Assembly: GCF_012932565.1 (NCBI RefSeq)
Contig: NZ_JABBYJ010000001.1
Location: 806,001-870,000 of the forward strand
Length of the DNA: 64,000 bases
Direction of reading: 5' to 3'
Origin: Sneathiella limimaris
GTDB lineage: Bacteria; Pseudomonadota; Alphaproteobacteria; Sneathiellales; Sneathiellaceae
The translations under genes were made by a program, and so were the position numbers. Below, piece after piece: positions 1 through 64,000 of the stretch. The notes beneath the pieces are model-generated. The model saw only the letters and a program-made list of their open reading frames with translations. It was not told where the DNA came from and ran no database searches. The first letter of the stretch is position 1, and the number at the start of each line of letters is the position of its first letter.

Positions 1-79
1 CCATCATCCGAGCTTCAATTGCTTCAGGCAATTTTCTTGTGACAACAACAATTGGTTTCTTTTTGGTTGTACCTGCCAT
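1..79 (-). CDS. 2-hydroxyacid dehydrogenase, N-terminal fragment (cut by window edge)
   Basis: Only the first 26 codons are present; the gene runs off the left edge. The start is ATG at 79-77, preceded by an AGAGAGG ribosome site. The visible N-terminus has a Lys-rich head and then a beta strand, VVVTRKLPEAIEARM, which resembles the first strand of D-2-hydroxyacid dehydrogenases of the glyoxylate/hydroxypyruvate reductase group (NAD(P)H-dependent reduction of 2-oxoacids in the cytosol). The cofactor-binding and catalytic parts lie outside the window, so the family call rests on this short stretch. The gene diverges from the SH3-domain gene at 231. Confidence 0.6.
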   Translation of the reverse strand, partial: MAGTTKKKPIVVVTRKLPEAIEARMM

Positions 80-230
80 CTGTGAGGCCTCTCTTTAGGG
101 TCTCTTATATCTTGATATTCCCATTTTTCTAGCAGATCGCGTTTGAGGACACAATCAGATGGACAGACTTCTCATGCTTTTTTTGATTTCTTGACCCAGT
201 TCATTTGACTCCGCATAAAGGGCACTTGTT

Positions 231-749
231 ATGAAAACTGATATCAGGGTTGAAACTGTGAAATCTTGGAAGAAATTTGGGGCTCTAGCGGTTATCCTCC
301 TTATATTGTCAAACATGAGTGCACCCTTAGAGGCTGCGAGCTCTAACGTACCCCGGTTTGTGTCATTATCTTCTTCCAAAGTGAATGTCCGGGTTGGCCC
401 CGGTAAACGATATCCGATTTCTTGGGTCTATGTTCGAAGTGGCTGGCCCGTTGAAATTATTGCGGAATATGAACTTTGGCGTCAAATCCGTGATGTTGAG
501 GGGGCCACAGGCTGGATCCATTCCAGTTTGCTTTCAAACCGAAGAACGATTCTGATTACGGGCGAGCAACGACCTGTTTATGAAGACGCCACGACAGAAA
601 GCAGTGTTATCCTTCTGGCGGATCCAGGCGTTCAAGGTCGTTTGCTAGAATGTGATGGCCGCTGGTGTCTGGTGGATATCGCAGGCAACGAAGGATGGCT
701 TCAGACAGGTAATTTCTACGGCGTTCACGAGAACGAAAAAATCCGTTAG
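231..749 (+). CDS. Exported SH3-domain protein
   Basis: This 172-residue protein has a signal-anchor-like hydrophobic stretch at about residues 17-31, with a possible signal-peptide cleavage after the Ala-rich segment near residue 36. Two bacterial SH3-like repeats follow. The first (about 42-101) holds the classic VNVRVGPG strand and ends in a GWIHSSLL strand; the second (about 105-165) ends in EGWLQTGNFYGV. Such domains usually bind peptidoglycan peptides or act as targeting modules in the periplasm, so an envelope role is inferred; no catalytic domain is present. The start is ATG at 231 with AAGGG about nine bases upstream. Its stop codon overlaps the stop of the convergent DUF3501 gene (746-749), leaving no space for a separate terminator. 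Confidence 0.8.
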   Translation: MKTDIRVETVKSWKKFGALAVILLILSNMSAPLEAASSNVPRFVSLSSSKVNVRVGPGKRYPISWVYVRSGWPVEIIAEYELWRQIRDVEGATGWIHSSLLSNRRTILITGEQRPVYEDATTESSVILLADPGVQGRLLECDGRWCLVDIAGNEGWLQTGNFYGVHENEKIR

Positions 750-1342
750 TCAGCGAGATCAGAAAGCAACGCTTCTCTGTTTGCATCAGACAATTTGGTC
801 ATATGGTTGTAGTTCTGATGATCGATTCCCAGAATAATCTCGCATGTTTTCTGCTTTACAGCCTCCATCTGAGTGGAAGAAAGCGGAAAGTGAAGAAAAT
901 GAATAGCTGAAGTTTTCCCTTCTGCTGTTGTCCTGTCGACATCATCTTCAGGAATTGCATTGGAACGCTCGCCGTCGATGGACATGTAAATCTTGTCTTC
1001 AATATAGCCCAAGCTATGAAGCATTCGATCTCTTCGTACCGGATCTTCAATCTCAATCATAAAAGTCGCAACAAACTCCCGACCGTTTGGAATAAGTGGA
1101 TTATAGGCAGCAAGCTCGTCTTCGATCTGTTCTTCACCGCCCCGCTCGATGTAAAGCATTTCATGGATTTGGGACCACATAGTGTCGTAGTTCTCAAAAT
1201 AAAAAGTGGCAAAAGGGCCGATATGGACCCTTCGGTCCCGTTTAATCCCAATCAGCTTTTCCTTATTGGATTTTCTGATTTTTTCGTATTCGGGAATGGA
1301 CAAAATATCGGATCGGGTAATGTTCCGGTTTTCGGCACTCAT
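746..1342 (-). CDS. DUF3501 family protein
   Basis: The 198-residue soluble protein matches my memory of the DUF3501 family: an N-terminal ITRSDILSIPEYEK segment, a central region rich in Glu and aromatic residues (MLYIERGGEEQIEDEL), and a C-terminal IHFLHFPLS strand before a helix. No metal ligand set or catalytic motif is obvious, and the biochemical role is unknown. The start is fixed by a very good GGAGG six bases before ATG 1342. It lies 12 bases downstream of the Fe-S oxidoreductase gene and is the last gene of the rubrerythrin cluster, an arrangement seen in many proteobacteria. That context suggests work with the oxidoreductase in peroxide or iron metabolism. Confidence 0.8.
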   Translation of the reverse strand: MSAENRNITRSDILSIPEYEKIRKSNKEKLIGIKRDRRVHIGPFATFYFENYDTMWSQIHEMLYIERGGEEQIEDELAAYNPLIPNGREFVATFMIEIEDPVRRDRMLHSLGYIEDKIYMSIDGERSNAIPEDDVDRTTAEGKTSAIHFLHFPLSSTQMEAVKQKTCEIILGIDHQNYNHMTKLSDANREALLSDLAD

Positions 1343-1354
1343 AAAGTTCCTCCG

Positions 1355-2695
1355 TTAAGATAGTCCATATGCTTTGGCCATTAATTCAATAGGGTGGGCA
1401 GCTGTGAACTTGTCTGCATTATCTGCGCCCTGTTTTTCGATCCCCTGCAGTAGGTGTTCACTTGCAAGTGGACATTCTGATGCAACGGTTGTTGCTCCAG
1501 ATTTCATGGCATTTTTCGCTGCTGTTCGCCCTACCTTTATGGCTGTTTCGAAATTATCTTTCATAATGCCCCAGGAGCCGCCATGACCTGAGCATTTTTC
1601 AATCACTGCTACCCGAGTATCGGGTATCAAGCGCAGCATTTCTGCTCCTTTGGCGCCCATATTCTGAGCCCGGGCATGGCAGGCTAGATGCATTGCAACG
1701 GGACCATCCAGTGGGGCCATCTCCTCGACCAAACCTTCTTTCTTGGAGATATCGACAATATATTCACTTACATCAAAGGTGGATTCTGCCAGTTTCTTAA
1801 GTTTCTCATTTTCAGGGGAGAGTAATGGCCATTCGAACTTGAGCATCAATGCGCAGGAAGAAACAAGGGCGATAATGTCATAACCGCGATCAATCCATTC
1901 ACAGAGTTCTTTTGAAACCGTTTCCGCATTTTCTGTGACGGCCTTGATATCTCCTTGCTCGAGGAGCGGCATTCCACAACAGCCTGGATAAACAACTTCT
2001 GTTTCGACCCCATTCTTAGCGAGCACTTGCCGCGTTGCTTCTCCAATATTGGGGTTGTTGTAGTTGCCAAAACAAGTTGCATAGATAGCGACTTTTCGCC
2101 CAAATGCCGGTGCTTGTTCATTGATTTCAATTGGCTGAGCCTTCGCTCTATCCATAAGGGTTTGGTTATTGTACTTGGGCAAGGCCGCTTCTCGATGGAT
2201 ATGGAGTGTTTTCTCCATAATACCGCGTGTAAGACCGTTGTCCCTTTTTGTCGCCCAGTTGGCCAAAGGTGCAACTGGTTTGGCTAGTTTTCCATTGCGA
2301 TCTGTTTTTGCCAATTGACCAGACACAAAGTCTGTTTCGCCTTTTTTCTGCTCTACTGCACGATAGCGGAGCATGAGGTGCGGGAAATCTAGATTAAATT
2401 CATGGGGAGGAACATAGGGGCACTTGGTCATAAAGCACATATCACAAAGTGTGCAAGCATCTACAACCGATTTAAAAGTGTCGGATGAAACTGAATCGAG
2501 CTCTTCCGTTTCGGATTCGTCGATTAAATCGAACAGTCTTGGGAAGGAATCACATAAGTTAAAGCACCTGCGACAACCATGGCAGATATCAAAGACCCGA
2601 CGTAACTCTGCATCCAGAGCCTCTTCGTTATAGAATTCTGGGTTTTGCCAGTCGACAGGATGCCGAACCGGCGCCTCAAGGCTACCTTCACGCAT
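1355..2695 (-). CDS. Two-cluster Fe-S oxidoreductase with CCG domains (HdrD/GlpC-like)
   Basis: This 446-residue protein has an N-terminal ferredoxin-like part with two cysteine sets: C38-x2-C41-x2-C44-x3-C48 and C81-x2-C84-x2-C87-x4-C92, expected to hold two [4Fe-4S] clusters. Two cysteine-rich CCG-type domains follow: VYPGCCGMP at about 236-243, and a second whose motif reads KCSGHGGSWG, so one of the usual paired cysteines is Ser. The family includes GlpC and heterodisulfide reductase D, which pass electrons from a flavoprotein to quinone or a disulfide. No flavin dehydrogenase partner is adjacent; rubrerythrin is upstream and DUF3501 downstream, so it may supply electrons to rubrerythrin (inference). 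ATG 2695 has GGAGG five bases before it. Confidence 0.85.
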   Translation of the reverse strand: MREGSLEAPVRHPVDWQNPEFYNEEALDAELRRVFDICHGCRRCFNLCDSFPRLFDLIDESETEELDSVSSDTFKSVVDACTLCDMCFMTKCPYVPPHEFNLDFPHLMLRYRAVEQKKGETDFVSGQLAKTDRNGKLAKPVAPLANWATKRDNGLTRGIMEKTLHIHREAALPKYNNQTLMDRAKAQPIEINEQAPAFGRKVAIYATCFGNYNNPNIGEATRQVLAKNGVETEVVYPGCCGMPLLEQGDIKAVTENAETVSKELCEWIDRGYDIIALVSSCALMLKFEWPLLSPENEKLKKLAESTFDVSEYIVDISKKEGLVEEMAPLDGPVAMHLACHARAQNMGAKGAEMLRLIPDTRVAVIEKCSGHGGSWGIMKDNFETAIKVGRTAAKNAMKSGATTVASECPLASEHLLQGIEKQGADNADKFTAAHPIELMAKAYGLS

Positions 2696-2765
2696 GGGTG
2701 CCTCCGCATGTTGGGATCAAAAAGAGAATTTGGGAATATAGAAAGCTCTATATTCCCGTTGGTCG

Positions 2766-3182
2766 TTAGGCCATATCATCCAGGGCTTTCTGGAAGCGAC
2801 CAGCGTGACTTTTCTCTGCTTTTGCTAGAGTTTCAAACCAGTCCGCAATTTCGTCAAATCCTTCATCGCGGGCTGTTTTGGCCATGCCAGGGTACATATC
2901 TGTGTATTCGTGTGTTTCACCGGCAATGGCTGCTTTCAGGTTATCAGAAGTATTTCCGATTGGTAGACCCGTTGCAGGGTCGCCTGCATCTTCTAAATAT
3001 TCCAGATGCCCATGGGCATGGCCTGTTTCACCTTCTGCAGTGGATCTGAATACTGTAGAGACATCATTATATCCTTCGATGTCTGCTTTTTGCGCAAAGT
3101 ATAGATAGCGGCGATTTGCCTGTGACTCCCCGGCAAATGCGTCTTTAAGGTTCTGTTCTGTTTGAGTTCCTTTTAAAGACAT
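2766..3182 (-). CDS. Rubrerythrin (diiron domain only)
   Basis: The 138-residue protein is a ferritin-like four-helix diiron protein. The two half-site repeats are visible: E19 in [14 protein letters not shown] with E52-x2-H55, and E89 in AIAGETHEY with E123-x2-H126. The C-terminal rubredoxin domain of classical rubrerythrin is missing, so the protein ends with the helix bundle and must take electrons from another protein; the Fe-S oxidoreductase encoded 70 bases downstream is the natural candidate. Rubrerythrins reduce hydrogen peroxide in the cytosol. GGAGG precedes ATG 3182 by six bases. A 15-bp Fur-family inverted repeat at 3271-3285 lies about 90 bases upstream, suggesting control by the neighbouring Irr or another Fur-family regulator. 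Confidence 0.9.
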
Positions 3183-3270
3183 GACATTCCTCCAATTTTT
3201 AGCTAGCTCAGTCAGGATCTAGTTTATCCTAAATTAACTATATGTAATGTTTTTAAGGGATGTCAATTTC

Positions 3271-3285
3271 TTAGAATGTTTCTAA
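3271..3285 (-). promoter_or_regulatory. Candidate Irr/Fur-family operator before rubrerythrin
   Basis: The sequence TTAGAATGTTTCTAA is a 7-1-7 inverted repeat with one mismatched pair; its core is TTAGAA, three bases, TTCTAA. This is the layout and wording of boxes bound by Fur-superfamily regulators, notably Irr and PerR types. It lies in the 123-base gap between irr and rubrerythrin, upstream of the rubrerythrin start. Binding by the adjacent Irr is an inference. Confidence 0.6.
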
Positions 3286-3309
3286 TTAAGAATCGGAGAA
3301 TATTCTTAA
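3286..3309 (-). other. Hairpin across the irr stop codon
   Basis: TTAAGAAT (3286-3293) and ATTCTTAA (3302-3309) form a perfect 8-bp AT-rich inverted repeat with an 8-base loop. It covers the last codons and stop of irr and abuts the Fur-type box at 3271-3285. It is too AT-rich and lacks a following U tract, so it is a poor intrinsic terminator; it may instead stabilise the 3' end or be an extended operator half. Confidence 0.35.
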
Positions 3310-3722
3310 GAAGATTTCTTTCTAACCCTGACAATTACGTCCACCGAATTAATTTCGGTATCTTTTGGAAGGTCTGGAATGCCGGATACTTTAAGGGCAT
3401 TCGCCGGAATATCCTGCAAGGTTCCCTCAACCTCATGAAAGACATGGTGGTGATGGGATGTATTGGTATCAAAATAAGAACGGCTGGGATCTACAATGAC
3501 TTCACGCAGTAAGCCTGCCTGGGTAAATTGATGCAGGTTATTATAGATGGTCGCCAAAGATATTTTTACACCTTCATTCAGGGCTTCTGAATGAAGTTGT
3601 TCCGCAGTTATGTGGCGATGACCATCAGAAAACAGAAGATCGGCCAACGCAAGACGCTGGCGTGTAGCCCGAAGATTGACCTGTTTTAAGCGGTCTTCTA
3701 CATCTTGTCTGTTTTTTGTCAT
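3306..3722 (-). CDS. irr: Iron response regulator Irr (Fur superfamily)
   Basis: This 138-residue protein has a Fur-type winged helix (about residues 12-80, including LATIYNNLHQFTQAGLL, the recognition helix region) and a four-His run H90-H93 followed by VFHEVEG. That His cluster with the LRATRQRLALADLLF opening is typical of alphaproteobacterial Irr, which senses haem or iron status and represses or activates iron and haem genes. The start is ATG 3722, which has AGGG at good spacing; an in-frame GTG at 3728 would sit almost on the ribosome site. It is the first gene of the cluster with rubrerythrin, the Fe-S oxidoreductase and DUF3501. The alternative call, PerR, is less likely given the His run. 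Confidence 0.85.
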   Translation of the reverse strand: MTKNRQDVEDRLKQVNLRATRQRLALADLLFSDGHRHITAEQLHSEALNEGVKISLATIYNNLHQFTQAGLLREVIVDPSRSYFDTNTSHHHHVFHEVEGTLQDIPANALKVSGIPDLPKDTEINSVDVIVRVRKKSS

Positions 3723-3752
3723 ACACACCCTGAAAGACTAACCTGATCACTG

Positions 3753-3786
3753 CCTATATATATAGGATCGCAGGATATATTATCAA
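3753..3786 (-). promoter_or_regulatory. Candidate irr promoter with AT palindrome
   Basis: On the minus strand TTGATA (3786-3781) is followed after 16 bases by TATATA (3764-3759), a fair sigma70-type pair upstream of the irr start. The -10 region lies inside the perfect 14-bp palindrome CCTATATATATAGG (3753-3766), which could be an operator for autoregulation. Start site and regulation are inferred from sequence only. Confidence 0.4.
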
Positions 3787-3811
3787 ATTTTTGAATGACA
3801 AGAAACGAGCT

Positions 3812-5212
3812 CTATTTTCCGGTCATTATCCGATCAACAAGCTGTTTTACAGTTGGAATAAAGCCATTTGCATAAAACGGATCTGTCGCAAAACGGTAAG
3901 CACCATGTCCCGCAAACATCAGGTTGTTCTCCACGTTGGCTTCTGAGTGGATAACGTCCTGAAGTGTTTTCTGGATACAAAAACTCCGGGGATCAGCTTT
4001 TCTGCCTGTGTTTCCTGTTTCGTTTTCTGCCCAGTTTGAAAACGTACACTGAGATAGGCACCCCATGCAGTCCACCTGATCTTTTCGGATTTCCTGCATT
4101 TTCTCTTTGGTTACAAATATCAGTGTTGTATCTGGGGTCTTCATAACCTGGTCAAAACCGGCAGCCACCCATTTTTCAGCGTTGGCCCTGTCTTCCTGAG
4201 TTAGGAAAACTTCCCGCTTGCGAGCGCCCATGCTAAAGGCAGCAGTATGCGCGCCAACAGGTTCATTGGAAAACGCAACCTGCCGTTCTGAACGTTGCCT
4301 AAGCTCTTCAATAAACTCATTGTTTACCGCTGATGACCAAAAGCCAGTTGGGCTGAAACGGTTCAGGAAAACATCGCCCTTTTTCAGGGTTCCAAGTTTT
4401 TTCTTCCAGGCGTCGGAAATAGGACTTTCCTGAGTCAAAAGTGGCCTTGTGCCAAATTGGAAGGCGATTGGCCCAATTTCCGGATTATCCAGCCAATCTG
4501 CCCAGTCTTCAATGTGCCAGACACCACCTGCCATGATAATGGGGGTGTTTTGCAAACCTATTTCATTCATCAGTTTGCGCAATGCTGCGACACGAGGATA
4601 GGGGTCTTCCGGAGATCGAGGATCTTCAGAATTACTGAGCCCATTGTGACCGCCTGCAAGCCAAGGGTCTTCGTAGACCACTCCACCCAGCCAGTCAGAG
4701 AATTTGTGATATGCGCGTTTCCAGAGGGCACGGAACGCCCGAGCAGAGGAAATAATAGGATAATAGTGAACTTTATAGTCAGATGCGATCTGAGCGACCC
4801 GATAAGGCATGCCTGCACCGCAAGTGATACCATTGATCAGACCTTTTGCGCCTTCAAGAACACCATGGAGAATACGCTCAGCACCACCCATTTCCCAAAG
4901 GACATTCATGTGAATTGCGCCTTGGCCGCCCGCGAGTTCGTGGGCTATTTGCGCTTGCGCAATACCTCCGCTTATTCCGTACGCAACCAGTTCATCATGC
5001 CGTTCCCGTCGGGTCCGTCCATAATAAATCTGAGGAATACGTTCACCATTCTCATCATAGCTGTCCGCATTTACGCCGGAAAAAGTTGCAACGCCCCCTG
5101 CAGCAGCCCAGGCACCTGAGCTTTGGCCGGAAGATACAGCGATACCTTTGCCGCCTTCGATTACGGGTAGAACTTCTTTACCCGACATTACTATGGCATT
5201 CAGTGACTTCAC
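3812..5212 (-). CDS. NAD(P)H-dependent flavin oxidoreductase / nitronate monooxygenase-like, with extra Cys cluster
   Basis: The 466-residue protein belongs to the nitronate monooxygenase / 2-nitropropane dioxygenase TIM-barrel family that binds FMN. Visible signs are GITCGAGMP (about 128-136), the GGHNG phosphate-binding turn (187-191), PIIMAGGVWH (224-233) and AFQFGTRPLL (250-259). It is about 100 residues longer than typical members. The extra C-terminal part holds C382-x2-C385-x3-C389 and C412, a spacing that suggests an Fe-S cluster like those added to other FMN barrel reductases. The start is GTG 5212 with AGGG upstream; ATG 5188 is an alternative. True substrate is unknown; trans-2-enoyl or nitronate reduction cannot be told apart from sequence. 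Confidence 0.7.
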   Translation of the reverse strand: MKSLNAIVMSGKEVLPVIEGGKGIAVSSGQSSGAWAAAGGVATFSGVNADSYDENGERIPQIYYGRTRRERHDELVAYGISGGIAQAQIAHELAGGQGAIHMNVLWEMGGAERILHGVLEGAKGLINGITCGAGMPYRVAQIASDYKVHYYPIISSARAFRALWKRAYHKFSDWLGGVVYEDPWLAGGHNGLSNSEDPRSPEDPYPRVAALRKLMNEIGLQNTPIIMAGGVWHIEDWADWLDNPEIGPIAFQFGTRPLLTQESPISDAWKKKLGTLKKGDVFLNRFSPTGFWSSAVNNEFIEELRQRSERQVAFSNEPVGAHTAAFSMGARKREVFLTQEDRANAEKWVAAGFDQVMKTPDTTLIFVTKEKMQEIRKDQVDCMGCLSQCTFSNWAENETGNTGRKADPRSFCIQKTLQDVIHSEANVENNLMFAGHGAYRFATDPFYANGFIPTVKQLVDRIMTGK

Positions 5213-5293
5213 GAGATAACCCTAACCCTGACTTTCCTTCAACCTACCATTTAGCGCAATCGGCTCACAACACCAAGCGTTAAACATGGAGAC

Positions 5294-5322
5294 TGAGGCG
5301 GCAAATTGAGTAAGCCGCCTCA
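5294..5322 (-). terminator. Candidate pnp terminator hairpin
   Basis: TGAGGCGGC (5294-5302) and GCCGCCTCA (5314-5322) form a perfect 9-bp GC-rich stem with an 11-base loop just after the pnp stop codon. In the pnp direction the following bases are not a clean U run, so it may act mainly as a 3' stabilising structure or as a weak terminator closing the long minus-strand array. Confidence 0.55.
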
Positions 5323-5334
5323 ACTCACTTTTAT

Positions 5335-7446
5335 TTAGTCTTCGCTGCTCTCTTCGTCAGCTTTTTCCTGATCTGCAAGAACAGCTTTCATTGACAGACG
5401 TACCTTGCCACGACCATCAATTTCAAGAACTTTAACCTGCACTTCATCACCTTCATTGACCACGTCTGTAACTTTGGCAACCCGTTTAGGAGCCAGTTCA
5501 GAAATGTGAACCAGACCATCGCGATTACCAAAGAAATTAACAAAGGCACCAAAGTCGACAACTTTAACAACTTTACCTGTGTAGGTTTGGCCAACTTCCG
5601 GATCATCCACGATAGATTTAATCCAGTTGACAGCTGCCTCAGCAGATTCAGTCGTAGTTGCAGCAACTTTCACGCTGCCATCGTCATCGATATCAATCTT
5701 GGCGCCGGTCTGTTCGCAGATTTCACGAATAACCTTACCACCAGTACCAATAATGTCGCGGATCTTGTCTTTTGCAACAGTTAGCTGAGTGATCCTAGGT
5801 GCGCCGTCACGAACGCCTTCACGGGCAGCATCTATAGCCTTACCCATTTCCTTCAGGATATGCAGTCGACCTTCAGTCGCTTGCGCAAGGGCCTGACGCA
5901 TAATCTCTTCGGTGATACCGGCAATCTTGATATCCATCTGTAAGGATGTAATGCCTTTATCTGTTCCTGCAACCTTAAAGTCCATATCGCCGAGATGATC
6001 TTCATCACCCAGGATGTCTGAAAGAACAGCGAACTGTCCATCCTCTTCAAGGATCAGACCCATGGCAATACCAGCAACCGGGCTTTTCAACGGTACACCA
6101 GCGTCCATTAACGCAAGTGAGGTGCCGCAAACTGTCGCCATAGAGGAGGAACCATTTGATTCTGTAATTTCAGAAACGACACGCAATGTGTATGGGAACT
6201 CTTCTTTGCTTGGCAGAAGTGGGTGGATCGCACGCCATGCGAGCTTACCATGACCAATTTCACGGCGACCTGTAAAGCCAGCACGTCCAACTTCACCTAC
6301 GCTGTAAGGAGGGAAGTTATAGTGCAGCATGAAGTTTTCACGATATTCGCCTTCAAGTGCATCAACAATCTGCTCATCCTGGCCTGTACCCAAGGTGGTG
6401 ACAACCAAAGCCTGTGTCTCACCGCGAGTAAACAGGGATGAACCGTGGGCGCGCGGTAGCGCGCCAACTTCAGCAACAATCTGACGAACTGTCTTTGTGT
6501 CACGGCCGTCAATCCGAGTGCCTGTGGAAATAATGTTTCCGCGAACAATGGATTTTTCGATTTTCTTCAGGATGCCATTTGCTGCTTCAACTTCGTCCTC
6601 TTCCAAGGATTCCAAAGCGGCCTGCTTCGCAGCGTTGATTTTTTCAACACGGTCTTGCTTAACTTGCTCTTTATAGGCGTCAGCTAGTGCTGCTTCTGCA
6701 CTTGCCTTCACTTTAGCTTCCAACTCTGCGTCAACTTCTGGAGGCTGGAAATCCCATGGTTCTTTGGCACAATCTTCAGCCAGATCAATGATAGCATTGA
6801 TAACGGACTGATATTCCTTGTGGCCGAACATAACAGCGCCGAGCATCTGTTCTTCAGTGAGCTCGTTAGCTTCGGATTCGATCATCAAAACAGCTTCATC
6901 AGTACCTGCAATCACAAGATCCAGATCTGTACCTTCCAGCTGTTCGGAAGTTGGGTTCAGGATATATTCTCCATCCTTGAAGCCAACGCGGGCCGCGCCA
7001 ACAGGGCCCATGAAAGGAATCCCTGAAATTGTGAGAGCGGCAGATGCGCCGATCATGGCCACAACATCCGGATCATTTTCAAGATCGTGGGCAACAACTG
7101 TACACAGGATCTGTGTCTCATTTTTAAAGCCACTGACGAATGAAGGGCGTAGAGGACGGTCAATCAGGCGAGAGACCAGAGTTTCTTTTTCAGTCGGGCG
7201 TCCTTCACGTTTGAAGAAGCCGCCAGGGATTTTGCCTGCAGCGTAGGCTTTTTCCTGATAGTTGACTGTGAGTGGGAAAAAGTCGATCCCGGGTTTTTCT
7301 GCTTTTGCTGCGACAGCAGTACAAAGAACCTGTGTACCGCCATAAGTAACCATTACGGCACCATCAGCTTGGCGCGCAACTTTACCTGTTTCTAAAACGA
7401 GCGGGCGTCCGCCCCACATCACTTCCTTGCGATGTATATCAAACAT
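5335..7446 (-). CDS. pnp: Polyribonucleotide nucleotidyltransferase (PNPase)
   Basis: PNPase is the phosphorolytic 3'-5' exoribonuclease of the RNA degradosome. The product of about 703 residues shows two RNase PH-like domains, the catalytic region [18 protein letters not shown], a KH domain ([20 protein letters not shown]) and a C-terminal S1 domain ([17 protein letters not shown]), then a short acidic tail. ATG 7446 (MFDIHRKEV) is preferred because the upstream in-frame ATG at 7461 overlaps the GAAGGAAAAG ribosome site. It follows rpsO, the usual rpsO-pnp pair, and a long hairpin at 7566-7606 in the leader may be the site of RNase III-linked autoregulation known for pnp in other bacteria. 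Confidence 0.97.
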
Positions 7447-7565
7447 TTCTTTTCCTTCCATGCGGCTCAGCCCTATGCCTTACCGCTAAACACCATCGCC
7501 CTATGCGACGGTAAACATATCTTCTTCATCACTTAAGACAGCTGAGTAAAACCCAGAAAAGCAAA

Positions 7566-7606
7566 CGCCGGCAGCATCGGACGAACTGCCCGATGCCAAA
7601 CCGGCG
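7566..7606 (-). promoter_or_regulatory. Two-part stem-loop in the rpsO-pnp spacer (pnp leader)
   Basis: The outer stem CGCCGG (7566-7571) pairs with CCGGCG (7601-7606) and the inner stem GCATCGG (7574-7580) pairs with CCGATGC (7590-7596), separated by small internal loops. It lies in the 208-base gap between the rpsO stop and pnp start. There is no U run after it, which argues against a terminator and for a processing hairpin of the kind RNase III cuts in pnp leaders elsewhere. Function is inferred. Confidence 0.6.
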
Positions 7607-7654
7607 TAATACAGGTCTAACCCCTGATTGTGACAGGAGTTCGAATAGCAATTA

Positions 7655-7924
7655 TTATTTACGAATACCAAGGTCCGTGATTACTTTCTGGTAACGCTCT
7701 TCACTGTTCTTTTTCAGATAGTCCAGCAAACGACGACGTTTGCTTACCAAGCTGAGCAGACCACGACGAGAGTGTTTGTCTTTATTGTGGTCTTTAAAAT
7801 GTTCAGTGAGGTTTGCAATACGGGTTGAAAGAATTGCGATCTGAACTTCTGGAGAGCCTGTGTCTCCATCTTTAGTCGCATATTTCTTGATCAATTCTGC
7901 TTTTTTCTCAGCACTAATCGACAT
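7655..7924 (-). CDS. rpsO: Small ribosomal subunit protein uS15
   Basis: The 89-residue product has the standard length of S15 and its diagnostic sequence, including [10 protein letters not shown] (about 20-29), [19 protein letters not shown] (about 38-56) and [15 protein letters not shown]15 binds 16S rRNA early in assembly of the 30S platform. TTGGAG stands before ATG 7924. It lies 16 bases after truB and is followed by pnp, the arrangement found in most proteobacteria. Confidence 0.98.
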
Positions 7925-7940
7925 CGGTTAAACTCCAACG

Positions 7941-8837
7941 TTAAATATTAAAAACACGGATTGGATAGAGAATGCCATTTTCAACCTTGGAAATTGACAC
8001 AGGACCATCCGAATCCATTGCACAGACGATACCGTCTGCCGTATTTGGAACTGCCACGTCATTGCCGTGTCTCACGCGGATTGCCTGAGTTTCCGTTATG
8101 GCCACCGCCGGGATGTCGTCCAGCGCGGTCGTCAGTGGAAGCAAGTCCTCAAATTCCGCCGGACACTGCCATAGCTTTTCTAACTTATCCAGTGAAATCG
8201 CACTTTCTTCTAAAAAAGGGCCGACTTTTTTACGCCGTAGCTGTGACAAGTGTGCCACCCCACCAAGTTTCCGGGCAAAATCCCTTGCTAGGGCGCGGAT
8301 ATAGGTCCCCTTAGAGCATTGAACATGAAATCGAGCATGTTCAGAATCGGGAATTTCCAGAAGGTCCAGCTCATATATTTCTACTGTACGTTCTGGCATT
8401 GCGACATCTTCGCCCTTACGGGCAAGCTTATAGGCTCTTTCACCATTTATCTTGATCGCTGAAAAAGCGGGCGGGACCTGCGTAATCGAACCCTTGAATA
8501 AAGGGATACACCGTTCGATGTCAGTTAAGCTAGGCCGATACTCTGAAGTTTCGGTGACCTGCCCTTCTATATCATCTGTGTTTCTCTCGTCCGTCCAACA
8601 CGCGGTAAACTCATACTCTTTGATTTCATCTACGATAAAGGGGATGGTTTTAGTTGCTTCACCGAGGGCTATGGGGAGAACACCTGTTGCGAAGGGGTCC
8701 AAAGTTCCGGCATGTCCGGCTTTTTGGGCTTTGGTTATCCAGCGCACTTTATTGACAACAGCAGCAGAAGTCATACCGCTTGGCTTGTCGATGTTTAGCC
8801 AGCCATGAATAGGGATACCTTTGCGACGTCGAGCCAT
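7941..8837 (-). CDS. truB: tRNA pseudouridine(55) synthase
   Basis: TruB converts uridine 55 of the tRNA T-loop to pseudouridine. The 298-residue protein carries the catalytic motif HAGTLDPFATGVL with the nucleophilic Asp47, the WLNIDKPSGMTS opening, and the CSKGTYIRALARD strand (about 178-190) with the conserved Tyr and Arg. The C-terminal part (about 235-298) is a PUA-like module. The gene sits between rbfA and rpsO, in the usual order. The length is normal and no odd residue is seen. Confidence 0.96.
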   Translation of the reverse strand: MARRRKGIPIHGWLNIDKPSGMTSAAVVNKVRWITKAQKAGHAGTLDPFATGVLPIALGEATKTIPFIVDEIKEYEFTACWTDERNTDDIEGQVTETSEYRPSLTDIERCIPLFKGSITQVPPAFSAIKINGERAYKLARKGEDVAMPERTVEIYELDLLEIPDSEHARFHVQCSKGTYIRALARDFARKLGGVAHLSQLRRKKVGPFLEESAISLDKLEKLWQCPAEFEDLLPLTTALDDIPAVAITETQAIRVRHGNDVAVPNTADGIVCAMDSDGPVSISKVENGILYPIRVFNI

Positions 8838-8861
8838 ATCAGATTACTTGAATGCCTAGGT

Positions 8862-9269
8862 CTAATTTGATTCTGGGTCTTGATCACTGCTATCGGTGCG
8901 CACATTTTTTCTGAGTAAAGTGTCAATGTGATCACCATACTCAAAGGATTCGTCTTTCTTGAACGCAAGGCGCGGCGTAAATTTCATACTCAATTGCCGT
9001 CCAACTTCGGACTGGATAAACCCCGCTGACCGGTTCAGGCCCTTAATAATCGCAACTTCATTTATTCCGCCAAGTGGGATTACATAAACGGTGGCATTTC
9101 GCATATCTGGGCTTGGTTGCACTTCTGTTACCGTAATGGAAAACCCACTGACATCCGGGTCATGTATATTTCCCTCAGCCAAGACTTCAGAAATAATATG
9201 CCGAAGTTGCTCACCAACACGGAGCTGCCGTTTACTCGCTGATCTTGCAGGTGTTTTTCGACTAGCCAT
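8862..9269 (-). CDS. rbfA: Ribosome-binding factor A
   Basis: RbfA is a KH-fold factor that binds immature 30S subunits and helps finish 16S rRNA maturation. The 135-residue product shows the N-terminal RQLRVGEQLRHIISEVL helix, the SITVTEVQPSPDMRNATVYV strand-turn and the GRQLSMKFTPRLAFKKDES end of the fold. It is separated from infB by an 86-base gap containing a strong intrinsic terminator (9289-9320), so its expression may depend on readthrough or its own promoter. A 24-base gap leads to truB. Confidence 0.95.
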   Translation of the reverse strand: MASRKTPARSASKRQLRVGEQLRHIISEVLAEGNIHDPDVSGFSITVTEVQPSPDMRNATVYVIPLGGINEVAIIKGLNRSAGFIQSEVGRQLSMKFTPRLAFKKDESFEYGDHIDTLLRKNVRTDSSDQDPESN

Positions 9270-9288
9270 TAGAATATTCTTTCAGCAG

Positions 9289-9320
9289 AAAAAGGTCAGG
9301 GGCCGATTAAGGCCCCTGAC
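9289..9320 (-). terminator. Intrinsic terminator between infB and rbfA
   Basis: GTCAGGGGCC (9295-9304) and GGCCCCTGAC (9311-9320) make a perfect 10-bp GC-rich stem with a six-base loop; in the minus direction it is followed after one base by five U residues (9293-9289). This meets the standard form of a Rho-independent terminator, although it lies inside what is normally a continuous nusA-infB-rbfA-truB-rpsO transcription unit. Confidence 0.85.
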
Positions 9321-9355
9321 AAAACAGTTAGAAAATGTTTGGACCTGGTTTCGAC

Positions 9356-12013
9356 CTAAAGCTCTCTAGCAATCTCAACCACTTCGAAACATTCGATAAA
9401 GTCACCAACCTGTATGTCATGGTAGTTCTCAAATGCCATACCACATTCCATGCCAGATTTCACTTCCTTCACTTCATCTTTAAAGCGTTTCAAAGTTGCA
9501 AGTGTTCCTTCATGGATCACGATGTCATCACGAAGTAGGCGAACTTTCGCTCCTCTCTTCACGGTTCCTTCGGTTACCATGCAACCACCAATCTTACCAA
9601 CCTTAGTGATATTGAAGACTTCGCGAATTTCTGCATAACCAAGGAAATCTTCGCGCAAAGTCGGCGCCAGCATACCTGAAAGCATACCCTTTACGTCATC
9701 AATCACGTTGTAGATGACAGAATAGTAACGAATATCAATACCCTGGGCTTTTGCAGCTTCCTGCGCCTGTTTGTTGGCGCGAGTATTAAACGCAATAATC
9801 ATCGCATTTGAAGCTGCAGCCAAGTTGATATCGGATTCAGTGATACCGCCTACTGCAGAAAGTAGAATGTTCACCTTCACTTCATCAGTTTCAAGCTGTT
9901 CAAGGGAGTTTGCAATCGCTTCTGCAGATCCTTGAACATCGGCTTTAATCACAACAGGTAGCTCGTCAGCCGTGCCTTCTTTAATTGCAGTGAACATTTG
10001 TTCAATGGAGCCACGGGCAGTCGCAGTAACTTTCTTTTCTTTCGCAACTTGATCACGATAGCTGGCAATTTCTTTTGCCTTCGCTTCGTTTTCAGTCACG
10101 ATAAACTCATCACCAGCTTCTGGTGTGCCTTGGATACCCAAAACCTCGACTGGAACAGAAGGTCCAGCCTCTTCCACCTGATTTCCGCGGTAATCGAGCA
10201 GTGCACGAACTTTACCATAGGCAGGTCCTGCAACGAAGTTATCCCCAATCCGCAAGGTGCCGCGTTTCACGAGGACAGTCGCGACCATACCACGACCTGT
10301 TTCGATCTTGGCTTCAACAACAGACCCTTGAGCGCTCCGATTAGGATTAGCTCTCAATTCCAGAAGCTCAGCCTGCAGAAGGATTGCTTCCTGAAGTTTA
10401 TCCAGACCTGTTCCATTCAGCGCAGAGACTTCAACAGACAGCACATCGCCGCCCATTTCCTCGACAAAAACTTCATGTTGAAGGAGTTCCTGGCGAACTC
10501 GGTTTGGATCAGCACCTGGCTTATCGATTTTGTTGATCGCAACAATCATGGGCACTTCAGCCGCTTTCGCGTGCTTAATCGCTTCAATGGTTTGTGGCAT
10601 CACGCTATCGTCAGCCGCAACCACGAGGATCACAACGTCCGTAACCTGAGCACCACGCATCCGCATGGCTGTAAATGCTTCATGGCCTGGAGTATCTAGG
10701 AAAGTAATGACATCCCCTGATTCCAGATTTACCTGATAGGCACCAATATGCTGCGTAATACCGCCTGCTTCACCGGCGGCTACGTCTGTTTTGCGCATGG
10801 CATCCAGAAGCGAGGTTTTACCATGGTCAACGTGACCCATAATGGCAACAACCGGCGCCCGAGGAACAAGGCTGCTTGGATCATCTTCGTCAGATCCACC
10901 AAGACCGATCTCAACGTCTGATGCTGCAACCCGTTTGGGTGTATGTCCCAGATCGCTTACAATCAGCTCAGCTGTATCTGCATCGATAGTTTGCGCAGGC
11001 GTTGCCATGATACCCAGCTTCATCAGGGCTTTGACAACATCAACGACACGTTCGGTCATTCTGTTTGCCAGTTCCTGAACGGAAATGACTTCTGGAATGG
11101 TAACCTCACGATAGACTTTCTGAGGTGCATCCTCAGGCTGCATCTGTTGTTTCTTACGCGCTCGTTTAACAGCTGCCAAAGACCTTTGTTTTGGCCCTCT
11201 GTCATCTAGCGCTTCACCAATAGTCAATCGTCCAGAACGGCGGCGTGGTTCCATGGACCGGCGTGGTGATGGAGTCTTTTCTTCCCCGCCACTGCGACCA
11301 GTTTTGGCAACTTTCTTCTTGTTCCCGGTCCGATCGCGTCCTGTATCTTCCACTTCACCAGAGTCTTGTACCTGGTTTGCCCGTGGCGGACGTTCAGTCC
11401 GTTTCGGTGCTGCTGGTTTGGACTCCGCTTCAGCCGCCTTGGCTTTGGTTTTTTCACGGTGCTTGGCCGCTTCAGCTTCTTTTGCAGCTTCAGCTTCTTC
11501 CATCAAGCGGCGCGCTTCTTCTTCTTCAGCACGGCGACGCTCTTCTGGAGAGCGTCGTTTGGTCTGACGCTCTTTTTCTTTATTTTCTTTTTCAGCTTGC
11601 TTCTGAAGTGCTTTTTCTTCTTCAGCCCGTTTTTTTTCTTCAGCCGCTCTCTGCGCATCCAGCTTGGCTTGTTCTTCCCGCTGCTTTTGGGCGAGTGCCA
11701 ATGCTTGCGCTCTTGCTGATTGTTCGCCTTCTGTCAGACGACTATCAGCTTTCGCTGCCCCTGCTGCTGGGGTCTTTTTAACACTTAGGGTTTTTTTAGC
11801 GGCGCCAGGTGCTTTTGGATTAACAACCGTTTTTGGCGCGCCTGCAGCTGGAGCTGCGCCACGTTTTTTGCGCACTTCTACTTGCACGGTCTTAGATCGA
11901 CCGTGGCTAATATTCTGGCGAACCTGACCGCTGTCACCGGCATTTTTTTTCATTTCCAGCGGTTTGTTCAGGCTAAGCGACTTGCGCCCACCCTTGTCGT
12001 TTGTATCAGTCAT
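9356..12013 (-). CDS. infB: Translation initiation factor IF-2
   Basis: IF-2 is the GTPase that places fMet-tRNA on the ribosome. The 885-residue product has a long, charged, low-complexity N-terminal region with Lys/Glu/Ala repeats (about 95-240, likely coiled coil), an IF2-N helix domain (about 303-360), then the G domain with G1 GHVDHGKT (393-400), G3 DTPGHEA and G4 NKID, followed by the beta-barrel and C-terminal tRNA-binding domains. The ATG at 12013 overlaps the end of the ylxR gene by eight bases, implying translational coupling. Confidence 0.97.
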
Positions 12014-12653
12014 TCCTACTCCGACCCGGTTCTCTACCTACAAGATCTGGGTTTCTATAGCCATTGAGCCGTGAAACCTCGATCAAAAATTTTTCAGTCA
12101 ACCCACTAGGGGCCATGGACACATGGACTGCATTTTCCTGTCCGAGCGTCCGACTTAACTCTGCATTGCTGAAAATTTCAATCAGCGGAAGGCCTTTTGC
12201 CAGCCTTTGCAGTTTCTCTTTACCGTCACTTGCGCCATCATTTGCCGCAATTAATACAGCAGCTTTACCTGCTTTTAAAGATGCTTCTACCTTCGTAAAG
12301 CCAGTTTTCAATAAACCAGCTTTTTTTCCAAGGCCAAGCAAGTTCAAACAGCGATCCTCTAAAGCCTTTTCAATTTGCTCAGCAAGGGCTTCAGGGATGG
12401 TTACCTGTCTCTTGGCAGATCGTGAAAAAGCTTTTCTTTTCAATGCTTCTTCGATCGCCTGTTTTTGACAACTGACCCAGATCCCGCGACCTGGAAGTGT
12501 CTCTGACAAATCTGGAACCAGTACTCCATCTGGCGAAACCGCAAACCGTAAAAGGTTTTTCTTTGGATGAACCTGACCAGTTGCTGCGCATTTCCGTTCA
12601 GGTTCAGTTTTGGTTCCAATTGCAGGAGCAGGTTTACTTTTCTTCCTCGTCAC
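12006..12653 (-). CDS. YlxR/RnpM-type RNA-binding protein with L7Ae-like C-terminus
   Basis: The product has two parts: a DUF448/YlxR domain (ERKCAATGQ, then [10 protein letters not shown] and LPGRGIWVS) and an L7Ae-like fold ([30 protein letters not shown]). YlxR proteins bind structured RNA; RnpM of Bacillus affects RNase P. This two-domain form between nusA and infB is usual in alphaproteobacteria. I chose GTG 12653, overlapping the nusA end by 20 bases, because the family starts shortly before ERKC; an upstream in-frame GTG at 12686 would give 226 residues but has no visible ribosome site. The 3' end overlaps infB by eight bases. Confidence 0.85.
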
Positions 12654-14181
12654 CTGCTTCAGCTTCCTCTTCAAACCAGTGGGCACGAGCTGCCATCACC
12701 AGTTCATTTGCCTGATCCAATGACAGACTAAAGTCTTTCAGAATGCCATCTTCTCCGTTGACCAATTCGTCACCTGATAGATCTGCGAAATCATCCAATT
12801 GTTTGATTCCTGCTTCACCAAGAGCAACAACCATTGCTGTCGTCAGTCCTTCGAAATTCAGCAGGTCATCGCTAACTTTCAGTTCTTCAAGCTTTTGTTG
12901 AAGCTCAGCATTGTAAGCCTCGATATATTCCTGAGCCCGGCGAATAAGCTCTTCCGCGACCTCTTCGTCGAACCCTTCGATTTCTGCGATTTCAGAAACA
13001 TCTGTATAGGTCAGTTCGTCAATTGACGTGAAGCCTTCTGTCGTGAGGAGCTGGGCGATTGTTTCGTCCACATCCAACGCTTCCATAAAGTTTTTGGTGC
13101 GTTCTGTAAATTCAGACTGACGACGGTTGGACTCTTCTTCCTCGGTGAGAATATCAATATCCCAACCTGACAACTGAGTTGCAAGGCGAACATTTTGTCC
13201 ACGGCGACCAATGGCTAAGGACAGCTGATCATCGGGAACGACTACTTCAATTCTGTTAGCTTCTTCGTCCAGAACAACTTTGGCGACCTCTGCAGGAGCC
13301 AAGGCGTTCACAATAAAGCTAGCTTGGTCAGGTGACCAAGGTATGATGTCAATTTTTTCGCCCTGCAGCTCATTAACCACTGCTTGAACACGGGCACCAC
13401 GCATACCAACACAGGCACCAACCGGGTCAATACTTGGGTCATTCGATGTAACAGCAAACTTTGCACGGCTTCCTGGGTCGCGGGCAACAGCCTTGATCTC
13501 AATCACGCCATCGTAAATTTCAGGTACTTCCTGTGTAAATAGTTTGGCCATGAACTGAGGATGTGTTCGAGACAAAAAGATCTGCGGACCTCTTTGCTCG
13601 CGTCTCACGTCATAGATATAAGCCCGAATTCGATCACCTTGGCGGAAACTTTCACGTGGAAGCATTTCATCACGGCGAACAATGGCATCTGCTTTGCCAA
13701 GATCAACCGTAACGTTGCCGTATTCGACACGCTTCACGATCCCGTTGATGATATCACCAACCCGATCTTTATATTCTTCATATTGGCGTTCGCGTTCTGC
13801 TTCGCGGACTTTTTGAACAATAACTTGCTTCGCCGTTTGAGCTGCGATACGACCAAAATCAATTGGCGGCAGAGGATCAGTCAGCAAATCCCCAACTTTG
13901 CTACCTGGTACTTCAGCCTCAGCTTGTTCAACAGTCACTTGAGTGGCTTCGTTTTCGACTTCTTCGACAACTTCGCGCACGCGGGCTAAACGAATTTCAC
14001 CGGTGCTGCGGTTGATATTGGCACGGATATCATTTTCATGCCCATATTTGGCGCGGGCAGCTTTCTGGATAGCCTCTTCCATGGCTTCCAGAACGATATC
14101 CCGGTCAATAAGCTTTTCTCTTGCTACTGCATCAGCGACTTGAAGCAGTTCGAGACGATTTAAACTTGCAGCCGATTCCAT
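12634..14181 (-). CDS. nusA: Transcription termination/antitermination factor NusA
   Basis: NusA binds RNA polymerase and nascent RNA and modulates pausing, termination and antitermination. The 515-residue protein has the N-terminal polymerase-binding domain, an S1 domain (IINGIVKRVEYGNVTVDLG), two KH domains (PVGACVGMRGARVQAVVNEL and LAIGRRGQNVRLATQLSGW) and two C-terminal acidic helix-hairpin-helix repeats (from about 370), as is typical of proteobacterial NusA. It follows rimP by 27 bases and overlaps ylxR, so rimP-nusA-ylxR-infB is one translational unit. Confidence 0.97.
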   Translation of the reverse strand: MESAASLNRLELLQVADAVAREKLIDRDIVLEAMEEAIQKAARAKYGHENDIRANINRSTGEIRLARVREVVEEVENEATQVTVEQAEAEVPGSKVGDLLTDPLPPIDFGRIAAQTAKQVIVQKVREAERERQYEEYKDRVGDIINGIVKRVEYGNVTVDLGKADAIVRRDEMLPRESFRQGDRIRAYIYDVRREQRGPQIFLSRTHPQFMAKLFTQEVPEIYDGVIEIKAVARDPGSRAKFAVTSNDPSIDPVGACVGMRGARVQAVVNELQGEKIDIIPWSPDQASFIVNALAPAEVAKVVLDEEANRIEVVVPDDQLSLAIGRRGQNVRLATQLSGWDIDILTEEEESNRRQSEFTERTKNFMEALDVDETIAQLLTTEGFTSIDELTYTDVSEIAEIEGFDEEVAEELIRRAQEYIEAYNAELQQKLEELKVSDDLLNFEGLTTAMVVALGEAGIKQLDDFADLSGDELVNGEDGILKDFSLSLDQANELVMAARAHWFEEEAEAGDEEEK

Positions 14182-14208
14182 GACTTCACTTCCGTTTCAT
14201 AGCTTTCA

Positions 14209-14700
14209 TCAGGACTTATTACTGCTTTGAGTGGCAGCAATCAATTCATCCGTTAATACCAGCTTTGCCTTTCTTAAATCCGCGAAAGGCAGTTCCCATT
14301 TATTTCCAGCAGTATCGGCGATCAGAATGTTTCCATCCTTTACGCCCAAGAGTTTGCCGCGGTACCTGCGCTGACCATCTACCGCTTCCTGAAGTTCTAC
14401 TTTGGCCTCAAAACCAGACCAGTTCTCAAAATCTTTGAGTCTAGTCAGGGGCCTGTCAATTCCTGGCGAGGAAACTTCCAGATTGTAGGCATCTGAAATC
14501 GGGTCCTCCACATCCAGAAGTGCAGAGACCGCATGGCTGATTTCCTCGCAGCCTTCTATGGTCATGGTCCCGTCGCTCTGTTCCGCCATGATCTGCAGAA
14601 CAGGGCTCTCACCACCTGTGTAGGATACCCGAATAAGCTCGTATCCCAGATCAGCAATGGTCGGTTCAATCAACTCAGCGATTTTTGACGTCGGATCCAA
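14209..14700 (-). CDS. rimP: Ribosome maturation factor RimP
   Basis: RimP aids 30S assembly. The 163-residue product shows the family's N-terminal segment IAELIEPTIADLGYELIRV, the VSSPGIDRPLTRLKDFENW motif (about 87-105) and a C-terminal Sm-like barrel. The start appears to be TTG 14700 (MDPTSKIAEL), with AGGAAAGAG upstream; I found no suitable in-frame ATG, so this is a rare start that may keep expression low. It is the first gene of the nusA unit, and a terminator-like hairpin at 14747-14787 lies in its leader. Confidence 0.93.
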   Translation of the reverse strand: MDPTSKIAELIEPTIADLGYELIRVSYTGGESPVLQIMAEQSDGTMTIEGCEEISHAVSALLDVEDPISDAYNLEVSSPGIDRPLTRLKDFENWSGFEAKVELQEAVDGQRRYRGKLLGVKDGNILIADTAGNKWELPFADLRKAKLVLTDELIAATQSSNKS

Positions 14701-14746
14701 CGAATTACTCTTTCCTAAGATCGGTGTTAAATGACCGAACTAAAGT

Positions 14747-14787
14747 AAAAAAGGCCCATAAACAAAAACAGCGGACCAGAGGCCCAC
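14747..14787 (-). terminator. Terminator/attenuator hairpin in the rimP leader
   Basis: On the minus strand GTGGGCC-TCT-GGTCCGC (14787-14771) forms a 7-bp stem with two G-U pairs and a 3-base loop, followed by a U-rich run with TGTTTTTGTTT and, further on, GGCC and six U residues. It stands after trmB and before rimP. It can end the metK-trmB transcript and may also act as a rimP-nusA leader attenuator, similar in idea to the rimP leader known from gammaproteobacteria. The leader identity is inferred. Confidence 0.6.
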
Positions 14788-14887
14788 CGTTCCAAGATGC
14801 TTAACCTTGCGGCAAGCGAACAGTATTAAATTAGCGCTATAATAGCCAAAGCGAAGCCAAAGCCAAGTTTTTTCTGAATATCTTAAG

Positions 14888-15595
14888 TTAATTGGATCGT
14901 TTGACCCTACGGAAGCGATAGTAAACGGATCTTCTACCTTCACGAAGGGCTTTTGCTTCATATCTTGTTTGGGGCCAGTCTTCACCACGAATTGTCCAGT
15001 CTTCTGGGTGTTCAGCCATCCATTCGAACTTATCTGACTGTAAGAAGTGGTGTAAAATCCAAGCGCCGTAATCGGTATGATCCGTTCCAACACGGACAAT
15101 GGCATCGTCTTTGAGGATGCGGGCAATAGCTTGTAAGTTATCATTTGAGACGAATCGCCGCTTGTGATGCGAAGATTTTGGCCATGGGTCCGCAAATAAT
15201 AGAAAAAGTTTATCCAGGCTCCTTTCTGGTAATTTTTCCATCAATAATTCAGCGGCTTCGTTGTGAACTCGAACATTAGTGAGTTGTTTTTCCTGAACCT
15301 TGCCAAGAAGGCTGGCAACACCGTTTAGAAAGGGCTCACACCCGATAATGCCAGCTTCAGAATGGTGCTCTGCTTGCCAAGCGAGATGTTCACCAGCGCC
15401 AAAACCAATTTCTAGCCAGTATTCCTTTTTGGGGGCTTCGAACAGGGTTGGAAGATCAATCAGGCGCTGCTCTTCAATCGGAACAGTCATTTGAGGCAGT
15501 AGCGCATCTACTGCCTCCTGTTGTCCTTTACGCAGAGCTTTGCCGCGTCTGCGACCATATAGGATCCGCTTACGGTGCTCAGATGAAGGTGTCAT
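14888..15595 (-). CDS. trmB: tRNA (guanine-N7-)-methyltransferase TrmB
   Basis: TrmB makes m7G46 in the tRNA variable loop using S-adenosylmethionine. The 235-residue protein shows the SAM-binding EIGFGAGEHLAW loop (about 62-73), the IIGCEPFLNGV strand, and the diagnostic FADPWPKSSHHKRRF motif (about 134-148), ending with TRYEAKALREGR. It starts at ATG 15595, nine bases after the stop of metK, so the enzyme that makes SAM and one that uses it are cotranscribed. Confidence 0.96.
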   Translation of the reverse strand: MTPSSEHRKRILYGRRRGKALRKGQQEAVDALLPQMTVPIEEQRLIDLPTLFEAPKKEYWLEIGFGAGEHLAWQAEHHSEAGIIGCEPFLNGVASLLGKVQEKQLTNVRVHNEAAELLMEKLPERSLDKLFLLFADPWPKSSHHKRRFVSNDNLQAIARILKDDAIVRVGTDHTDYGAWILHHFLQSDKFEWMAEHPEDWTIRGEDWPQTRYEAKALREGRRSVYYRFRRVKRSN

Positions 15596-15604
15596 GGGTT
15601 TATC

Positions 15605-16771
15605 TCAAAAAGCAGACTTCAGTTGATCCACCAGATCAAGTTTTTCCCAGGTGAAGCCGCCGTCAGAGTCTGGTTCACGACCAAAGTGGCCATAAGCGGC
15701 GGTCCGCTGATAAATTGGATTGTTGAGTTTCAAATGCTCACGAATGCCACGTGGGCTTAGATCCATCAGCTCCATCAACAAATTGCCAACCTGATCTTCC
15801 GAAACGTTTCCGGTTCCGTAGAAATCAACATACAGAGACAGTGGCTTCGAGACACCGATCGCATAAGAAACCTGAATGCAGCATTTGTCTGCTAGGCCAG
15901 CAGCGACAACGTTCTTGGCCAGATAGCGAGATGCATAGGCAGCTGAACGGTCAACCTTGGTTGGGTCCTTACCGGAAAAGGCACCGCCACCGTGAGGTGC
16001 CGCGCCGCCGTAAGTATCAACAATAATTTTTCGGCCAGTCAGGCCAGCATCACCATCTGGTCCCCCAATGACAAATTTGCCCGTTGGATTGACATAAAAC
16101 TCATCTTCAGGACACATCCAACCGTCTGGTAAAGCGTCAAGAACATATTTACGGACGACTTCACGAACTTCCTCTGTTTCCACACCTTCAACATGCTGTG
16201 TCGAAACAACAACTGAAGTCGCTCTGACGGGTTTCCCATTTTCGTAAGCCAGTGTGACCTGACTTTTTGAGTCTGGTCCCAAAATTGTTTCAGTCCCGTT
16301 GTGACGGGCTTCAGCGAGTGATTTAAGAATATTGTGGGAGTAATAAATAGGCGCCGGCATCAAGACATCTGTCTCGTTCACTGCGTAGCCAAACATGATG
16401 CCTTGGTCTCCAGCTCCTTCATCTTTATTGCCTGCAGCATCTACGCCTTGAGCGATATCTGCAGATTGTTCATGAAGGAAAATATCAACGGCTGAGTTTT
16501 TCCAGTGGAAGCCCTCTTGTTCATAACCTATAGCTTTGACGGCATCCCGGGCAGTTTGTTCAATCAGGTCTTTTGTAATAGATGCTGGGCCGCGAACCTC
16601 TCCAGCCAGAACGATGCGGTTTGTCGTTGTGAGGGTTTCACATGCAACGCGCGCGTAGGGGTCCTGAGAGAGATAAAGATCAACAATGGCATCGGAAATA
16701 CGGTCGCAGACCTTATCCGGATGGCCTTCGGATACTGATTCGCTTGTAAAGAGGTAGTTGGAATTTTTCAC
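15605..16771 (-). CDS. metK: S-adenosylmethionine synthetase
   Basis: MetK joins ATP and methionine to form SAM in the cytosol. Seen are the [15 protein letters not shown] opening, [12 protein letters not shown] (ATP-binding) and [17 protein letters not shown] chose GTG 16771, which gives 388 residues starting [12 protein letters not shown] and fits the family length. An open frame extends 24 codons further upstream to 16843, but those codons ([12 protein letters not shown]...) do not resemble MetK and overlap a stable hairpin at 16802-16822, so they are probably leader. It is followed by trmB and preceded by an XRE regulator gene. Confidence 0.93.
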
Positions 16772-16801
16772 AGTCGTGTCGTCTTTCTTATCAGTGATTG
16801 C

Positions 16802-16822
16802 TGCGAACCCGGCGGTTCCGCA
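16802..16822 (-). promoter_or_regulatory. Stable hairpin in the metK leader
   Basis: On the minus strand TGCGGAACC-GCCG-GGTTCGCA folds into a stem of eight pairs with one bulged G and a four-base loop, ending about 30 bases before the GTG start of metK. It may control metK translation or be a remnant of a SAM-sensing leader. I could not match it to the SAM-II or SAM/SAH riboswitch patterns I know, so no riboswitch is claimed. Confidence 0.4.
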
Positions 16823-16882
16823 AATTGATTTCGGAGACTGCAATGTAACTAGACTGAGAGTTGGGTCAAGCGGTTTACAGAA

Positions 16883-17290
16883 TTATCCTAAGTTTTCCAT
16901 ATCAACATCGCCAATTGCACGGATCAATTCAAGTACCCTTTTCCGGGTTTCTTCGTCCTTGATACTGAAATAGGCACGGGTCAGCTGCTGGCTCTCTTTT
17001 TTATCAATGGGATGCGCATCAAAGGACTGAGTGCCTTCCGCAACCTTGCCATTTGACAGGAGAAGATCGGATGGAATGTCTTCAAAAAAGTATGCCGTTG
17101 GAACTTTGAGAAGTTGACTGATTTCAAACAGCCGACTGGCGCCAACACGGTTGGCACCCTTTTCATATTTCTGAATCTGCTGGAAAGTGAGCCCAAGGTC
17201 TTTTCCAAGTTTTTCCTGACTAATCCTCAGAAAATTTCTTCGCTCTCGTAACTTGTTTCCAACATGAACGTCCACTGGATGGTGTGACAT
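16883..17290 (-). CDS. XRE-family transcriptional regulator
   Basis: The 135-residue protein has a helix-turn-helix of the Cro/CI type at about residues 10-65: LRERRNFLRISQEKLGKDLG, then LTFQQIQKYEKGANRVGASR, and LFEISQLLKVPTAYFFED. A C-terminal helix (KKESQQLTRAYFSIKDEETR) may mediate dimer formation. This short regulator is found next to metK in many alphaproteobacteria; its targets are unknown. ATG 17290 has AGAGGGG eight bases upstream; a longer frame reaches 17320 but adds codons lacking a ribosome site. A 10-bp palindrome at 17354-17363 upstream is a candidate autoregulatory operator. Confidence 0.85.
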   Translation of the reverse strand: MSHHPVDVHVGNKLRERRNFLRISQEKLGKDLGLTFQQIQKYEKGANRVGASRLFEISQLLKVPTAYFFEDIPSDLLLSNGKVAEGTQSFDAHPIDKKESQQLTRAYFSIKDEETRKRVLELIRAIGDVDMENLG

Positions 17291-17353
17291 GTTTATACCC
17301 CTCTTTTGACGAAGGAACATATTCTAGTTGATTTAAAGAACTCTTAACAACTG

Positions 17354-17363
17354 TACACGTGTA
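17354..17363 (-). promoter_or_regulatory. Palindrome upstream of the xre gene
   Basis: TACACGTGTA is a perfect 10-bp palindrome located 64 bases before the start of the XRE regulator gene and after the lnt stop. Its position fits an operator in the promoter of the xre-metK-trmB unit. The bound protein is unknown; autoregulation is a guess from position. Confidence 0.35.
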
Positions 17364-17393
17364 TAGAATTTCCTCAATTTTTTACAATTTTTG

Positions 17394-18950
17394 TTATTCA
17401 CGTCTTAATAATCTTACTATTAAGAAAGGCAGAAGCGAGAACAGGCATATTGAAAGAGGAATGATTTCGCCAGCCTTGAAATAGAGTGTTCGGTTGCTTA
17501 AAGGAGCAGGTACTGAAGATTCTATCGCCCCTGCTTCAAGAGGTGATCGTTTTTTTAGTATGCGCCCATATCCATCTATGACCGCAGTAATGCCCTTATT
17601 AGCCGAGCGGACGATTGAAACGCCTTGCTCAATAGCCCTCGTGCGGCTTATGACAAAATGCTGGTAGGGTCCGGAAGTATGACCAAACCAGGCGTCATTT
17701 GTAACGTTTAAAATCCAGTCAAATTTGGTGTCCACTTTCACTTCCCATGGGAAGGTCACTTCGTAGCAGATTAAAACTCGAAAGGGGGCCACTCCAGGTA
17801 TCGCCATCACGTCTGAGGCATCTGCATCGGGGAAAGAAAAGTCAGACATCTGATCCAAGACGGGAATCAGGGAAGCAAGACCGGAAGATTTCAGAAATGA
17901 TCTCAACGGTAGATATTCGCCGTAAGGCAAGAGATGCCTTTTATCATAAATACCCTCAATCTTGCCTTGTGCATTCAGCGCTTGAACACTGTTCCAATAT
18001 TTGCGTTCAATTGGATGTCGCCGTGGGGCTCCCGTAATCAGATATCCATTCTTCGGAACGTTGCGTGTCAGATAATTTCTGATGCGCTCATCGGTTGTTA
18101 GGAAAAAAGGAACAGCTGTTTCAGGCCAAATAAGCAAATTTGCGTCTGATGGATTTTGACGGCTTAAGTCTTCCAGACGTTTCACGTGTTGGAAGCGGGT
18201 TCCAGATTTCCATTTGTCTTTCTGTTCATTTCCAGGCTGTAAAACTTTGACTTTCATATCGTCGAATTTTTCCAGATCTGGTGCATTCAAGCGCCAGAAT
18301 CCGACCCCAACCAGTAAAATGATCAGACAACAGTCGGCGAGTATCCAAAAATGACGATTATTTTTTGAATAGGTTGTATCACCCAGAATAACCGGGATAC
18401 TGCTAATCAAAACAGTCAGGAAGGTTAAGCCATAAATTCCGACAAAAGCTGTCCATTGCAGCATTGCCAACATGTCACCCCAGGCATAACCGATCAGGTT
18501 CCAGGGAAATCCTGTAAACAAAATACCCCGGATATATTCCAGCCCCGTCCATATTCCAGCGAAAGCAAGAATTCTAAGAATTCCACGCCCACCAAGAAGG
18601 TGAATGATTAGTGTCGTAAGACCTGTGAAAATGGCAAGGCAGGCAGGCAGGACAAGGATTGGGATTGGTAATAGAGCTGCATAGGTATCTGCATCGATTG
18701 TAAAAGCGACTCCAATCCAATAAAGCCCTGCAATATGAAATCCCCAGCCAAACCACCACCCTGTGAAAAAGGCCTGCCATCTGGTGGTGATATTACTTAC
18801 GAGAAGGAGCAGGCCAGAAAAACAGACAGGTAAAAAGAAAATTGCGTGTACTGGAGCCAAAGTGGCTGCAAGCAAAGCTCCTAGAAAAAAAGCGGCGAAT
18901 GCTTTTTTCCAGAAAGGGACGTCAGATAAGCTGAAGAAAAAATTTTTCAT
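17394..18950 (-). CDS. lnt: Apolipoprotein N-acyltransferase
   Basis: Lnt adds the third acyl chain to lipoproteins in the inner membrane. The 518-residue protein starts with about six transmembrane helices (residues 15-220), then a nitrilase-fold domain in the periplasm with the catalytic triad visible: E277 in LIWPETAVPF, K337 in IYDKRHLLPYGEY and C395 in VLICYEVTFPW. A final helix lies near 490-512. Its ATG overlaps the corC stop (ATGA), indicating coupling. The pairing corC-lnt is conserved in proteobacteria. Confidence 0.96.
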   Translation of the reverse strand: MKNFFFSLSDVPFWKKAFAAFFLGALLAATLAPVHAIFFLPVCFSGLLLLVSNITTRWQAFFTGWWFGWGFHIAGLYWIGVAFTIDADTYAALLPIPILVLPACLAIFTGLTTLIIHLLGGRGILRILAFAGIWTGLEYIRGILFTGFPWNLIGYAWGDMLAMLQWTAFVGIYGLTFLTVLISSIPVILGDTTYSKNNRHFWILADCCLIILLVGVGFWRLNAPDLEKFDDMKVKVLQPGNEQKDKWKSGTRFQHVKRLEDLSRQNPSDANLLIWPETAVPFFLTTDERIRNYLTRNVPKNGYLITGAPRRHPIERKYWNSVQALNAQGKIEGIYDKRHLLPYGEYLPLRSFLKSSGLASLIPVLDQMSDFSFPDADASDVMAIPGVAPFRVLICYEVTFPWEVKVDTKFDWILNVTNDAWFGHTSGPYQHFVISRTRAIEQGVSIVRSANKGITAVIDGYGRILKKRSPLEAGAIESSVPAPLSNRTLYFKAGEIIPLSICLFSLLPFLIVRLLRRE

Positions 18951-19891
18951 TCAGCTTCAGAAAGCAATTCCGGTCGGCGACGAATTCTGACCCGTTTGAC
19001 TTTACGAGGATCTGCATCGGTAATTTCGAAATCCAAACCACTTTCGTGCGGAATAATTTCACCTCTTACAGGGATATGGCCAGCTATCTGAAAAACAAGA
19101 CCACCAACCGTATCAACTTCCTCATCTTCATCTTCGGGAAGAAGATCGATTTCCAGTAATGTTTCCAAGTCTACAATTTGCGCACGGGCGTCCGCTTCAA
19201 TTGTTCCATTTCCTGCGACGAAGATCAGCGGTCCTTCCTGCTCATCATGCTCATCCTCGATATCCCCCACAATCTCTTCAACCAGATCTTCAATTGTGAC
19301 AAGTCCATCAATCCCACCATACTCGTCCACAACGGTTGCCATGTGGATATGCGTCGCACGCATTTTTAGCAATAGGTCCTGAACTGACATAGAAGGCGGC
19401 ACAAACAGAACTTCACGCTTAAAATTCTGCCATTTGGCGTTCGTCGAGTTTCCCCAAAAATTTATCAGATCTTTGATGTGAAACATGCCGACAACATTAT
19501 CCAGACTCTCTTCATAGACCGGTAGTCTTGAGTGGCTGGTTTCGGAAAAGCGGGTAACGACTTGTTCGAGTGACAGACTGGCATCGATAGCTTCAATGTC
19601 CGCCCTTGGAATCATCACATCGCTAATGCTCATATCACCAATGCCAAGGATATTTGTTAGCATGGCCCGTTCCGCAGGATTAATTTCCTGCTCAGGGTCA
19701 TCATGCTCCTCAATCAGTTCTTCAAGTGTTGAGCGCACGGAACTGTCAGTCTGATCTCCAAACCCAAGAGCTCTTATTAATTTTGAAAGTAACCCCTCTT
19801 GCTCTGCTTGTGCAACATCCTCGGTCTCTGTTGATTGAACCTGATGTGGTTTGGATATGTTGTCGTTCATTGTCAAAGTTGTTTGATTCAC
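18947..19891 (-). CDS. corC: CBS-domain protein CorC/YbeX family
   Basis: This 314-residue soluble protein has two CBS domains (about residues 75-195, for example [20 protein letters not shown] and [20 protein letters not shown]) and a C-terminal CorC/HlyC domain (about 210-300). It lacks the membrane DUF21 part found in larger relatives. CorC proteins are linked to Mg/Co efflux; direct function is still debated. The predicted start is GTG 19891 without a clear ribosome site; ATG 19870 is another option. It follows ybeY and overlaps lnt by four bases. Confidence 0.88.
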
Positions 19892-19901
19892 TTTCTATAT
19901 T

Positions 19902-20462
19902 TTAAAGATATGGGTTCCTAATACCAAGATCTGCAAGGATTTCTATTTCCAACTGCTCCATAATTTCGGCTTCATCATCTTCTATGTGATCAAAACCCAA
20001 CAGGTGGAGCAAACCGTGTATAATCAAGTGCTGCAAATGATCCTGTGCGGCTTTATCCTGTTCTTTTGCTTCCTCAATAATTACACCTTCAGCCAAGGCT
20101 ATATCACCCAAACATAAATTTTCTCCAAATTTATTGGCTTCTTGCAGGGTTTGTGCAGAAAGTGGCGTATCTGGAAAAGAGAGAACGTTGGTTGGTTTGT
20201 CTTTCTCTCTGAAATCCCGGTTCAATTCTTGAATTCTGTCATTGGATGTAAAAAGGAAGCTGACTTCAATGGAGGTGTCTTTAAGTTCTTGCCGGATATC
20301 TATATCGAACTCCAGTGAATTCAAGACATGGTTTAAAAGCTGCTGGCATAAATCGGCAAGGTCGACCGTCCAGTCTTGCCAGCAGTCTTGATCAATCGTT
20401 ATCTCGAAAGATCCAGTCAGATTTTCAGGATGTTGTGAGTGTCGCGAGTCGGGTTCGTTCAC
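19902..20462 (-). CDS. ybeY: Endoribonuclease YbeY
   Basis: YbeY is a metal-dependent RNase for 16S rRNA 3'-end maturation and ribosome quality control. The zinc motif H-x3-H-x5-H is present in HGLLHLLGFDH (about residues 150-160), along with the family strand FREKDKPTNVLSFPDTPL (about 84-101). At 186 residues it is longer than usual because of an N-terminal extension of about 15 residues; the predicted start is GTG 20462 with no good ribosome site, so the true start may be a little downstream. It is set between phoH and corC as in most proteobacteria. Confidence 0.93.
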   Translation of the reverse strand: MNEPDSRHSQHPENLTGSFEITIDQDCWQDWTVDLADLCQQLLNHVLNSLEFDIDIRQELKDTSIEVSFLFTSNDRIQELNRDFREKDKPTNVLSFPDTPLSAQTLQEANKFGENLCLGDIALAEGVIIEEAKEQDKAAQDHLQHLIIHGLLHLLGFDHIEDDEAEIMEQLEIEILADLGIRNPYL

Positions 20463-20505
20463 GTTCGTTCAAGGACAGGACTGGGCTCAAGTTGACAGTA
20501 TGTCT

Positions 20506-21564
20506 TTAAGCTTTGTCTGTCTTCTCCTTCTCTTTCCTTTTAACCTCGAGGTTAAGCTTTTTCTCACGCTCATGCTCACCGTAAGCCCGAACAATTCGAG
20601 TTACGAGTGGATGCCGCACGACATCAGCTTCACCAAAGTCAATTATGTCGACACCTTTAACTCCCTTGAGTATTTTCACAGCTTCTTTCAGGCCGGATGG
20701 GACGCCAAGGGGAAGGTCAATTTGTGACAGGTCGCCTGTAACAGCCATAGAAGAGTTCTCACCCATGCGTGTGAGGAGCATTTTCATCTGAACAGGGGTC
20801 GTGTTTTGGGCTTCGTCGAGAATGATGGCTGCATTGGAAAGTGTTCGTCCTCGCATAAAGGCAAGTGCAGCAACTTCGATTTCACCATTTTCAAGACGAC
20901 TTACGACTTCTTCTGCTGGGAGCATGTCATAAAGTGCGTCATATAAAGGACGCAAATACGGATCGATTTTGTCTCGCATATCCCCGGGAAGGAAGCCAAG
21001 TTTCTCACCAGCTTCTACAGCTGGGCGCGCCAGAATAATCCGGTCGACCTGATTATTGATTAACATGGAAACTGCATTGGCAACTGCGAGATATGTTTTA
21101 CCTGTGCCGGCAGGTCCCAAACCAAACACCAGCTCATGTTTTTTCAGTGACGAGACGTAATAGCCCTGGTTAGTGGAACGCGGCGTAATGTGCCGACGCT
21201 TGGTAATGATCATGTTTCCTTTTTCGGAAACAGATCCTCGCCGACCATCTTTTAAGGGAGCATCCGCGACCATTCGAATTGCAGCGTCAACCTCACCTTC
21301 AGTGACTTCCAGGCCATCTTCAAGGCGTTTATACAAATCTTCGAGGACATCCTTTGTCATTAGTCGGGCTTCAGATGAGCCAGCAATGGCCATCTTGTTA
21401 CCGCGTGGCGTGACGGAAACTTTCAACCCTTGCTCAATGCGTGCCAGATATCGATCATGTTCCCCGACGAGTTGGGCCAATAAATGGTTGTTATCGAACT
21501 CAACCAAAGTGACTTTTTCTTTGGGGGGCTTGGCGGGTGTGTGATCAGCTGTTGGATTGGCCAC
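20506..21564 (-). CDS. PhoH family ATPase (PhoL/YbeZ)
   Basis: The 352-residue protein has an N-terminal KH-like region (about 25-90) and a P-loop domain with Walker A GPAGTGKTYLAV (about 152-163), a Walker B-like AAIILDEAQNTTPVQMK and the sensor TGDLSQIDLP. PhoH/YbeZ proteins are predicted RNA-linked ATPases and interact with YbeY in other bacteria. The start is GTG 21564 with AGGAG six bases before it. The C-terminus ends with a basic, Lys-rich tail. It lies between miaB and ybeY. Confidence 0.92.
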   Translation of the reverse strand: MANPTADHTPAKPPKEKVTLVEFDNNHLLAQLVGEHDRYLARIEQGLKVSVTPRGNKMAIAGSSEARLMTKDVLEDLYKRLEDGLEVTEGEVDAAIRMVADAPLKDGRRGSVSEKGNMIITKRRHITPRSTNQGYYVSSLKKHELVFGLGPAGTGKTYLAVANAVSMLINNQVDRIILARPAVEAGEKLGFLPGDMRDKIDPYLRPLYDALYDMLPAEEVVSRLENGEIEVAALAFMRGRTLSNAAIILDEAQNTTPVQMKMLLTRMGENSSMAVTGDLSQIDLPLGVPSGLKEAVKILKGVKGVDIIDFGEADVVRHPLVTRIVRAYGEHEREKKLNLEVKRKEKEKTDKA

Positions 21565-21579
21565 TGTCTCTCCTACTTC

Positions 21580-22941
21580 TCAGGCAGCATCTTGAGCATT
21601 CCCGGGGCTTAGCTGTCCCCGTAGTGAATTGGCATTACCCTCATCGATGATCACTTCTGCGACCCTGCCAATACGGTGAGGTGGGGATTGTACATAAACA
21701 GATTGCATGTAAGGGCTTCGGCCCACGAGTTGGCCATCCCTGCGGCCTTCTCTTTCAAGAAGAACAGGTACTGTTTTCCCTTCAAATGACTTATTGAACG
21801 CTAACTGCTGTTCGTTCAAGAGTTTCTGAAGACGGGCCAGCCGCTCAGATTTTACATCTTCGGCAATCATTTCGTGGTCCAGGCCTGCTGCGGGTGTTCC
21901 AGGCCGTGGGCTATATTTAAAACTATAGGCCTGAGCGTATGTAACATCCTCGACAAGTCGCAAAGTGTCTTCAAATTCGGCTTCGGTTTCTCCGGGAAAG
22001 CCAACAATGAAGTCTCCAGACAAGGCCAGATCCGGCTTATAGTGACGAAGTTTGTCGATAATTCTGCGGTATTCATCTGCTGTATGGCGTCTGTTCATGG
22101 CTTCCAAAATTCGATCGGAACCCGCTTGAACCGGAAGGTGCAGGTAAGGCATCAGAATATCCACATCCCGGTGGGCCTTGCAAAGATCCTCAGTCATTTC
22201 CAAAGGATGAGACGTAGTATAACGAAGACGCTCTAATCCATCTAATTCAGCTAGCATTTGAATAAGATCAGCCAGAGACCGAGACTTCCCGTTCTTATCA
22301 AGCCCATGATAAGCGTTAACATTTTGGCCCAAAAGCGTAATTTCTTTTGTACCATTCGCGATCATACGCCGGGCTTCTTTCAAGATGTCATCTGTTGCCC
22401 GACTGAACTCAGCGCCTCGTGTATAAGGAACGACACAAAAGGCACAGAATTTATCACAGCCCTCTTGGACAGTCAGAAAGGCACCCAAATTCTTATCAAT
22501 GGCTTCGTCTGGTAGGGAGTCAAACTTTGGCTCGACAGGAAAATCCGTATCTAAAACCTGACCGGCGCCACGGGCGGTTTCCGCCAGCATCTCAGGCAGC
22601 TTATGATAAGATTGTGGTCCGAAAACCATGTTTACATAAGGTGCGCGCTTGATAATTTCATCGCCTTCAGCCTGCGCAACACAGCCAGCAACAGCGATCA
22701 GCATATCACCGCGACCCTCTGACTGCTTGTCCCGCCGCATATTTCGTAAGCGACCAAGTTCAGAAAATGTTTTTTCTGATGCCTTTTCCCGAATATGGCA
22801 GGTGTTCAGGATCGACATATCCGCGTCGGTTGGATCCTGTGTTAAACTGTAGCCTAGGGGTGAGAGAATATCGGCCATACGGGCTGAATCGTACACATTC
22901 ATTTGGCAGCCGTATGTAGAAATATAAAGCTTCTTGGTCAC
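21580..22941 (-). CDS. miaB: tRNA-2-methylthio-N6-dimethylallyladenosine synthase
   Basis: MiaB is the radical-SAM methylthiotransferase that modifies i6A37 in tRNA. The 453-residue product shows the auxiliary cluster ligands C12, C48 and C87 and the radical-SAM C162-x3-C166-x2-C169 motif in EGCDKFCAFCVVPY, followed by a C-terminal TRAM domain (about 378-440). GTG 22941 follows GAGGA. The gene lies between plsC and phoH. All key cysteines are present. Confidence 0.97.
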   Translation of the reverse strand: MTKKLYISTYGCQMNVYDSARMADILSPLGYSLTQDPTDADMSILNTCHIREKASEKTFSELGRLRNMRRDKQSEGRGDMLIAVAGCVAQAEGDEIIKRAPYVNMVFGPQSYHKLPEMLAETARGAGQVLDTDFPVEPKFDSLPDEAIDKNLGAFLTVQEGCDKFCAFCVVPYTRGAEFSRATDDILKEARRMIANGTKEITLLGQNVNAYHGLDKNGKSRSLADLIQMLAELDGLERLRYTTSHPLEMTEDLCKAHRDVDILMPYLHLPVQAGSDRILEAMNRRHTADEYRRIIDKLRHYKPDLALSGDFIVGFPGETEAEFEDTLRLVEDVTYAQAYSFKYSPRPGTPAAGLDHEMIAEDVKSERLARLQKLLNEQQLAFNKSFEGKTVPVLLEREGRRDGQLVGRSPYMQSVYVQSPPHRIGRVAEVIIDEGNANSLRGQLSPGNAQDAA

Positions 22942-23070
22942 TGGTCCTCACTGACCACAAATTTGTGGTGTCGCGCTTGAGCAGAAGGGGTTCTTTTCAT
23001 TCAAACCGCGTCTTTTATCAGGTAACCACATAAGAATGAAGAAATAGATGAAAAAAGTCAAAAATCATCC

Positions 23071-23856
23071 TCATTTTGGCTCTGGTCGATGGGTCATGGC
23101 CCTGGATAAGCCTTCTGCGATCTTCAATTGGCAATCTGCAGCCATGTGTTTACGAGAATCATAGGAATCGATTGTGACGGGATCATGAAAGCGAAGTTCC
23201 GCCGTCACCTTACCGGATTTCAAAAACTCCCAGACATGGCTAATCAACTCTTCATCCCCGACCCACGCAATTTTTTTCATGATATTTCGGGACATGTACA
23301 TTTTGTCCATGCGACTGTAGGCAAGTGTAACGGGCTGCACCAAGAGCGGTTTGTCAGCTATGTGCTTTTCGGCTAATGCGAAATAGGCACTCTTGAAATC
23401 TTGCAGTACAAGTCCGTTTGAAGAGGTACCTTCTGGGAACAGAAAAATGCTGTCTCCATTTTCCAGATGTTCTTGCATGCCATCTTTGTGATTTCGAACA
23501 GATGGTCTGGTTCTGGCAATAAAAATGGTTTCTTGAAGGGTCGCGGCATATCCTACCAGTGGATAGCTTGCGACTTCTTCTTTCGCAACAAAACTACCTT
23601 TCAAAAAACTACCGACAACGGGAATATCAAGCCAGGAAATGTGGTTCAGAATAAATAATGTGGGATGTACTTCTGAAGGTTTTCCGTGAACGACAACTTT
23701 AATCCGGAGTAATTTACATAAACCCTTATGGAAAAGCAGGGGCAATCGGTATTTCTGTGAGGGAGCAATTTTTCTAAGGATCAGATGCGGGGGAATAAGA
23801 ACAAACGTCCAGAGAAAAATCAGGAGAATGACAATAGCTGCGCGAATCTGGTTCAT
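23071..23856 (-). CDS. plsC: 1-acyl-sn-glycerol-3-phosphate acyltransferase
   Basis: This enzyme turns lysophosphatidic acid into phosphatidic acid at the inner membrane. The 261-residue protein has an N-terminal membrane helix (about 6-25), the catalytic H72-x4-D77 motif in NHISWLDIP, and the acceptor-binding FPEGTSSNG (about 139-147). The length is normal. Neighbours are fur and miaB. Related lyso-ornithine acyltransferases (OlsA) share these motifs, so the exact acceptor is not certain. Confidence 0.88.
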   Translation of the reverse strand: MNQIRAAIVILLIFLWTFVLIPPHLILRKIAPSQKYRLPLLFHKGLCKLLRIKVVVHGKPSEVHPTLFILNHISWLDIPVVGSFLKGSFVAKEEVASYPLVGYAATLQETIFIARTRPSVRNHKDGMQEHLENGDSIFLFPEGTSSNGLVLQDFKSAYFALAEKHIADKPLLVQPVTLAYSRMDKMYMSRNIMKKIAWVGDEELISHVWEFLKSGKVTAELRFHDPVTIDSYDSRKHMAADCQLKIAEGLSRAMTHRPEPK

Positions 23857-23901
23857 GAATATTGTGGAATCGTCCTACACGTACTGGGGTTAGCCTGCAG
23901 A

Positions 23902-24381
23902 CTATTTCTTCTGCAGACTCGTGTGCTTGATCTTAACCACAGATTCGTCGGGAGCCAATTTATTTTGTGCCTGACCTTTTTTCGGTTTGCCGTAAAGTTC
24001 AAGGCGGTGATCAATTAACTCAAAGCCCAATTCTTCCGCGACTGCTTGTTGAAGAGCTTCAATTTTGTCGCTTGTAAATTCAATAACCTGACCAGTTTCA
24101 ATATTGATCAAGTGATCATGATGCTGATCTGAAACTTCTTCATAGCGAGCGCGTCCATCTCCGAAATCGTGCCGTTCAAGGATCCCGTTTTCTTCGAACA
24201 TTCTTACAGTTCTATAAACAGTGGAGATGCTGATCGTGTCATCAACTTCAACAGCCCTCTTATAGACAAGTTCAGCATCTGGATGGTCATCTGACTCAGA
24301 AAGAACCCGCGCAATTACCCTACGCTGCTCTGTCATACGAAGGCCTTTGTCAATGCAAAGTTGCTCAACTCGTGATGGCAT
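23902..24381 (-). CDS. fur: Fur/Mur-type metal-responsive repressor
   Basis: The 159-residue protein has the Fur winged helix (GLRMTEQRRVIARVL, ISISTVYRTVRMFEENGIL) and the metal-site sequence SDQHHDHLI. The CxxC structural zinc motif that follows HHDHLI in E. coli Fur is absent (here HHDHLINIETGQ), as in many alphaproteobacterial Fur/Mur proteins that sense manganese. With an irr gene 20 kb away, iron control may rest on Irr and this protein may be Mur-like; sequence alone cannot decide. The Lys-rich C-terminal tail of about 25 residues lacks Cys or His clusters. Confidence 0.85.
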   Translation of the reverse strand: MPSRVEQLCIDKGLRMTEQRRVIARVLSESDDHPDAELVYKRAVEVDDTISISTVYRTVRMFEENGILERHDFGDGRARYEEVSDQHHDHLINIETGQVIEFTSDKIEALQQAVAEELGFELIDHRLELYGKPKKGQAQNKLAPDESVVKIKHTSLQKK

Positions 24382-24427
24382 TTAAGCTTCAATCCTGCAG
24401 TTTTAATACGAAATACCTGAAAGTTTA

Positions 24428-24453
24428 TACTGGAACATTAGCTTATTCCAGTA
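24428..24453 (-). other. Inverted repeat between mucR and fur
   Basis: TACTGGAA (24428-24435) and TTCCAGTA (24446-24453) form a perfect 8-bp stem with a 10-base loop in the 79-base gap between mucR and fur. In the direction of transcription it is followed by TAAACTTT, a weak U-rich run. It could be a mucR terminator or an operator for fur; neither is certain. Confidence 0.35.
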
Positions 24454-24460
24454 AAGAAAC

Positions 24461-24877
24461 CTAGCTTGAAGTTGATTTCTTGCGACGAGTTCCTAAGCCA
24501 ATTTTCTTGGCGAGGTTCCTTCTCTGATTGGCATAATTTGGCGCAACCATTGGGTAATCAGAGGGAAGTCCCCAGCGTTGGCGGTACTCTTCAGGGGTCA
24601 TATTGTAAGCCGTTTTCAGATGACGTTTAAGCATCTTGAGCTTTTTCCCGTCTTCCAAGCAGACAATATAATCTGGTTGAACCGATTTCCGGACAGAAAT
24701 TGCAGGTTGAGGACGATCACTCACAGTTTCGTTGGTTCCAACCGTTGCAAGGGTCGAATAAATTTCCCGGATAAGACCGGAAATTTCACTTGCTTCAACG
24801 GCGTTACGGGACAGATGTGACGTAACGATATCTGTAGTCAGAGCAAGAAGCTCCATTTTTTCCACTTTGTCAGACAC
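24461..24877 (-). CDS. MucR/Ros family transcriptional regulator
   Basis: MucR proteins are small DNA-binding regulators of alphaproteobacteria that act as nucleoid-associated repressors of AT-rich genes, exopolysaccharide and motility. The protein shows LLALTTDIVTSHLSRN at the N-terminus, then CLEDGKKLKMLKRHL, YNMTPEEYRQRWGLPSDYP and a basic KKIGLGTRRKKS end. The second zinc-finger His of Ros is not conserved (RHLKTAYNM), as in some family members that do not need zinc. GTG 24877 has GGAGG upstream; the longer frame from 24898 has none. It interrupts the usual rimI-fur neighbourhood. Confidence 0.88.
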   Translation of the reverse strand: MSDKVEKMELLALTTDIVTSHLSRNAVEASEISGLIREIYSTLATVGTNETVSDRPQPAISVRKSVQPDYIVCLEDGKKLKMLKRHLKTAYNMTPEEYRQRWGLPSDYPMVAPNYANQRRNLAKKIGLGTRRKKSTSS

Positions 24878-25062
24878 TTTCAGTGGCCCTCCATCCAAAT
24901 AGATGTCGCTTTATAAATTATGGTATGTATATGTGCAATACTGTTAAAATAATAAAGGGATATTCAAAAATTTTTTGTTCCACCGGATAAATATTAAGTG
25001 ATTCAGTACTTAATAGCTTTCGATATTTGAATTGGGAACAAGCTTGATTGTCTGATTACCGT

Positions 25063-25512
25063 CTATAAATTGATTGCCAGAATTAGCGCATCTTCTTTTT
25101 TACCACCGGATGTATAGTAGCCCTTTCGCACTCCTATCTTCTGAAACCCAAACTTCCGATAAAGTAAAAGTGCGGACGTATTCGAGGCAGCGACTTCCAG
25201 AAAAACTTTCAGCACTTTATTGAAACGCATATGCTGTAGCCCTGTTTTCAGCATTGCTTTTGCCGCACCTCTTCTGCGGGAAACTGGCAGAACGCCGATT
25301 GTTAGAAGTTCTGCTTCTTGCTCGACAGTTCGATAAACAGCAAATCCAACGGGTTCGGCATCCATGAGCGTTATCTGTGCGATACAGCCTTCCATAGCCA
25401 GAATTTCTTCAAAAGCGTCTTGATCCCATGCAGAACGAAAACATTGAGCATGCATTGTGGCAAGTAGTTTTGCAGCAGAGTTATTGTTCAGGAATTCATG
25501 GGTATAAATCAT
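25063..25512 (-). CDS. rimI: Ribosomal-protein-alanine N-acetyltransferase-like (RimI)
   Basis: A 149-residue GNAT acetyltransferase with the acetyl-CoA loop RRRGAAKAMLKTGL (about 81-94) and the VAASNTSALLLYRKFGFQKIGVRKGYY end typical of RimI, which acetylates the N-terminal Ala of S18. It starts only three bases after the tsaB stop, and the tsaB-rimI pair is widely conserved. The short gap and shared strand suggest one message. Confidence 0.88.
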   Translation of the reverse strand: MIYTHEFLNNNSAAKLLATMHAQCFRSAWDQDAFEEILAMEGCIAQITLMDAEPVGFAVYRTVEQEAELLTIGVLPVSRRRGAAKAMLKTGLQHMRFNKVLKVFLEVAASNTSALLLYRKFGFQKIGVRKGYYTSGGKKEDALILAINL

Positions 25513-25515
25513 AAT

Positions 25516-26220
25516 TTATTTTGGATCCTTGCCGCCTGGCAGCTTTGCATCTGGTGCTCTTAAGTATAGTGGATCTGGAGATGTTGATGGATCCAAATTT
25601 GAACCTGCTTTCAGTCTTGCAATGGATGCAATAACGCGGGCATCAGGATTTGGGTCCACCTCGATTATTTGGTGAACCCTAGGGTCAATTAGTTCCTTTT
25701 CCCTTAACAAAGGCACGCCACTTCCTATTAAGATCGCTGGATCTGATCCAAGTTCTGCGTGAATATTCTGTAGTGGACATGCAGACGGTTCTGAAAGGGC
25801 TTTAATCGTTACCGAAGGTGTTTTTACCGTAGAAAATCGTTGTACGTAAACTTCTTGTCGGCGAGCGTCGATGAGCGGAACAATGTTCAATGGTTCGGTA
25901 AGTTGGCTTGCTGTTTGGGTGGCTAGAGTTTCAAGCGTGGTTACCCCAATGCAGGGTATTCCAGAAGCCACCGAAAACCCTCTAGCTGCAGCCAGTCCAA
26001 TTCTCAGTCCTGTAAATGTACCTGGCCCGATTGTGACTGCGATAAGATCCAGATCACTAAAGGAGAGACCATTTTCTGTCATCAAATTCTTGATTATGGG
26101 GATCAGCATTTCTGCGTGTCCTCTTTTTCGGACTTCATGATGGAAGGCGATCGTTGTCTCGTCTTCCATAATGGCAACCGAACAGGCATCCAATGCGGTA
26201 TCCATGGATAGTATCTTCAT
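25516..26220 (-). CDS. tsaB: tRNA threonylcarbamoyladenosine biosynthesis protein TsaB
   Basis: TsaB is the non-catalytic partner of TsaD in t6A37 formation in tRNA. The 234-residue protein has the ASKHA-type opening MKILSMDTALDACSVAI and the family segment VTIGPGTFTGLRIGLAAARG (about 62-81). It heads the long minus-strand array ending at pnp. Upstream, the 119 bases to the plus-strand dipeptidase gene at 26340 must hold divergent promoters. Confidence 0.94.
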   Translation of the reverse strand: MKILSMDTALDACSVAIMEDETTIAFHHEVRKRGHAEMLIPIIKNLMTENGLSFSDLDLIAVTIGPGTFTGLRIGLAAARGFSVASGIPCIGVTTLETLATQTASQLTEPLNIVPLIDARRQEVYVQRFSTVKTPSVTIKALSEPSACPLQNIHAELGSDPAILIGSGVPLLREKELIDPRVHQIIEVDPNPDARVIASIARLKAGSNLDPSTSPDPLYLRAPDAKLPGGKDPK

Positions 26221-26339
26221 TGCTATCTCAAAAATGTCCTAGTAGTCTCTGTTAAGCTTGCTGCTAGTAACATATCTTTCAGTGAGTGTCTGGTCTTATT
26301 CATTCCTTGGGCTAACGTGTTTCGTTTCTAAACTTAGAT

Positions 26340-26906
26340 ATGCAGCTTGTAGAAATTACTAAATCAAATTTTGACGTGGAATTGGATATTAGATACGCCA
26401 GTTTCAATAACTTCACGGGAGCACCTATTTACGAGCGATCCGGTTGTTTTCTGAATGAGGAAGCCGCGTCGCTCCTTTCTGTTGCGATTGAAATTGCTGC
26501 GGATATGGGGTTCCGGTTTCGCGTGTTTGACGCGTTTCGGCCAACAGAAGCTGTTCAGGCCCTTTGGGATCATACGCCAAACCCGCAATATCTGGCACCG
26601 CCATCCAGCGGCTCTCCACATGCGCGTGGGGCTGCTGTCGATCTTACGTTGCTCGATGGTGATGGAAATGAGCTCTTCATGGGAACAGATTTTGATGCGA
26701 TGACAGAGCTTTCCCATCATGGCAATCTAGATGTTGGGGGTGAAGCGCAAAAAAATAGGGCTATCCTATTAGGCATCATGACTTCAGCGGGCTGGGATTT
26801 TTATCGCAATGAATGGTGGCACTATCAGCTGTTCCGGCCGAGGCGTTATCCGACATTATCGGACATCAGTGCCGGCACACACATGATGACACCATTGGTG
26901 TCTTAG
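26340..26906 (+). CDS. D-alanyl-D-alanine dipeptidase (DdpX/VanX family)
   Basis: The 188-residue protein has the zinc dipeptidase residues of the VanX/DdpX family: R67 in DAFRP, H94 and D101 in SPHARGAAVD, and E158 with H161 in NEWWHYQ. The family cleaves D-Ala-D-Ala. There is no signal peptide, so it is probably cytosolic and recycles peptidoglycan-derived dipeptide rather than giving vancomycin resistance, which would be meaningless here without vanH/vanA. The next gene, a secreted polysaccharide deacetylase, begins 33 bases downstream. Confidence 0.88.
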   Translation: MQLVEITKSNFDVELDIRYASFNNFTGAPIYERSGCFLNEEAASLLSVAIEIAADMGFRFRVFDAFRPTEAVQALWDHTPNPQYLAPPSSGSPHARGAAVDLTLLDGDGNELFMGTDFDAMTELSHHGNLDVGGEAQKNRAILLGIMTSAGWDFYRNEWWHYQLFRPRRYPTLSDISAGTHMMTPLVS

Positions 26907-26939
26907 AATACAAAGTAGGGAAGTGACAGGGGCTTAAAG

Positions 26940-27971
26940 ATGATTAAACGCACTAGGTTTTTGGCTGGTGTATTGACGGCTTTATTGTTGCAGATGCTTG
27001 CTATACCGGCGTTTGCCGATGACTGGGCAAACGTGATTATGTATCATCGTTTTGGTGAGGATAAGTACCCATCCACAAGCATTTCGCTTGAAAAATTTCA
27101 GACTCACGTCCAGGAATTCAAGGATCCAAAGTACAATATTATTCCCCTCGAAGACATTGTGGATCGCTTGCAGGCTGGCGCGCCTCTACCAGACAGAACT
27201 GTTGCGATAACGGTGGATGATGCCTATTTGTCTGTTTATGAAGAAGCATGGCCTATTCTAAGAGAGGCTGGAATTCCATTTACAGTTTTTGCTTCCACTG
27301 ATCACTTGAATAGTCAAGGTGGCGGCTACATGAACTGGGCTCAAATCAAGGAAATGGCCGATGCGGGCGTGACGATTGGACATCATACAGCTTCCCATGC
27401 TCATTTACCTGCGTTAACCAGAGAACAAGTAATCTCAGAAATTGAACGCGCTAACCAGGAGTTTGAAACAAAACTGGGATTTGTTCCTAAGTTGTTTGCC
27501 TATCCCTATGGCGAATATGGAACAGAAATTCAAAACATCGTCAGAGAATTCGGTTTTATCGCCGCTTTTGGTCAGCAGTCTGGTGTGGTTTATAAAGGGC
27601 ATGACAAATATGCCTATCCTCGTTTTGCCATGAGTGAGAATTATGGAAACATTGGTCGTCTTCGTCTTGCGATGAATGCCTTGCCGCTTCGAGTTCGGAA
27701 TGTTGCACCCTCTGACAAGATATTACAGAAAAACCCCCCCGCTTTTGGATTTTCACTTGCTGAAAAATATGAAAATATTAGCCAGTTAAGATGTTACTCC
27801 TCTAACCAGTCTGGTGGCGCGGTGCCAATTCAAATGATAGGCGATGAACGGGTAGAAATCCGTTTGTCTCAAGCCTATAGCCCAGGAAGAGGGCGAATTA
27901 ACTGTACACTACCTGGACCGAACGGCAGGTTCCGTTGGTTCGGCAACCTATTTTACATTCCCAGAAAGTAG
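26940..27971 (+). CDS. Secreted polysaccharide deacetylase (NodB fold)
   Basis: This 343-residue protein has a signal peptide ending at AFA (residue 26). The NodB domain shows the metal Asp pair in AITVDDAYLSVYEEA (D93, D94) and H149-T-A-S-H153 in IGHHTASHAHL, then FAYPYGEY (about 195-202). Such enzymes remove acetyl groups from N-acetylglucosamine polymers in the periplasm or outside. After the NodB domain there is an extra region of about 90 residues with two Cys (LRCYSS, RINCTL) that could form a disulfide-held beta domain. A CAGGGG site precedes the ATG. It is followed four bases later by the HpaI-type aldolase gene. Confidence 0.88.
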   Translation: MIKRTRFLAGVLTALLLQMLAIPAFADDWANVIMYHRFGEDKYPSTSISLEKFQTHVQEFKDPKYNIIPLEDIVDRLQAGAPLPDRTVAITVDDAYLSVYEEAWPILREAGIPFTVFASTDHLNSQGGGYMNWAQIKEMADAGVTIGHHTASHAHLPALTREQVISEIERANQEFETKLGFVPKLFAYPYGEYGTEIQNIVREFGFIAAFGQQSGVVYKGHDKYAYPRFAMSENYGNIGRLRLAMNALPLRVRNVAPSDKILQKNPPAFGFSLAEKYENISQLRCYSSNQSGGAVPIQMIGDERVEIRLSQAYSPGRGRINCTLPGPNGRFRWFGNLFYIPRK

Positions 27972-27975
27972 AAAA

Positions 27976-28746
27976 ATGAAAAACCTTGGTCGTTTAAAAA
28001 AGAAATTGCAGTCCGGGGAGAAAACAACAGGTGCCTGGTTGTTTACAGACTCAGTAGAGATGGCAGAAGTTTTGGGTGGATGTGATTTTGATGGAATTAT
28101 GATTGATCAAGAGCATGGCCCCGCTGGATCCGGTGCATTAGTAAATCAACATAGGGCAATTCGACATGCAGGAGATAGTAGTGCTCTTGTCCGGGTTCCT
28201 TGGAATGACCCCGTCCATGTCAAAAAGGTACTTGATGCCGGTATGGAAGGAATAATGTTTCCTTGCGTGAATACAGCAGAAGAGGCTGAGCTTGCTGTCG
28301 CGGCCAGTTATTTTCCGCCTCGTGGCTTCAGGGGCGCGGGCTTAAGCGCGACACATGCGACCCGATATGGACGCCTCAATGATGAGTATTTAGCGGAGTT
28401 TGAAGAAAACCTGCTTTTGATTTGTCAGGTTGAAACAGCACAATCCGTTGAGAATATCGAAGCGATTGCCGCCGTAGATGGTGTCGATATGCTATTTATT
28501 GGACCTTATGATTTATCTGGCAGTATTGGGAAACTTGGACAATTTGAAGATCCAGAGGTCATTGCACAGTTTGAAACCGCACGAGACCGGATAAAGGCTA
28601 GTGGGAAGTGGCTCGGAACTATATCAAGCGGAGTTGAGCAAACCCGTCAACTTTTTGACGAAGGATTTGACTTTTTACTCTGTGCTTCCGAGACGAGTCT
28701 CGTCTCTTCGGCAGCGGATCAGTTATTGACAGGGCTTAAGGCCTGA
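27976..28746 (+). CDS. HpcH/HpaI-type class II aldolase
   Basis: The 256-residue protein matches metal-dependent 2-keto-3-deoxy-aldehyde aldolases (HpaI, GarL, RhmA): the DFDGIMIDQEHGP strand with its base and metal neighbours, VRVPWNDPVHVKKVLDAGMEGIMFP (about 74-98, with the conserved Pro and Gly), and IGPYDLSGSIG (about 175-185). It cleaves or forms 2-oxo-3-deoxy acids with pyruvate; the substrate is not fixed by sequence. Its 3' end overlaps that of the convergent glucosaminidase gene by 28 bases. Confidence 0.85.
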   Translation: MKNLGRLKKKLQSGEKTTGAWLFTDSVEMAEVLGGCDFDGIMIDQEHGPAGSGALVNQHRAIRHAGDSSALVRVPWNDPVHVKKVLDAGMEGIMFPCVNTAEEAELAVAASYFPPRGFRGAGLSATHATRYGRLNDEYLAEFEENLLLICQVETAQSVENIEAIAAVDGVDMLFIGPYDLSGSIGKLGQFEDPEVIAQFETARDRIKASGKWLGTISSGVEQTRQLFDEGFDFLLCASETSLVSSAADQLLTGLKA

Positions 28747-29762
28747 GCCAGACGACCACGTTCTAATTGAACAGTATCAAAGTCTGTTAGGCGGTTGGTC
28801 TGGATCAGAGCTTGGAGGGTTTCCACATACTCATGTCCCCGCTCTGAATAAGAGTCGAGTGTGCTGGCGAGTTTGAATCCGTTAAGCGGAACGTTCTCCG
28901 TACGAAGTTGAGCTCGAACGAGCCTGAAATCGCCATACGCATTATGCCGGTTTAGGTTCAAAGCATAAGAGCGAATAGATTGTTCCAAGTGATCAAAGCT
29001 TTTCACTTCATACTTTTTACCGGAATCCCGCTCATGAGGTACGAGCCCATGACCCTCTGCCCAGACGCGCTGCCCAAACAGGGCGTTCCCATTTCGAGCG
29101 AACCGGGAGGTACCCCAACCAGATTCTTCGATGCTTTGCGCCAAGGCCAATGAAACCGGAATTGTATCCACTTTCAACATCAGCTCATAAAAATTGCCAT
29201 CAGAAGTCCGGTATTTGAGTGCTAGCTTCTTGAGCCAGGACTTTTCTGATTTGGTTAGGTGATCTTGCGTCTTTAGCTTGTCGATGATACCCAGCAGCTT
29301 TTCTCTTTCTACCGCAATATCTTCATTCACCTTGAGGATCAAAGGAAGCGTAATTGAAAGGAAAACGGCCTTTTTGCGCTTCACATTTTCAATGTCTTGA
29401 ATGTCTGCTGGTATACTGTCAACAAAATGACGAGGAACAGCGAGGCCATCACGGATACTACTGAGATCAAAGGAGTGATTGTCCAGACTGCTTTCCAACG
29501 AAACAACAGTAATTTGATGTGGCTGCTCAATCTCCGGCAAACCCTCTGGTCGGGACAGAGGGACAGGAATATTGGCAATTACGCGTTTCTCTTCCCTAAC
29601 CAAATCCTGGTCTGAAGGAAAAGCTTGATCAACCGGTAGCTTTGCATTCGCATACAAAGACGGGTGGTCACCAAGTTCTGTGACCCCATAACCAATTAAA
29701 ATTGCCAGGGCCACTAAGGTGGCGACCTTACTTGATTTCAGCGCTGTAAAGATCTGGTTCAT
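28719..29762 (-). CDS. Bax-like glucosaminidase domain protein
   Basis: The product has a membrane anchor near the N-terminus (about residues 12-32), a charged linker, and from about 180 a glucosaminidase domain with LALAQSIEESGWGTSRFARNG, in which the Glu of ESGWG is the likely catalytic acid. NALFGQRVW and YALNLNRHNAYGDFR follow, as in E. coli Bax. It would hydrolyse peptidoglycan from the periplasmic side. I prefer ATG 29762 to an in-frame GTG at 29780; neither has a strong ribosome site. The upstream 255 to 270 bases are AT-rich and hold no gene I can support. Confidence 0.8.
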   Translation of the reverse strand: MNQIFTALKSSKVATLVALAILIGYGVTELGDHPSLYANAKLPVDQAFPSDQDLVREEKRVIANIPVPLSRPEGLPEIEQPHQITVVSLESSLDNHSFDLSSIRDGLAVPRHFVDSIPADIQDIENVKRKKAVFLSITLPLILKVNEDIAVEREKLLGIIDKLKTQDHLTKSEKSWLKKLALKYRTSDGNFYELMLKVDTIPVSLALAQSIEESGWGTSRFARNGNALFGQRVWAEGHGLVPHERDSGKKYEVKSFDHLEQSIRSYALNLNRHNAYGDFRLVRAQLRTENVPLNGFKLASTLDSYSERGHEYVETLQALIQTNRLTDFDTVQLERGRLAQALSPVNN

Positions 29763-30035
29763 GCCTATCAACTGCTGCACAGAGTAATTCCATGATTTCG
29801 AAATATACCACTATATTTTGTGTGCGCAAGCTCTACTAAATACTAAATAAAGTGTAATTCACGTAAAATTCTACGTAAACTCATCCAAAGCGGGCGGACT
29901 ATGGATTATGAAAAGGTTAATTGCAAGCCCGAACCGGCATTTGGGAATTCTATTTTCATAATCAAGGGTTTAATCAAGACAGCAAAATATATATTCTCTG
30001 CGTTTTTCAGAAAATTTTACGAATCGTCACTGCCG

Positions 30036-30524
30036 TTAAGTTACTGCATCCAATTGGCTGTTGCTCATGTTTCCGGGGACAACCGTGATCGGAATGGCAA
30101 ATGTGCCTGACATCTCGCCGACAAGGCTTTTGACGAGAGGTCCAGGGCCGCCTGAGTCTGGAGATGCAGCAAGGACCAGGATACGAATATCGCGATCTTC
30201 CTCGATGAGAGCTAACAGCTCATCTTTCACATAACCATCCCGGATTACAAATTCAGGGACAAGGTTTGTGTCTTGCCGGATTTCCTCGGAAAGATTTTGC
30301 AACAACTCTTCAGCGGCCTCACGGGCTTCTTCGCGCATGACTTGCTCAACGCCCATCCAATGCTGAAAATCAGGAGGTTCGATGACTTTTAGCAGGATTA
30401 CACCGCCACCAACATGCCAGGCGCGGCGACAGGCAAACCGGATAGCAGATTTGCATTCTGGGGTATCGTCCACCACAACCAGAAACTTATTGCGTCTGCT
30501 TGGTGAAGGGGCACCGTCACTCAT
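30036..30524 (-). CDS. Universal stress protein (UspA family)
   Basis: A 162-residue single-domain UspA protein: the FLVVVDDTPECKSAIRFA opening strand-helix (about 14-31) and a C-terminal GPGPLVKSLVGEMSGTFAIPITVVPG segment with a variant of the G-x2-G-x9-G-S/T ATP-binding loop. Usp proteins support survival under starvation or oxidative stress by unknown means. AGTGGAGACC precedes the ATG. The DUF2333 gene upstream is 51 bases away. Confidence 0.85.
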   Translation of the reverse strand: MSDGAPSPSRRNKFLVVVDDTPECKSAIRFACRRAWHVGGGVILLKVIEPPDFQHWMGVEQVMREEAREAAEELLQNLSEEIRQDTNLVPEFVIRDGYVKDELLALIEEDRDIRILVLAASPDSGGPGPLVKSLVGEMSGTFAIPITVVPGNMSNSQLDAVT

Positions 30525-30575
30525 GAGGTCTCCACTGTTGTTTCCTCCAGCAGTATCCTGCCATCAAAAATCGGA

Positions 30576-31544
30576 TTATTTCAAGAGAATGTTACTGATT
30601 TCACGAAGCTGGGTACGGGCTCTTAGGATATAAAAGCCTTGTACTGCCAAGTGGTTAGGGAAGAGTTGGCCATCTGTTTTGGCATTTGAAATAACATATG
30701 GATCAAGCTCAATCACTGAGCGGAAACTAGCAAGCATTTGGGACCAGGCATTTCCAAGCTCTCTTTCCCGGATCAGGTTTTCATAGTCAGTTCCCAAGGC
30801 TTCTAAAATTATGTAGTAGGCGTAGGCTTGCCCTTTAAAGCCATAGAAAAGATCATCAGCCTGAAAATCTATATATGCGCCCGAATGTTCGGCGATATGT
30901 GTGTCGATCACTGCGGTAGAGGATCCGATATCAAGTGCAAACCGATCAATGGTTGCCAGTAGATTATCGGCTCGTTTTTCAAAAACAGCGCGGCCGTCAG
31001 CAAGACGCTTGTTGTAAGCAATCAGCGATTTGCGAGCCTTTTCATATTGTTTTTCTGAGGAAGCTGTTGGGAGCAAGGAGACAGTTGGGTCCCAACTCCA
31101 AACATCACCAGCATATTGCAAAAGACCTGCTGCGTTTTGAAGATCAGGGTCTGTTTGACTTGATCCTCTCGTACGACCAATTTGATCGGTTAGTTCGAAA
31201 CTAAACCGCGCAAGAGCAGAGATAATGCCCTGTTGGTAATTGGGCATGTTATCCAAAGCTGAAGCAGGCATGAAGAACGGGTCATTAGAGGTCCATTGGT
31301 TCTCATTGATTTCCCGGTTGATGAGTGCGGCAGCAACATCGACTGCTAGACTGCCGCCTGCTGTCTGGTCTTCTTTGGCGGGTGCAAATTTGATGTCATC
31401 ATCAACTTTGTGAATCCAAATCATGCCAATGACATAATAAAGGAAGACAAAGACAAGCAGACCGATACCAAGTTTACTGAGATGGCCCTTTAAGGAAAAT
31501 CTATTGCTGATTGGAGTATTTCCGCCGGTTCCAATTTCGCTCAT
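30576..31544 (-). CDS. DUF2333 family membrane-anchored protein
   Basis: This protein of about 322 residues matches my memory of the DUF2333 family. A single transmembrane helix at about residues 24-43 (LGIGLLVFVFLYYVIGMIWI) is followed by a large soluble helical domain. Recognisable segments include WTSNDPFFMPASALDNMPNYQQGI and AYYIILEALGTDYENLI. Function is unknown; the likely site is the periplasm. The chosen ATG 31544 has AGGGAAA upstream, while the longer frame to 31577 has no ribosome site. It lies between trpS and the universal stress gene. Confidence 0.8.
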   Translation of the reverse strand: MSEIGTGGNTPISNRFSLKGHLSKLGIGLLVFVFLYYVIGMIWIHKVDDDIKFAPAKEDQTAGGSLAVDVAAALINREINENQWTSNDPFFMPASALDNMPNYQQGIISALARFSFELTDQIGRTRGSSQTDPDLQNAAGLLQYAGDVWSWDPTVSLLPTASSEKQYEKARKSLIAYNKRLADGRAVFEKRADNLLATIDRFALDIGSSTAVIDTHIAEHSGAYIDFQADDLFYGFKGQAYAYYIILEALGTDYENLIRERELGNAWSQMLASFRSVIELDPYVISNAKTDGQLFPNHLAVQGFYILRARTQLREISNILLK

Positions 31545-31585
31545 TTCGTTTCCCTGTAATTGTGGCTCTATCACCAAAATGTAAG

Positions 31586-31620
31586 CGGTGAGGGTAAAAC
31601 TTACAAGCCTCGCCTCACCG
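31586..31620 (-). terminator. Candidate trpS terminator
   Basis: CGGTGAGG (31586-31593) and CCTCACCG (31613-31620) form a perfect 8-bp stem just after the trpS stop, with a 19-base loop that can form a smaller GTAA/TTAC stem. Downstream in the minus direction is ACATTTTGG, a short U run. This suits a weak intrinsic terminator between trpS and the DUF2333 gene. Confidence 0.5.
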
Positions 31621-31629
31621 TAAACGTGA

Positions 31630-32628
31630 TTAAGGGATCAGGAAACCAACGGTTTCTTTTACCTCTTTAATGATTGGCTCAGCAATCGCATTCGCGCGCT
31701 CCGCCCCTTCTTTCAAAATTGCATCTACATGACCAGGGTCAGCCATCAGACGCTTCATTTCCTCACCAATTGGGCCAAATTTTTCGAGAGCCAGTTCAGT
31801 TAGTGCGGGCTTGAATGTAGAAAATTGGGAACCCGCATATTCCTTCAGTACGTCTGCTTTACTGATATCCGCGAGCGCTGCATAAATCCCAACGAGGTTT
31901 GAAGCTTCTGGCCGATCTGCCAAATCCTCAACTTTTTCTGGGAGTGGGTCTGCGTCTGTACGGGCTTTGCGCAATTTTTTAGCCAGTTCATCCCTACCGT
32001 CGGTCAGCACAATCCGTGAATAGTCACTTGGATCGGACTTGGACATTTTCTTGGAACCGTCTCGCAAAGACATCACACGAGTTGCTTCCCCCAGGATCAA
32101 AGGTTCAACCAATGGGAACATTTCAACTTCATAGTCATTGTTGAACTTTTGGGCGATGTCGCGGGTGAGTTCCAGATGCTGTTTTTGATCCTCACCAACA
32201 GGCACATGAGTTGCTTTATAGGCCAAGATATCTGCCGCCATTAGCGATGGATACGCATAGAGACCCAAGGATGCATTCTCCCGGTTTTTACCAGCTTTCT
32301 CTTTGAACTGGGTCATCCGGTTCAACCAGCCAATCCGAACGATACAATTGAAAATCCAAGCCAGTTCCGCATGGGCAGGCACGCTGCTTTGGGCAAATAT
32401 GATGGATTTTGTAGGGTCGACACCAGAAGCCAGGTAGGCAGCTGCAACTTCGCGGATATTCCGCCGTAGTTCAGCGGGATCTTTCCAGATTGTAATGGCA
32501 TGCATATCTACAGCGCAGTAGATACATTCATAATCGTCCTGAAGTCGCACGAAATTACGAATGGCGCCCAGATAGTTGCCAAGATGGAGATTACCTGTTG
32601 GCTGAACACCGGAAAAAATACGAGACAT
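31630..32628 (-). CDS. trpS: Tryptophanyl-tRNA synthetase
   Basis: The class I synthetase of 332 residues shows the HIGH-type motif in [14 protein letters not shown] (about residues 10-23) and the KMSKS loop in [11 protein letters not shown] (about 192-202), with the SQSSVP... family segment between. Length is normal. It lies 121 bases downstream of murJ; a GC hairpin (GCCCGG 32658-32663 with CCGGGC 32691-32696) is in that gap. Confidence 0.96.
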
Positions 32629-32749
32629 AAAAAACGCTCCTCACGCTTTGGACACGGGCCCGGAAGTTCGCTCCACTCATTTGGATACGGCCGGGCTGGA
32701 GTTAATCGGAAAAAGGGTTATTGCAGGGAGCTTCTCGTTCGTCAACAGA

Positions 32750-34309
32750 TTAGGAGGTCCGTCGGCGCCGGAGCATGGCTTTTAAATCCGAGAGCCGAGT
32801 GGCCCCTAGTAATAATCCCGCTAGACCGTAGACAGTGCCACCACCTGCTACCAAGATGCAAAGTCCCCCGATTCGAGGGATTAAACCATCAGCCGTCAGC
32901 AGAAAATCAAGTGAACTCATGCCAAACCAAAGCACTGCACACATTATGATGGTTGCGCCGAATGAGCCCAAGGTTCTCCTCATTAATCGACTATCCACCT
33001 GATAGTGGCCTCGAAGACGTAACAAAATAAGAAGCGTTATCGCATTCACCCACGCAGCGATCGAAGTGGCATATGCAATCCCCATGTGGGCGAGACTATC
33101 GATCAAAAGGAGGCTTAGCGCTATATTGATAGCCATTGCAATTACACCGATTACAACAGGGGTTGTGGTGTCTTCACGCGCGAAGAATCCCGGAGCATAA
33201 ACCTTGGTCAGAACATAGGCTGGCAAACCTGTGGAAAAAGCGAATAAGGCTTCGGACGTTGTCTGACTTGCGTAACTTCCAAATTCCCCATGCTCAAAAA
33301 GAACGGAGATAATTGGATAATCAATCGTCATCAAAGCGCCGGCTGCTGGTAATGTAAAGAGAAGTGAAAGTTCGACGGCTCGGTTCATTGTGTCATTGGC
33401 TGGGACGTCATCTCCAGCTCTTAACTGACGAGACAGCATGGGCAGAAGAGCGGTGCCAACTGCGATGCCAATGACGCCCAGCGGTAATTGATAAACCCTG
33501 TCTGCATAATAGAGATAGGAAATGGATCCTGTCGCTAACAAGGACGCAATAATTGTTCCAACGAGGATGTTGATCTGTAAAACCCCCGCACCGAGCAATC
33601 CTGGCAACATCAATTGGAACAGGCGTTTAATCTTTTTTGTAAAACGGGGCCAGATTAGGGGCGGAAGAACCTGCTCTTTTTTGCAGGCAATGATCAGGAA
33701 GATAACCTGAGCAATCCCGGCTGCGGCAACACCAAAAGAAAGAATCAAGCCCGCTTCATAGCTTGTATTCAAAAGCAGGAAGACAAGCGCACTGATCAAT
33801 ATGATATTCAGCAAAATGGGAGCTGCTGACATCGCGGCAAATTTATAAAAGGCGTTCAAGACCCCGCCCAGCAGGGCTACAACTGCCATCGCCGTGAGGT
33901 AAGGGAAGGTGATCCGCGTGTAGTCCACAGCTAACGCAAAGCGATCTCCCGTAATTTCAAACCCCGGTGCCAGATATTGCATCAGAAAGGGCATGAAAAT
34001 CATAAACAGGGCTGAAAAGAGAAACAGAAACCCGGTTAGAAAGCCCAGGGCATGAGCCGCAAACTGCAGAGCATCTTCTTTGGAGTTGAGTTCCAGTTCT
34101 TTTGAAAACAGGGGAATGAATGCAGCTGAAAAGGCACCTTCCGCAACCAGGCGTCGGAACATATTGGGGATCCGGAAGGCTACAAAAAAAGCGTCTGATA
34201 CCGGGCCAGCCCCGAGAACCGTTGCAATCAAAATATCCCTGATGAATCCAAGGATGCGGCTGGCCATGGTAAAGCCACCGACAGTTGCCACCGATTTGAA
34301 CAGGCTCAC
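32750..34309 (-). CDS. murJ: Lipid II flippase MurJ
   Basis: MurJ moves lipid II across the inner membrane for peptidoglycan synthesis. The 519-residue protein has about 14 hydrophobic helices and starts with the family's VGGFTMASRILGFIRDILIATVLG region and SDAFFVAFRIPNMFRRLVAEGAFS (about 39-62), where conserved charged residues line the cavity. The start is GTG 34309. The order glnD-murJ-trpS is common in alphaproteobacteria. Confidence 0.95.
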   Translation of the reverse strand: MSLFKSVATVGGFTMASRILGFIRDILIATVLGAGPVSDAFFVAFRIPNMFRRLVAEGAFSAAFIPLFSKELELNSKEDALQFAAHALGFLTGFLFLFSALFMIFMPFLMQYLAPGFEITGDRFALAVDYTRITFPYLTAMAVVALLGGVLNAFYKFAAMSAAPILLNIILISALVFLLLNTSYEAGLILSFGVAAAGIAQVIFLIIACKKEQVLPPLIWPRFTKKIKRLFQLMLPGLLGAGVLQINILVGTIIASLLATGSISYLYYADRVYQLPLGVIGIAVGTALLPMLSRQLRAGDDVPANDTMNRAVELSLLFTLPAAGALMTIDYPIISVLFEHGEFGSYASQTTSEALFAFSTGLPAYVLTKVYAPGFFAREDTTTPVVIGVIAMAINIALSLLLIDSLAHMGIAYATSIAAWVNAITLLILLRLRGHYQVDSRLMRRTLGSFGATIIMCAVLWFGMSSLDFLLTADGLIPRIGGLCILVAGGGTVYGLAGLLLGATRLSDLKAMLRRRRTS

Positions 34310-34362
34310 TCTACTCGCCTCATATTCATCAGTTGATATTCCCCCTAGTGCCTGTCTTGGGT

Positions 34363-37146
34363 TCAGGCTTTTTCAATCTTTGGCGTTTTGATTGTTTCTG
34401 GTGCAGACAGTTGGCCTGTTAAGGCTTCCAGAAGTTTCTGTTCAATCGCATTTATCTTCACATTATTGGTGATTTTAAGGCCAAACATGTCTTTCACATA
34501 AAAGACGTCGACAACGCGTTCACCGAAAGTAGAAATATGAGCAGAGGAGACAGATAGGGACAGTTCAAAAAGAGCTCTCGTCAGATCAGCAAGAAGACCA
34601 ACCCGGTCACGCCCTCTCACCTCAATAACGGTATGAATATTTGAAGCCACATTGTTGACCAGCACAGATGGGGCCGCTTTAAACACCCGAGTCCGACTAG
34701 GGAATGCGGAAGCTGATTTTGCTTTGAGTTCCTGCCGTGCCTTAATTTCCCCTTTAAGGGTTTCCTCTATTACCTTTTTTAGTTTTGTGATTTGGCTTTT
34801 TTGCTCAAATGCATTGTCCTCATCATCCTGGACAAAAAAGGTATCAAGCGCCATACCGTCCGTTGTTGTGTGGATTTTCGCGTCCACAATATTCGCGCCA
34901 GCGATCGACATCGCGGCGGCTATTCGGGCGAATAGGCCTGGATGGTCTGGTGTGTAGACAGTGACTTCCGTGATATCTCTGAACGGATCGCTTTTTGCGT
35001 GAATTGTCAGGTCTTCGCCCGATTTTTCAGCTTGCTGAATAAGTTTGGCATGTTCTTCTTGGGTTTCCAGGCTGTTGGCAACCCAATAGGACTCGTAAAA
35101 TTTCTCCAGATGTTTCTCAATATTGGCTTTTGACCAGCCTTTTAGGGTTTCACGCAATGCTTCCTGCTTCTGTTTGGCCCGTTCGGCCCGACCTTCGGAA
35201 ACATGTCCCCCGGTTAAAGCTGTTTCGCTTGCGTAATAAAGTTCACGGAGTAGCTGCCCTTTCCAACCGTTCCAAACATTTGGGCCAACGGCTCTAATGT
35301 CTACAACCGTTAAGATGAGCAAGAGTTTTAGCCTTTCAGGGCTTTGGACGATTTTGACAAAATCCTCAACGGTTTTTGGGTCGGCAACGTCTCGCTTAAA
35401 TGCTGTGTTGCTGAACAGGAGATGGTAGCGCACCAGCCATGAAACCGTTTCCGTCTCAGCTTCGGTCAATCCAATTCGAGGGCACAGTTTCTCAGCAACC
35501 TCAGCGCCTAAAATTGAATGATCCCCGCCTCGACCTTTCGCAATATCGTGGAGTAAAACAGCCATATATAGAATTGGTCGGGACAGAATTTTGGGCATGA
35601 TACGATGACTAAGTGGATGTTCATCTGCCAGCAATCCATCCTCAATCTGAGAGAGGATTCCCACGGCCCGGATCGTGTGTTCGTCGACGGTGTAGACGTG
35701 ATACATGTCATGCTGCATTTGCGCGACTACACGTCCGAAATCGGGAATAAACCGCCCCAATACTCCAGCTTCACTCAAGCGTCGTAATGTCGTCTCGGGA
35801 TCTTTTTTAGATGTCAGCATCTCCAAGAACATTTGGTTGGCTTCAGGGTTATTGCGAAGCCCTTTATTGATCAATTTGAGGTTTTGTCGAATTAGGCGCA
35901 GGGCATTTGGGTGAACATCAAGGTCTTTCTGTTGGGCAAGATGAAACAGCCCCAGGATTTTCAATGGATCTTCATTAAAATCGTTGTCATCCTGAACGTT
36001 TAGACGGCCCCCATCTACAAGAAACCCATCCAGTTTTCGCTGTAGAAGACCAAAACGAGGTATTGGTAGGCGACTTTTCTTTTGTTGTTCAGCCTCTAGG
36101 TTCGCGCAAAAAATTCGAGTAAGGTCCCCAACATCCTTTGCCACCAAGAAATAATGTTTCATAAACCGTTCAACGCCGAGAGTTCCAGCGTGATCTTTAT
36201 AGCCTAGCCTTTTCGCCATCTCGCTTTGGATGTCAAAGGTTAAACGCTCTTCAGGTCTATTGGTGAGGTAATGAAGATGACAGCGGACAGTTCTGAGAAA
36301 ATTGGATGCTTTGGTAAATTTCTTGCGCTCGGACTCTGTAAAAACACCCAGTTTTTGAAGTTCGGATACTTCTGTGGTGCTGTAGACAAATTTGGCGATC
36401 CAGAAAAGGGTCTGCAAATCCCTAAGTCCACCTTTGCCTTCTTTAATATTTGGCTCCACAACATATCGGGAATTTCCAAAGCGGGCATGCCGGTCATCTC
36501 GTTCCTGCAATTTTGCATCAATAAACGCTCGGCTGTTTCCTGGAATAATTTCTTTTCGAAAGCGGGTCCGAACTTCAGTTGCTAAAGCCTGGTCACCCCA
36601 GACATATCGCGACTCAAGCAAGGCTGTTTGGATCGTGATGTCTTGTTTGGAAAGACGAATGCATTCGTTTGGATTGCGTGTGGAATGGCCAACCTTTAAA
36701 CCTAGATCCCACAGCATATAGAGGCAGAATTCGATTACCTGTTCTGACCAGGGGGTTTGTTTGTAGGGGAATAAAAATAGAAGATCTACATCAGAGTGGG
36801 GCGCCAGTTCGCCGCGACCATAGCCACCAACAGCAACCAGGCTTAATCTTTCTTCTGGTGTTGGGTTGTTGAGTGGATAGACATAGGAAGTGGCAGTGTC
36901 GTAAATTGTACGGATAATTTGGTCGATCAGGAAGGCAGCCGCATACATGGATGGGCGGCCCTTATTGCTCTTGAGGAAACGTTCTTTGATTACGTCCTGA
37001 CCTGATTTCAGTGTTGTTTTTAGCGTTTTCAAAACAGCATTTCTGAAATCTATACCGTCGACAGGATACTCGTCCGCCAGCTGGGTAATCTCCGCAACTA
37101 GTTTTTTGCGATCTATAATTTCACGTCTATTTGGAATTTTTTCCAT
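34363..37146 (-). CDS. glnD: Bifunctional uridylyltransferase/uridylyl-removing enzyme GlnD
   Basis: GlnD senses glutamine and uridylylates or deuridylylates PII proteins. The 927-residue product has the nucleotidyltransferase motif GGYGRGELAPHSDVDLLFL (about 107-125), an HD phosphohydrolase domain (LLHDIAKGRGGDHS, about 510), and two C-terminal ACT domains (EVTVYTPDHPGLFARIA and VIEVRGRDRVGLLADLT), which bind glutamine. The order of domains and length are normal. It is divergent from the argO-like gene. Confidence 0.97.
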   Translation of the reverse strand: MEKIPNRREIIDRKKLVAEITQLADEYPVDGIDFRNAVLKTLKTTLKSGQDVIKERFLKSNKGRPSMYAAAFLIDQIIRTIYDTATSYVYPLNNPTPEERLSLVAVGGYGRGELAPHSDVDLLFLFPYKQTPWSEQVIEFCLYMLWDLGLKVGHSTRNPNECIRLSKQDITIQTALLESRYVWGDQALATEVRTRFRKEIIPGNSRAFIDAKLQERDDRHARFGNSRYVVEPNIKEGKGGLRDLQTLFWIAKFVYSTTEVSELQKLGVFTESERKKFTKASNFLRTVRCHLHYLTNRPEERLTFDIQSEMAKRLGYKDHAGTLGVERFMKHYFLVAKDVGDLTRIFCANLEAEQQKKSRLPIPRFGLLQRKLDGFLVDGGRLNVQDDNDFNEDPLKILGLFHLAQQKDLDVHPNALRLIRQNLKLINKGLRNNPEANQMFLEMLTSKKDPETTLRRLSEAGVLGRFIPDFGRVVAQMQHDMYHVYTVDEHTIRAVGILSQIEDGLLADEHPLSHRIMPKILSRPILYMAVLLHDIAKGRGGDHSILGAEVAEKLCPRIGLTEAETETVSWLVRYHLLFSNTAFKRDVADPKTVEDFVKIVQSPERLKLLLILTVVDIRAVGPNVWNGWKGQLLRELYYASETALTGGHVSEGRAERAKQKQEALRETLKGWSKANIEKHLEKFYESYWVANSLETQEEHAKLIQQAEKSGEDLTIHAKSDPFRDITEVTVYTPDHPGLFARIAAAMSIAGANIVDAKIHTTTDGMALDTFFVQDDEDNAFEQKSQITKLKKVIEETLKGEIKARQELKAKSASAFPSRTRVFKAAPSVLVNNVASNIHTVIEVRGRDRVGLLADLTRALFELSLSVSSAHISTFGERVVDVFYVKDMFGLKITNNVKINAIEQKLLEALTGQLSAPETIKTPKIEKA

Positions 37147-37189
37147 GTCTGAACTATACTCTACATCCGTTTTCCGAGTTTTCAGGCAA

Positions 37190-37218
37190 TTGTTTTGCTG
37201 GTCGGATTCTTATATAAC
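37190..37218 (+). promoter_or_regulatory. Candidate promoter of the argO-like gene
   Basis: TTGTTT (37190-37195) and TATAAC (37213-37218) are separated by 17 bases, a fair sigma70 pair, placed 66 bases before the ATG of the exporter at 37284. The -35 is weak, which is typical of a promoter that needs an activator such as ArgP/LysG; no regulator gene is adjacent. Confidence 0.4.
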
Positions 37219-37283
37219 ACACCAACCTTAAAAGTCTCTCATGCAATTGGGCAACCCCGAACCCCCGTAAGCTCGAGAAATAC

Positions 37284-37919
37284 ATGTCAGCTCTTACATT
37301 TTTAAACGGCGTATTTATTGGCGCGGCCCTCATTATTGCAATCGGGGCGCAAAATATGTTCGTGATCAGGCAGGGGTTGGCTAAGGACCAAGTTTTTGTT
37401 GTTGCTTTTACCTGCTCCGTCATTGATGGATCCTTGATTGTACTCGGCGCGCTAGGGCTTGGAGCGCTGATCTCAAGTCATCCAACTGCAATAACCGTGG
37501 CAACTGTTGGTGGCGCATTGTTCCTGATTACCTATGGCTCACTCTCGCTCTATCGGTTTTTTAAGCCTTCAACTCAGATGCCCAATGGTGAGGGGCCGCA
37601 GGTTTCCAGCACTCTAAAAGCGATTTTGACAAGCGCGGCATTTAGCCTACTAAACCCACATGTTTATTTGGATACAGTTATTCTGGTCGGCGGCATTGCC
37701 GCAACTCATGAGGTCCCGGATCGAATTTACTTTGTGGCCGGAGCAATTACAGCATCATTCGTTTGGTTTTTTGCAATCGCATTTGGCGCACGCTTTGCAG
37801 CACCGCTCATGCGTCATCCAATGGGGGCGCGAGCGCTTGATTTGTTAGTGGCATTCATGATGTATTTGGTTGCGGCTAATCTTGTTATTGATTTTATAGC
37901 TTCACCAAAAAATATCTAA
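37284..37919 (+). CDS. LysE/ArgO-type amino-acid exporter
   Basis: The 211-residue membrane protein has six hydrophobic helices and the LysE-family opening FIGAALIIAIGAQNMFVIRQGL (about 10-31), plus FSLLNPHVYLDTVILVGG (about 116-133), a strong marker of the LysE/ArgO branch rather than RhtB. It should export arginine or lysine. It ends at 37919, convergent to an SDR gene, with a hairpin (37924-37945) between. Confidence 0.88.
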   Translation: MSALTFLNGVFIGAALIIAIGAQNMFVIRQGLAKDQVFVVAFTCSVIDGSLIVLGALGLGALISSHPTAITVATVGGALFLITYGSLSLYRFFKPSTQMPNGEGPQVSSTLKAILTSAAFSLLNPHVYLDTVILVGGIAATHEVPDRIYFVAGAITASFVWFFAIAFGARFAAPLMRHPMGARALDLLVAFMMYLVAANLVIDFIASPKNI

Positions 37920-37923
37920 GTGA

Positions 37924-37945
37924 TGGTCAGCCCGAAGGCTGACCA
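37924..37945. terminator. Hairpin between convergent exporter and SDR genes
   Basis: TGGTCAGCC (37924-37932) and GGCTGACCA (37937-37945) form a perfect 9-bp stem with the loop CGAA, in the 39-base gap between two convergent genes. No strong U run follows on either strand, but the stable tetraloop hairpin is well placed to limit readthrough in both directions. Confidence 0.6.
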
Positions 37946-37958
37946 ACTTGGCTGGATC

Positions 37959-38729
37959 TTAAGCGATTGTCTGACCGCCATCGATAGTAATTGTTTGGCC
38001 GGTGAGGAAAGTCCCAGCATCTGAAGCCATTAGGATGGCTGTTCCTGCAATCTCCTCCGGTAATCCAATTCGCTGCAGTGGTGCCCGGGAAGTCGCTTTT
38101 TTGAGAATTTCCGGATTTTCCCAGAGCGCACGTGCAAAATCAGTTTTAATCAAACCAGGAGCAATGGCGTTCACCCGGATATTGTCCGCACCATGTTCAA
38201 CAGCGAGGTTCCGAACCAGTTGCATATCGGCAGCTTTTGAAATGCTATATGCCCCCAGAACCGGTGATCCGCGCAGTCCACCAATTGATGAGACGATAAT
38301 GATGGCACCATCTTTTCTGGCCTTCATCTCTGGCAGGACCATATTGCAGAGCCAGTGATTGGATTTGATATTTGCTGACATGATCTTATCAAAAGCATCA
38401 TCTGGAATGTCCATTGAGGAACCAAAAAATGGGTTCAGCGCCGCATTGCAGACAAGCACATCGATCTGACCCAGCTTTTCATGGGTTTGATCCACTAGGT
38501 TTTGAAGGCTTTCTTTTGAGTTGATGTTGCACGGAATTACTACCGCACCTCCAGCACAACCTTCCGGTAGACTATCGTTGATTTCTTTGGCGACTTCGGC
38601 GCAAACATCTTCCTTGCGGCTGGAAATAGTTACTTTAGCCCCCTGCAGAGCCATTTGATGGGCAATTGCCTTGCCAATTCCCTTGCTGGACCCTGTAATG
38701 AGAATATTTTTTCCGGATAGATCAAACAT
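37959..38729 (-). CDS. Short-chain dehydrogenase/reductase (SDR)
   Basis: A classical SDR of 256 residues: cofactor loop TGSSKGIGKA (about 12-21), the NAALNPFF strand, catalytic Ser in IVSSIGG, and Tyr-x3-Lys in YSISKAADM (about 158-166), ending with TGQTITIDGGQTIA. The substrate is unknown; it resembles the DHRS4-like dehydrogenase group of alphaproteobacteria. It has GAGG before ATG 38729 and follows mutS on the same strand by 75 bases in the opposite order of usual operons, so it may be transcribed alone. Confidence 0.85.
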   Translation of the reverse strand: MFDLSGKNILITGSSKGIGKAIAHQMALQGAKVTISSRKEDVCAEVAKEINDSLPEGCAGGAVVIPCNINSKESLQNLVDQTHEKLGQIDVLVCNAALNPFFGSSMDIPDDAFDKIMSANIKSNHWLCNMVLPEMKARKDGAIIIVSSIGGLRGSPVLGAYSISKAADMQLVRNLAVEHGADNIRVNAIAPGLIKTDFARALWENPEILKKATSRAPLQRIGLPEEIAGTAILMASDAGTFLTGQTITIDGGQTIA

Positions 38730-38804
38730 GTTTTCCTCTTATCGTTCTTGATTATTGTCTTTTAGCTTAAACAGATGTTTTGATGCTGTCACCCGTCTAT
38801 CTGA

Positions 38805-41474
38805 TTAGGGATCCTGCATAAGTTCCTTAAGTTCGTATAACAGGTTTTGGGCTTCGCGAGGGGTCAGTTCATCAGGATTTAGAGATCGTAGTTTTTCCTC
38901 CAATTCTGATGGTGTAGTAGCTGCTTTCTCTTCTTCAATTTTTTCAACGACCGTTGCAAACAAAGGCAAATCATCTACAAGTTTAGTCTTACTGGTGCCC
39001 TGATCTTTTTCCTGCAGATGCGACATTACTGTTTCCGCCCGAGTGATGACCGCAGCGGGAAGACCAGCCAGCTTGGCGACTTGAATGCCGTAGGATCGAT
39101 CCGCTGACCCGGAACCGACCTCATGGAGAAAGATTACATCACCCTTCCATTCACGAACCTTCATGCTGTGATTAGAAAGTGCGGTCAGTTTTTCGGAAAG
39201 GGCTGTTAGCTCATGATAGTGGGTGGCGAACAGACCGCGACATTTATTCATATCGTGCAAATGTTCGACCGTCGCCCAAGCAATGGAAAGACCGTCGAAA
39301 GTCGCTGTTCCTCTACCGATTTCATCAAGAATGACGAGTGCCCGCTCGGTTGCTTGATTAAGGATGGAGGCGGTTTCGACCATCTCCACCATAAATGTGG
39401 ATCGGCCACGCGCCAAATCGTCAGCTGCACCAACCCGGCTGAATAACCGGTCGACAACTCCGATGTGAGCCTTGGTGGCTGGGACGTATGCTCCGATTTG
39501 GGCAAGGATTGTGATAATAGCGTTTTGCCTGAGAAAGGTACTTTTACCAGCCATATTGGGGCCGGTTAGCAACCAAAGGCGACTTGACTCGCTCAAATTG
39601 CAGTCATTGGCGACAAAACTGCCTTCGTTCTCTTTGAGAAGGGCTGCTTCGACGACTGGATGACGGCCCCCTTGAATGTCAAAGGTGAAACTATCATCTA
39701 CTTCGGGCCGAACATAGGATTGGTCAATGGCCAATTCAGCATGACTGGCAGAAACATCTAAAGTTGCCATTGCTTCTGCAGCATCTAGGATCATGCTACC
39801 CCAACCAATGACTTTCTTAAGCAAAGCTTCGAAGAGCTCCAGTTCCAGTGCCGTTGCTCGATCTGCTGCCCGGGAGATTTTATCCTCGAGTTCGCCGAGC
39901 TCTACAGTTGTATAGCGAATGGCGTTTGCCATAGTCTGACGGTGAATAAAGTCCCCCTGCATGTTGTCGGCAAAACGGGGTGTCACTTCAATAAAATAGC
40001 CAAGAACATTATTATGCTTAATTTTCAGAGAAGGGACTTTTGTCTCTGTTGAATATTTGGCCTGTAGATTGGCAATATGTCGTCGGCTTTCGTCGCGCAA
40101 GGTTTTCAGTTCATCAAGATCAACCCGGTATCCCTTGGCGATAAACCCGCCATCGCGGGCTAAAAGAGGTAGATCTGGAGCCAATGCCTTGGTCAGCTCA
40201 TCGACAATCTCGGCATGAAAACCGAGTTGTTTTGACGCTTGAGAAATTCCTGTTACTGGGCCGTTAAGCTCATCATCGGTTAATACAGCTCGAAGTTCAG
40301 CCGTTTGAGCAAGTCCGTCGCGAATAGCAGCCAGATCACGCGGTCCACCGCGGCCAAGGGTTAGCCGAGAAAGAGCACGTTCTACATCTGGACATTTTCT
40401 CAAGATTTCGCGAATACTTTCACGCCGTTTCGAGTTCGAAACGAAATAGCTAACCATATTTTGACGATAGTGAATGGCGGCGACGTCCATCAAAGGGCTG
40501 GAGATATCTGCGGCTAGTTTTCGAGCGCCAGCACCAGTTATGGTTCGATCGATAGTCGCCAAGAGACTGCCCTGACGTTCCCCATTCATGGTGCGGATCA
40601 GTTCAAGATTTCGGCGGGTTGCACCGTCAATAGCCATGATATCTGAGGCGGCCTGTTGGACGGGGCGTTTAATCAGCGGGAACTTACCCTTTTGGGTCAG
40701 TTCTACATAATCGACAAGAGAGCCGGCGGCGGCAAGCTCTGCTCGGTTGAATTGTCCAAAAGCGTCTAGCGCTGAAACTTCAAAAATTTCTTTGAGGCGT
40801 TTTTCTCCGTTTTGACTGTCAAAACGGGCACTTGGCAATGGGGTCAGGCAGCTATCCCATTGTTGTAGGGTCTCCTGATAAGCGGGGTCATCCAACCACC
40901 GATCAGACACCAGAATCTCACCAGGGTTTAATCGGGCTAAATGTGTATCTAAATCTTCAATCGCAGACCCAGTTGTAAAAAATTCTCCGGTCGACATATC
41001 GAGCCAAGCGAGCGCCAAGGAGCTGCCAGAGCGGGCAATACTCACCAGAAAGTTATGAGCTCTCGCATCCAAAAGGTTATCTTCGGTTAGCGTACCTGGT
41101 GTGACGAGGCGGACAACGTCTCGTTTAACCACAGACTTTGAGCCTCGTTTTTTCGCTTCTGCCGGACTTTCGACTTGTTCGGCTACAGCGACCCGGTGCC
41201 CTTTGCGGATGAGGCGCTGAAGATATCCATCGGCTGAGTGAACCGGCACTCCGCACATGGGAATATCCTCTCCTTCATGCTTTCCCCTTTTTGTGAGAGC
41301 AATATCCAAGGCTTGGGCAGCAACAACAGCATCTTCGAAGAAGAGCTCGTAGAAGTCACCCATACGATAAAAGAGAAGACTATCCGAATAGTCGGATTTA
41401 ATGGCCAGATATTGCGCCATCATAGGCGTTACTGACTTATTCTCTTGCGACTTTGTTTTGGCTACTGTAGGCAT
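38805..41474 (-). CDS. mutS: DNA mismatch repair protein MutS
   Basis: MutS finds base mismatches. The 889-residue protein has the mismatch-reading motif [10 protein letters not shown] (about 41-50, the F-x-E of GDFYELF), core and clamp domains, and an ATPase with Walker [16 protein letters not shown] (about 630), Walker [11 protein letters not shown] and the ATHYHELT segment. It diverges from maeB with a 101-base spacer. Length and motifs are normal. Confidence 0.97.
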
Positions 41475-41575
41475 GATGGAAAACTATCATAGACGCCGTT
41501 TTTGCCAACAGCTTTGTCAATAAATTTAACAAAGAAATGCTGGCGACGAGACTTAAAGACTGAGGAAGCAGTGAA

Positions 41576-43840
41576 ATGAGCGATAAACCGGATTCCAGCC
41601 AGTATGATGAGGCGCTGAGATACCACGCACAGGGTAAACCGGGAAAACTTGAAATCGTGGCAACTAAGGCTGTGGCAACGCAGCAGGATTTGTCTCTAGC
41701 TTACTCACCGGGTGTGGCCGCGCCCTGCCTTGCGATCGCAGAAGATCCCGATACGGTTTATGATTACACAACCAAGGGAAACCGCGTTGCGGTGATTTCC
41801 AACGGTACGGCAGTGCTGGGTCTTGGGAACCTGGGGGCCTTGGGCTCAAAACCCGTCATGGAAGGAAAAGCCGTTTTATTTAAACGGTTTGCCGATCTTG
41901 ATTGTTTCGATCTGGAACTGGACACAGAGGATGTCGACGAATTTGTCAATTCTGTTCGCCTGATGGGTCCAAGCTTTGGTGGTATCAATCTTGAGGACAT
42001 CAAGGCACCTGAATGTTTCATCATTGAACAACGCCTTCGCGAGGCCATGGATATTCCGGTTTTCCATGATGACCAGCATGGAACGGCAATCATCTGTGCA
42101 GCGGGCGTTATCAATGCGCTGGATCTTACAGGGCGCGATATCAAGGACGTTAAAGTTGTTGTGAACGGTGCGGGCGCGGCGGCGATTGCTTGTCTTGAAT
42201 TGATTAAGGCGATGGGCCTTCCTCATAACAATGCGATTCTTTGTGACACCAAAGGTGTGATCTACAAAGGCCGCGAAGATGGGATGAACCAGTGGAAATC
42301 TGCTCATGCGGTTGAAACCGATGCACGTACCCTGGAAGAGGCTATGGTTGGCGCAGATATTTTCCTGGGACTTTCCGTCAAAGACGCCGTGACAAAGCAG
42401 ATGGTCAAGGACATGGCTGCAAAGCCGATTATTTTTGCGATGGCTAATCCGGATCCTGAAATTCGTCCGGAAGATATTGCAGAAGTCCGTGGTGACGCGA
42501 TTGTGGCGACGGGCCGATCTGATTATCCTAACCAGGTAAATAATGTTCTCGGTTTCCCTTATATTTTCCGCGGAGCGCTGGACGTTCGGGCGACGACTAT
42601 CAATGAGGAAATGAAGATTGCGGCGGCTGAAGCACTGGCTGAGCTGGCCCGTGAGGATGTTCCTGATGAGGTGGCGGCTGCCTACAAAGGTAATCGTCCT
42701 GTCTATGGGCCTGACTACATCATTCCGGTTCCTTTTGATCCGCGGTTGATCAGCCATGTTCCAACGGCTGTTGCCAAAGCAGCAATGGATAGCGGGGTAG
42801 CGCGCAAGCCAATTGTTGATGAGACCGCTTATCGGGATCAGCTTCGGGCTCGTTTGGATCCAACAGCTGGTTCGCTTCAGCTTATCATGGATGAGGTTCG
42901 GGCGAACCCACGCCGGGTTATCTTTGCCGAAGGCGAAGAAGAGAAGGTTATTCGTGCGGCTATGGAATTCAAGAAAGCAGGCTATGGCGTTCCGGTTTTG
43001 ATCGGGCGCGAGCATGTTGTTCGGGAAACCATGGAAGGCCTTGGTATTGAAATTGATGAGGGCCTAGAAATTTATAATGCGTCTGAAATGGAAGATCGGG
43101 AACGGTATTACGATTTCCTTTACGGCCGCTTGCAACGTAAAGGCTATCTATACCGGGATTGCGTCCGCCTTGTTAACCGGGATCGGAACATCTTTGGCGC
43201 CAGCATGGTCGCCAATGGAGACGCCGATGCGATGGTAACTGGCGTGACCAGACGTTTTTCAGTGACTTACAAAGAAATCATCAAGGTAATTGATCCAAAA
43301 GCAGGGGAGCAGCCAATCGGTGTTTCCATTGCTGTGGGTCGTGATAGGACGGTTTTCCTTGCGGATACGGCAGTAACAACGTTGCCAGATGCAGAAGAGT
43401 TGGTGAAAATCACGAAACAGACAGCTGAAGTTGCCCGCCGTCTTGGTCATGAGCCACGAGTTGCACTTCTGTCTTATTCCAACTTTGGTAACCCTGCTCA
43501 TGAAACAGCAGAGCAGGTTCGTCAAGCGGTCCGTTTGTTGGATGAGGAAGAACTTGATTTTGAATATGATGGTGAAATGTCTGCGGATGTCGCGCTCAAT
43601 CCGGATATCATGGCACTTTATCCGTTCTGCCGTCTGTCCGGTCCAGCAAACGTGTTGGTGATGCCTGGTCTGCATTCAGCCCATATTACATCTAAGCTTA
43701 TGCCGGTTCTGGGTGAGACAGAAGTGATTGGACCTCTGATGGTTGGTTTGAATAAACCTGTTCAGATTGTTCCGATTGGGGCCACAGTTTCTGAACTTGT
43801 TAATATGGCCGCTCTTGCGGCGCATGAGGCTGGTCAGTAA
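41576..43840 (+). CDS. maeB: NADP-dependent malic enzyme with phosphotransacetylase-like domain
   Basis: The 754-residue protein joins a malic enzyme domain (residues 1 to about 425: AYSPGVAAPC, HDDQHGTAII, VVNGAGAAAIA, the NADP-binding region) and a C-terminal phosphate acetyl/butyryltransferase-like domain (from about 440) that in this family is regulatory and senses acetyl-CoA. It decarboxylates malate to pyruvate. GAGGAAG stands before the ATG. It ends at a strong terminator (43865-43892). Confidence 0.95.
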   Translation: MSDKPDSSQYDEALRYHAQGKPGKLEIVATKAVATQQDLSLAYSPGVAAPCLAIAEDPDTVYDYTTKGNRVAVISNGTAVLGLGNLGALGSKPVMEGKAVLFKRFADLDCFDLELDTEDVDEFVNSVRLMGPSFGGINLEDIKAPECFIIEQRLREAMDIPVFHDDQHGTAIICAAGVINALDLTGRDIKDVKVVVNGAGAAAIACLELIKAMGLPHNNAILCDTKGVIYKGREDGMNQWKSAHAVETDARTLEEAMVGADIFLGLSVKDAVTKQMVKDMAAKPIIFAMANPDPEIRPEDIAEVRGDAIVATGRSDYPNQVNNVLGFPYIFRGALDVRATTINEEMKIAAAEALAELAREDVPDEVAAAYKGNRPVYGPDYIIPVPFDPRLISHVPTAVAKAAMDSGVARKPIVDETAYRDQLRARLDPTAGSLQLIMDEVRANPRRVIFAEGEEEKVIRAAMEFKKAGYGVPVLIGREHVVRETMEGLGIEIDEGLEIYNASEMEDRERYYDFLYGRLQRKGYLYRDCVRLVNRDRNIFGASMVANGDADAMVTGVTRRFSVTYKEIIKVIDPKAGEQPIGVSIAVGRDRTVFLADTAVTTLPDAEELVKITKQTAEVARRLGHEPRVALLSYSNFGNPAHETAEQVRQAVRLLDEEELDFEYDGEMSADVALNPDIMALYPFCRLSGPANVLVMPGLHSAHITSKLMPVLGETEVIGPLMVGLNKPVQIVPIGATVSELVNMAALAAHEAGQ

Positions 43841-43864
43841 AACACGCATTCTTCAAACGACAAG

Positions 43865-43892
43865 AACCCGCCGGCATCCGGCGGGTTTTTTA
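43865..43892 (+). terminator. Intrinsic terminator of maeB
   Basis: AACCCGCCGG (43865-43874) and CCGGCGGGTT (43878-43887) form a perfect 10-bp stem with a CAT loop, followed by six further T residues overlapping the stem end. This is a textbook Rho-independent terminator 25 bases after the maeB stop. Confidence 0.92.
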
Positions 43893-43982
43893 TGGCCCTT
43901 TAGAATTTTGTAGATTGGCACTTTTTTGTTCGGGGTTTGGACAATATCACAGGTACCAATTGAAATGCTATGAGGTCATGAA

Positions 43983-44576
43983 ATGTCTTGGTTATCACCC
44001 GAAATATTAAACGATGAGCGCGTTCAACTGCTACCCTTGGTGCCCGAACATGAAGCCGGTTTGATTGAAGCTGCAAAAGACGGAGAGCTTTGGAAGCTTT
44101 GGTATACCACGGTGCCAACACCTGACGCGATGGGCGCGGAAATCAGGCGACGCTTATCCTTGCAGGAAACCGGATCCATGCTGCCTTACACTATTTTAGA
44201 TCGGGTATCAGGGGCTCTTATTGGTATGACAACTTTTATGAATGCCGATGGGGTGAATAAGAGGGTGGAAATTGGAAATACTTGGTATGCCAAGAGAGCA
44301 CATCGGACAGGAATTAACCGTCGCTGTAAAAAGTTGATGCTGGCTCATGCTTTTGAAGAATGGGCTTGTATCGCCGTGGAGTTCAGAACCCATTTCTTTA
44401 ACCGACAGAGCCGGACCGCGATTGAGAGGTTAGGCGCCAAAATGGACGGGATCCTTAGAAATCATATGGTTATGCCAGATGGTACGTTGCGCGATACCTG
44501 TGTTTATAGCATTTTGCAAAGTGAGTGGCCGACCGTTAAGTCCCATCTGACATATCAAGTCAGTCGAACAGAATGA
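43983..44576 (+). CDS. GNAT-family acetyltransferase (RimJ/RimL type)
   Basis: A 197-residue acetyltransferase of the RimJ/RimL group: LNDERVQLLPLVPEHEAGLIEA opening, the strand YTILDRVSGALIGMTTF, and the RTGINRRCKKLMLAHAFE acetyl-CoA loop (about 108-125), then VEFRTHFFNRQSRTAIERLGAKMDGILRNH in fragments typical of the family. Substrate unknown: either a protein N-terminus or a small amine. ATGAGG precedes the ATG. It is convergent with the acyl-CoA synthetase gene, six bases apart. Confidence 0.85.
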   Translation: MSWLSPEILNDERVQLLPLVPEHEAGLIEAAKDGELWKLWYTTVPTPDAMGAEIRRRLSLQETGSMLPYTILDRVSGALIGMTTFMNADGVNKRVEIGNTWYAKRAHRTGINRRCKKLMLAHAFEEWACIAVEFRTHFFNRQSRTAIERLGAKMDGILRNHMVMPDGTLRDTCVYSILQSEWPTVKSHLTYQVSRTE

Positions 44577-44582
44577 GGTGCC

Positions 44583-46088
44583 TCAAAGTTCTTTTCGAAG
44601 TTCCGTCTTCAGGACTTTGCCATAGTTATTTTTGGGGAGCTCTTTTTTAAAAATATACTCCTTCGGTCGTTTGAAGCGAGCCATATGCTCTACACAATAC
44701 GCATCTAAATCTTCATGGGTTATAGAAGGCTCCCCAACAATGAAGGCAATCACTTCCTCTCCCCATTCTGAATGATGTCGTCCGACCACGGAGACTTCAT
44801 CGACTGCAGGATGGGTAAGGAGAACTTCTTCTACCTCCCTAGGGTAGATATTCGTTCCGCCGGAAATGATCACATCTTTGGAGCGGTCTTTAAGAGTAAT
44901 AAAGCCGTCTTCGTCCCGGGTACCCATATCACCAGTGTATAGCCAACCATCTTGGATGGTCTCTTTGGTGGCTTCTGGATTTTTCCAGTAACCCAGCATA
45001 ACCACGTCACCACGAACGATAATCTCGCCAACTTCACCATTGGCGAGTTCCTGCCCGTTGTCATCGACGATGCGGACTTCCACATCTGTTCGCTCAAGTC
45101 CAACTGATGCGAGGCGTTCTGATCGGCGGGGGTGATCTGTATTTTCAGAAAGTTCCCATTGGCTGAGAGCGGTGATTGTCATTGGGGCTTCACCCTGCCC
45201 ATAAATCTGGCAGAATTTTGGTCCCAAGGCGTCTAGTGCCGAACGGATATCAGCCTCATACATTGGGCCGCCACCATAGACGATCAACTTCAGATTACTT
45301 GTATCAGCGGTTTTTAAAGCCTCAGATGTGATCAGTCTGTGGATCATTGTCGGCGCAAAGAAGAAGCAGGAATTGGGATATCTTGCAATCAGCTCAAACG
45401 TTTCAGCGGGATCAAATCCACCGCTTAAGGGGGTAACCTGAATGCCTGCCTTTGCAATCAGCGGAAGTCCATACAGGCCTGAACCATGAGTTTGCGGCGC
45501 CGAATGAATAACTGCATCGCCAGGATTGATAGGGGTTACATCCGAGAAATAGCTTGTGATTGCACAGAGCAGATTGCGGTGACTAATCATGGCACCCTTT
45601 GGCTTGCCCGTTGTACCCGATGTATAAAAGAGCCAGGCTAGATCGTTCGGATCTCGATCCACCATCGGGCTAGGTATTTCCTTCAGGGCATTTTGATATT
45701 CTTCATCTGCAATACTGATAATTTTTGGTGCGTGTGCGAGTGTTTTAAGCTGATCAGCCAACTCAGGTGTCGCGAAACAAAGTCTGCTTTCTGAATTTTC
45801 GAGAATATATTGAAATTCAGTGATGTGGAGTTTGGCATTTACAGGAACAGCAACCATTCCAGCATGCCAGACGGCAAAGAGAGAGATCCAGTAGTCAGGA
45901 TGGTTCTTCATTATCAGGGCAACCCGATCCCCGGTCTGAAGGCCGTATGTTGTTTTCAGTGCAGTTGCGAGAGCAGCTGACTTGGTTGCGAACTCATCAT
46001 AATTTGCAACAATATCATTGCCATAGGCAAGTGCTGGATAGTCTGAGAAAGAGCGTGCCGTGCGCACTAGAATGTTGGCAATGTTCAT
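44583..46088 (-). CDS. Acyl-CoA synthetase (AMP-forming)
   Basis: The 501-residue ANL-superfamily enzyme has the AMP-binding P-loop YTSGTTGKPKGAM (155-167), IYGQGEAPMTITAL (about 290), WLYTGDMGTRDEDGF (about 380) and the C-terminal KDVIISGGTNIYPREVEE hinge and catalytic Lys in PKNNYGKVLKTEL. It activates a carboxylic acid as acyl-CoA through acyl-AMP; the chain length is unknown. GGGACAGG lies before ATG 46088. It is the last gene of a four-gene minus-strand run with the AmpG-like permease, the cyclic-nucleotide-binding protein and the degenerate ABC protein. Confidence 0.87.
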   Translation of the reverse strand: MNIANILVRTARSFSDYPALAYGNDIVANYDEFATKSAALATALKTTYGLQTGDRVALIMKNHPDYWISLFAVWHAGMVAVPVNAKLHITEFQYILENSESRLCFATPELADQLKTLAHAPKIISIADEEYQNALKEIPSPMVDRDPNDLAWLFYTSGTTGKPKGAMISHRNLLCAITSYFSDVTPINPGDAVIHSAPQTHGSGLYGLPLIAKAGIQVTPLSGGFDPAETFELIARYPNSCFFFAPTMIHRLITSEALKTADTSNLKLIVYGGGPMYEADIRSALDALGPKFCQIYGQGEAPMTITALSQWELSENTDHPRRSERLASVGLERTDVEVRIVDDNGQELANGEVGEIIVRGDVVMLGYWKNPEATKETIQDGWLYTGDMGTRDEDGFITLKDRSKDVIISGGTNIYPREVEEVLLTHPAVDEVSVVGRHHSEWGEEVIAFIVGEPSITHEDLDAYCVEHMARFKRPKEYIFKKELPKNNYGKVLKTELRKEL

Positions 46089-46121
46089 CCTGTCCCCCGC
46101 CTGTTCCTTGTAGGAACTTTG

Positions 46122-47438
46122 TTATTTTGCTTGGGCCTGTTCGGTTCGTGTGGGTTGGCCCGAACGGGTCAACCACCATAGTAGCATTAGACCTGGCAAC
46201 GCTGCCAGCACTGTTACCATAAAAAACTGGACCCAGCCCAACTGCTCCGCAAGCCAACCTCCTGGTGAGGAGAACCATATCCTGGCGGTAGCCATAAATG
46301 ACGATAGAAGGGCGTATTGTGTGGCGGTAAAAGCGACATTACAGAGGCTAGACAGGTAGGCGACGAATGCTGCTGTTCCCATCCCACCGGATAAATTTTC
46401 GATACCAACGGTCAGTGCCAATACACTTACGTCATTTCCTGCGAGTGCCTGAAGGGCAAACATGAGATTGGATCCAAGTTGTAGAATACCGCAGATCCAC
46501 AGGGTTTTATACAGACCAGTTGCCGCCATTAGCCAGCCACCGATTGCGAGCCCAATAAAAGTTGCAGCGGTACCATAGATCTTACTGACATTGGCGATTT
46601 CAATTTTCGTGAAGCCAAGATCATAAAAAAATGGGGTGCTCATAACGCCGGCAAGACTATCCCCAAATTTGTAGAAAACGACAAAAAGCAGGATCGGCAA
46701 CCACCCCTTTCGGCCAAGAAATTCGCTGAACGGGTCGATGACAGCTTCCCGGATCCAAGTCACATAGGTACTTAAATCACGGATTGAGCTATCAGCTTTG
46801 GCAGAGCTCGCATTGGTGATCGTTTTCGGCTCTCCAGCAATCATAATGGTGATCGTCCCAACCAGAATTAGGGCTGCCATTACTGTGAATGTCAGTTGCC
46901 AGCTGACAACAGACGCAAGGTAGAGTGCTCCGGCCCCGGAAACAAGCATGCCAATTCGATATCCAAATACAATGGCAGCAGCCCCTGCCGCCATGCTCTT
47001 TTCATCAGAGATTTCGACGCGGTAAGCGTCAATGACGATGTCTTGGCTGGCCGAGGAGAAGGCGACAAGAAAGGCGAATAACGCAGTAAGTTCAATGTGA
47101 GTATTTGGATTTACTGAACCCATCCCAATGATCGAGAGAATTAGTCCCAGTTGGGTCAAAACCATCCAGCCTCGCCGCCGACCTAACAACCGGGTGAGGA
47201 ACGGCACAGGCATTTTATCAATGAGGGGTGCCCATAAAAATTTCAGTGCATAAGGGGTGGCGACATTAGCAAACAGTCCAATGGAGGTGAGCGTAAGGCC
47301 TTCCTCTCTCAGCCAAAGGGCGAGGGTTGTCCCAGTGAGTGCAAGTGGCAAACCGGACGAAAATCCCAGAAACAGGATTGCGACAACACGTGGGTCTTTA
47401 TAAATGGAAGCGGCTTCGAGCCAGCGACGAATAGGCAA
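46122..47438 (-). CDS. AmpG-like major facilitator permease
   Basis: The 438-residue protein has 12 hydrophobic helices and the AmpG-type opening RVVAILFLGFSSGLPLALTGTTLALWLREEGL (in pieces, residues 18-50), plus TPYALKFLWAPLIDKMPVPF (about 66-85) and SASQDIVIDAYRVE. AmpG imports anhydromuropeptides for peptidoglycan recycling. The start seems to be TTG 47438 with AAAGG upstream. D-Ala-D-Ala dipeptidase and glucosaminidase genes lie 20 kb away, but here it shares a probable message with the cyclic-nucleotide protein and degenerate ABC exporter. Confidence 0.82.
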   Translation of the reverse strand: MPIRRWLEAASIYKDPRVVAILFLGFSSGLPLALTGTTLALWLREEGLTLTSIGLFANVATPYALKFLWAPLIDKMPVPFLTRLLGRRRGWMVLTQLGLILSIIGMGSVNPNTHIELTALFAFLVAFSSASQDIVIDAYRVEISDEKSMAAGAAAIVFGYRIGMLVSGAGALYLASVVSWQLTFTVMAALILVGTITIMIAGEPKTITNASSAKADSSIRDLSTYVTWIREAVIDPFSEFLGRKGWLPILLFVVFYKFGDSLAGVMSTPFFYDLGFTKIEIANVSKIYGTAATFIGLAIGGWLMAATGLYKTLWICGILQLGSNLMFALQALAGNDVSVLALTVGIENLSGGMGTAAFVAYLSSLCNVAFTATQYALLSSFMATARIWFSSPGGWLAEQLGWVQFFMVTVLAALPGLMLLWWLTRSGQPTRTEQAQAK

Positions 47439-47474
47439 GGGATTAGCCTTTTTGGTAAAACGTGAGGGGTGGCT

Positions 47475-47942
47475 TTACTGACCAGTTTCTTTCCGAAGCG
47501 TTTCTTTTGCTTTTTGCAGTTCTTCAGTCGTTTTGACCAAACGCTCAGCCAACACACGCATCATCTCGATAGACATCTCTGGAAACTCCGTGATGGTTCT
47601 GAGAAAAAGATCCTTTGTGATGCGCAGTGTTGTCAATTCAGAAGCGGCTTTGATCGTTGCGGTTCTAGGGATATTAATCAAAATAGCAATTTCACCCACA
47701 ACATCATTTTTTTTCATGGTTGCCACGGTAATAGGTCCAGATGGAGTGTCTATAACGACATCCGCTTGGCCATTGATAATGACGTAGGCAGCATCTCCCA
47801 TCTCTCCTTGCTTGCAGAGAAGGTCACCGGGCTGAAAGGTTAGTCTCTCAGCGGTAAAGGCAAGCAACTTGATTTTCGATGGGTCAACCTTAGCAAACAG
47901 GGGAATTTGCCTAAGTGTCTCGACCTCTTCTCTTAAAGTCAC
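47475..47942 (-). CDS. Cyclic nucleotide-binding domain protein without DNA-binding domain
   Basis: A 155-residue protein that is almost only a Crp-type cyclic nucleotide-binding domain (about 12-128), followed by a C-terminal helix (LAERLVKTTEELQKAKETL, probably coiled coil). The phosphate-binding cassette VVGEIAILINIPRTAT keeps G83, E84, R93 and T94, the residues that hold cAMP or cGMP in this fold. There is no helix-turn-helix, so it cannot be a direct transcription factor and probably regulates a protein partner. GTG 47942 follows AAGGAG. It lies 26 bases after the degenerate ABC protein and 36 bases before the AmpG-like gene. Confidence 0.85.
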   Translation of the reverse strand: MTLREEVETLRQIPLFAKVDPSKIKLLAFTAERLTFQPGDLLCKQGEMGDAAYVIINGQADVVIDTPSGPITVATMKKNDVVGEIAILINIPRTATIKAASELTTLRITKDLFLRTITEFPEMSIEMMRVLAERLVKTTEELQKAKETLRKETGQ

Positions 47943-47968
47943 AACGTTTGCTCCTTCTCGTACATTTG

Positions 47969-50620
47969 CTAGCTGATTAGCATCCGGAATTGTTCATTTC
48001 GAGATTTTAAGTCCTCAAAAGAACCTGTATCCATAATTAGGCCGCCAGCAATAAATTGAACCTGATCGAATAGATAGGCCATTTCAGGCTTATCAAGTGA
48101 CCAGATTACACCTCGATCTTCAAATTCGGACAAAATGTTTTCAATAATTCGGTGTTGGGATCTGGAATCCAGAGATGCCGTTGCCTGGTTTAAAACTAGA
48201 AGATCTGGTTTCTTGATAATCGCCCTGGCAATACAGAGTTTTTGCCGTTGGTTTTCACTCAAGCGGGCTCCACCAGAGCCCGTATTGAAATTCAGACCAA
48301 CTTTTATAATCGAGCGTTTTAGATCCATTTCGGCGACGACTTCAGCCAAAAGGGCGCCAATTTTCTCGTTCGCCTGCGCGTACCCGTATGCGATTTTACC
48401 GAACAGGATGTTATCTTGGATGTTTGCTGCAGTGTTGTATGCGTCTGAGTTGAAGAATTCGATCTTACCATGCAGGTGTTCTGGTAAGTGATCGATGAAT
48501 TGCTTCCGGGCGAGGACAATTTTTTCCTGAATATCGTCGGTGATTACACCTAGGCGATGTCGTGAAGGAATGACCTTGAAGGGTAGAGACATGAAGCGAA
48601 GGCGATCTTCTTCGCGCAACTGTTCCAGGTTGTCTGGGTTCACTCTAGAGAGGATTGCCTGATAGTCTGGAAGTTCGTCTGAGGAAATAAATCCGTATTG
48701 TTGGAAGAACTCATGATCTGGTGGCAGATCAGCAAAGAGCTCAATCATTAATGAGGCGACTTGGTAGCCCATTTTGAGGAACGCTGTTGTCAGATTAGCT
48801 TCTTCAATAACTTTCTGCACGTATGAGTTTTCTGCAAGGCGCTCCATGTCGAAGCTGTCACCGACTGGAGTTCCGAACAGTAGGTTTTCACCTAAGGTCG
48901 CGTTCGTATTGTATTTATCTTCTTCAAAGGCTTCGACAAGGTTCTTAAGCGCAGGATCAGCGTCCAGTTTCTCGAAGAAACGCCTGCGGGCGGACAGGAT
49001 CAGAGAGGCAACTTCACTATCCTCTTTTGGATCAAGTGTACTTCTTAGACCAAATTGATATACGTCGTCTCCAAGCTCAACCATTTGCAGAACATCAATA
49101 GCGCGAACGTCCAATTCATGGTGATTTGAAACGCCAGCACTTTCATAATCGATCCAGTCAGCCCGGATTGAGAAAGAACTGTTTCCAGTTATACCGATTT
49201 CCTCTTTATCTCTATTGAGAAAATCAATCTCGTCTTCATCCTCAAGCTGTACTTCGCGAAGAGGTCGGTGCTTCAGGCCAAAAAACAGATTATCTCCAAT
49301 TGAGCTGTTAAACACATATCCGCTTTGCCCGAGATAAGAAATACGCCTTCCTGTCAGAGATTGGGGGGCTGCCAGCAAATCTATTGATCCAAGGCTTAAC
49401 GTCCCGCGGTCTGGGTCGATAAGGCGGGCAATTATTTTTGTGAGTGCATCACGGCCCGAGCCCGCAGCGCCAACGATAGCCGTTTTTTGTTTCAGGTTGC
49501 CACGGATGTTGAGGCCTTCCAATTGGGCTGAGCCGGTATCATCCGCCAATATGAGGTTTGCGCCGACCAATTCGCCCGCTAGATGCGGCATAGGATCTGG
49601 CTCATCCATTTGGTAGGCATCGTCTCGAATGCCTGCAGGTTCAAATTGTTCGACGACCTGTTCATATTTGATCCGGGCATCCTCGCGCCTTTGGTAATAG
49701 GCGAGGAGCTCCTTCCAAGGGGCAGCCATTTCCTTATGGGCTGTAATAGCTGCGACTAGGGTCCCGATTTCAAGGTTCCCAGCAATCACCATTGTTCCAC
49801 CAATGGCATAGAAAAAGAACGGACCGAGCTGTTGAATGAAATTGTTTAGAAATTTGATGACGAATTTTAGGAGATATATGCGGTAGCGCACATAATAAAT
49901 CCGGCCCAGTTGATTGGTGAAATCGGCTCTGAGCAGGTTTGAAGTATCGTGAACGTGGATTTCCTGAATACCGGCAACAGTCTCACCAATCTTGTCTGAA
50001 AGGACGCGAACTCTTTTAACCCGTTCTTTGCCAAGCTGGTTCACCACCCGTTGCATTTTCGGAATGAAATAGGCTTGCAGTGGGTAAAGAGCGATAGCTG
50101 CCAAGGCCATGTGAACATTTTGGATAAGCAAAAAGCTCATGATCACAATTAGATAACCGCCCTGAAAAGCTGGCAGCACGAAAGCTTCGCCAATGAACCC
50201 GCCGAGGGGTTCTACTTCCGAAGTGATCATTGGGATGATCTCACCTGAGCTTTTCTTGCGGAAAGTCGGCAACGGAAACCGCAAAATCCGACTGTAAAGC
50301 TCATACCGCAAGCGGCGCAGCATGCGCTCTCCCGTAATCCCCTGGTATACATTGATCACATACTTAAAGCTCTGATTTATGATAACCAGCAATAAGAATG
50401 CGCCGACCGTTACATATAGAAATTCCTGCTGATCGATAGCGATGCCCATAAATTCAACAGGAAAGATAATGTCTTTCGCCTGAATGGCCTGATCGATGAT
50501 AATTTTTGGGAGTTCAAGATAATAGTAGAGGAACGGAAAAGATCCGACGGATAAAAGTAAGAGGATGATCTGCTGCTTTTTGCTATGGCGCAGAATGTAT
50601 TTGTAAATACTATGTTCCAT
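47969..50620 (-). CDS. Exporter-type ABC protein with degenerate, internally repeated nucleotide-binding domain
   Basis: The 883-residue protein begins like a lipid or drug exporter: six membrane helices within residues 15-300, with the family's GERMLRRLRYELYSRILRFP coupling segment (97-116). From about 350 it resembles a nucleotide-binding domain, but the working residues are gone: Walker A is GAAGSGRDA (384-392, Lys and Ser/Thr lost), the signature is LSENQ (787-791), Walker B is LLVLNQAT (807-814, Asp-Glu replaced by Asn-Gln) and the H-loop is SLDKPE (841-846). Between the Q-loop (Q432) and the signature there are about 350 residues instead of the usual 50 or so, with three copies of the N-x-x-F-G segment (DNLFFG 443, ENLLFG 578, DNILFG 736) and paired helices SARRRFFEKL (543) and LARKQFIDHL (703). 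It may be a non-hydrolysing scaffold, or a channel or exporter driven otherwise. Confidence 0.8.
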   Translation of the reverse strand: MEHSIYKYILRHSKKQQIILLLLSVGSFPFLYYYLELPKIIIDQAIQAKDIIFPVEFMGIAIDQQEFLYVTVGAFLLLVIINQSFKYVINVYQGITGERMLRRLRYELYSRILRFPLPTFRKKSSGEIIPMITSEVEPLGGFIGEAFVLPAFQGGYLIVIMSFLLIQNVHMALAAIALYPLQAYFIPKMQRVVNQLGKERVKRVRVLSDKIGETVAGIQEIHVHDTSNLLRADFTNQLGRIYYVRYRIYLLKFVIKFLNNFIQQLGPFFFYAIGGTMVIAGNLEIGTLVAAITAHKEMAAPWKELLAYYQRREDARIKYEQVVEQFEPAGIRDDAYQMDEPDPMPHLAGELVGANLILADDTGSAQLEGLNIRGNLKQKTAIVGAAGSGRDALTKIIARLIDPDRGTLSLGSIDLLAAPQSLTGRRISYLGQSGYVFNSSIGDNLFFGLKHRPLREVQLEDEDEIDFLNRDKEEIGITGNSSFSIRADWIDYESAGVSNHHELDVRAIDVLQMVELGDDVYQFGLRSTLDPKEDSEVASLILSARRRFFEKLDADPALKNLVEAFEEDKYNTNATLGENLLFGTPVGDSFDMERLAENSYVQKVIEEANLTTAFLKMGYQVASLMIELFADLPPDHEFFQQYGFISSDELPDYQAILSRVNPDNLEQLREEDRLRFMSLPFKVIPSRHRLGVITDDIQEKIVLARKQFIDHLPEHLHGKIEFFNSDAYNTAANIQDNILFGKIAYGYAQANEKIGALLAEVVAEMDLKRSIIKVGLNFNTGSGGARLSENQRQKLCIARAIIKKPDLLVLNQATASLDSRSQHRIIENILSEFEDRGVIWSLDKPEMAYLFDQVQFIAGGLIMDTGSFEDLKSRNEQFRMLIS

Positions 50621-50835
50621 GCAGCGAGACCTGCCTAACCACCCTTGTATATTTTATCATTGCCCCTTGCCACTTTTTCACATTTCTCATCACTCAAGCA
50701 AGGCCCAAATTTGTTTAGAAAAACCTTTTCCAATGATTTGGTGAAAGATGTCACGGACTGAATTTTAAGTGTAAGGTTGAAATTCAGGTGCACACCCCCT
50801 ACTAAAAGTTTTTACTTTATTGGAACGCAAATTTG

Positions 50836-52086
50836 ATGCAGCAGATAGAGAATACGGCTCCGGTTATCACAGTTGTTTTGAAGGGATATCCGCGTCTTTC
50901 GGAAACTTTTATCGCGCAGGAACTCCGTGCATTGGAGAAGCTGGGTCATAAGCTGCATTTGATTTCCCTAAGGTTTCCAACTGACAAGAAAACGCATCCT
51001 GTTCATGAGGAAATGGAAGCGCTGGTTACTTATCTTCCGGAATATTTGCATCAAGAACCTGTCCGGGTTTTGAAAAGCTGGTGGAGCGCAAGGAAGCTGC
51101 CCGGTTATAAGAAAGCGTTCAGAACGTGGATTAGGGATCTCTTTCGAGATTTTAGTCGAAACAGGGTTCGCCGTTTTGGTCAGGCGATGGTTCTGGCGGC
51201 GGAATTTCCAGAAAATAGCCCGATGATTTATGCGCATTTTTTGCACACCCCGGCATCAGTTGCCAGGTACGCGGCGTTTTGCCTGGATCTCCCCTGGAGT
51301 TGTTCTGCTCATGCCAAAGATATTTACACATCCCCAAATTGGGAGATTTCAGAGAAATTAGCCGATGTCAGTTGGCTTGTAACCTGCACAGCTTTCAACG
51401 TGGATCATTTGAGGCAGTTGGCGGCAGATCCTGCCAAGATCGAATTACTTTATCATGGTCTTGATTTTGATCGGTTCGAAGTGGCTGCTCCTGAAGAGCA
51501 TGAACGTTCTGGCGAGAGTACCGAAAATCCAGTGCGAATTCTCTCTGTTGGGCGTGCTGTTGAGAAAAAAGGGTATGACGATGTTTTGGCGGCTTTATCG
51601 AGATTACCAAAAGACTTAAATTGGGAGTTCTCCCATATCGGTGGCGGGCCGCTGCTGGAAGGCCTCAAAGGACAGGCGGCGATTTCTGATTATGCGGATC
51701 GTTGCCATTGGTTGGGGCCGCAATCGCAGGCAGAGGTTAAGGAGGCCATGAGATCTGCTGATATCTTCGTTTTGGCTAGCCGTATTGCCGGTGATGGTGA
51801 TCGGGATGGACTTCCGAATGTTTTGATGGAGGCCCAAAGCCAGAAAGCAGCGATTGTGGCAACGTCTGTTTCGGCAATTCCAGAACTCATTGTTGATAAT
51901 CATACTGGGTTACTTGTATCTCAGAATTCACCCGAGGAACTGGCGCTGGCCTTAGAGAGTTTGATCCGGAACCCGGCCCTTAGAACGCGGCTGAGTGACA
52001 AAGGTTATGAGAAGCTGCTATCGGAGTTTGATGCAAGTAATTGGATAACTCAGCTTTCTGCTAAACTCCCGAAAGGGCCTGTTTAA
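50836..52086 (+). CDS. Glycosyltransferase family 4 (GT-B fold)
   Basis: The product of 416 residues is a GT-B glycosyltransferase. The N-terminal half has VLKGYPRLSETFIAQELRAL (the SETFI loop of family 4 enzymes) and the C-terminal half has ILSVGRAVEKKGYDDVLAAL (about 235-254) and DRDGLPNVLMEAQ with the E-x7-E-like nucleotide-sugar site. Donor and acceptor are unknown. The start is ATG 50836, just after an in-frame TTG. It is the first gene of a plus-strand operon divergent from the degenerate ABC gene and its TAA overlaps the next ATG by one base. Confidence 0.88.
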   Translation: MQQIENTAPVITVVLKGYPRLSETFIAQELRALEKLGHKLHLISLRFPTDKKTHPVHEEMEALVTYLPEYLHQEPVRVLKSWWSARKLPGYKKAFRTWIRDLFRDFSRNRVRRFGQAMVLAAEFPENSPMIYAHFLHTPASVARYAAFCLDLPWSCSAHAKDIYTSPNWEISEKLADVSWLVTCTAFNVDHLRQLAADPAKIELLYHGLDFDRFEVAAPEEHERSGESTENPVRILSVGRAVEKKGYDDVLAALSRLPKDLNWEFSHIGGGPLLEGLKGQAAISDYADRCHWLGPQSQAEVKEAMRSADIFVLASRIAGDGDRDGLPNVLMEAQSQKAAIVATSVSAIPELIVDNHTGLLVSQNSPEELALALESLIRNPALRTRLSDKGYEKLLSEFDASNWITQLSAKLPKGPV

Positions 52087-53222
52087 TGAGGATTGCATTT
52101 TATGCACCTATGAAGGCGCCCACACATGAAATCCCCTCGGGGGATCGAAGGGTAGCCCGGCTTTTTATGGAAGCGCTAACTCTCGCTGGGCATGAAGTTT
52201 ATTTGGCTTCGGATCTGAGATGTTATGACAAGACCGGGACTTCAACAATTCAAGAGCAGCAACGGGACCAAGCTGCTGGTGAAGTGGTTCGGATTTTAAA
52301 TGAGATCAACGCTGATCCAAGCTCTCCTAAACCCGATTTATGGTTCACTTATCATGTCTATCACAAGGCACCTGATTGGATTGGTCCTTTGATTTCGAAA
52401 GCGCTTCATATTCCTTATGCGGTCGCTGAGGCTAGTCATGCTCCAAAGCAAGCGGGCGGGCCTTGGGCTTTAGGTTATGAGGCAGCTGCTCAGGCGATCC
52501 GGAGCGCTGCCAAGGTATTTTATATGACTGATTTGGATGGAAATTGCTTGCGAGATCTTGTTTCGGATGACGGGAAACTTGTGAAACTTCCGCCTTTCAT
52601 GAAACCAATCGAGAGCTCAAAATCTGAAATTTCTCCGGATGTTCAAGCCTTGATTAGAGACAGAGAACTGTCGAATTCTAAAGATATTAGGCTTCTGACT
52701 GTGGCGATGATGCGCCCTGGAGATAAAATGAATTCTTACACTCAACTCGCAGAAATGCTGTCATATCTTCCACCGGATGGTTGGACATTGATGGTCGTAG
52801 GAGACGGGGAGTGCGAAGCGGAGGTGAAAGCTCTTTTTGAGCCTTTTGCAGGGCGAGTATCTTATTTCGGACAGCGAGGCGGTGCAGATTTAGAAGCGCT
52901 ATATGCTGAGGCGGATCTTTATGTCTGGCCTGCGTGCGGAGAAGCTTATGGGATGGCCTTACTCGAAGCTGAATGGTTCGGTACTCCAGTGATCGCTGGT
53001 GATGTGAGGGGCGTACCTGATGTGGTTCAGCATGGGCACACAGGATATTTGATCCCTGAAGGTGATATGAAAGCCATGGCTGGACAGATCATTACTCTTC
53101 AAAAAGATCCAGCAAGACTCCAGCAACTATCAGAGCAAGCTGCCCTTTTTGTGCGGCGTGAAAGAAGTCTTGAGGCTACTTCAGATCTTTTGAATACCCA
53201 CTTAGAGGAATTATTCAAATGA
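52086..53222 (+). CDS. Glycosyltransferase (GT-B, family 4-like)
   Basis: A 378-residue GT-B enzyme. The N-terminal part opens with the acceptor-side loop MKAPTHEIPSGDRRVARLF, and the C-terminal part has LTVAMMRPGDKMNSYTQLAE (about 198-217), LMVVGDGECEAEV, and WPACGEAYGMALLEAEWFGTPVIAG (from about 280), the donor-sugar site with E-x7-E. Specificity is unknown. It starts within the TAATG overlap with the previous gene and ends in an ATGA overlap with the next, so translation is coupled. Confidence 0.85.
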   Translation: MRIAFYAPMKAPTHEIPSGDRRVARLFMEALTLAGHEVYLASDLRCYDKTGTSTIQEQQRDQAAGEVVRILNEINADPSSPKPDLWFTYHVYHKAPDWIGPLISKALHIPYAVAEASHAPKQAGGPWALGYEAAAQAIRSAAKVFYMTDLDGNCLRDLVSDDGKLVKLPPFMKPIESSKSEISPDVQALIRDRELSNSKDIRLLTVAMMRPGDKMNSYTQLAEMLSYLPPDGWTLMVVGDGECEAEVKALFEPFAGRVSYFGQRGGADLEALYAEADLYVWPACGEAYGMALLEAEWFGTPVIAGDVRGVPDVVQHGHTGYLIPEGDMKAMAGQIITLQKDPARLQQLSEQAALFVRRERSLEATSDLLNTHLEELFK

Positions 53223-53800
53223 TTCCTCTTTTGGTAATTCGCCATGGAAAAACAGAGTGGAACTTGCAAAAAAAATTGCAGGGCCGACGGGATATTCCTC
53301 TCTGCGAGGAGGGTATTGAAGAGCTCAAAACAGCCATTATTCCTGCAGAGTTTCAAATGTTTGAATGGGTGTCCAGCCCTCTTCAGCGTGCAATCCAAAC
53401 AGCTCAAATTTTAGGTGCAACTGATCTCAGTATCGAAAATCGTTTGATAGAAATGGATTTTGGTGCCTGGGAAGGGCACACAATTAAGGAGCTACGAAAT
53501 TGTTTCGGTGAGGAAATGATTGAAAATGAGCGCCAAGGTCTGGATATGACGCCACCGGAAGGGGAGTCACCTCGTCTGGTGAGAGAGCGCTTGGCCTCTT
53601 TTCTTAGAGAATTAAGCTCCCCGACTATTGCCGTTACCCATAAAGGTGTTATTAGGGCATTGCAGTCTTTGGCATATGATTGGGATATGAAACAGGTTTT
53701 GCCGATTGAGTATCACTGGAATAAGGCTCATCTGTTTCTGATTACCGAAGAAGGTCATGTCATTCCAGAGCGCCCAAATGTAAGATTGGAAAAGCCATAA
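53219..53800 (+). CDS. Histidine phosphatase (phosphoglycerate mutase-like)
   Basis: A 193-residue protein with the full histidine-phosphatase set: VIRHGKTEWN (H9 nucleophile and its Arg), SSPLQRAIQTAQ (second Arg), EMDFGAWEG (proton-donor Glu) and VTHKGVIRAL (second His). Members hydrolyse phosphoesters of sugars, nucleotides or cofactors. Set between two glycosyltransferase genes, with an ATGA overlap before and a TAATG overlap after, it probably acts on a phosphorylated sugar or sugar-lipid intermediate (inference). Confidence 0.85.
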   Translation: MIPLLVIRHGKTEWNLQKKLQGRRDIPLCEEGIEELKTAIIPAEFQMFEWVSSPLQRAIQTAQILGATDLSIENRLIEMDFGAWEGHTIKELRNCFGEEMIENERQGLDMTPPEGESPRLVRERLASFLRELSSPTIAVTHKGVIRALQSLAYDWDMKQVLPIEYHWNKAHLFLITEEGHVIPERPNVRLEKP

Positions 53801-54957
53801 TGGAAACAAGCATACCGCCGAAAATCCTTTTTTATGTCCAGCATTTGCTGGGCATCGGGCATCTGCGGCGAACCGCTACACTAGCAAGAAATCTGGTCCG
53901 GGCTGGGTTTGATGTCACAGTGGTTTCTGGTGGTCATCCTATCAATATCGATCTTGAGGGAGCTGAAATTGTCCAGCTGCCAGCAACCCGAGCGACAGAC
54001 TTGTTTTTTAAGCAACTTGTTGATGAAGACGGAAATGCGATTGATGATAGCTGGCGTGAAATGCGGGCAGCCAAGCTTCTGGGCATCTATCACCGGGTTA
54101 CACCTGATATTCTGATTACTGAACTTTTCCCGTTCGGGCGCCGGCAAATGCGGTTTGAGATTTTGCCATTGTTGGAAGCGGCTAAATCTGAAATGAAGCC
54201 ACCGTTAATCCTGTCTTCCGTTCGTGATATCCTCGTGGCCCAGACGAAACCCGGGCGGAATGACGAGATGTTGGATCTTGTTCGCCGTTATTTTGATAAG
54301 GTGTTGGTTCATGGGGATCCAAACTTGATTTCTCTGGATCGAACTTTCCCTCATACAGAGGCAATCAAGGATCGGATTTTCTACACAGGATATGTAGTAG
54401 ACCGTACGGGTGTAAAAGGTGGACCGGAAGCTCCTGGGTATGATGAGGTTATTGTTTCCAGTGGCGGTGGGGCTGTGGGTCACAACCTTTTAAAAGCTGC
54501 TATTTTGGCTAAACCCAAGACTTTGCTTTCGAATAAAACATGGCGCTGTATGGTTGGGGTTACCGTTGAAGAGGAGCTGTTTCAAGAGTTGAAAGAAATG
54601 GCAGGCCCGGGGGTAATTATTGAGCGTGCTCGAAAAGACTTCACCACCCTACTGATGAATTGCGCACTTTCGATCTCCCAAGGGGGTTACAATACAGTTA
54701 TGGAAGTTCTGCATGCAAAGTGCCGTGCGGTGATCGTACCTTATGCCGGTGGGTTAGAGACTGAACAGACGTTGCGCGCTGAGCTTTTAGCCGCCAAAGG
54801 TGTTTTGCAAATCGCCGAAGAAGACGGCTTAACGCCTGAGAAACTGGCCGAGAAAGTTGATCTTGCTTACGATGGACCTCCGGCCTCAGCCGAAATTGAT
54901 GTTTCTGGAACAGATACAACTGTTGCCTTGTTAAGGGGATGGTTGGCCGAACGCTGA
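53800..54957 (+). CDS. MurG-like predicted glycosyltransferase (COG4671 type)
   Basis: The 385-residue protein opens with ILFYVQHLLGIGHLRRTATLA, the G-x-GH loop of GT28-like enzymes, and in the C-terminal half has VIVSSGGGAVGHNLLKAA (about 206-223), LSISQGGYNTVMEVL (about 288-302) and VPYAGGLETEQTLRAELL, the nucleotide-sugar-binding part of the MurG-type fold. It fits the predicted glycosyltransferase group COG4671. The sugar is unknown. Both ends overlap neighbours (TAATG before; TGATG after). Confidence 0.82.
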   Translation: METSIPPKILFYVQHLLGIGHLRRTATLARNLVRAGFDVTVVSGGHPINIDLEGAEIVQLPATRATDLFFKQLVDEDGNAIDDSWREMRAAKLLGIYHRVTPDILITELFPFGRRQMRFEILPLLEAAKSEMKPPLILSSVRDILVAQTKPGRNDEMLDLVRRYFDKVLVHGDPNLISLDRTFPHTEAIKDRIFYTGYVVDRTGVKGGPEAPGYDEVIVSSGGGAVGHNLLKAAILAKPKTLLSNKTWRCMVGVTVEEELFQELKEMAGPGVIIERARKDFTTLLMNCALSISQGGYNTVMEVLHAKCRAVIVPYAGGLETEQTLRAELLAAKGVLQIAEEDGLTPEKLAEKVDLAYDGPPASAEIDVSGTDTTVALLRGWLAER

Positions 54958-55742
54958 TGAATTACTGGGATCAACTGGATACTGAACTGAACTGTTGGGC
55001 TGAGAGTGGAAAAATTGCCACTTTCTGGTGGCGAGATGATGATCTCAATGAACCGACCCCAGCATTGGACAGATTACTCCACCTTCGTGACCAATTTGAT
55101 ATTCCGCTTACGCTGGCAACCATTCCCGATAAGGTTGACCCTTTGATCGCTTCCGATCTGGAAGGATGTGAGCTTATCCAGCACGGTGTTACTCATCAGT
55201 CTTTTTCTGCAAAAGGCATGAAGAAATCTGAATTTCCAGCCGAAAGGGATCTGAAAGAGGTCGAGGATCAGCTGCGCGTTGGCAAATATCGGATGGAAGA
55301 TCTGTTTTCTGATAATTTTTTTGCTTTTTTTGTGCCTCCATGGAATCGCATTTCGGATATCCATATTCCGACCCTACAGAAGTTGGGATTTGCAGGATTA
55401 TCAAGGTTCAAGGCAAGAAATTCAGCTTGTCCGCTGCCGGGTTTTGCTGAAATAAACACCCATATTGATCCAGTTTTTTGGAGAGGTGGTCGTAGTGCCA
55501 GATCTGAAACTGAGATTCTCAAAGATATTCTTGATCACCTGAAGGCAAGACGGTCAGGAAGTGTTGACGCAAGTGAACCAACGGGTTTGTTGACCCATCA
55601 TCTGATGTTTGATCAAGATTTATGGGCGATTACGTTTAAGCTTTTGTCTTATCTACAAGAAAAAAATACCGTAAGGTTTCTGACCTTGAGAGGGGCCATG
55701 GCCCTGATTGATGAACTCTCAACTCTGGACGATTATCTTTAA
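54957..55742 (+). CDS. NodB-type polysaccharide deacetylase-like protein
   Basis: The 261-residue protein has the NodB-like features FWWRDDDLNEPTPALDRLL (Asp cluster near residues 23-25), the metal His in LIQHGVTHQSF (about 74-84), and FFVPPWNR (about 125-132), typical of a distinct deacetylase branch. It has no signal peptide, so it is cytosolic, unlike the secreted deacetylase at 26940. A cytosolic deacetylase in a glycosyltransferase operon may deacetylate a lipid-linked or nucleotide-linked amino sugar. ATG 54957 overlaps the previous stop (TGATG); an upstream ATG at 54939 would give more overlap and no reason. Confidence 0.8.
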   Translation: MNYWDQLDTELNCWAESGKIATFWWRDDDLNEPTPALDRLLHLRDQFDIPLTLATIPDKVDPLIASDLEGCELIQHGVTHQSFSAKGMKKSEFPAERDLKEVEDQLRVGKYRMEDLFSDNFFAFFVPPWNRISDIHIPTLQKLGFAGLSRFKARNSACPLPGFAEINTHIDPVFWRGGRSARSETEILKDILDHLKARRSGSVDASEPTGLLTHHLMFDQDLWAITFKLLSYLQEKNTVRFLTLRGAMALIDELSTLDDYL

Positions 55743-55759
55743 CCTAAAAAAGAGCACGA

Positions 55760-56281
55760 ATGGCCCGAAAGTTTACATATCCCGCTCCTGAAATCCGGAA
55801 AGAGTATTTCAGAGCAGGGATTGGAATGATCTTAACAGGCGTTCCCCTCTTGTTGTTCCGGCCATCATCTGTCATTGTTTCCCTATTGGGTTTCTTGTTT
55901 TGCCTGTTCTTTCTTTACGGGATCCGGTCTTACTTACGAAGTCGTTTGACTGTTTTCCTGGGACAAGATGGGATTTGTTGTGAAGGTAATGGCCGAAAGG
56001 AAATCCGTTGGGAGGATCTTACGGGATTGCGTTTGTCATATTTTTCCAGCCGACGGGATGGAGAAAAAGGGTGGATGCAACTGAGATTGAAGAGTAGGGG
56101 GATCAGCTTGAAGGTGGAATCAACCATCAATGAGTTTAGCGATCTGGTTGCGATTTGCATGTCGGTCGCGAAAGACCGGGGTCTTGTTCTTGATCCGGCT
56201 ACTGTCAGGAATTTGCGTGCCTTGGGACTGCTGGAGGATGCGTCGGATACACAGCATTATCAAGGATGGGGAAAAGAGTAA
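55760..56281 (+). CDS. Small membrane protein, unknown (PH-like soluble part)
   Basis: I do not recognise a named family. The 173-residue protein has two hydrophobic helices close together (about residues 20-37 and 39-58, a hairpin in the membrane), then a basic stretch and a mostly beta region (LTVFLGQDGICCEG, IRWEDLTGLRLSYF, WMQLRLKSRGISLKVES) followed by a helix, as in bacterial PH-like domains. It would face the cytosol. It lies 17 bases after the deacetylase gene and three bases before the ABC ATPase gene, so it probably belongs to the same message and might be a membrane adaptor. Confidence 0.65.
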   Translation: MARKFTYPAPEIRKEYFRAGIGMILTGVPLLLFRPSSVIVSLLGFLFCLFFLYGIRSYLRSRLTVFLGQDGICCEGNGRKEIRWEDLTGLRLSYFSSRRDGEKGWMQLRLKSRGISLKVESTINEFSDLVAICMSVAKDRGLVLDPATVRNLRALGLLEDASDTQHYQGWGKE

Positions 56282-56284
56282 CAG

Positions 56285-58177
56285 ATGTCCAACGTGTTGC
56301 TGGTACGAGATCTCAAAATCGAATTTCGTGTGTCTGAAGGTACTGTAAAAGCCGTCGACGGTGTTAGTTTTCGTGTTCCGATGGGCAAGACAGTTGCTCT
56401 GGTTGGGGAAAGCGGATCTGGGAAATCCGTGATTAGTCAGGCGATCATGTCTATTCTTCCAAAATCCGCACATATCACGGATGGGGAGATTCTATTTTTT
56501 GACCCGGATAAGCCTGGAAACTTCTATGACATCGCTAAGTTGAAACCAGACAGCAAGGAAATGCGTCAGATCCGCGGTGGTAGAATAACCATTATCTTTC
56601 AAGAACCGATGACTTCACTTTCCCCTTTGCACACTATTGGGGACCAGATTTCTGAAGCGCTGCATCTTCATCAAAAAAAATCAAAAGCAGAAGGTCTAGA
56701 ACTGACTATTGATATGTTGCGATTAGTTGGCTTTCCAGATCCAGAAGCTGCGGTTAATACCTACCCTTTTGAACTTTCTGGTGGTTTGCGTCAGCGGGCC
56801 ATGATTGCAATGGCAATGATCTGTAATCCAGCATTGCTGATTGCGGATGAACCAACAACTGCGCTGGATGTGACCATTCAGGCCCAGATCTTGGATTTGA
56901 TGCAAAAATTGCAGGAAAAACTGGAAATGGCGATCCTGCTCATCACCCATGATCTTGGTGTCGTTGCCAGCATGGCTGACGAAGTCGTGGTTATGTATCA
57001 CGGCAAGATCATGGAGCAAGGAAGCCTTGAGGATATCTTCCGAGATCCAAGTCACCCCTATTTGAAAGCATTGCTTAAGGCGGTGCCCCGTTTTGATATG
57101 AAAGAAGGGGAGCGGCTAACCCCAATTCGGGAGATTACCCGTAATGCTGACAGTAAGTTTCTGGCTCAGGCAAATCCGCGGGACATGTCTGAAACAGACA
57201 GCAAACCAATTTTGGAGGTTTCGAACCTTTCCAAAGTTTTCAACACCCGAAAAACAACTATTATTGGAAACAAGCCAGGCGGTTCGATCCGGGCCGTTGA
57301 TCACGTCAGTTTCTTTGTCAATCCGGGAGAATGTCTCGGGCTGGTTGGGGAGTCCGGGTGTGGTAAAACAACCCTTTCCAAAATGATCCTACGGGCAGTC
57401 AGTGCAACCTCCGGATCCGTTATCTATAACGATAGAGGTCAGGATTTAGATGTTCTTAGCCTCAATAAGTCCCAGCTTTTTGACTATCGCAGTAAGGTTC
57501 AATTTATATTCCAGGATCCTTTTTCCTCATTGAATCCGCGGATGACTGTTTTTGATATTATTTCTGAACCGCTGGTTATTCATAATATCGGGACACAGAA
57601 AGAACGAGAAGAAACTGTCAAAGAGCTGATGGAGCTGGTCGGTTTGGATGTGAGGTTCCTAAGGCGCTATCCGCATTCTTTCTCAGGCGGGCAACGTCAA
57701 CGGATTGGTATTGCTCGTGCGCTTGCCTTGAAGCCGGATTTGCTAATATGTGATGAGCCTGTTTCTGCTCTGGATGTATCCATCCAAGCGCAGATTCTAA
57801 ATCTACTCAAAGATCTGCAAAAGGAATTGGGTCTGACTTATTTGTTCATTTCCCATAACTTGGCGGTCGTTGATTATATCGCAGATCGGATTGCCGTTAT
57901 GTGTCGGGGCAGACTAGTTGAAACGGCACCAAAGGATGTTCTTTTTAAAAATCCGATCCATCCTTATACGAAGCGGTTGCTTGCCGCGGTCCCTGAACCC
58001 AATCCGGAGCATCGACTGGACTTCGACCATTTGGTGTCCGAAAAAGCTTCAGATCCTGCTGCTTGGCAAGCACCGTTTACAATCAGCGAAGATGCGACAC
58101 CGCTTATGCTGGATATGGGGAATGGACATTTTGTTCGAGTTCACGAAGGGACGACAGTTGAGGAATTGAGAGCATGA
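56285..58177 (+). CDS. Oligopeptide-type ABC transporter ATPase (two fused NBDs)
   Basis: The 630-residue protein fuses two nucleotide-binding domains, like YejF or GsiA. The first (about 1-270) has GESGSGKSVISQAIM, LSGGLRQRAMIAMAM and LLIADEPTTALD; the second (about 310-600) has GESGCGKTTLSKMIL, FSGGQRQRIGIARAL and LLICDEPVSALD, both with the oligopeptide C-terminal motif HPYLKALLKAVP and HPYTKRLLAAVP. All active-site residues are intact. It energises import with the permeases at 60089 and 61114 and binds upstream of the solute-binding gene with an ATGA overlap. Confidence 0.93.
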   Translation: MSNVLLVRDLKIEFRVSEGTVKAVDGVSFRVPMGKTVALVGESGSGKSVISQAIMSILPKSAHITDGEILFFDPDKPGNFYDIAKLKPDSKEMRQIRGGRITIIFQEPMTSLSPLHTIGDQISEALHLHQKKSKAEGLELTIDMLRLVGFPDPEAAVNTYPFELSGGLRQRAMIAMAMICNPALLIADEPTTALDVTIQAQILDLMQKLQEKLEMAILLITHDLGVVASMADEVVVMYHGKIMEQGSLEDIFRDPSHPYLKALLKAVPRFDMKEGERLTPIREITRNADSKFLAQANPRDMSETDSKPILEVSNLSKVFNTRKTTIIGNKPGGSIRAVDHVSFFVNPGECLGLVGESGCGKTTLSKMILRAVSATSGSVIYNDRGQDLDVLSLNKSQLFDYRSKVQFIFQDPFSSLNPRMTVFDIISEPLVIHNIGTQKEREETVKELMELVGLDVRFLRRYPHSFSGGQRQRIGIARALALKPDLLICDEPVSALDVSIQAQILNLLKDLQKELGLTYLFISHNLAVVDYIADRIAVMCRGRLVETAPKDVLFKNPIHPYTKRLLAAVPEPNPEHRLDFDHLVSEKASDPAAWQAPFTISEDATPLMLDMGNGHFVRVHEGTTVEELRA

Positions 58178-60072
58178 AGAAACTGCTTTATCTTCTCTTT
58201 TTAATTTCGTTTGCTGGGGTCAGTCAGAGCGCTTATGCGGCTGACACTCCTGAAGTCCCTTATTTTGCTGAAGCGGTGCAATCAGGTGACCTTCCGCCAG
58301 TGTCTAAGCGGCTTCCTGCGACGCCTCGTGTGGTTTCCTTATATGAAGACCAGGTCCTTGGAGAATATGGGGGAACTCTAAACAGCCTTATTGGCAATGC
58401 ATCTGATGTGAAGCTGATGTTTGTCTACGGTTACGCACGTCTTGTGTCTTATACCCCGGATCTTCGAATTGTCCCTGATATTGCAGAAAGTTTTCAGGTT
58501 GAGGATAATCGGATCTTCACGTTCAAATTACGAGAAAACCATCGCTGGTCTGACGGGGCACCTTTTACATCGGAAGATTTTCGGTATTGGTGGGAAGATG
58601 TTGCGAATAATGCGAAACTCTCGCCAACAGGTCCGCCAGCCTCCTTACTGGTCAATGGGGAGCCGCCAAAAGTTTCTTTTCCAGATGCGCTGACTGTTCG
58701 TTATGAATGGTCAAGTCCCAACCCAGACTTCTTGAGCCTTCTTGCAAGTGCGGCGCCGCTGTTGATTTATCGCCCTGCCCATTATCTAAAGCCGTATCAT
58801 GATCGGTATGTCGATAAGTCCAAGATGAACAAAATCCAGAAGATTAAGTTCAAGGCCTGGGCATCCCAGCACAATAGACTGGATAACCTCTATAAATTCG
58901 ACAACCCGGATTTGCCAACGTTGCAGCCATGGCGAAATACAACCGCGTCTCCTGCAAACCGCTTCGTTGGAGAGCGAAACCCATATTTTCACCGAGTAGA
59001 TGAGTTGGGTCGCCAGCTTCCCTATATTGATCGGGTCATTCTTTCTGTATCGGAGCCGAAACTGATTTCTGCAAAGGCGGCTTCCGGGGATGTCGATCTT
59101 CAGGTTCGAGCTCTAAAATTGCAGGATGCAACTTTCCTCAAAGCCAACGAAAAACGATCAAAATACAGGACACTTCTGTGGCCGACGGTTCGGGGATCGC
59201 ATTTTGTGTTGTTTCCAAATTTAAATGTGGTTGATCCAAAATGGAGGAAATTGATCCGTGATGTCCGTTTCCGCAGGGCGTTATCACTGGGTATCGACCG
59301 GGCCGAGATAAATGACGTCCTGTTTTTTGGTTTGGCAAAAGAGGGTAACAATACAGTTCAGGAGCAAAGTGAACTTTACGAAGAGAGATTTCAGAAAGAT
59401 TGGGCCTATTTGGATTTCGACAAAGCAAATGCGCTTTTGGATGAAATGGGTCTGACGGAGCGTGATGAAAACGGTATCCGGTTAATGGAGGATGGATCAC
59501 CTCTTACCATCATCGTCGAGACGGCTGGTGAAAGTACAGAACAAACTGATGTATTGGAGCTCATCCGTGACAGCTGGAAAGAGATTGGAATTGCCCTCTT
59601 TACCAAACCATCGCAGCGCGCAGTATTCCGAAATCGGATTTTCGCAGGAGAGACGGTCATATCCGTATGGTCAGGTTTTGAAAATGGTGTTGCAAATCCG
59701 AGTGCCAGCCCTGCTCTCTTGGCTCCAACAACGCAGGTTGGTTATCAATGGCCTAAATGGGGTCAATATTATGAAACCAAAGGTAAGTCCGGTGAGCCAG
59801 TTGACATGCCGGAAGTTGAACGTCTCTATGACCTTTACAGAGAGTGGCGGGTCTCCAGCACAGATGCGGAACGAACTCGGATTTGGAAGGAAATGCTCGC
59901 AATTCATGCAGAACAACAGTTCACTATAGGGGTTGTGAGCGGTATTTTGCAGCCAATTGTTGTTAAAAACAGCCTTCAGAATGTGCCTAAGACTGCAATA
60001 TTCAACTGGGATCCAGGGGCACATTTTGGCATGTATCATCCAGATTTGTTCTGGTTTAAAGCGGACGGCTAG
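58174..60072 (+). CDS. Family 5 extracellular solute-binding protein
   Basis: The 632-residue protein has a signal peptide of about 22 residues (cleavage after AYA) and the SBP_bac_5 fold: YARLVSYTPDLRIVPDIAESF, FTFKLRENHRWSDGAPFTSEDFRYWWEDV in pieces (about 108-140), and FRRALSLGIDRAEINDVLFFG (about 366-386). It is longer than the OppA average and lies in the YejA/large-substrate group. Substrates are peptides, opines or sugar-peptides; not determined by sequence. Starts in an ATGA overlap with the ATPase gene. Confidence 0.92.
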   Translation: MKKLLYLLFLISFAGVSQSAYAADTPEVPYFAEAVQSGDLPPVSKRLPATPRVVSLYEDQVLGEYGGTLNSLIGNASDVKLMFVYGYARLVSYTPDLRIVPDIAESFQVEDNRIFTFKLRENHRWSDGAPFTSEDFRYWWEDVANNAKLSPTGPPASLLVNGEPPKVSFPDALTVRYEWSSPNPDFLSLLASAAPLLIYRPAHYLKPYHDRYVDKSKMNKIQKIKFKAWASQHNRLDNLYKFDNPDLPTLQPWRNTTASPANRFVGERNPYFHRVDELGRQLPYIDRVILSVSEPKLISAKAASGDVDLQVRALKLQDATFLKANEKRSKYRTLLWPTVRGSHFVLFPNLNVVDPKWRKLIRDVRFRRALSLGIDRAEINDVLFFGLAKEGNNTVQEQSELYEERFQKDWAYLDFDKANALLDEMGLTERDENGIRLMEDGSPLTIIVETAGESTEQTDVLELIRDSWKEIGIALFTKPSQRAVFRNRIFAGETVISVWSGFENGVANPSASPALLAPTTQVGYQWPKWGQYYETKGKSGEPVDMPEVERLYDLYREWRVSSTDAERTRIWKEMLAIHAEQQFTIGVVSGILQPIVVKNSLQNVPKTAIFNWDPGAHFGMYHPDLFWFKADG

Positions 60073-60088
60073 GGGGGAACTAACAGGC

Positions 60089-61117
60089 ATGTTCAGCTAT
60101 TTTATCCAGAGACTGCTGGTCATGATACCCACCTTGTTGGTGGTGAGTATTCTGACATTTATCATTATTCAGCTTCCGCCAGGTGACTACCTTTCCAATC
60201 AGCTGCAGGAATTGAAAGCTCAAGGGGAGAGCGCGACAGCCGCTGCAAAAATTACATTCCTTCGGGAACAGTATTCCTTGGATAAACCCTTGATAGAGCA
60301 ATACGCAATCTGGATGGGATTCTGGCCTGGACCTAATGGTTTTTCAGGTCTTTTGCAGGGAGACTGGGGGCATAGTTTTGCCTATGACCTACCCGTGACT
60401 GAGGTCCTGGGCGATCGAATGTTGCTTACCTTTGTCGTGAACTTCTCGACTATCTTGTTTATTTACATCGTAGCTTTTCCGATCGGGGTCTACTCTGCGA
60501 CTAGGCAATATTCGATTGGGGATTATGGATTTACCCTCATTGGCTACTTAGGACTTGCGACACCTAACTTCCTGCTCGCCATGGTCTTGCTGTACTACGC
60601 AAACTATTATTTTGGCCTTTCCATCGGTGGTTTGATGGATGAACAATATCTCGACCAACCCTGGAGCGTAGATAAGGTTCTCTCAATTCTCGATCATATG
60701 ATCATCCCCGTGATCGTGATTGGAACCAGTGGAACGGCTGCAATGATCCGGCGCTTGCGAGCGAATTTGCTGGATGAGTTGCAAAAGCAATATGTCACGA
60801 CCGCAAAGGCCAAAGGTGTGCCGAAATTGCGGGCATTGATTAAATATCCGATCCGGATGTCCCTAAATCCATTCATTGCTGACATTGGGAATTTGTTACC
60901 TGATGTGATTTCTGGCTCTGTCATTGTGAGTGCTGTTCTGAGTTTGCCAACCGCAGGACCGATGCTGCTCGAGGCACTTCGCAGTCAGGATCAGTATCTA
61001 GCGGGCTCCTTCCTGATGTTTCTGGCCCTGCTTACAGTGATTGGTGTGTTTATTTCTGACCTGTTACTTGCAGCCCTTGATCCTAGAATCAGGCTTAGTG
61101 GGGGGGCGACAAAATGA
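60089..61117 (+). CDS. Oligopeptide-type ABC transporter permease (first)
   Basis: A 342-residue permease with six hydrophobic helices and the DppB/YejB-type opening MFSYFIQRLLVMIPTLLVVSILTFIIIQLPPGD (in pieces), plus the EAA-like loop RANLLDELQKQYVTTAKAKGVPKL (about 230-253) that docks to the ATPase. I chose ATG 60089 after a GGGGGAAC site, because an upstream frame reaching 59957 would overlap the binding-protein gene by over 100 bases. It overlaps the next gene by ATGA. Confidence 0.92.
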   Translation: MFSYFIQRLLVMIPTLLVVSILTFIIIQLPPGDYLSNQLQELKAQGESATAAAKITFLREQYSLDKPLIEQYAIWMGFWPGPNGFSGLLQGDWGHSFAYDLPVTEVLGDRMLLTFVVNFSTILFIYIVAFPIGVYSATRQYSIGDYGFTLIGYLGLATPNFLLAMVLLYYANYYFGLSIGGLMDEQYLDQPWSVDKVLSILDHMIIPVIVIGTSGTAAMIRRLRANLLDELQKQYVTTAKAKGVPKLRALIKYPIRMSLNPFIADIGNLLPDVISGSVIVSAVLSLPTAGPMLLEALRSQDQYLAGSFLMFLALLTVIGVFISDLLLAALDPRIRLSGGATK

Positions 61118-62298
61118 GTGATTCAATTAATAGCGGCAGGGATGGTCAGCTAGAGCATTGGTACTCTAAGGAGCCGTTTGATCCGCTATCAGTCGAGAAG
61201 CTCTCTCCTGAGCAGGAAAAATATTATATGGCCTCTCAGTGGAAGATGATGTGGTGGAAGTTCTGCCGGCATCGTCTTGCGGTGATCAGTGGTATCATCC
61301 TTCTGCTTTTTTATCTCTCGACAATCTTTGCAGAATTCCTGGCTCCTTATGAACTTCATAGTCGGAACACACGCAATATTTTTGCGCCGCCCCAGTCAGT
61401 TCATATTTTTCATGAAGGGGAACTGAGAGCACCATTTGTGTATGGATATCGTCAGAAGCTCAATCTGGATACCCTGCAGCGGGAATACCGAGTGGATAAA
61501 ACCCGCATTTATCCGCTGCGTTTTTTCTGTAGTGGCGATGAATATAAAATGTGGGGAATGTTTGATGCGGATCTGCATCTGGTTTGCGCCGACGATCAGC
61601 GCCGGGCCACCTTCTTCTGGTTGGGAACGGATCGATTGGGACGGGATATTTTCTCTCGGATCATTTATGGAACCCGGATTTCCCTGACCATTGGGCTAAT
61701 CGGGATTATCATCAGCTTCACCCTTGGTATCGTTCTTGGCGGGATCTCGGGATATTACGGTGGCTGGGTTGATAACATAATTCAGCGAACGATTGAGTTG
61801 TTGAAGTCTCTCCCGCAATTACCTTTGTGGCTTGCTTTGTCGGCGGCACTACCTGTGACTTGGTCGCCTATCTGGGTATTTTTCGGATTGTCGATTATCC
61901 TTGGCCTTCTTGATTGGCCGGGGCTCGCGAGGGCGGTGCGATCGAAATTCCTCTCGTTGAGAGAGGAGGATTTTACCACTGCAGCTCAATTAATGGGAGC
62001 AAGTCCAAGCCGAATTATCGGGCGTCATCTATTGCCGTCTTTTGCTTCCCATTTGATTGCGAGTGCAAGTCTTGCTGTCCCAAGTATGATTTTAGGTGAG
62101 ACTGCCCTATCTTTCCTTGGGCTGGGGTTGAGGCCACCGATTACATCTTGGGGTGTTCTGCTGAATGAGACGACAAATATCAACGCTGTGGCGACAACAC
62201 CCTGGCTGATGTACCCGGTTGTTCCTGTCATCATTGTTGTGTTGGCGTTTAATTTCCTCGGCGACGGACTTCGGGACGCAGCGGATCCTTACAAGTAA
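61114..62298 (+). CDS. Oligopeptide-type ABC transporter permease (second)
   Basis: A 394-residue permease of the DppC/YejE type. An N-terminal cytosolic region (1-45) precedes the first helix (about 57-73); a periplasmic stretch of about 100 residues (80-175) follows, longer than in DppC and typical of YejE. The remaining helices carry LGTDRLGRDIFSRIIYGTRISL (about 171-192) and the EAA loop LREEDFTTAAQLMGASPSRIIGRHLLP (in pieces, about 284-310). It completes the four-protein transporter; it is convergent with the cyclase gene, nine bases apart. Confidence 0.92.
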   Translation: MSDSINSGRDGQLEHWYSKEPFDPLSVEKLSPEQEKYYMASQWKMMWWKFCRHRLAVISGIILLLFYLSTIFAEFLAPYELHSRNTRNIFAPPQSVHIFHEGELRAPFVYGYRQKLNLDTLQREYRVDKTRIYPLRFFCSGDEYKMWGMFDADLHLVCADDQRRATFFWLGTDRLGRDIFSRIIYGTRISLTIGLIGIIISFTLGIVLGGISGYYGGWVDNIIQRTIELLKSLPQLPLWLALSAALPVTWSPIWVFFGLSIILGLLDWPGLARAVRSKFLSLREEDFTTAAQLMGASPSRIIGRHLLPSFASHLIASASLAVPSMILGETALSFLGLGLRPPITSWGVLLNETTNINAVATTPWLMYPVVPVIIVVLAFNFLGDGLRDAADPYK

Positions 62299-62307
62299 AG
62301 GCGTGAT

Positions 62308-63657
62308 TTATGGCGAGAGTGTCACTAGGTTTACAAGACCAGTGACACCGCCCACATTGCGATTGGGAAGAAAATCAGTTTTAAATTGGGGCAAATAGCC
62401 TTGCTTCTTGGCCACCTCAAAGCAGGCCTCTGTCACGAGGATGGAAGCTGCTTCTTCTTTTGCATGCTTATCCAGCTTGGCAGCAAGGTTTACAGGCTCC
62501 CCAATCACTGTGTATTCGAGGCGGCTTTTGTCTCCAACCGCACCAAAAAGGATAGATCCAGAAGCTGCGGTGAAGCGGATTTTCTGTCTCGGCAAACCCT
62601 TCTGCTCACGTTCGGTACGCCATAGTTCTGCCTCTCGTTTCAGCTCCTCCATGGCTTCCAGGCAATTTTTTGCATAATTTTCACTGTCCAAAACAGCTCC
62701 AAAGCTAGCGAGGATCCCATCGCCGAGAAATTTGTCAATTGTCCCGCCATGCTTTTGGATAATCGGTACCATTCGGGATTGATATTCTGCCAACAGGCTA
62801 ATGACTTCATTGGCGGGCTTTTCCATAGAAAGGCGCGTAAAGCCCTCCATATCACAATGAAGAATGGCCGCTTCCCTATTTTGACCGGTTCCCGGCTCAA
62901 TCCAGTTTTCAGCATGGGTGATTTTTGCTGCAACTTCTGGGCTGAAAAAGCGAGAGAGATCAGCAGCCGCAGTGCTTTGGCTTACTGAATTAATCAAAAG
63001 CCGGCGTGCCCGCACAATGACGAGAGCGAGTATCAGGGTAACGATGATAATGCTAATGATCTTGTCAAATTCCGCCCCTAGTAGGATTTTGTGAGACATT
63101 GTGTAGAGCACATAATCCCGGGTAATCGTATCCATGCCCTCCCCATGATAGACAGCATACGCAACCAGAGAAAACCAGCCGATTGCAGCAGTCAAGCCAG
63201 CGAGCAGCACGTATCGCATATCAAAGCGAAGAGCCCGAAGGGTTATAAAGATAAAGGCATATAAAAGCGTTGGCGCCTTCAGATAGAAGGCCGGTGGCTG
63301 GACATACTGAATATGAAAGCTCCAGATCAGGAACATGAGCAAGGTCATGTCTGCAACAACTGAAAAAGCTAAGAACCATCCCGGTAATCGCCAATAAATC
63401 GCCCAGATGAGACGCATCAGAGAGAAAACAAAATAACCCATCAGCGCGAAGGGAACCGGTGCAAACATCACATCTTGCGAGAAGGTTTTGGGGCTAAAGA
63501 TGTATAAAGAGCCAAAAATAAGGACAAGAAGTAACTGAACGACAGCGATCAGAATTTCCGAATTATCCTGTTGTTGTTGAATGGCGCTCAGGACCCGCGA
63601 TGGCATTTGGCCCGCAGTCTTGTCTCCCAGTAACTTGAACGTCTTCAGCTTGTTCAT
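62308..63657 (-). CDS. Membrane class III adenylate cyclase
   Basis: The 449-residue protein has about six N-terminal membrane helices (residues 34-218), a short linker helix and a class III cyclase domain (about 255-449). Metal ligands D269 (HCDMEGFT) and D313 (LGDGILASFG) are present; K309 and T383 (EYTVIGEP) are the usual adenine-selecting pair, favouring ATP over GTP. The N-x3-R transition-state motif reads N390-L-A-A-K394, so the Arg is Lys, which may lower activity. It would make cAMP, a possible signal for the binding-domain protein at 47475. Confidence 0.85.
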   Translation of the reverse strand: MNKLKTFKLLGDKTAGQMPSRVLSAIQQQQDNSEILIAVVQLLLVLIFGSLYIFSPKTFSQDVMFAPVPFALMGYFVFSLMRLIWAIYWRLPGWFLAFSVVADMTLLMFLIWSFHIQYVQPPAFYLKAPTLLYAFIFITLRALRFDMRYVLLAGLTAAIGWFSLVAYAVYHGEGMDTITRDYVLYTMSHKILLGAEFDKIISIIIVTLILALVIVRARRLLINSVSQSTAAADLSRFFSPEVAAKITHAENWIEPGTGQNREAAILHCDMEGFTRLSMEKPANEVISLLAEYQSRMVPIIQKHGGTIDKFLGDGILASFGAVLDSENYAKNCLEAMEELKREAELWRTEREQKGLPRQKIRFTAASGSILFGAVGDKSRLEYTVIGEPVNLAAKLDKHAKEEAASILVTEACFEVAKKQGYLPQFKTDFLPNRNVGGVTGLVNLVTLSP

Positions 63658-63716
63658 TCACTTAATATGCAGGATTTCCAGGAAACTTCCATTCACAACT
63701 TCTTGGTTAAGCTCGA

Positions 63717-64000
63717 TTATTGTTTTTCGAGCCAAAGGCTTGTTTCCTTGGCACCGGAGCTAATCGGTAAATTCGAGAGGCCGGTTTCTTTTAGAATTTT
63801 TTCCAAGTTCCGTTCCGCATATGCACTGGAAAACAGCAGCTTAAAGCTGCCCATTAGCAAAGGCGCGACCATTTGTTGTTCGTTATATCCGCGCCACTCC
63901 CAGCTCTTAGGATAGTCATAAGGCAGGCAAATATCGTGAATATGGACGATGACGCCCTTTGGTAATAATGGCAGCACATTAAGAAATAGAAAGTCCACGT
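63717..64000 (-). CDS. Class I SAM-dependent methyltransferase, C-terminal fragment
   Basis: Only the last 94 or so codons are in the window; the open frame continues past the right edge, and the valine codon at 63998 need not be the start. The piece has DFLFLNVLPLLPKGVIVHIHDI and LPYDYPKSWEWRGYNEQQM (in pieces), typical of the family-24 group of methyltransferases often found in glycan gene clusters. It ends 59 bases before the cyclase gene start, on the same strand. Confidence 0.7.
   Translation of the reverse strand, partial: VDFLFLNVLPLLPKGVIVHIHDICLPYDYPKSWEWRGYNEQQMVAPLLMGSFKLLFSSAYAERNLEKILKETGLSNLPISSGAKETSLWLEKQ

Follow-up and report, generated by a model that had tools for sequence, protein, structure and literature searches.

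An alphaproteobacterial family of ABC half-exporter-like proteins with degenerate ATPase motifs, paired with a cyclic-nucleotide-binding protein and tentatively linked to a surface polysaccharide

ABC exporters are regarded as ATP-driven by definition, and their architecture is also used for gating and regulation in CFTR and SUR, which are eukaryotic and both still bind ATP. The SbmA/BacA (SLiPT) proteins are proton-driven and operate free of ATP with a membrane domain derived from ABC exporters; a YddA-like TMD that shed its NBD is reported as their ancestor (PMC13316013). HetC of Nostoc is an ABC exporter with a domain of the cyclic-nucleotide-binding (CNB) type that is required in vivo and binds ppGpp (PMC10986499). 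In Sinorhizobium meliloti, nine genes within smb21252-smb21271 are needed for the PPP polysaccharide, which protects against phazolicin, and insertions in them sensitise the cells to this compound (PMC10128002). We analyzed a stretch of 64,000 nucleotides from Sneathiella limimaris (the window), in which one gene (47969-50620, minus strand) encodes an exporter-like protein of 883 amino acids, referred to here as pseudo-ABC. The frame is open for all 883 codons, as read in a first-pass annotation. Database records label the members of its family "ABC transporter ATP-binding protein", and our search of open-licence papers found no described pseudo-ATPase ABC family in Alphaproteobacteria.

The membrane domain of pseudo-ABC (residues 1-330; 49631-50620, minus strand) is of the type IV ABC exporter fold. 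Pfam ABC_membrane (PF00664) matched residues 64-293 at 1.5e-22, which met our criterion for a six-helix exporter membrane domain, and ABC_tran matched the protein at 4.9e-14. The N-terminal half of the NBD extends to about residue 450, just past the first N-x-x-F-G motif, and is followed by an insert (about 451-719) and the C-terminal half (720-883). The AlphaFold2 model, based on 20 family sequences, had a mean pLDDT of 80 and a pTM of 0.72, with two weak membrane stretches (159-182 and 294-303). Foldseek matched it to TmrAB, PCAT1, MsbA and P-glycoprotein (E of ~1e-16 to 1e-19); the TM-scores were moderate, ~0.4 of the query for half-transporters, which the insert and differences in conformation would lead one to expect. 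The gene is present in a single copy in its own genome, whose ordinary ABC proteins share 17-39% identity with it, over parts only.

The ATPase motifs, all on the minus strand, are degenerate throughout. In the Walker A sequence GAAGSGRDA (GAAGSGRD, residues 384-391; 49448-49471; family motif G..G.G[KR][DE]) the lysine has become R390 and the serine or threonine D391. The signature reads LSENQRQ (787-793; 48242-48262), Walker B reads LLVLNQAT (807-814; 48179-48202), and the H-loop, WSLDKPE (840-846; 48083-48103), has D843 at the position of the histidine; the A-loop aromatic residue is also absent. Our reading agrees with the earlier one, in which the Walker A lysine and serine/threonine, the Walker B acidic pair, the signature glycines and the H-loop histidine were all found to be gone. 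By a simple pattern scan, the ordinary exporters of the same genome carry intact GPSGAGKT/S, ILLLDEAT and IAHR motifs, and most carry LSGGQ.

Of the 288 sampled alphaproteobacterial genomes, 102 hold full-length members (E<=1e-90); a phylum-wide sample returned matches in Alphaproteobacteria again, plus one membrane-domain-only match in another class. The motif counts given here refer to 86 aligned full-length members. A complete ATPase motif set, our criterion for an ATPase-competent NBD, occurs in none of them (0/86), so that the condition under which the first-pass annotation would have been refuted, intact motifs in most relatives, did not materialize. The SGG of the signature is likewise missing from every member (0/86), and G..G.GK[ST] and the Walker B DE are each found in 3/86. 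The assertion that every motif is lost holds in that no working set remains in the 86 relatives, but single residues survive variably: the Walker A lysine in 39/86, the Walker B glutamate in 38/86, the Q-loop glutamine in 31/86 and the H-loop histidine in 17/86. The NG86 dN/dS of the ten closest pairs was 0-0.14, alike for the membrane domain, the NBD halves and the insert. Ratios of up to 0.34 between the window protein and its relatives L009 and L010 are uninformative because the synonymous sites are near saturation. Purifying selection, together with the family-wide loss, supports the earlier proposal of a selected, non-ATPase function rather than decay. Without a hydrolysis measurement, we are nonetheless confident that pseudo-ABC does not hydrolyse ATP.

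The N-x-x-F-G motifs are much better conserved than the ATPase motifs: the asparagine of every copy is retained in 85-86 of the 86 members and the glycine of copy 3 in all 86. The copies lie at residues 444, 579 and 737, within three repeat units on the minus strand. Unit 1 (residues 427-560; 48941-49342) comprises the Q-loop, NLFFG (444-448) and a first basic helix, unit 2 (561-719; 48464-48940) contains YNTNATLGENLLFG, helices and a second basic helix, and unit 3 (720-782; 48275-48463) contains YNTAANIQDNILFG and is continuous with the C-terminal NBD half. Profile-profile comparison of segments 427-560 (U1), 561-719 (U2) and 720-808 (U3) gave P=8.7e-13 for U2 vs U3, 2.7e-6 for U1 vs U2 and 7.7e-5 for U1 vs U3, against P >= 0.01 for control pairs of unrelated segments. 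Thus the three copies noticed at first pass are confirmed and conserved family-wide, copies 2 and 3 being close and copy 1 more distant. Copy 1 is the usual post-Q-loop element of ABC exporters and runs on from the canonical N-terminal half, copy 3 adjoins the canonical C-terminal half, and the middle copy is the extra one. The two basic helices between the Q-loop and the signature (~535-555 and ~695-712), which precede copies 2 and 3, also resemble each other (P=1.1e-5), in line with the first-pass annotation; that they might be extra signature helices was ruled out (hB vs hC, P=0.13). Tandem segmental duplication within the NBD is the simplest origin that we can infer for the repeats.

The next gene, which begins 26 bp past that of pseudo-ABC, encodes a single-domain CNB protein of 155 amino acids (47475-47942, minus strand). 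Pfam detected only cNMP_binding (residues 35-117, 1.1e-17), with no DNA-binding domain or helix-turn-helix; a Crp/Fnr regulator, which would carry a helix-turn-helix after the CNB domain, was thereby ruled out. The phosphate-binding cassette, GEIAILINIPRTAT (residues 83-96; 47655-47696, minus strand), follows the pattern GE[IL]A[IL]L...PRTAT that is retained across 70 aligned partners with a near-invariant arginine, and meets our criterion of a glutamate plus an arginine. The closest solved domains are those of PKG and PKA-R. In PKA and PKG, R-T-A rather than R-A-A favours cGMP; by this analogy cGMP might be the ligand, which in the absence of binding data is a lead only. The CNB gene lies <= ~90 bp downstream of pseudo-ABC in most members, and in the divergent members L085, L087, L092-L096 and L113 the CNB domain is fused to the C-terminus of pseudo-ABC. 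Adjacency and fusion are strong evidence of cooperation, and we have little doubt that the two proteins work together. The 3.7-Mb genome holds a large cyclic-nucleotide signalling set, with 14 class III nucleotidyl cyclase domains; one class III adenylate/guanylate cyclase (449 amino acids; 62308-63657, minus strand) lies in the window, at a distance of ~12 kb from the pair. The S. meliloti locus has a cyclase too, but across the domain the two are only 26% identical and no more than 4 loci match at E<=1e-10, so that we do not claim a cyclase as a conserved part of the cluster.

Divergent to the pair lies a set of genes on the plus strand: a GT1 glycosyltransferase (50833-52086), a GT2 glycosyltransferase (52086-53222), a histidine phosphatase (53219-53800), a GT28-type glycosyltransferase (53800-54957) and a polysaccharide-deacetylase-like protein (54939-55742; weak match to DUF2334). 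This order recurs across families, with genes for a 173-aa protein and for an ABC importer of the peptide type coming next, and in relatives an extra GT28-like gene (~410 aa) often adjoins pseudo-ABC. The peptide-type importer of the window (56285-62298, plus strand) consists of a double NBD, a binding protein and two permeases; its association with the glycosyltransferase cluster recurs across families, S. meliloti included. Among the 288 genomes, pseudo-ABC and the GT28 occur together in 98, one alone in 4 and 1, and neither in 185 (Fisher p=5e-71, a test that ignores shared ancestry, which inflates the significance). The co-occurrence holds in genomes where the two are on separate contigs or more than 1 megabase apart; that the two became unlinked repeatedly and yet were both kept speaks for functional dependence. 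We consider it likely that pseudo-ABC serves this polysaccharide pathway.

In S. meliloti the pair is represented by HB773_24135, the pseudo-ABC ortholog, which is recorded as an ordinary ATP-binding protein, and by the adjacent CNB gene HB773_24130, which carries a "Crp/Fnr" annotation. The locus was anchored by its sulfotransferase, aminotransferase and deacetylase genes, which match the published descriptions of SMb21249, SMb21248 and SMb21247 (PMC5498481). By gene counting, SMb21252 falls on HB773_24210 and SMb21265 on the GT28; both are glycosyltransferases (PMC10128002). Counting from the same anchors, we infer that the pair is about SMb21267/21268, inside smb21252-smb21271. HB773_24210 matched the window GT2 at 5e-81, HB773_24150 matched GT1 at 1.6e-146 and HB773_24205 matched the deacetylase at 7e-42, and this satisfied our criterion for a PPP cluster, namely that the locus contain related glycosyltransferases. 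The tie of the pseudo-ABC ortholog to PPP is inferred from position; it has not been shown to be among the nine required genes. S. meliloti MsbA2, first suspected to be the ortholog and which we take to be SMb21191 in an operon at ~938 kb of pSymB, was ruled out by position, as the pseudo-ABC ortholog lies at ~842-844 kb. SMb21188 is at 938 kb of pSymB (PMC3687685).

The membrane domain also occurs alone, in paralogs without an NBD that form two groups. Group A (L097:7540-8781, minus; L101:8926-10149, minus; L134:5561-6340, plus; L135:4-1149, plus) comprises proteins of 380-413 amino acids, L134 being cut by a contig end, with an additional N-terminal hydrophobic stretch and an SbmA-like layout. 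It is monophyletic (UFboot 98) and joins the full-length family with a support of 74. Three of its four members are surrounded by genes of copper handling (multicopper oxidase, CopB, PCu(A)C, Cu P-type ATPase); the remaining one, on a short contig, neighbours cytochrome c'. Group B (L099, L100, L128 and L130-L132; ~320-347 aa) branches outside, mostly in housekeeping contexts. The outgroup of the tree was only two exporters, and the order of events is not resolved by it. The predicted model of one NBD-less paralog gave weak, about equal matches to ABC exporters and SbmA. These paralogs show that an NBD is dispensable in this membrane-domain lineage; moreover, the membrane-domain query retrieved no ordinary exporter of 550-750 aa from the 288 genomes at E<=1e-30, and thus no competent ATPase is present in the lineage within this sampling. 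L098, in which a full-length gene is cut off by the end of the contig, was ruled out as a TMD-only member. Two further loci (L136:2473-5025, plus; L138:4453-7296, minus) match the insert and C-terminal half strongly and have a very divergent membrane domain.

The dead ATPase, the CNB pairing and the sugar gene set together suggest that pseudo-ABC probably acts without ATP in moving or controlling a surface polysaccharide. Our tentative proposal, in which we place slightly less than even confidence, is that pseudo-ABC serves a PPP-type surface-polysaccharide pathway as a membrane component that needs no ATP and is controlled by a cyclic nucleotide, its transport, energy source and ligand all being inferred. 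Pseudo-ABC would be an ATPase-dead type IV half-exporter, presumably a homodimer, and the pseudo-NBD, enlarged by copies of the Q-loop/N-x-x-F-G segment, would be the module at which the CNB protein docks and exerts control. Binding of cGMP or cAMP to the partner would alter the membrane domain, which may then either transport a glycan or glycolipid or license its transport, the substrate being a product of the GT1/GT2/HisPhos/GT28/deacetylase set and of the Sinorhizobium PPP type. The energy might come from an ion gradient or from downhill flow, as in SbmA. Lacking transport data, we lean only slightly to transport over sensing. In keeping with the proposal, an insertion in cyaA of S. meliloti mildly sensitises the cells to phazolicin (MIC 0.74 vs 1.47 ug/mL; PMC10128002). 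Against the proposal, the glycan genes of the window are divergent and do not form one operon with the pair, and the cyaA effect could instead act via the transcription factor Clr.

Were pseudo-ABC a sensor or scaffold and not a transporter, its ABC-like body would hold the CNB protein to the membrane and pass the cyclic-nucleotide level on, either to the glycosyltransferases or to export machinery located elsewhere. The family-wide loss of ATPase motifs fits this, as do the CNB fusions, the glycosyltransferases of the cluster, which are soluble-type by Pfam, and the large cytosolic surface with near-invariant motifs that the insert provides. However, the membrane domain is the best-conserved region (mean pairwise identity 54% vs 39-41% elsewhere), beyond what a simple anchor needs, and it is all that the NBD-less paralogs retain; we judge this explanation unlikely, if still to be reckoned with. 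A different account keeps ATP in play by making pseudo-ABC the degenerate half of a heterodimer whose ATPase-competent half-exporter is encoded elsewhere. Exporters with one degenerate nucleotide site are well known (PMC7756269), and unlinked ordinary half-exporters are present in the genome. Yet neither face has kept its motifs, and the signature, which would be needed to complete the site of the partner, is among those lost; the family travels with the CNB gene in a conserved neighbourhood that holds no ordinary half-exporter gene. An unlinked partner is not excluded, and we consider it improbable.

The pseudo-NBD might also bind ATP without hydrolysis and gate the membrane domain, in the manner of CFTR NBD1 or SUR. 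The P-loop glycines are retained in 78/86 members and the lysine position is K or R in 82/86, but an acidic D/E replaces the Mg-ligand S/T of Walker A in 69/86, the A-loop position is aromatic in only 12/86 and, as noted, SGG is nowhere found, so that we give an ATP sensor little credence. A local lesion or a decaying gene would by itself fit the motif loss in the window. Nothing further supports it, and the same state in a third of the sampled alphaproteobacterial genomes, with intact frames and dN/dS well below 1, leaves it virtually no room.

If the cyclic-nucleotide-controlled component that we favour exists as proposed, the family could represent a transporter class descended from ABC exporters in which ATP was exchanged for a cyclic nucleotide and surface-glycan export is gated by a second messenger, an idea that we regard as speculative. 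In such a class, a CNB subunit resembling PKG/PKA would signal through the pseudo-NBD to a membrane domain of the ABC type, and the NBD-less copper-cluster paralogs would give the same lineage another branch that is free of ATP. A family conserved across the class, with a dead ATPase and a cyclic-nucleotide partner, points to another way, next to that of SbmA, of freeing the ABC membrane fold from ATP. To our knowledge, it would be the first case of an NBD retained as a signal-input module. The family also supplies a candidate membrane or signalling component for an uncharacterised polysaccharide that shields rhizobia from an antimicrobial peptide, and would link cyclic nucleotides to it by a non-transcriptional route. 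The CNB partner, the polysaccharide cluster, the GT28 co-occurrence and the NBD-less paralogs are new here.

Compared with known systems, pseudo-ABC has in common with MsbA, PCAT1, TmrAB and TM287/288 the membrane fold, the arrangement of one TMD plus one NBD-like domain, and the N-x-x-F-G after the Q-loop; unlike them, it has no usable Walker A or B, signature or H-loop. Against type IV half-exporters in general, it adds an insert of ~270 residues, extra copies of the Q-loop segment and a constant CNB partner. Pfam gives it only ABC_membrane and ABC_tran, with no match to SbmA_BacA, and in contrast to SbmA/BacA it retains an enlarged, conserved pseudo-NBD; the NBD-less paralogs are closer to the SbmA layout. 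CFTR and SUR have no CNB partner. HetC has an N-terminal CNB domain, a peptidase domain and a needed ATPase residue, whereas in pseudo-ABC the CNB domain is separate or C-terminal, the peptidase domain is absent and the ATPase motifs are lost, so that our criterion for a HetC-type protein failed. The S. meliloti PPP locus smb21252-smb21271, whose polysaccharide is uncharacterised, holds orthologs of the pair together with relatives of GT1, GT2, GT28 and the deacetylase.
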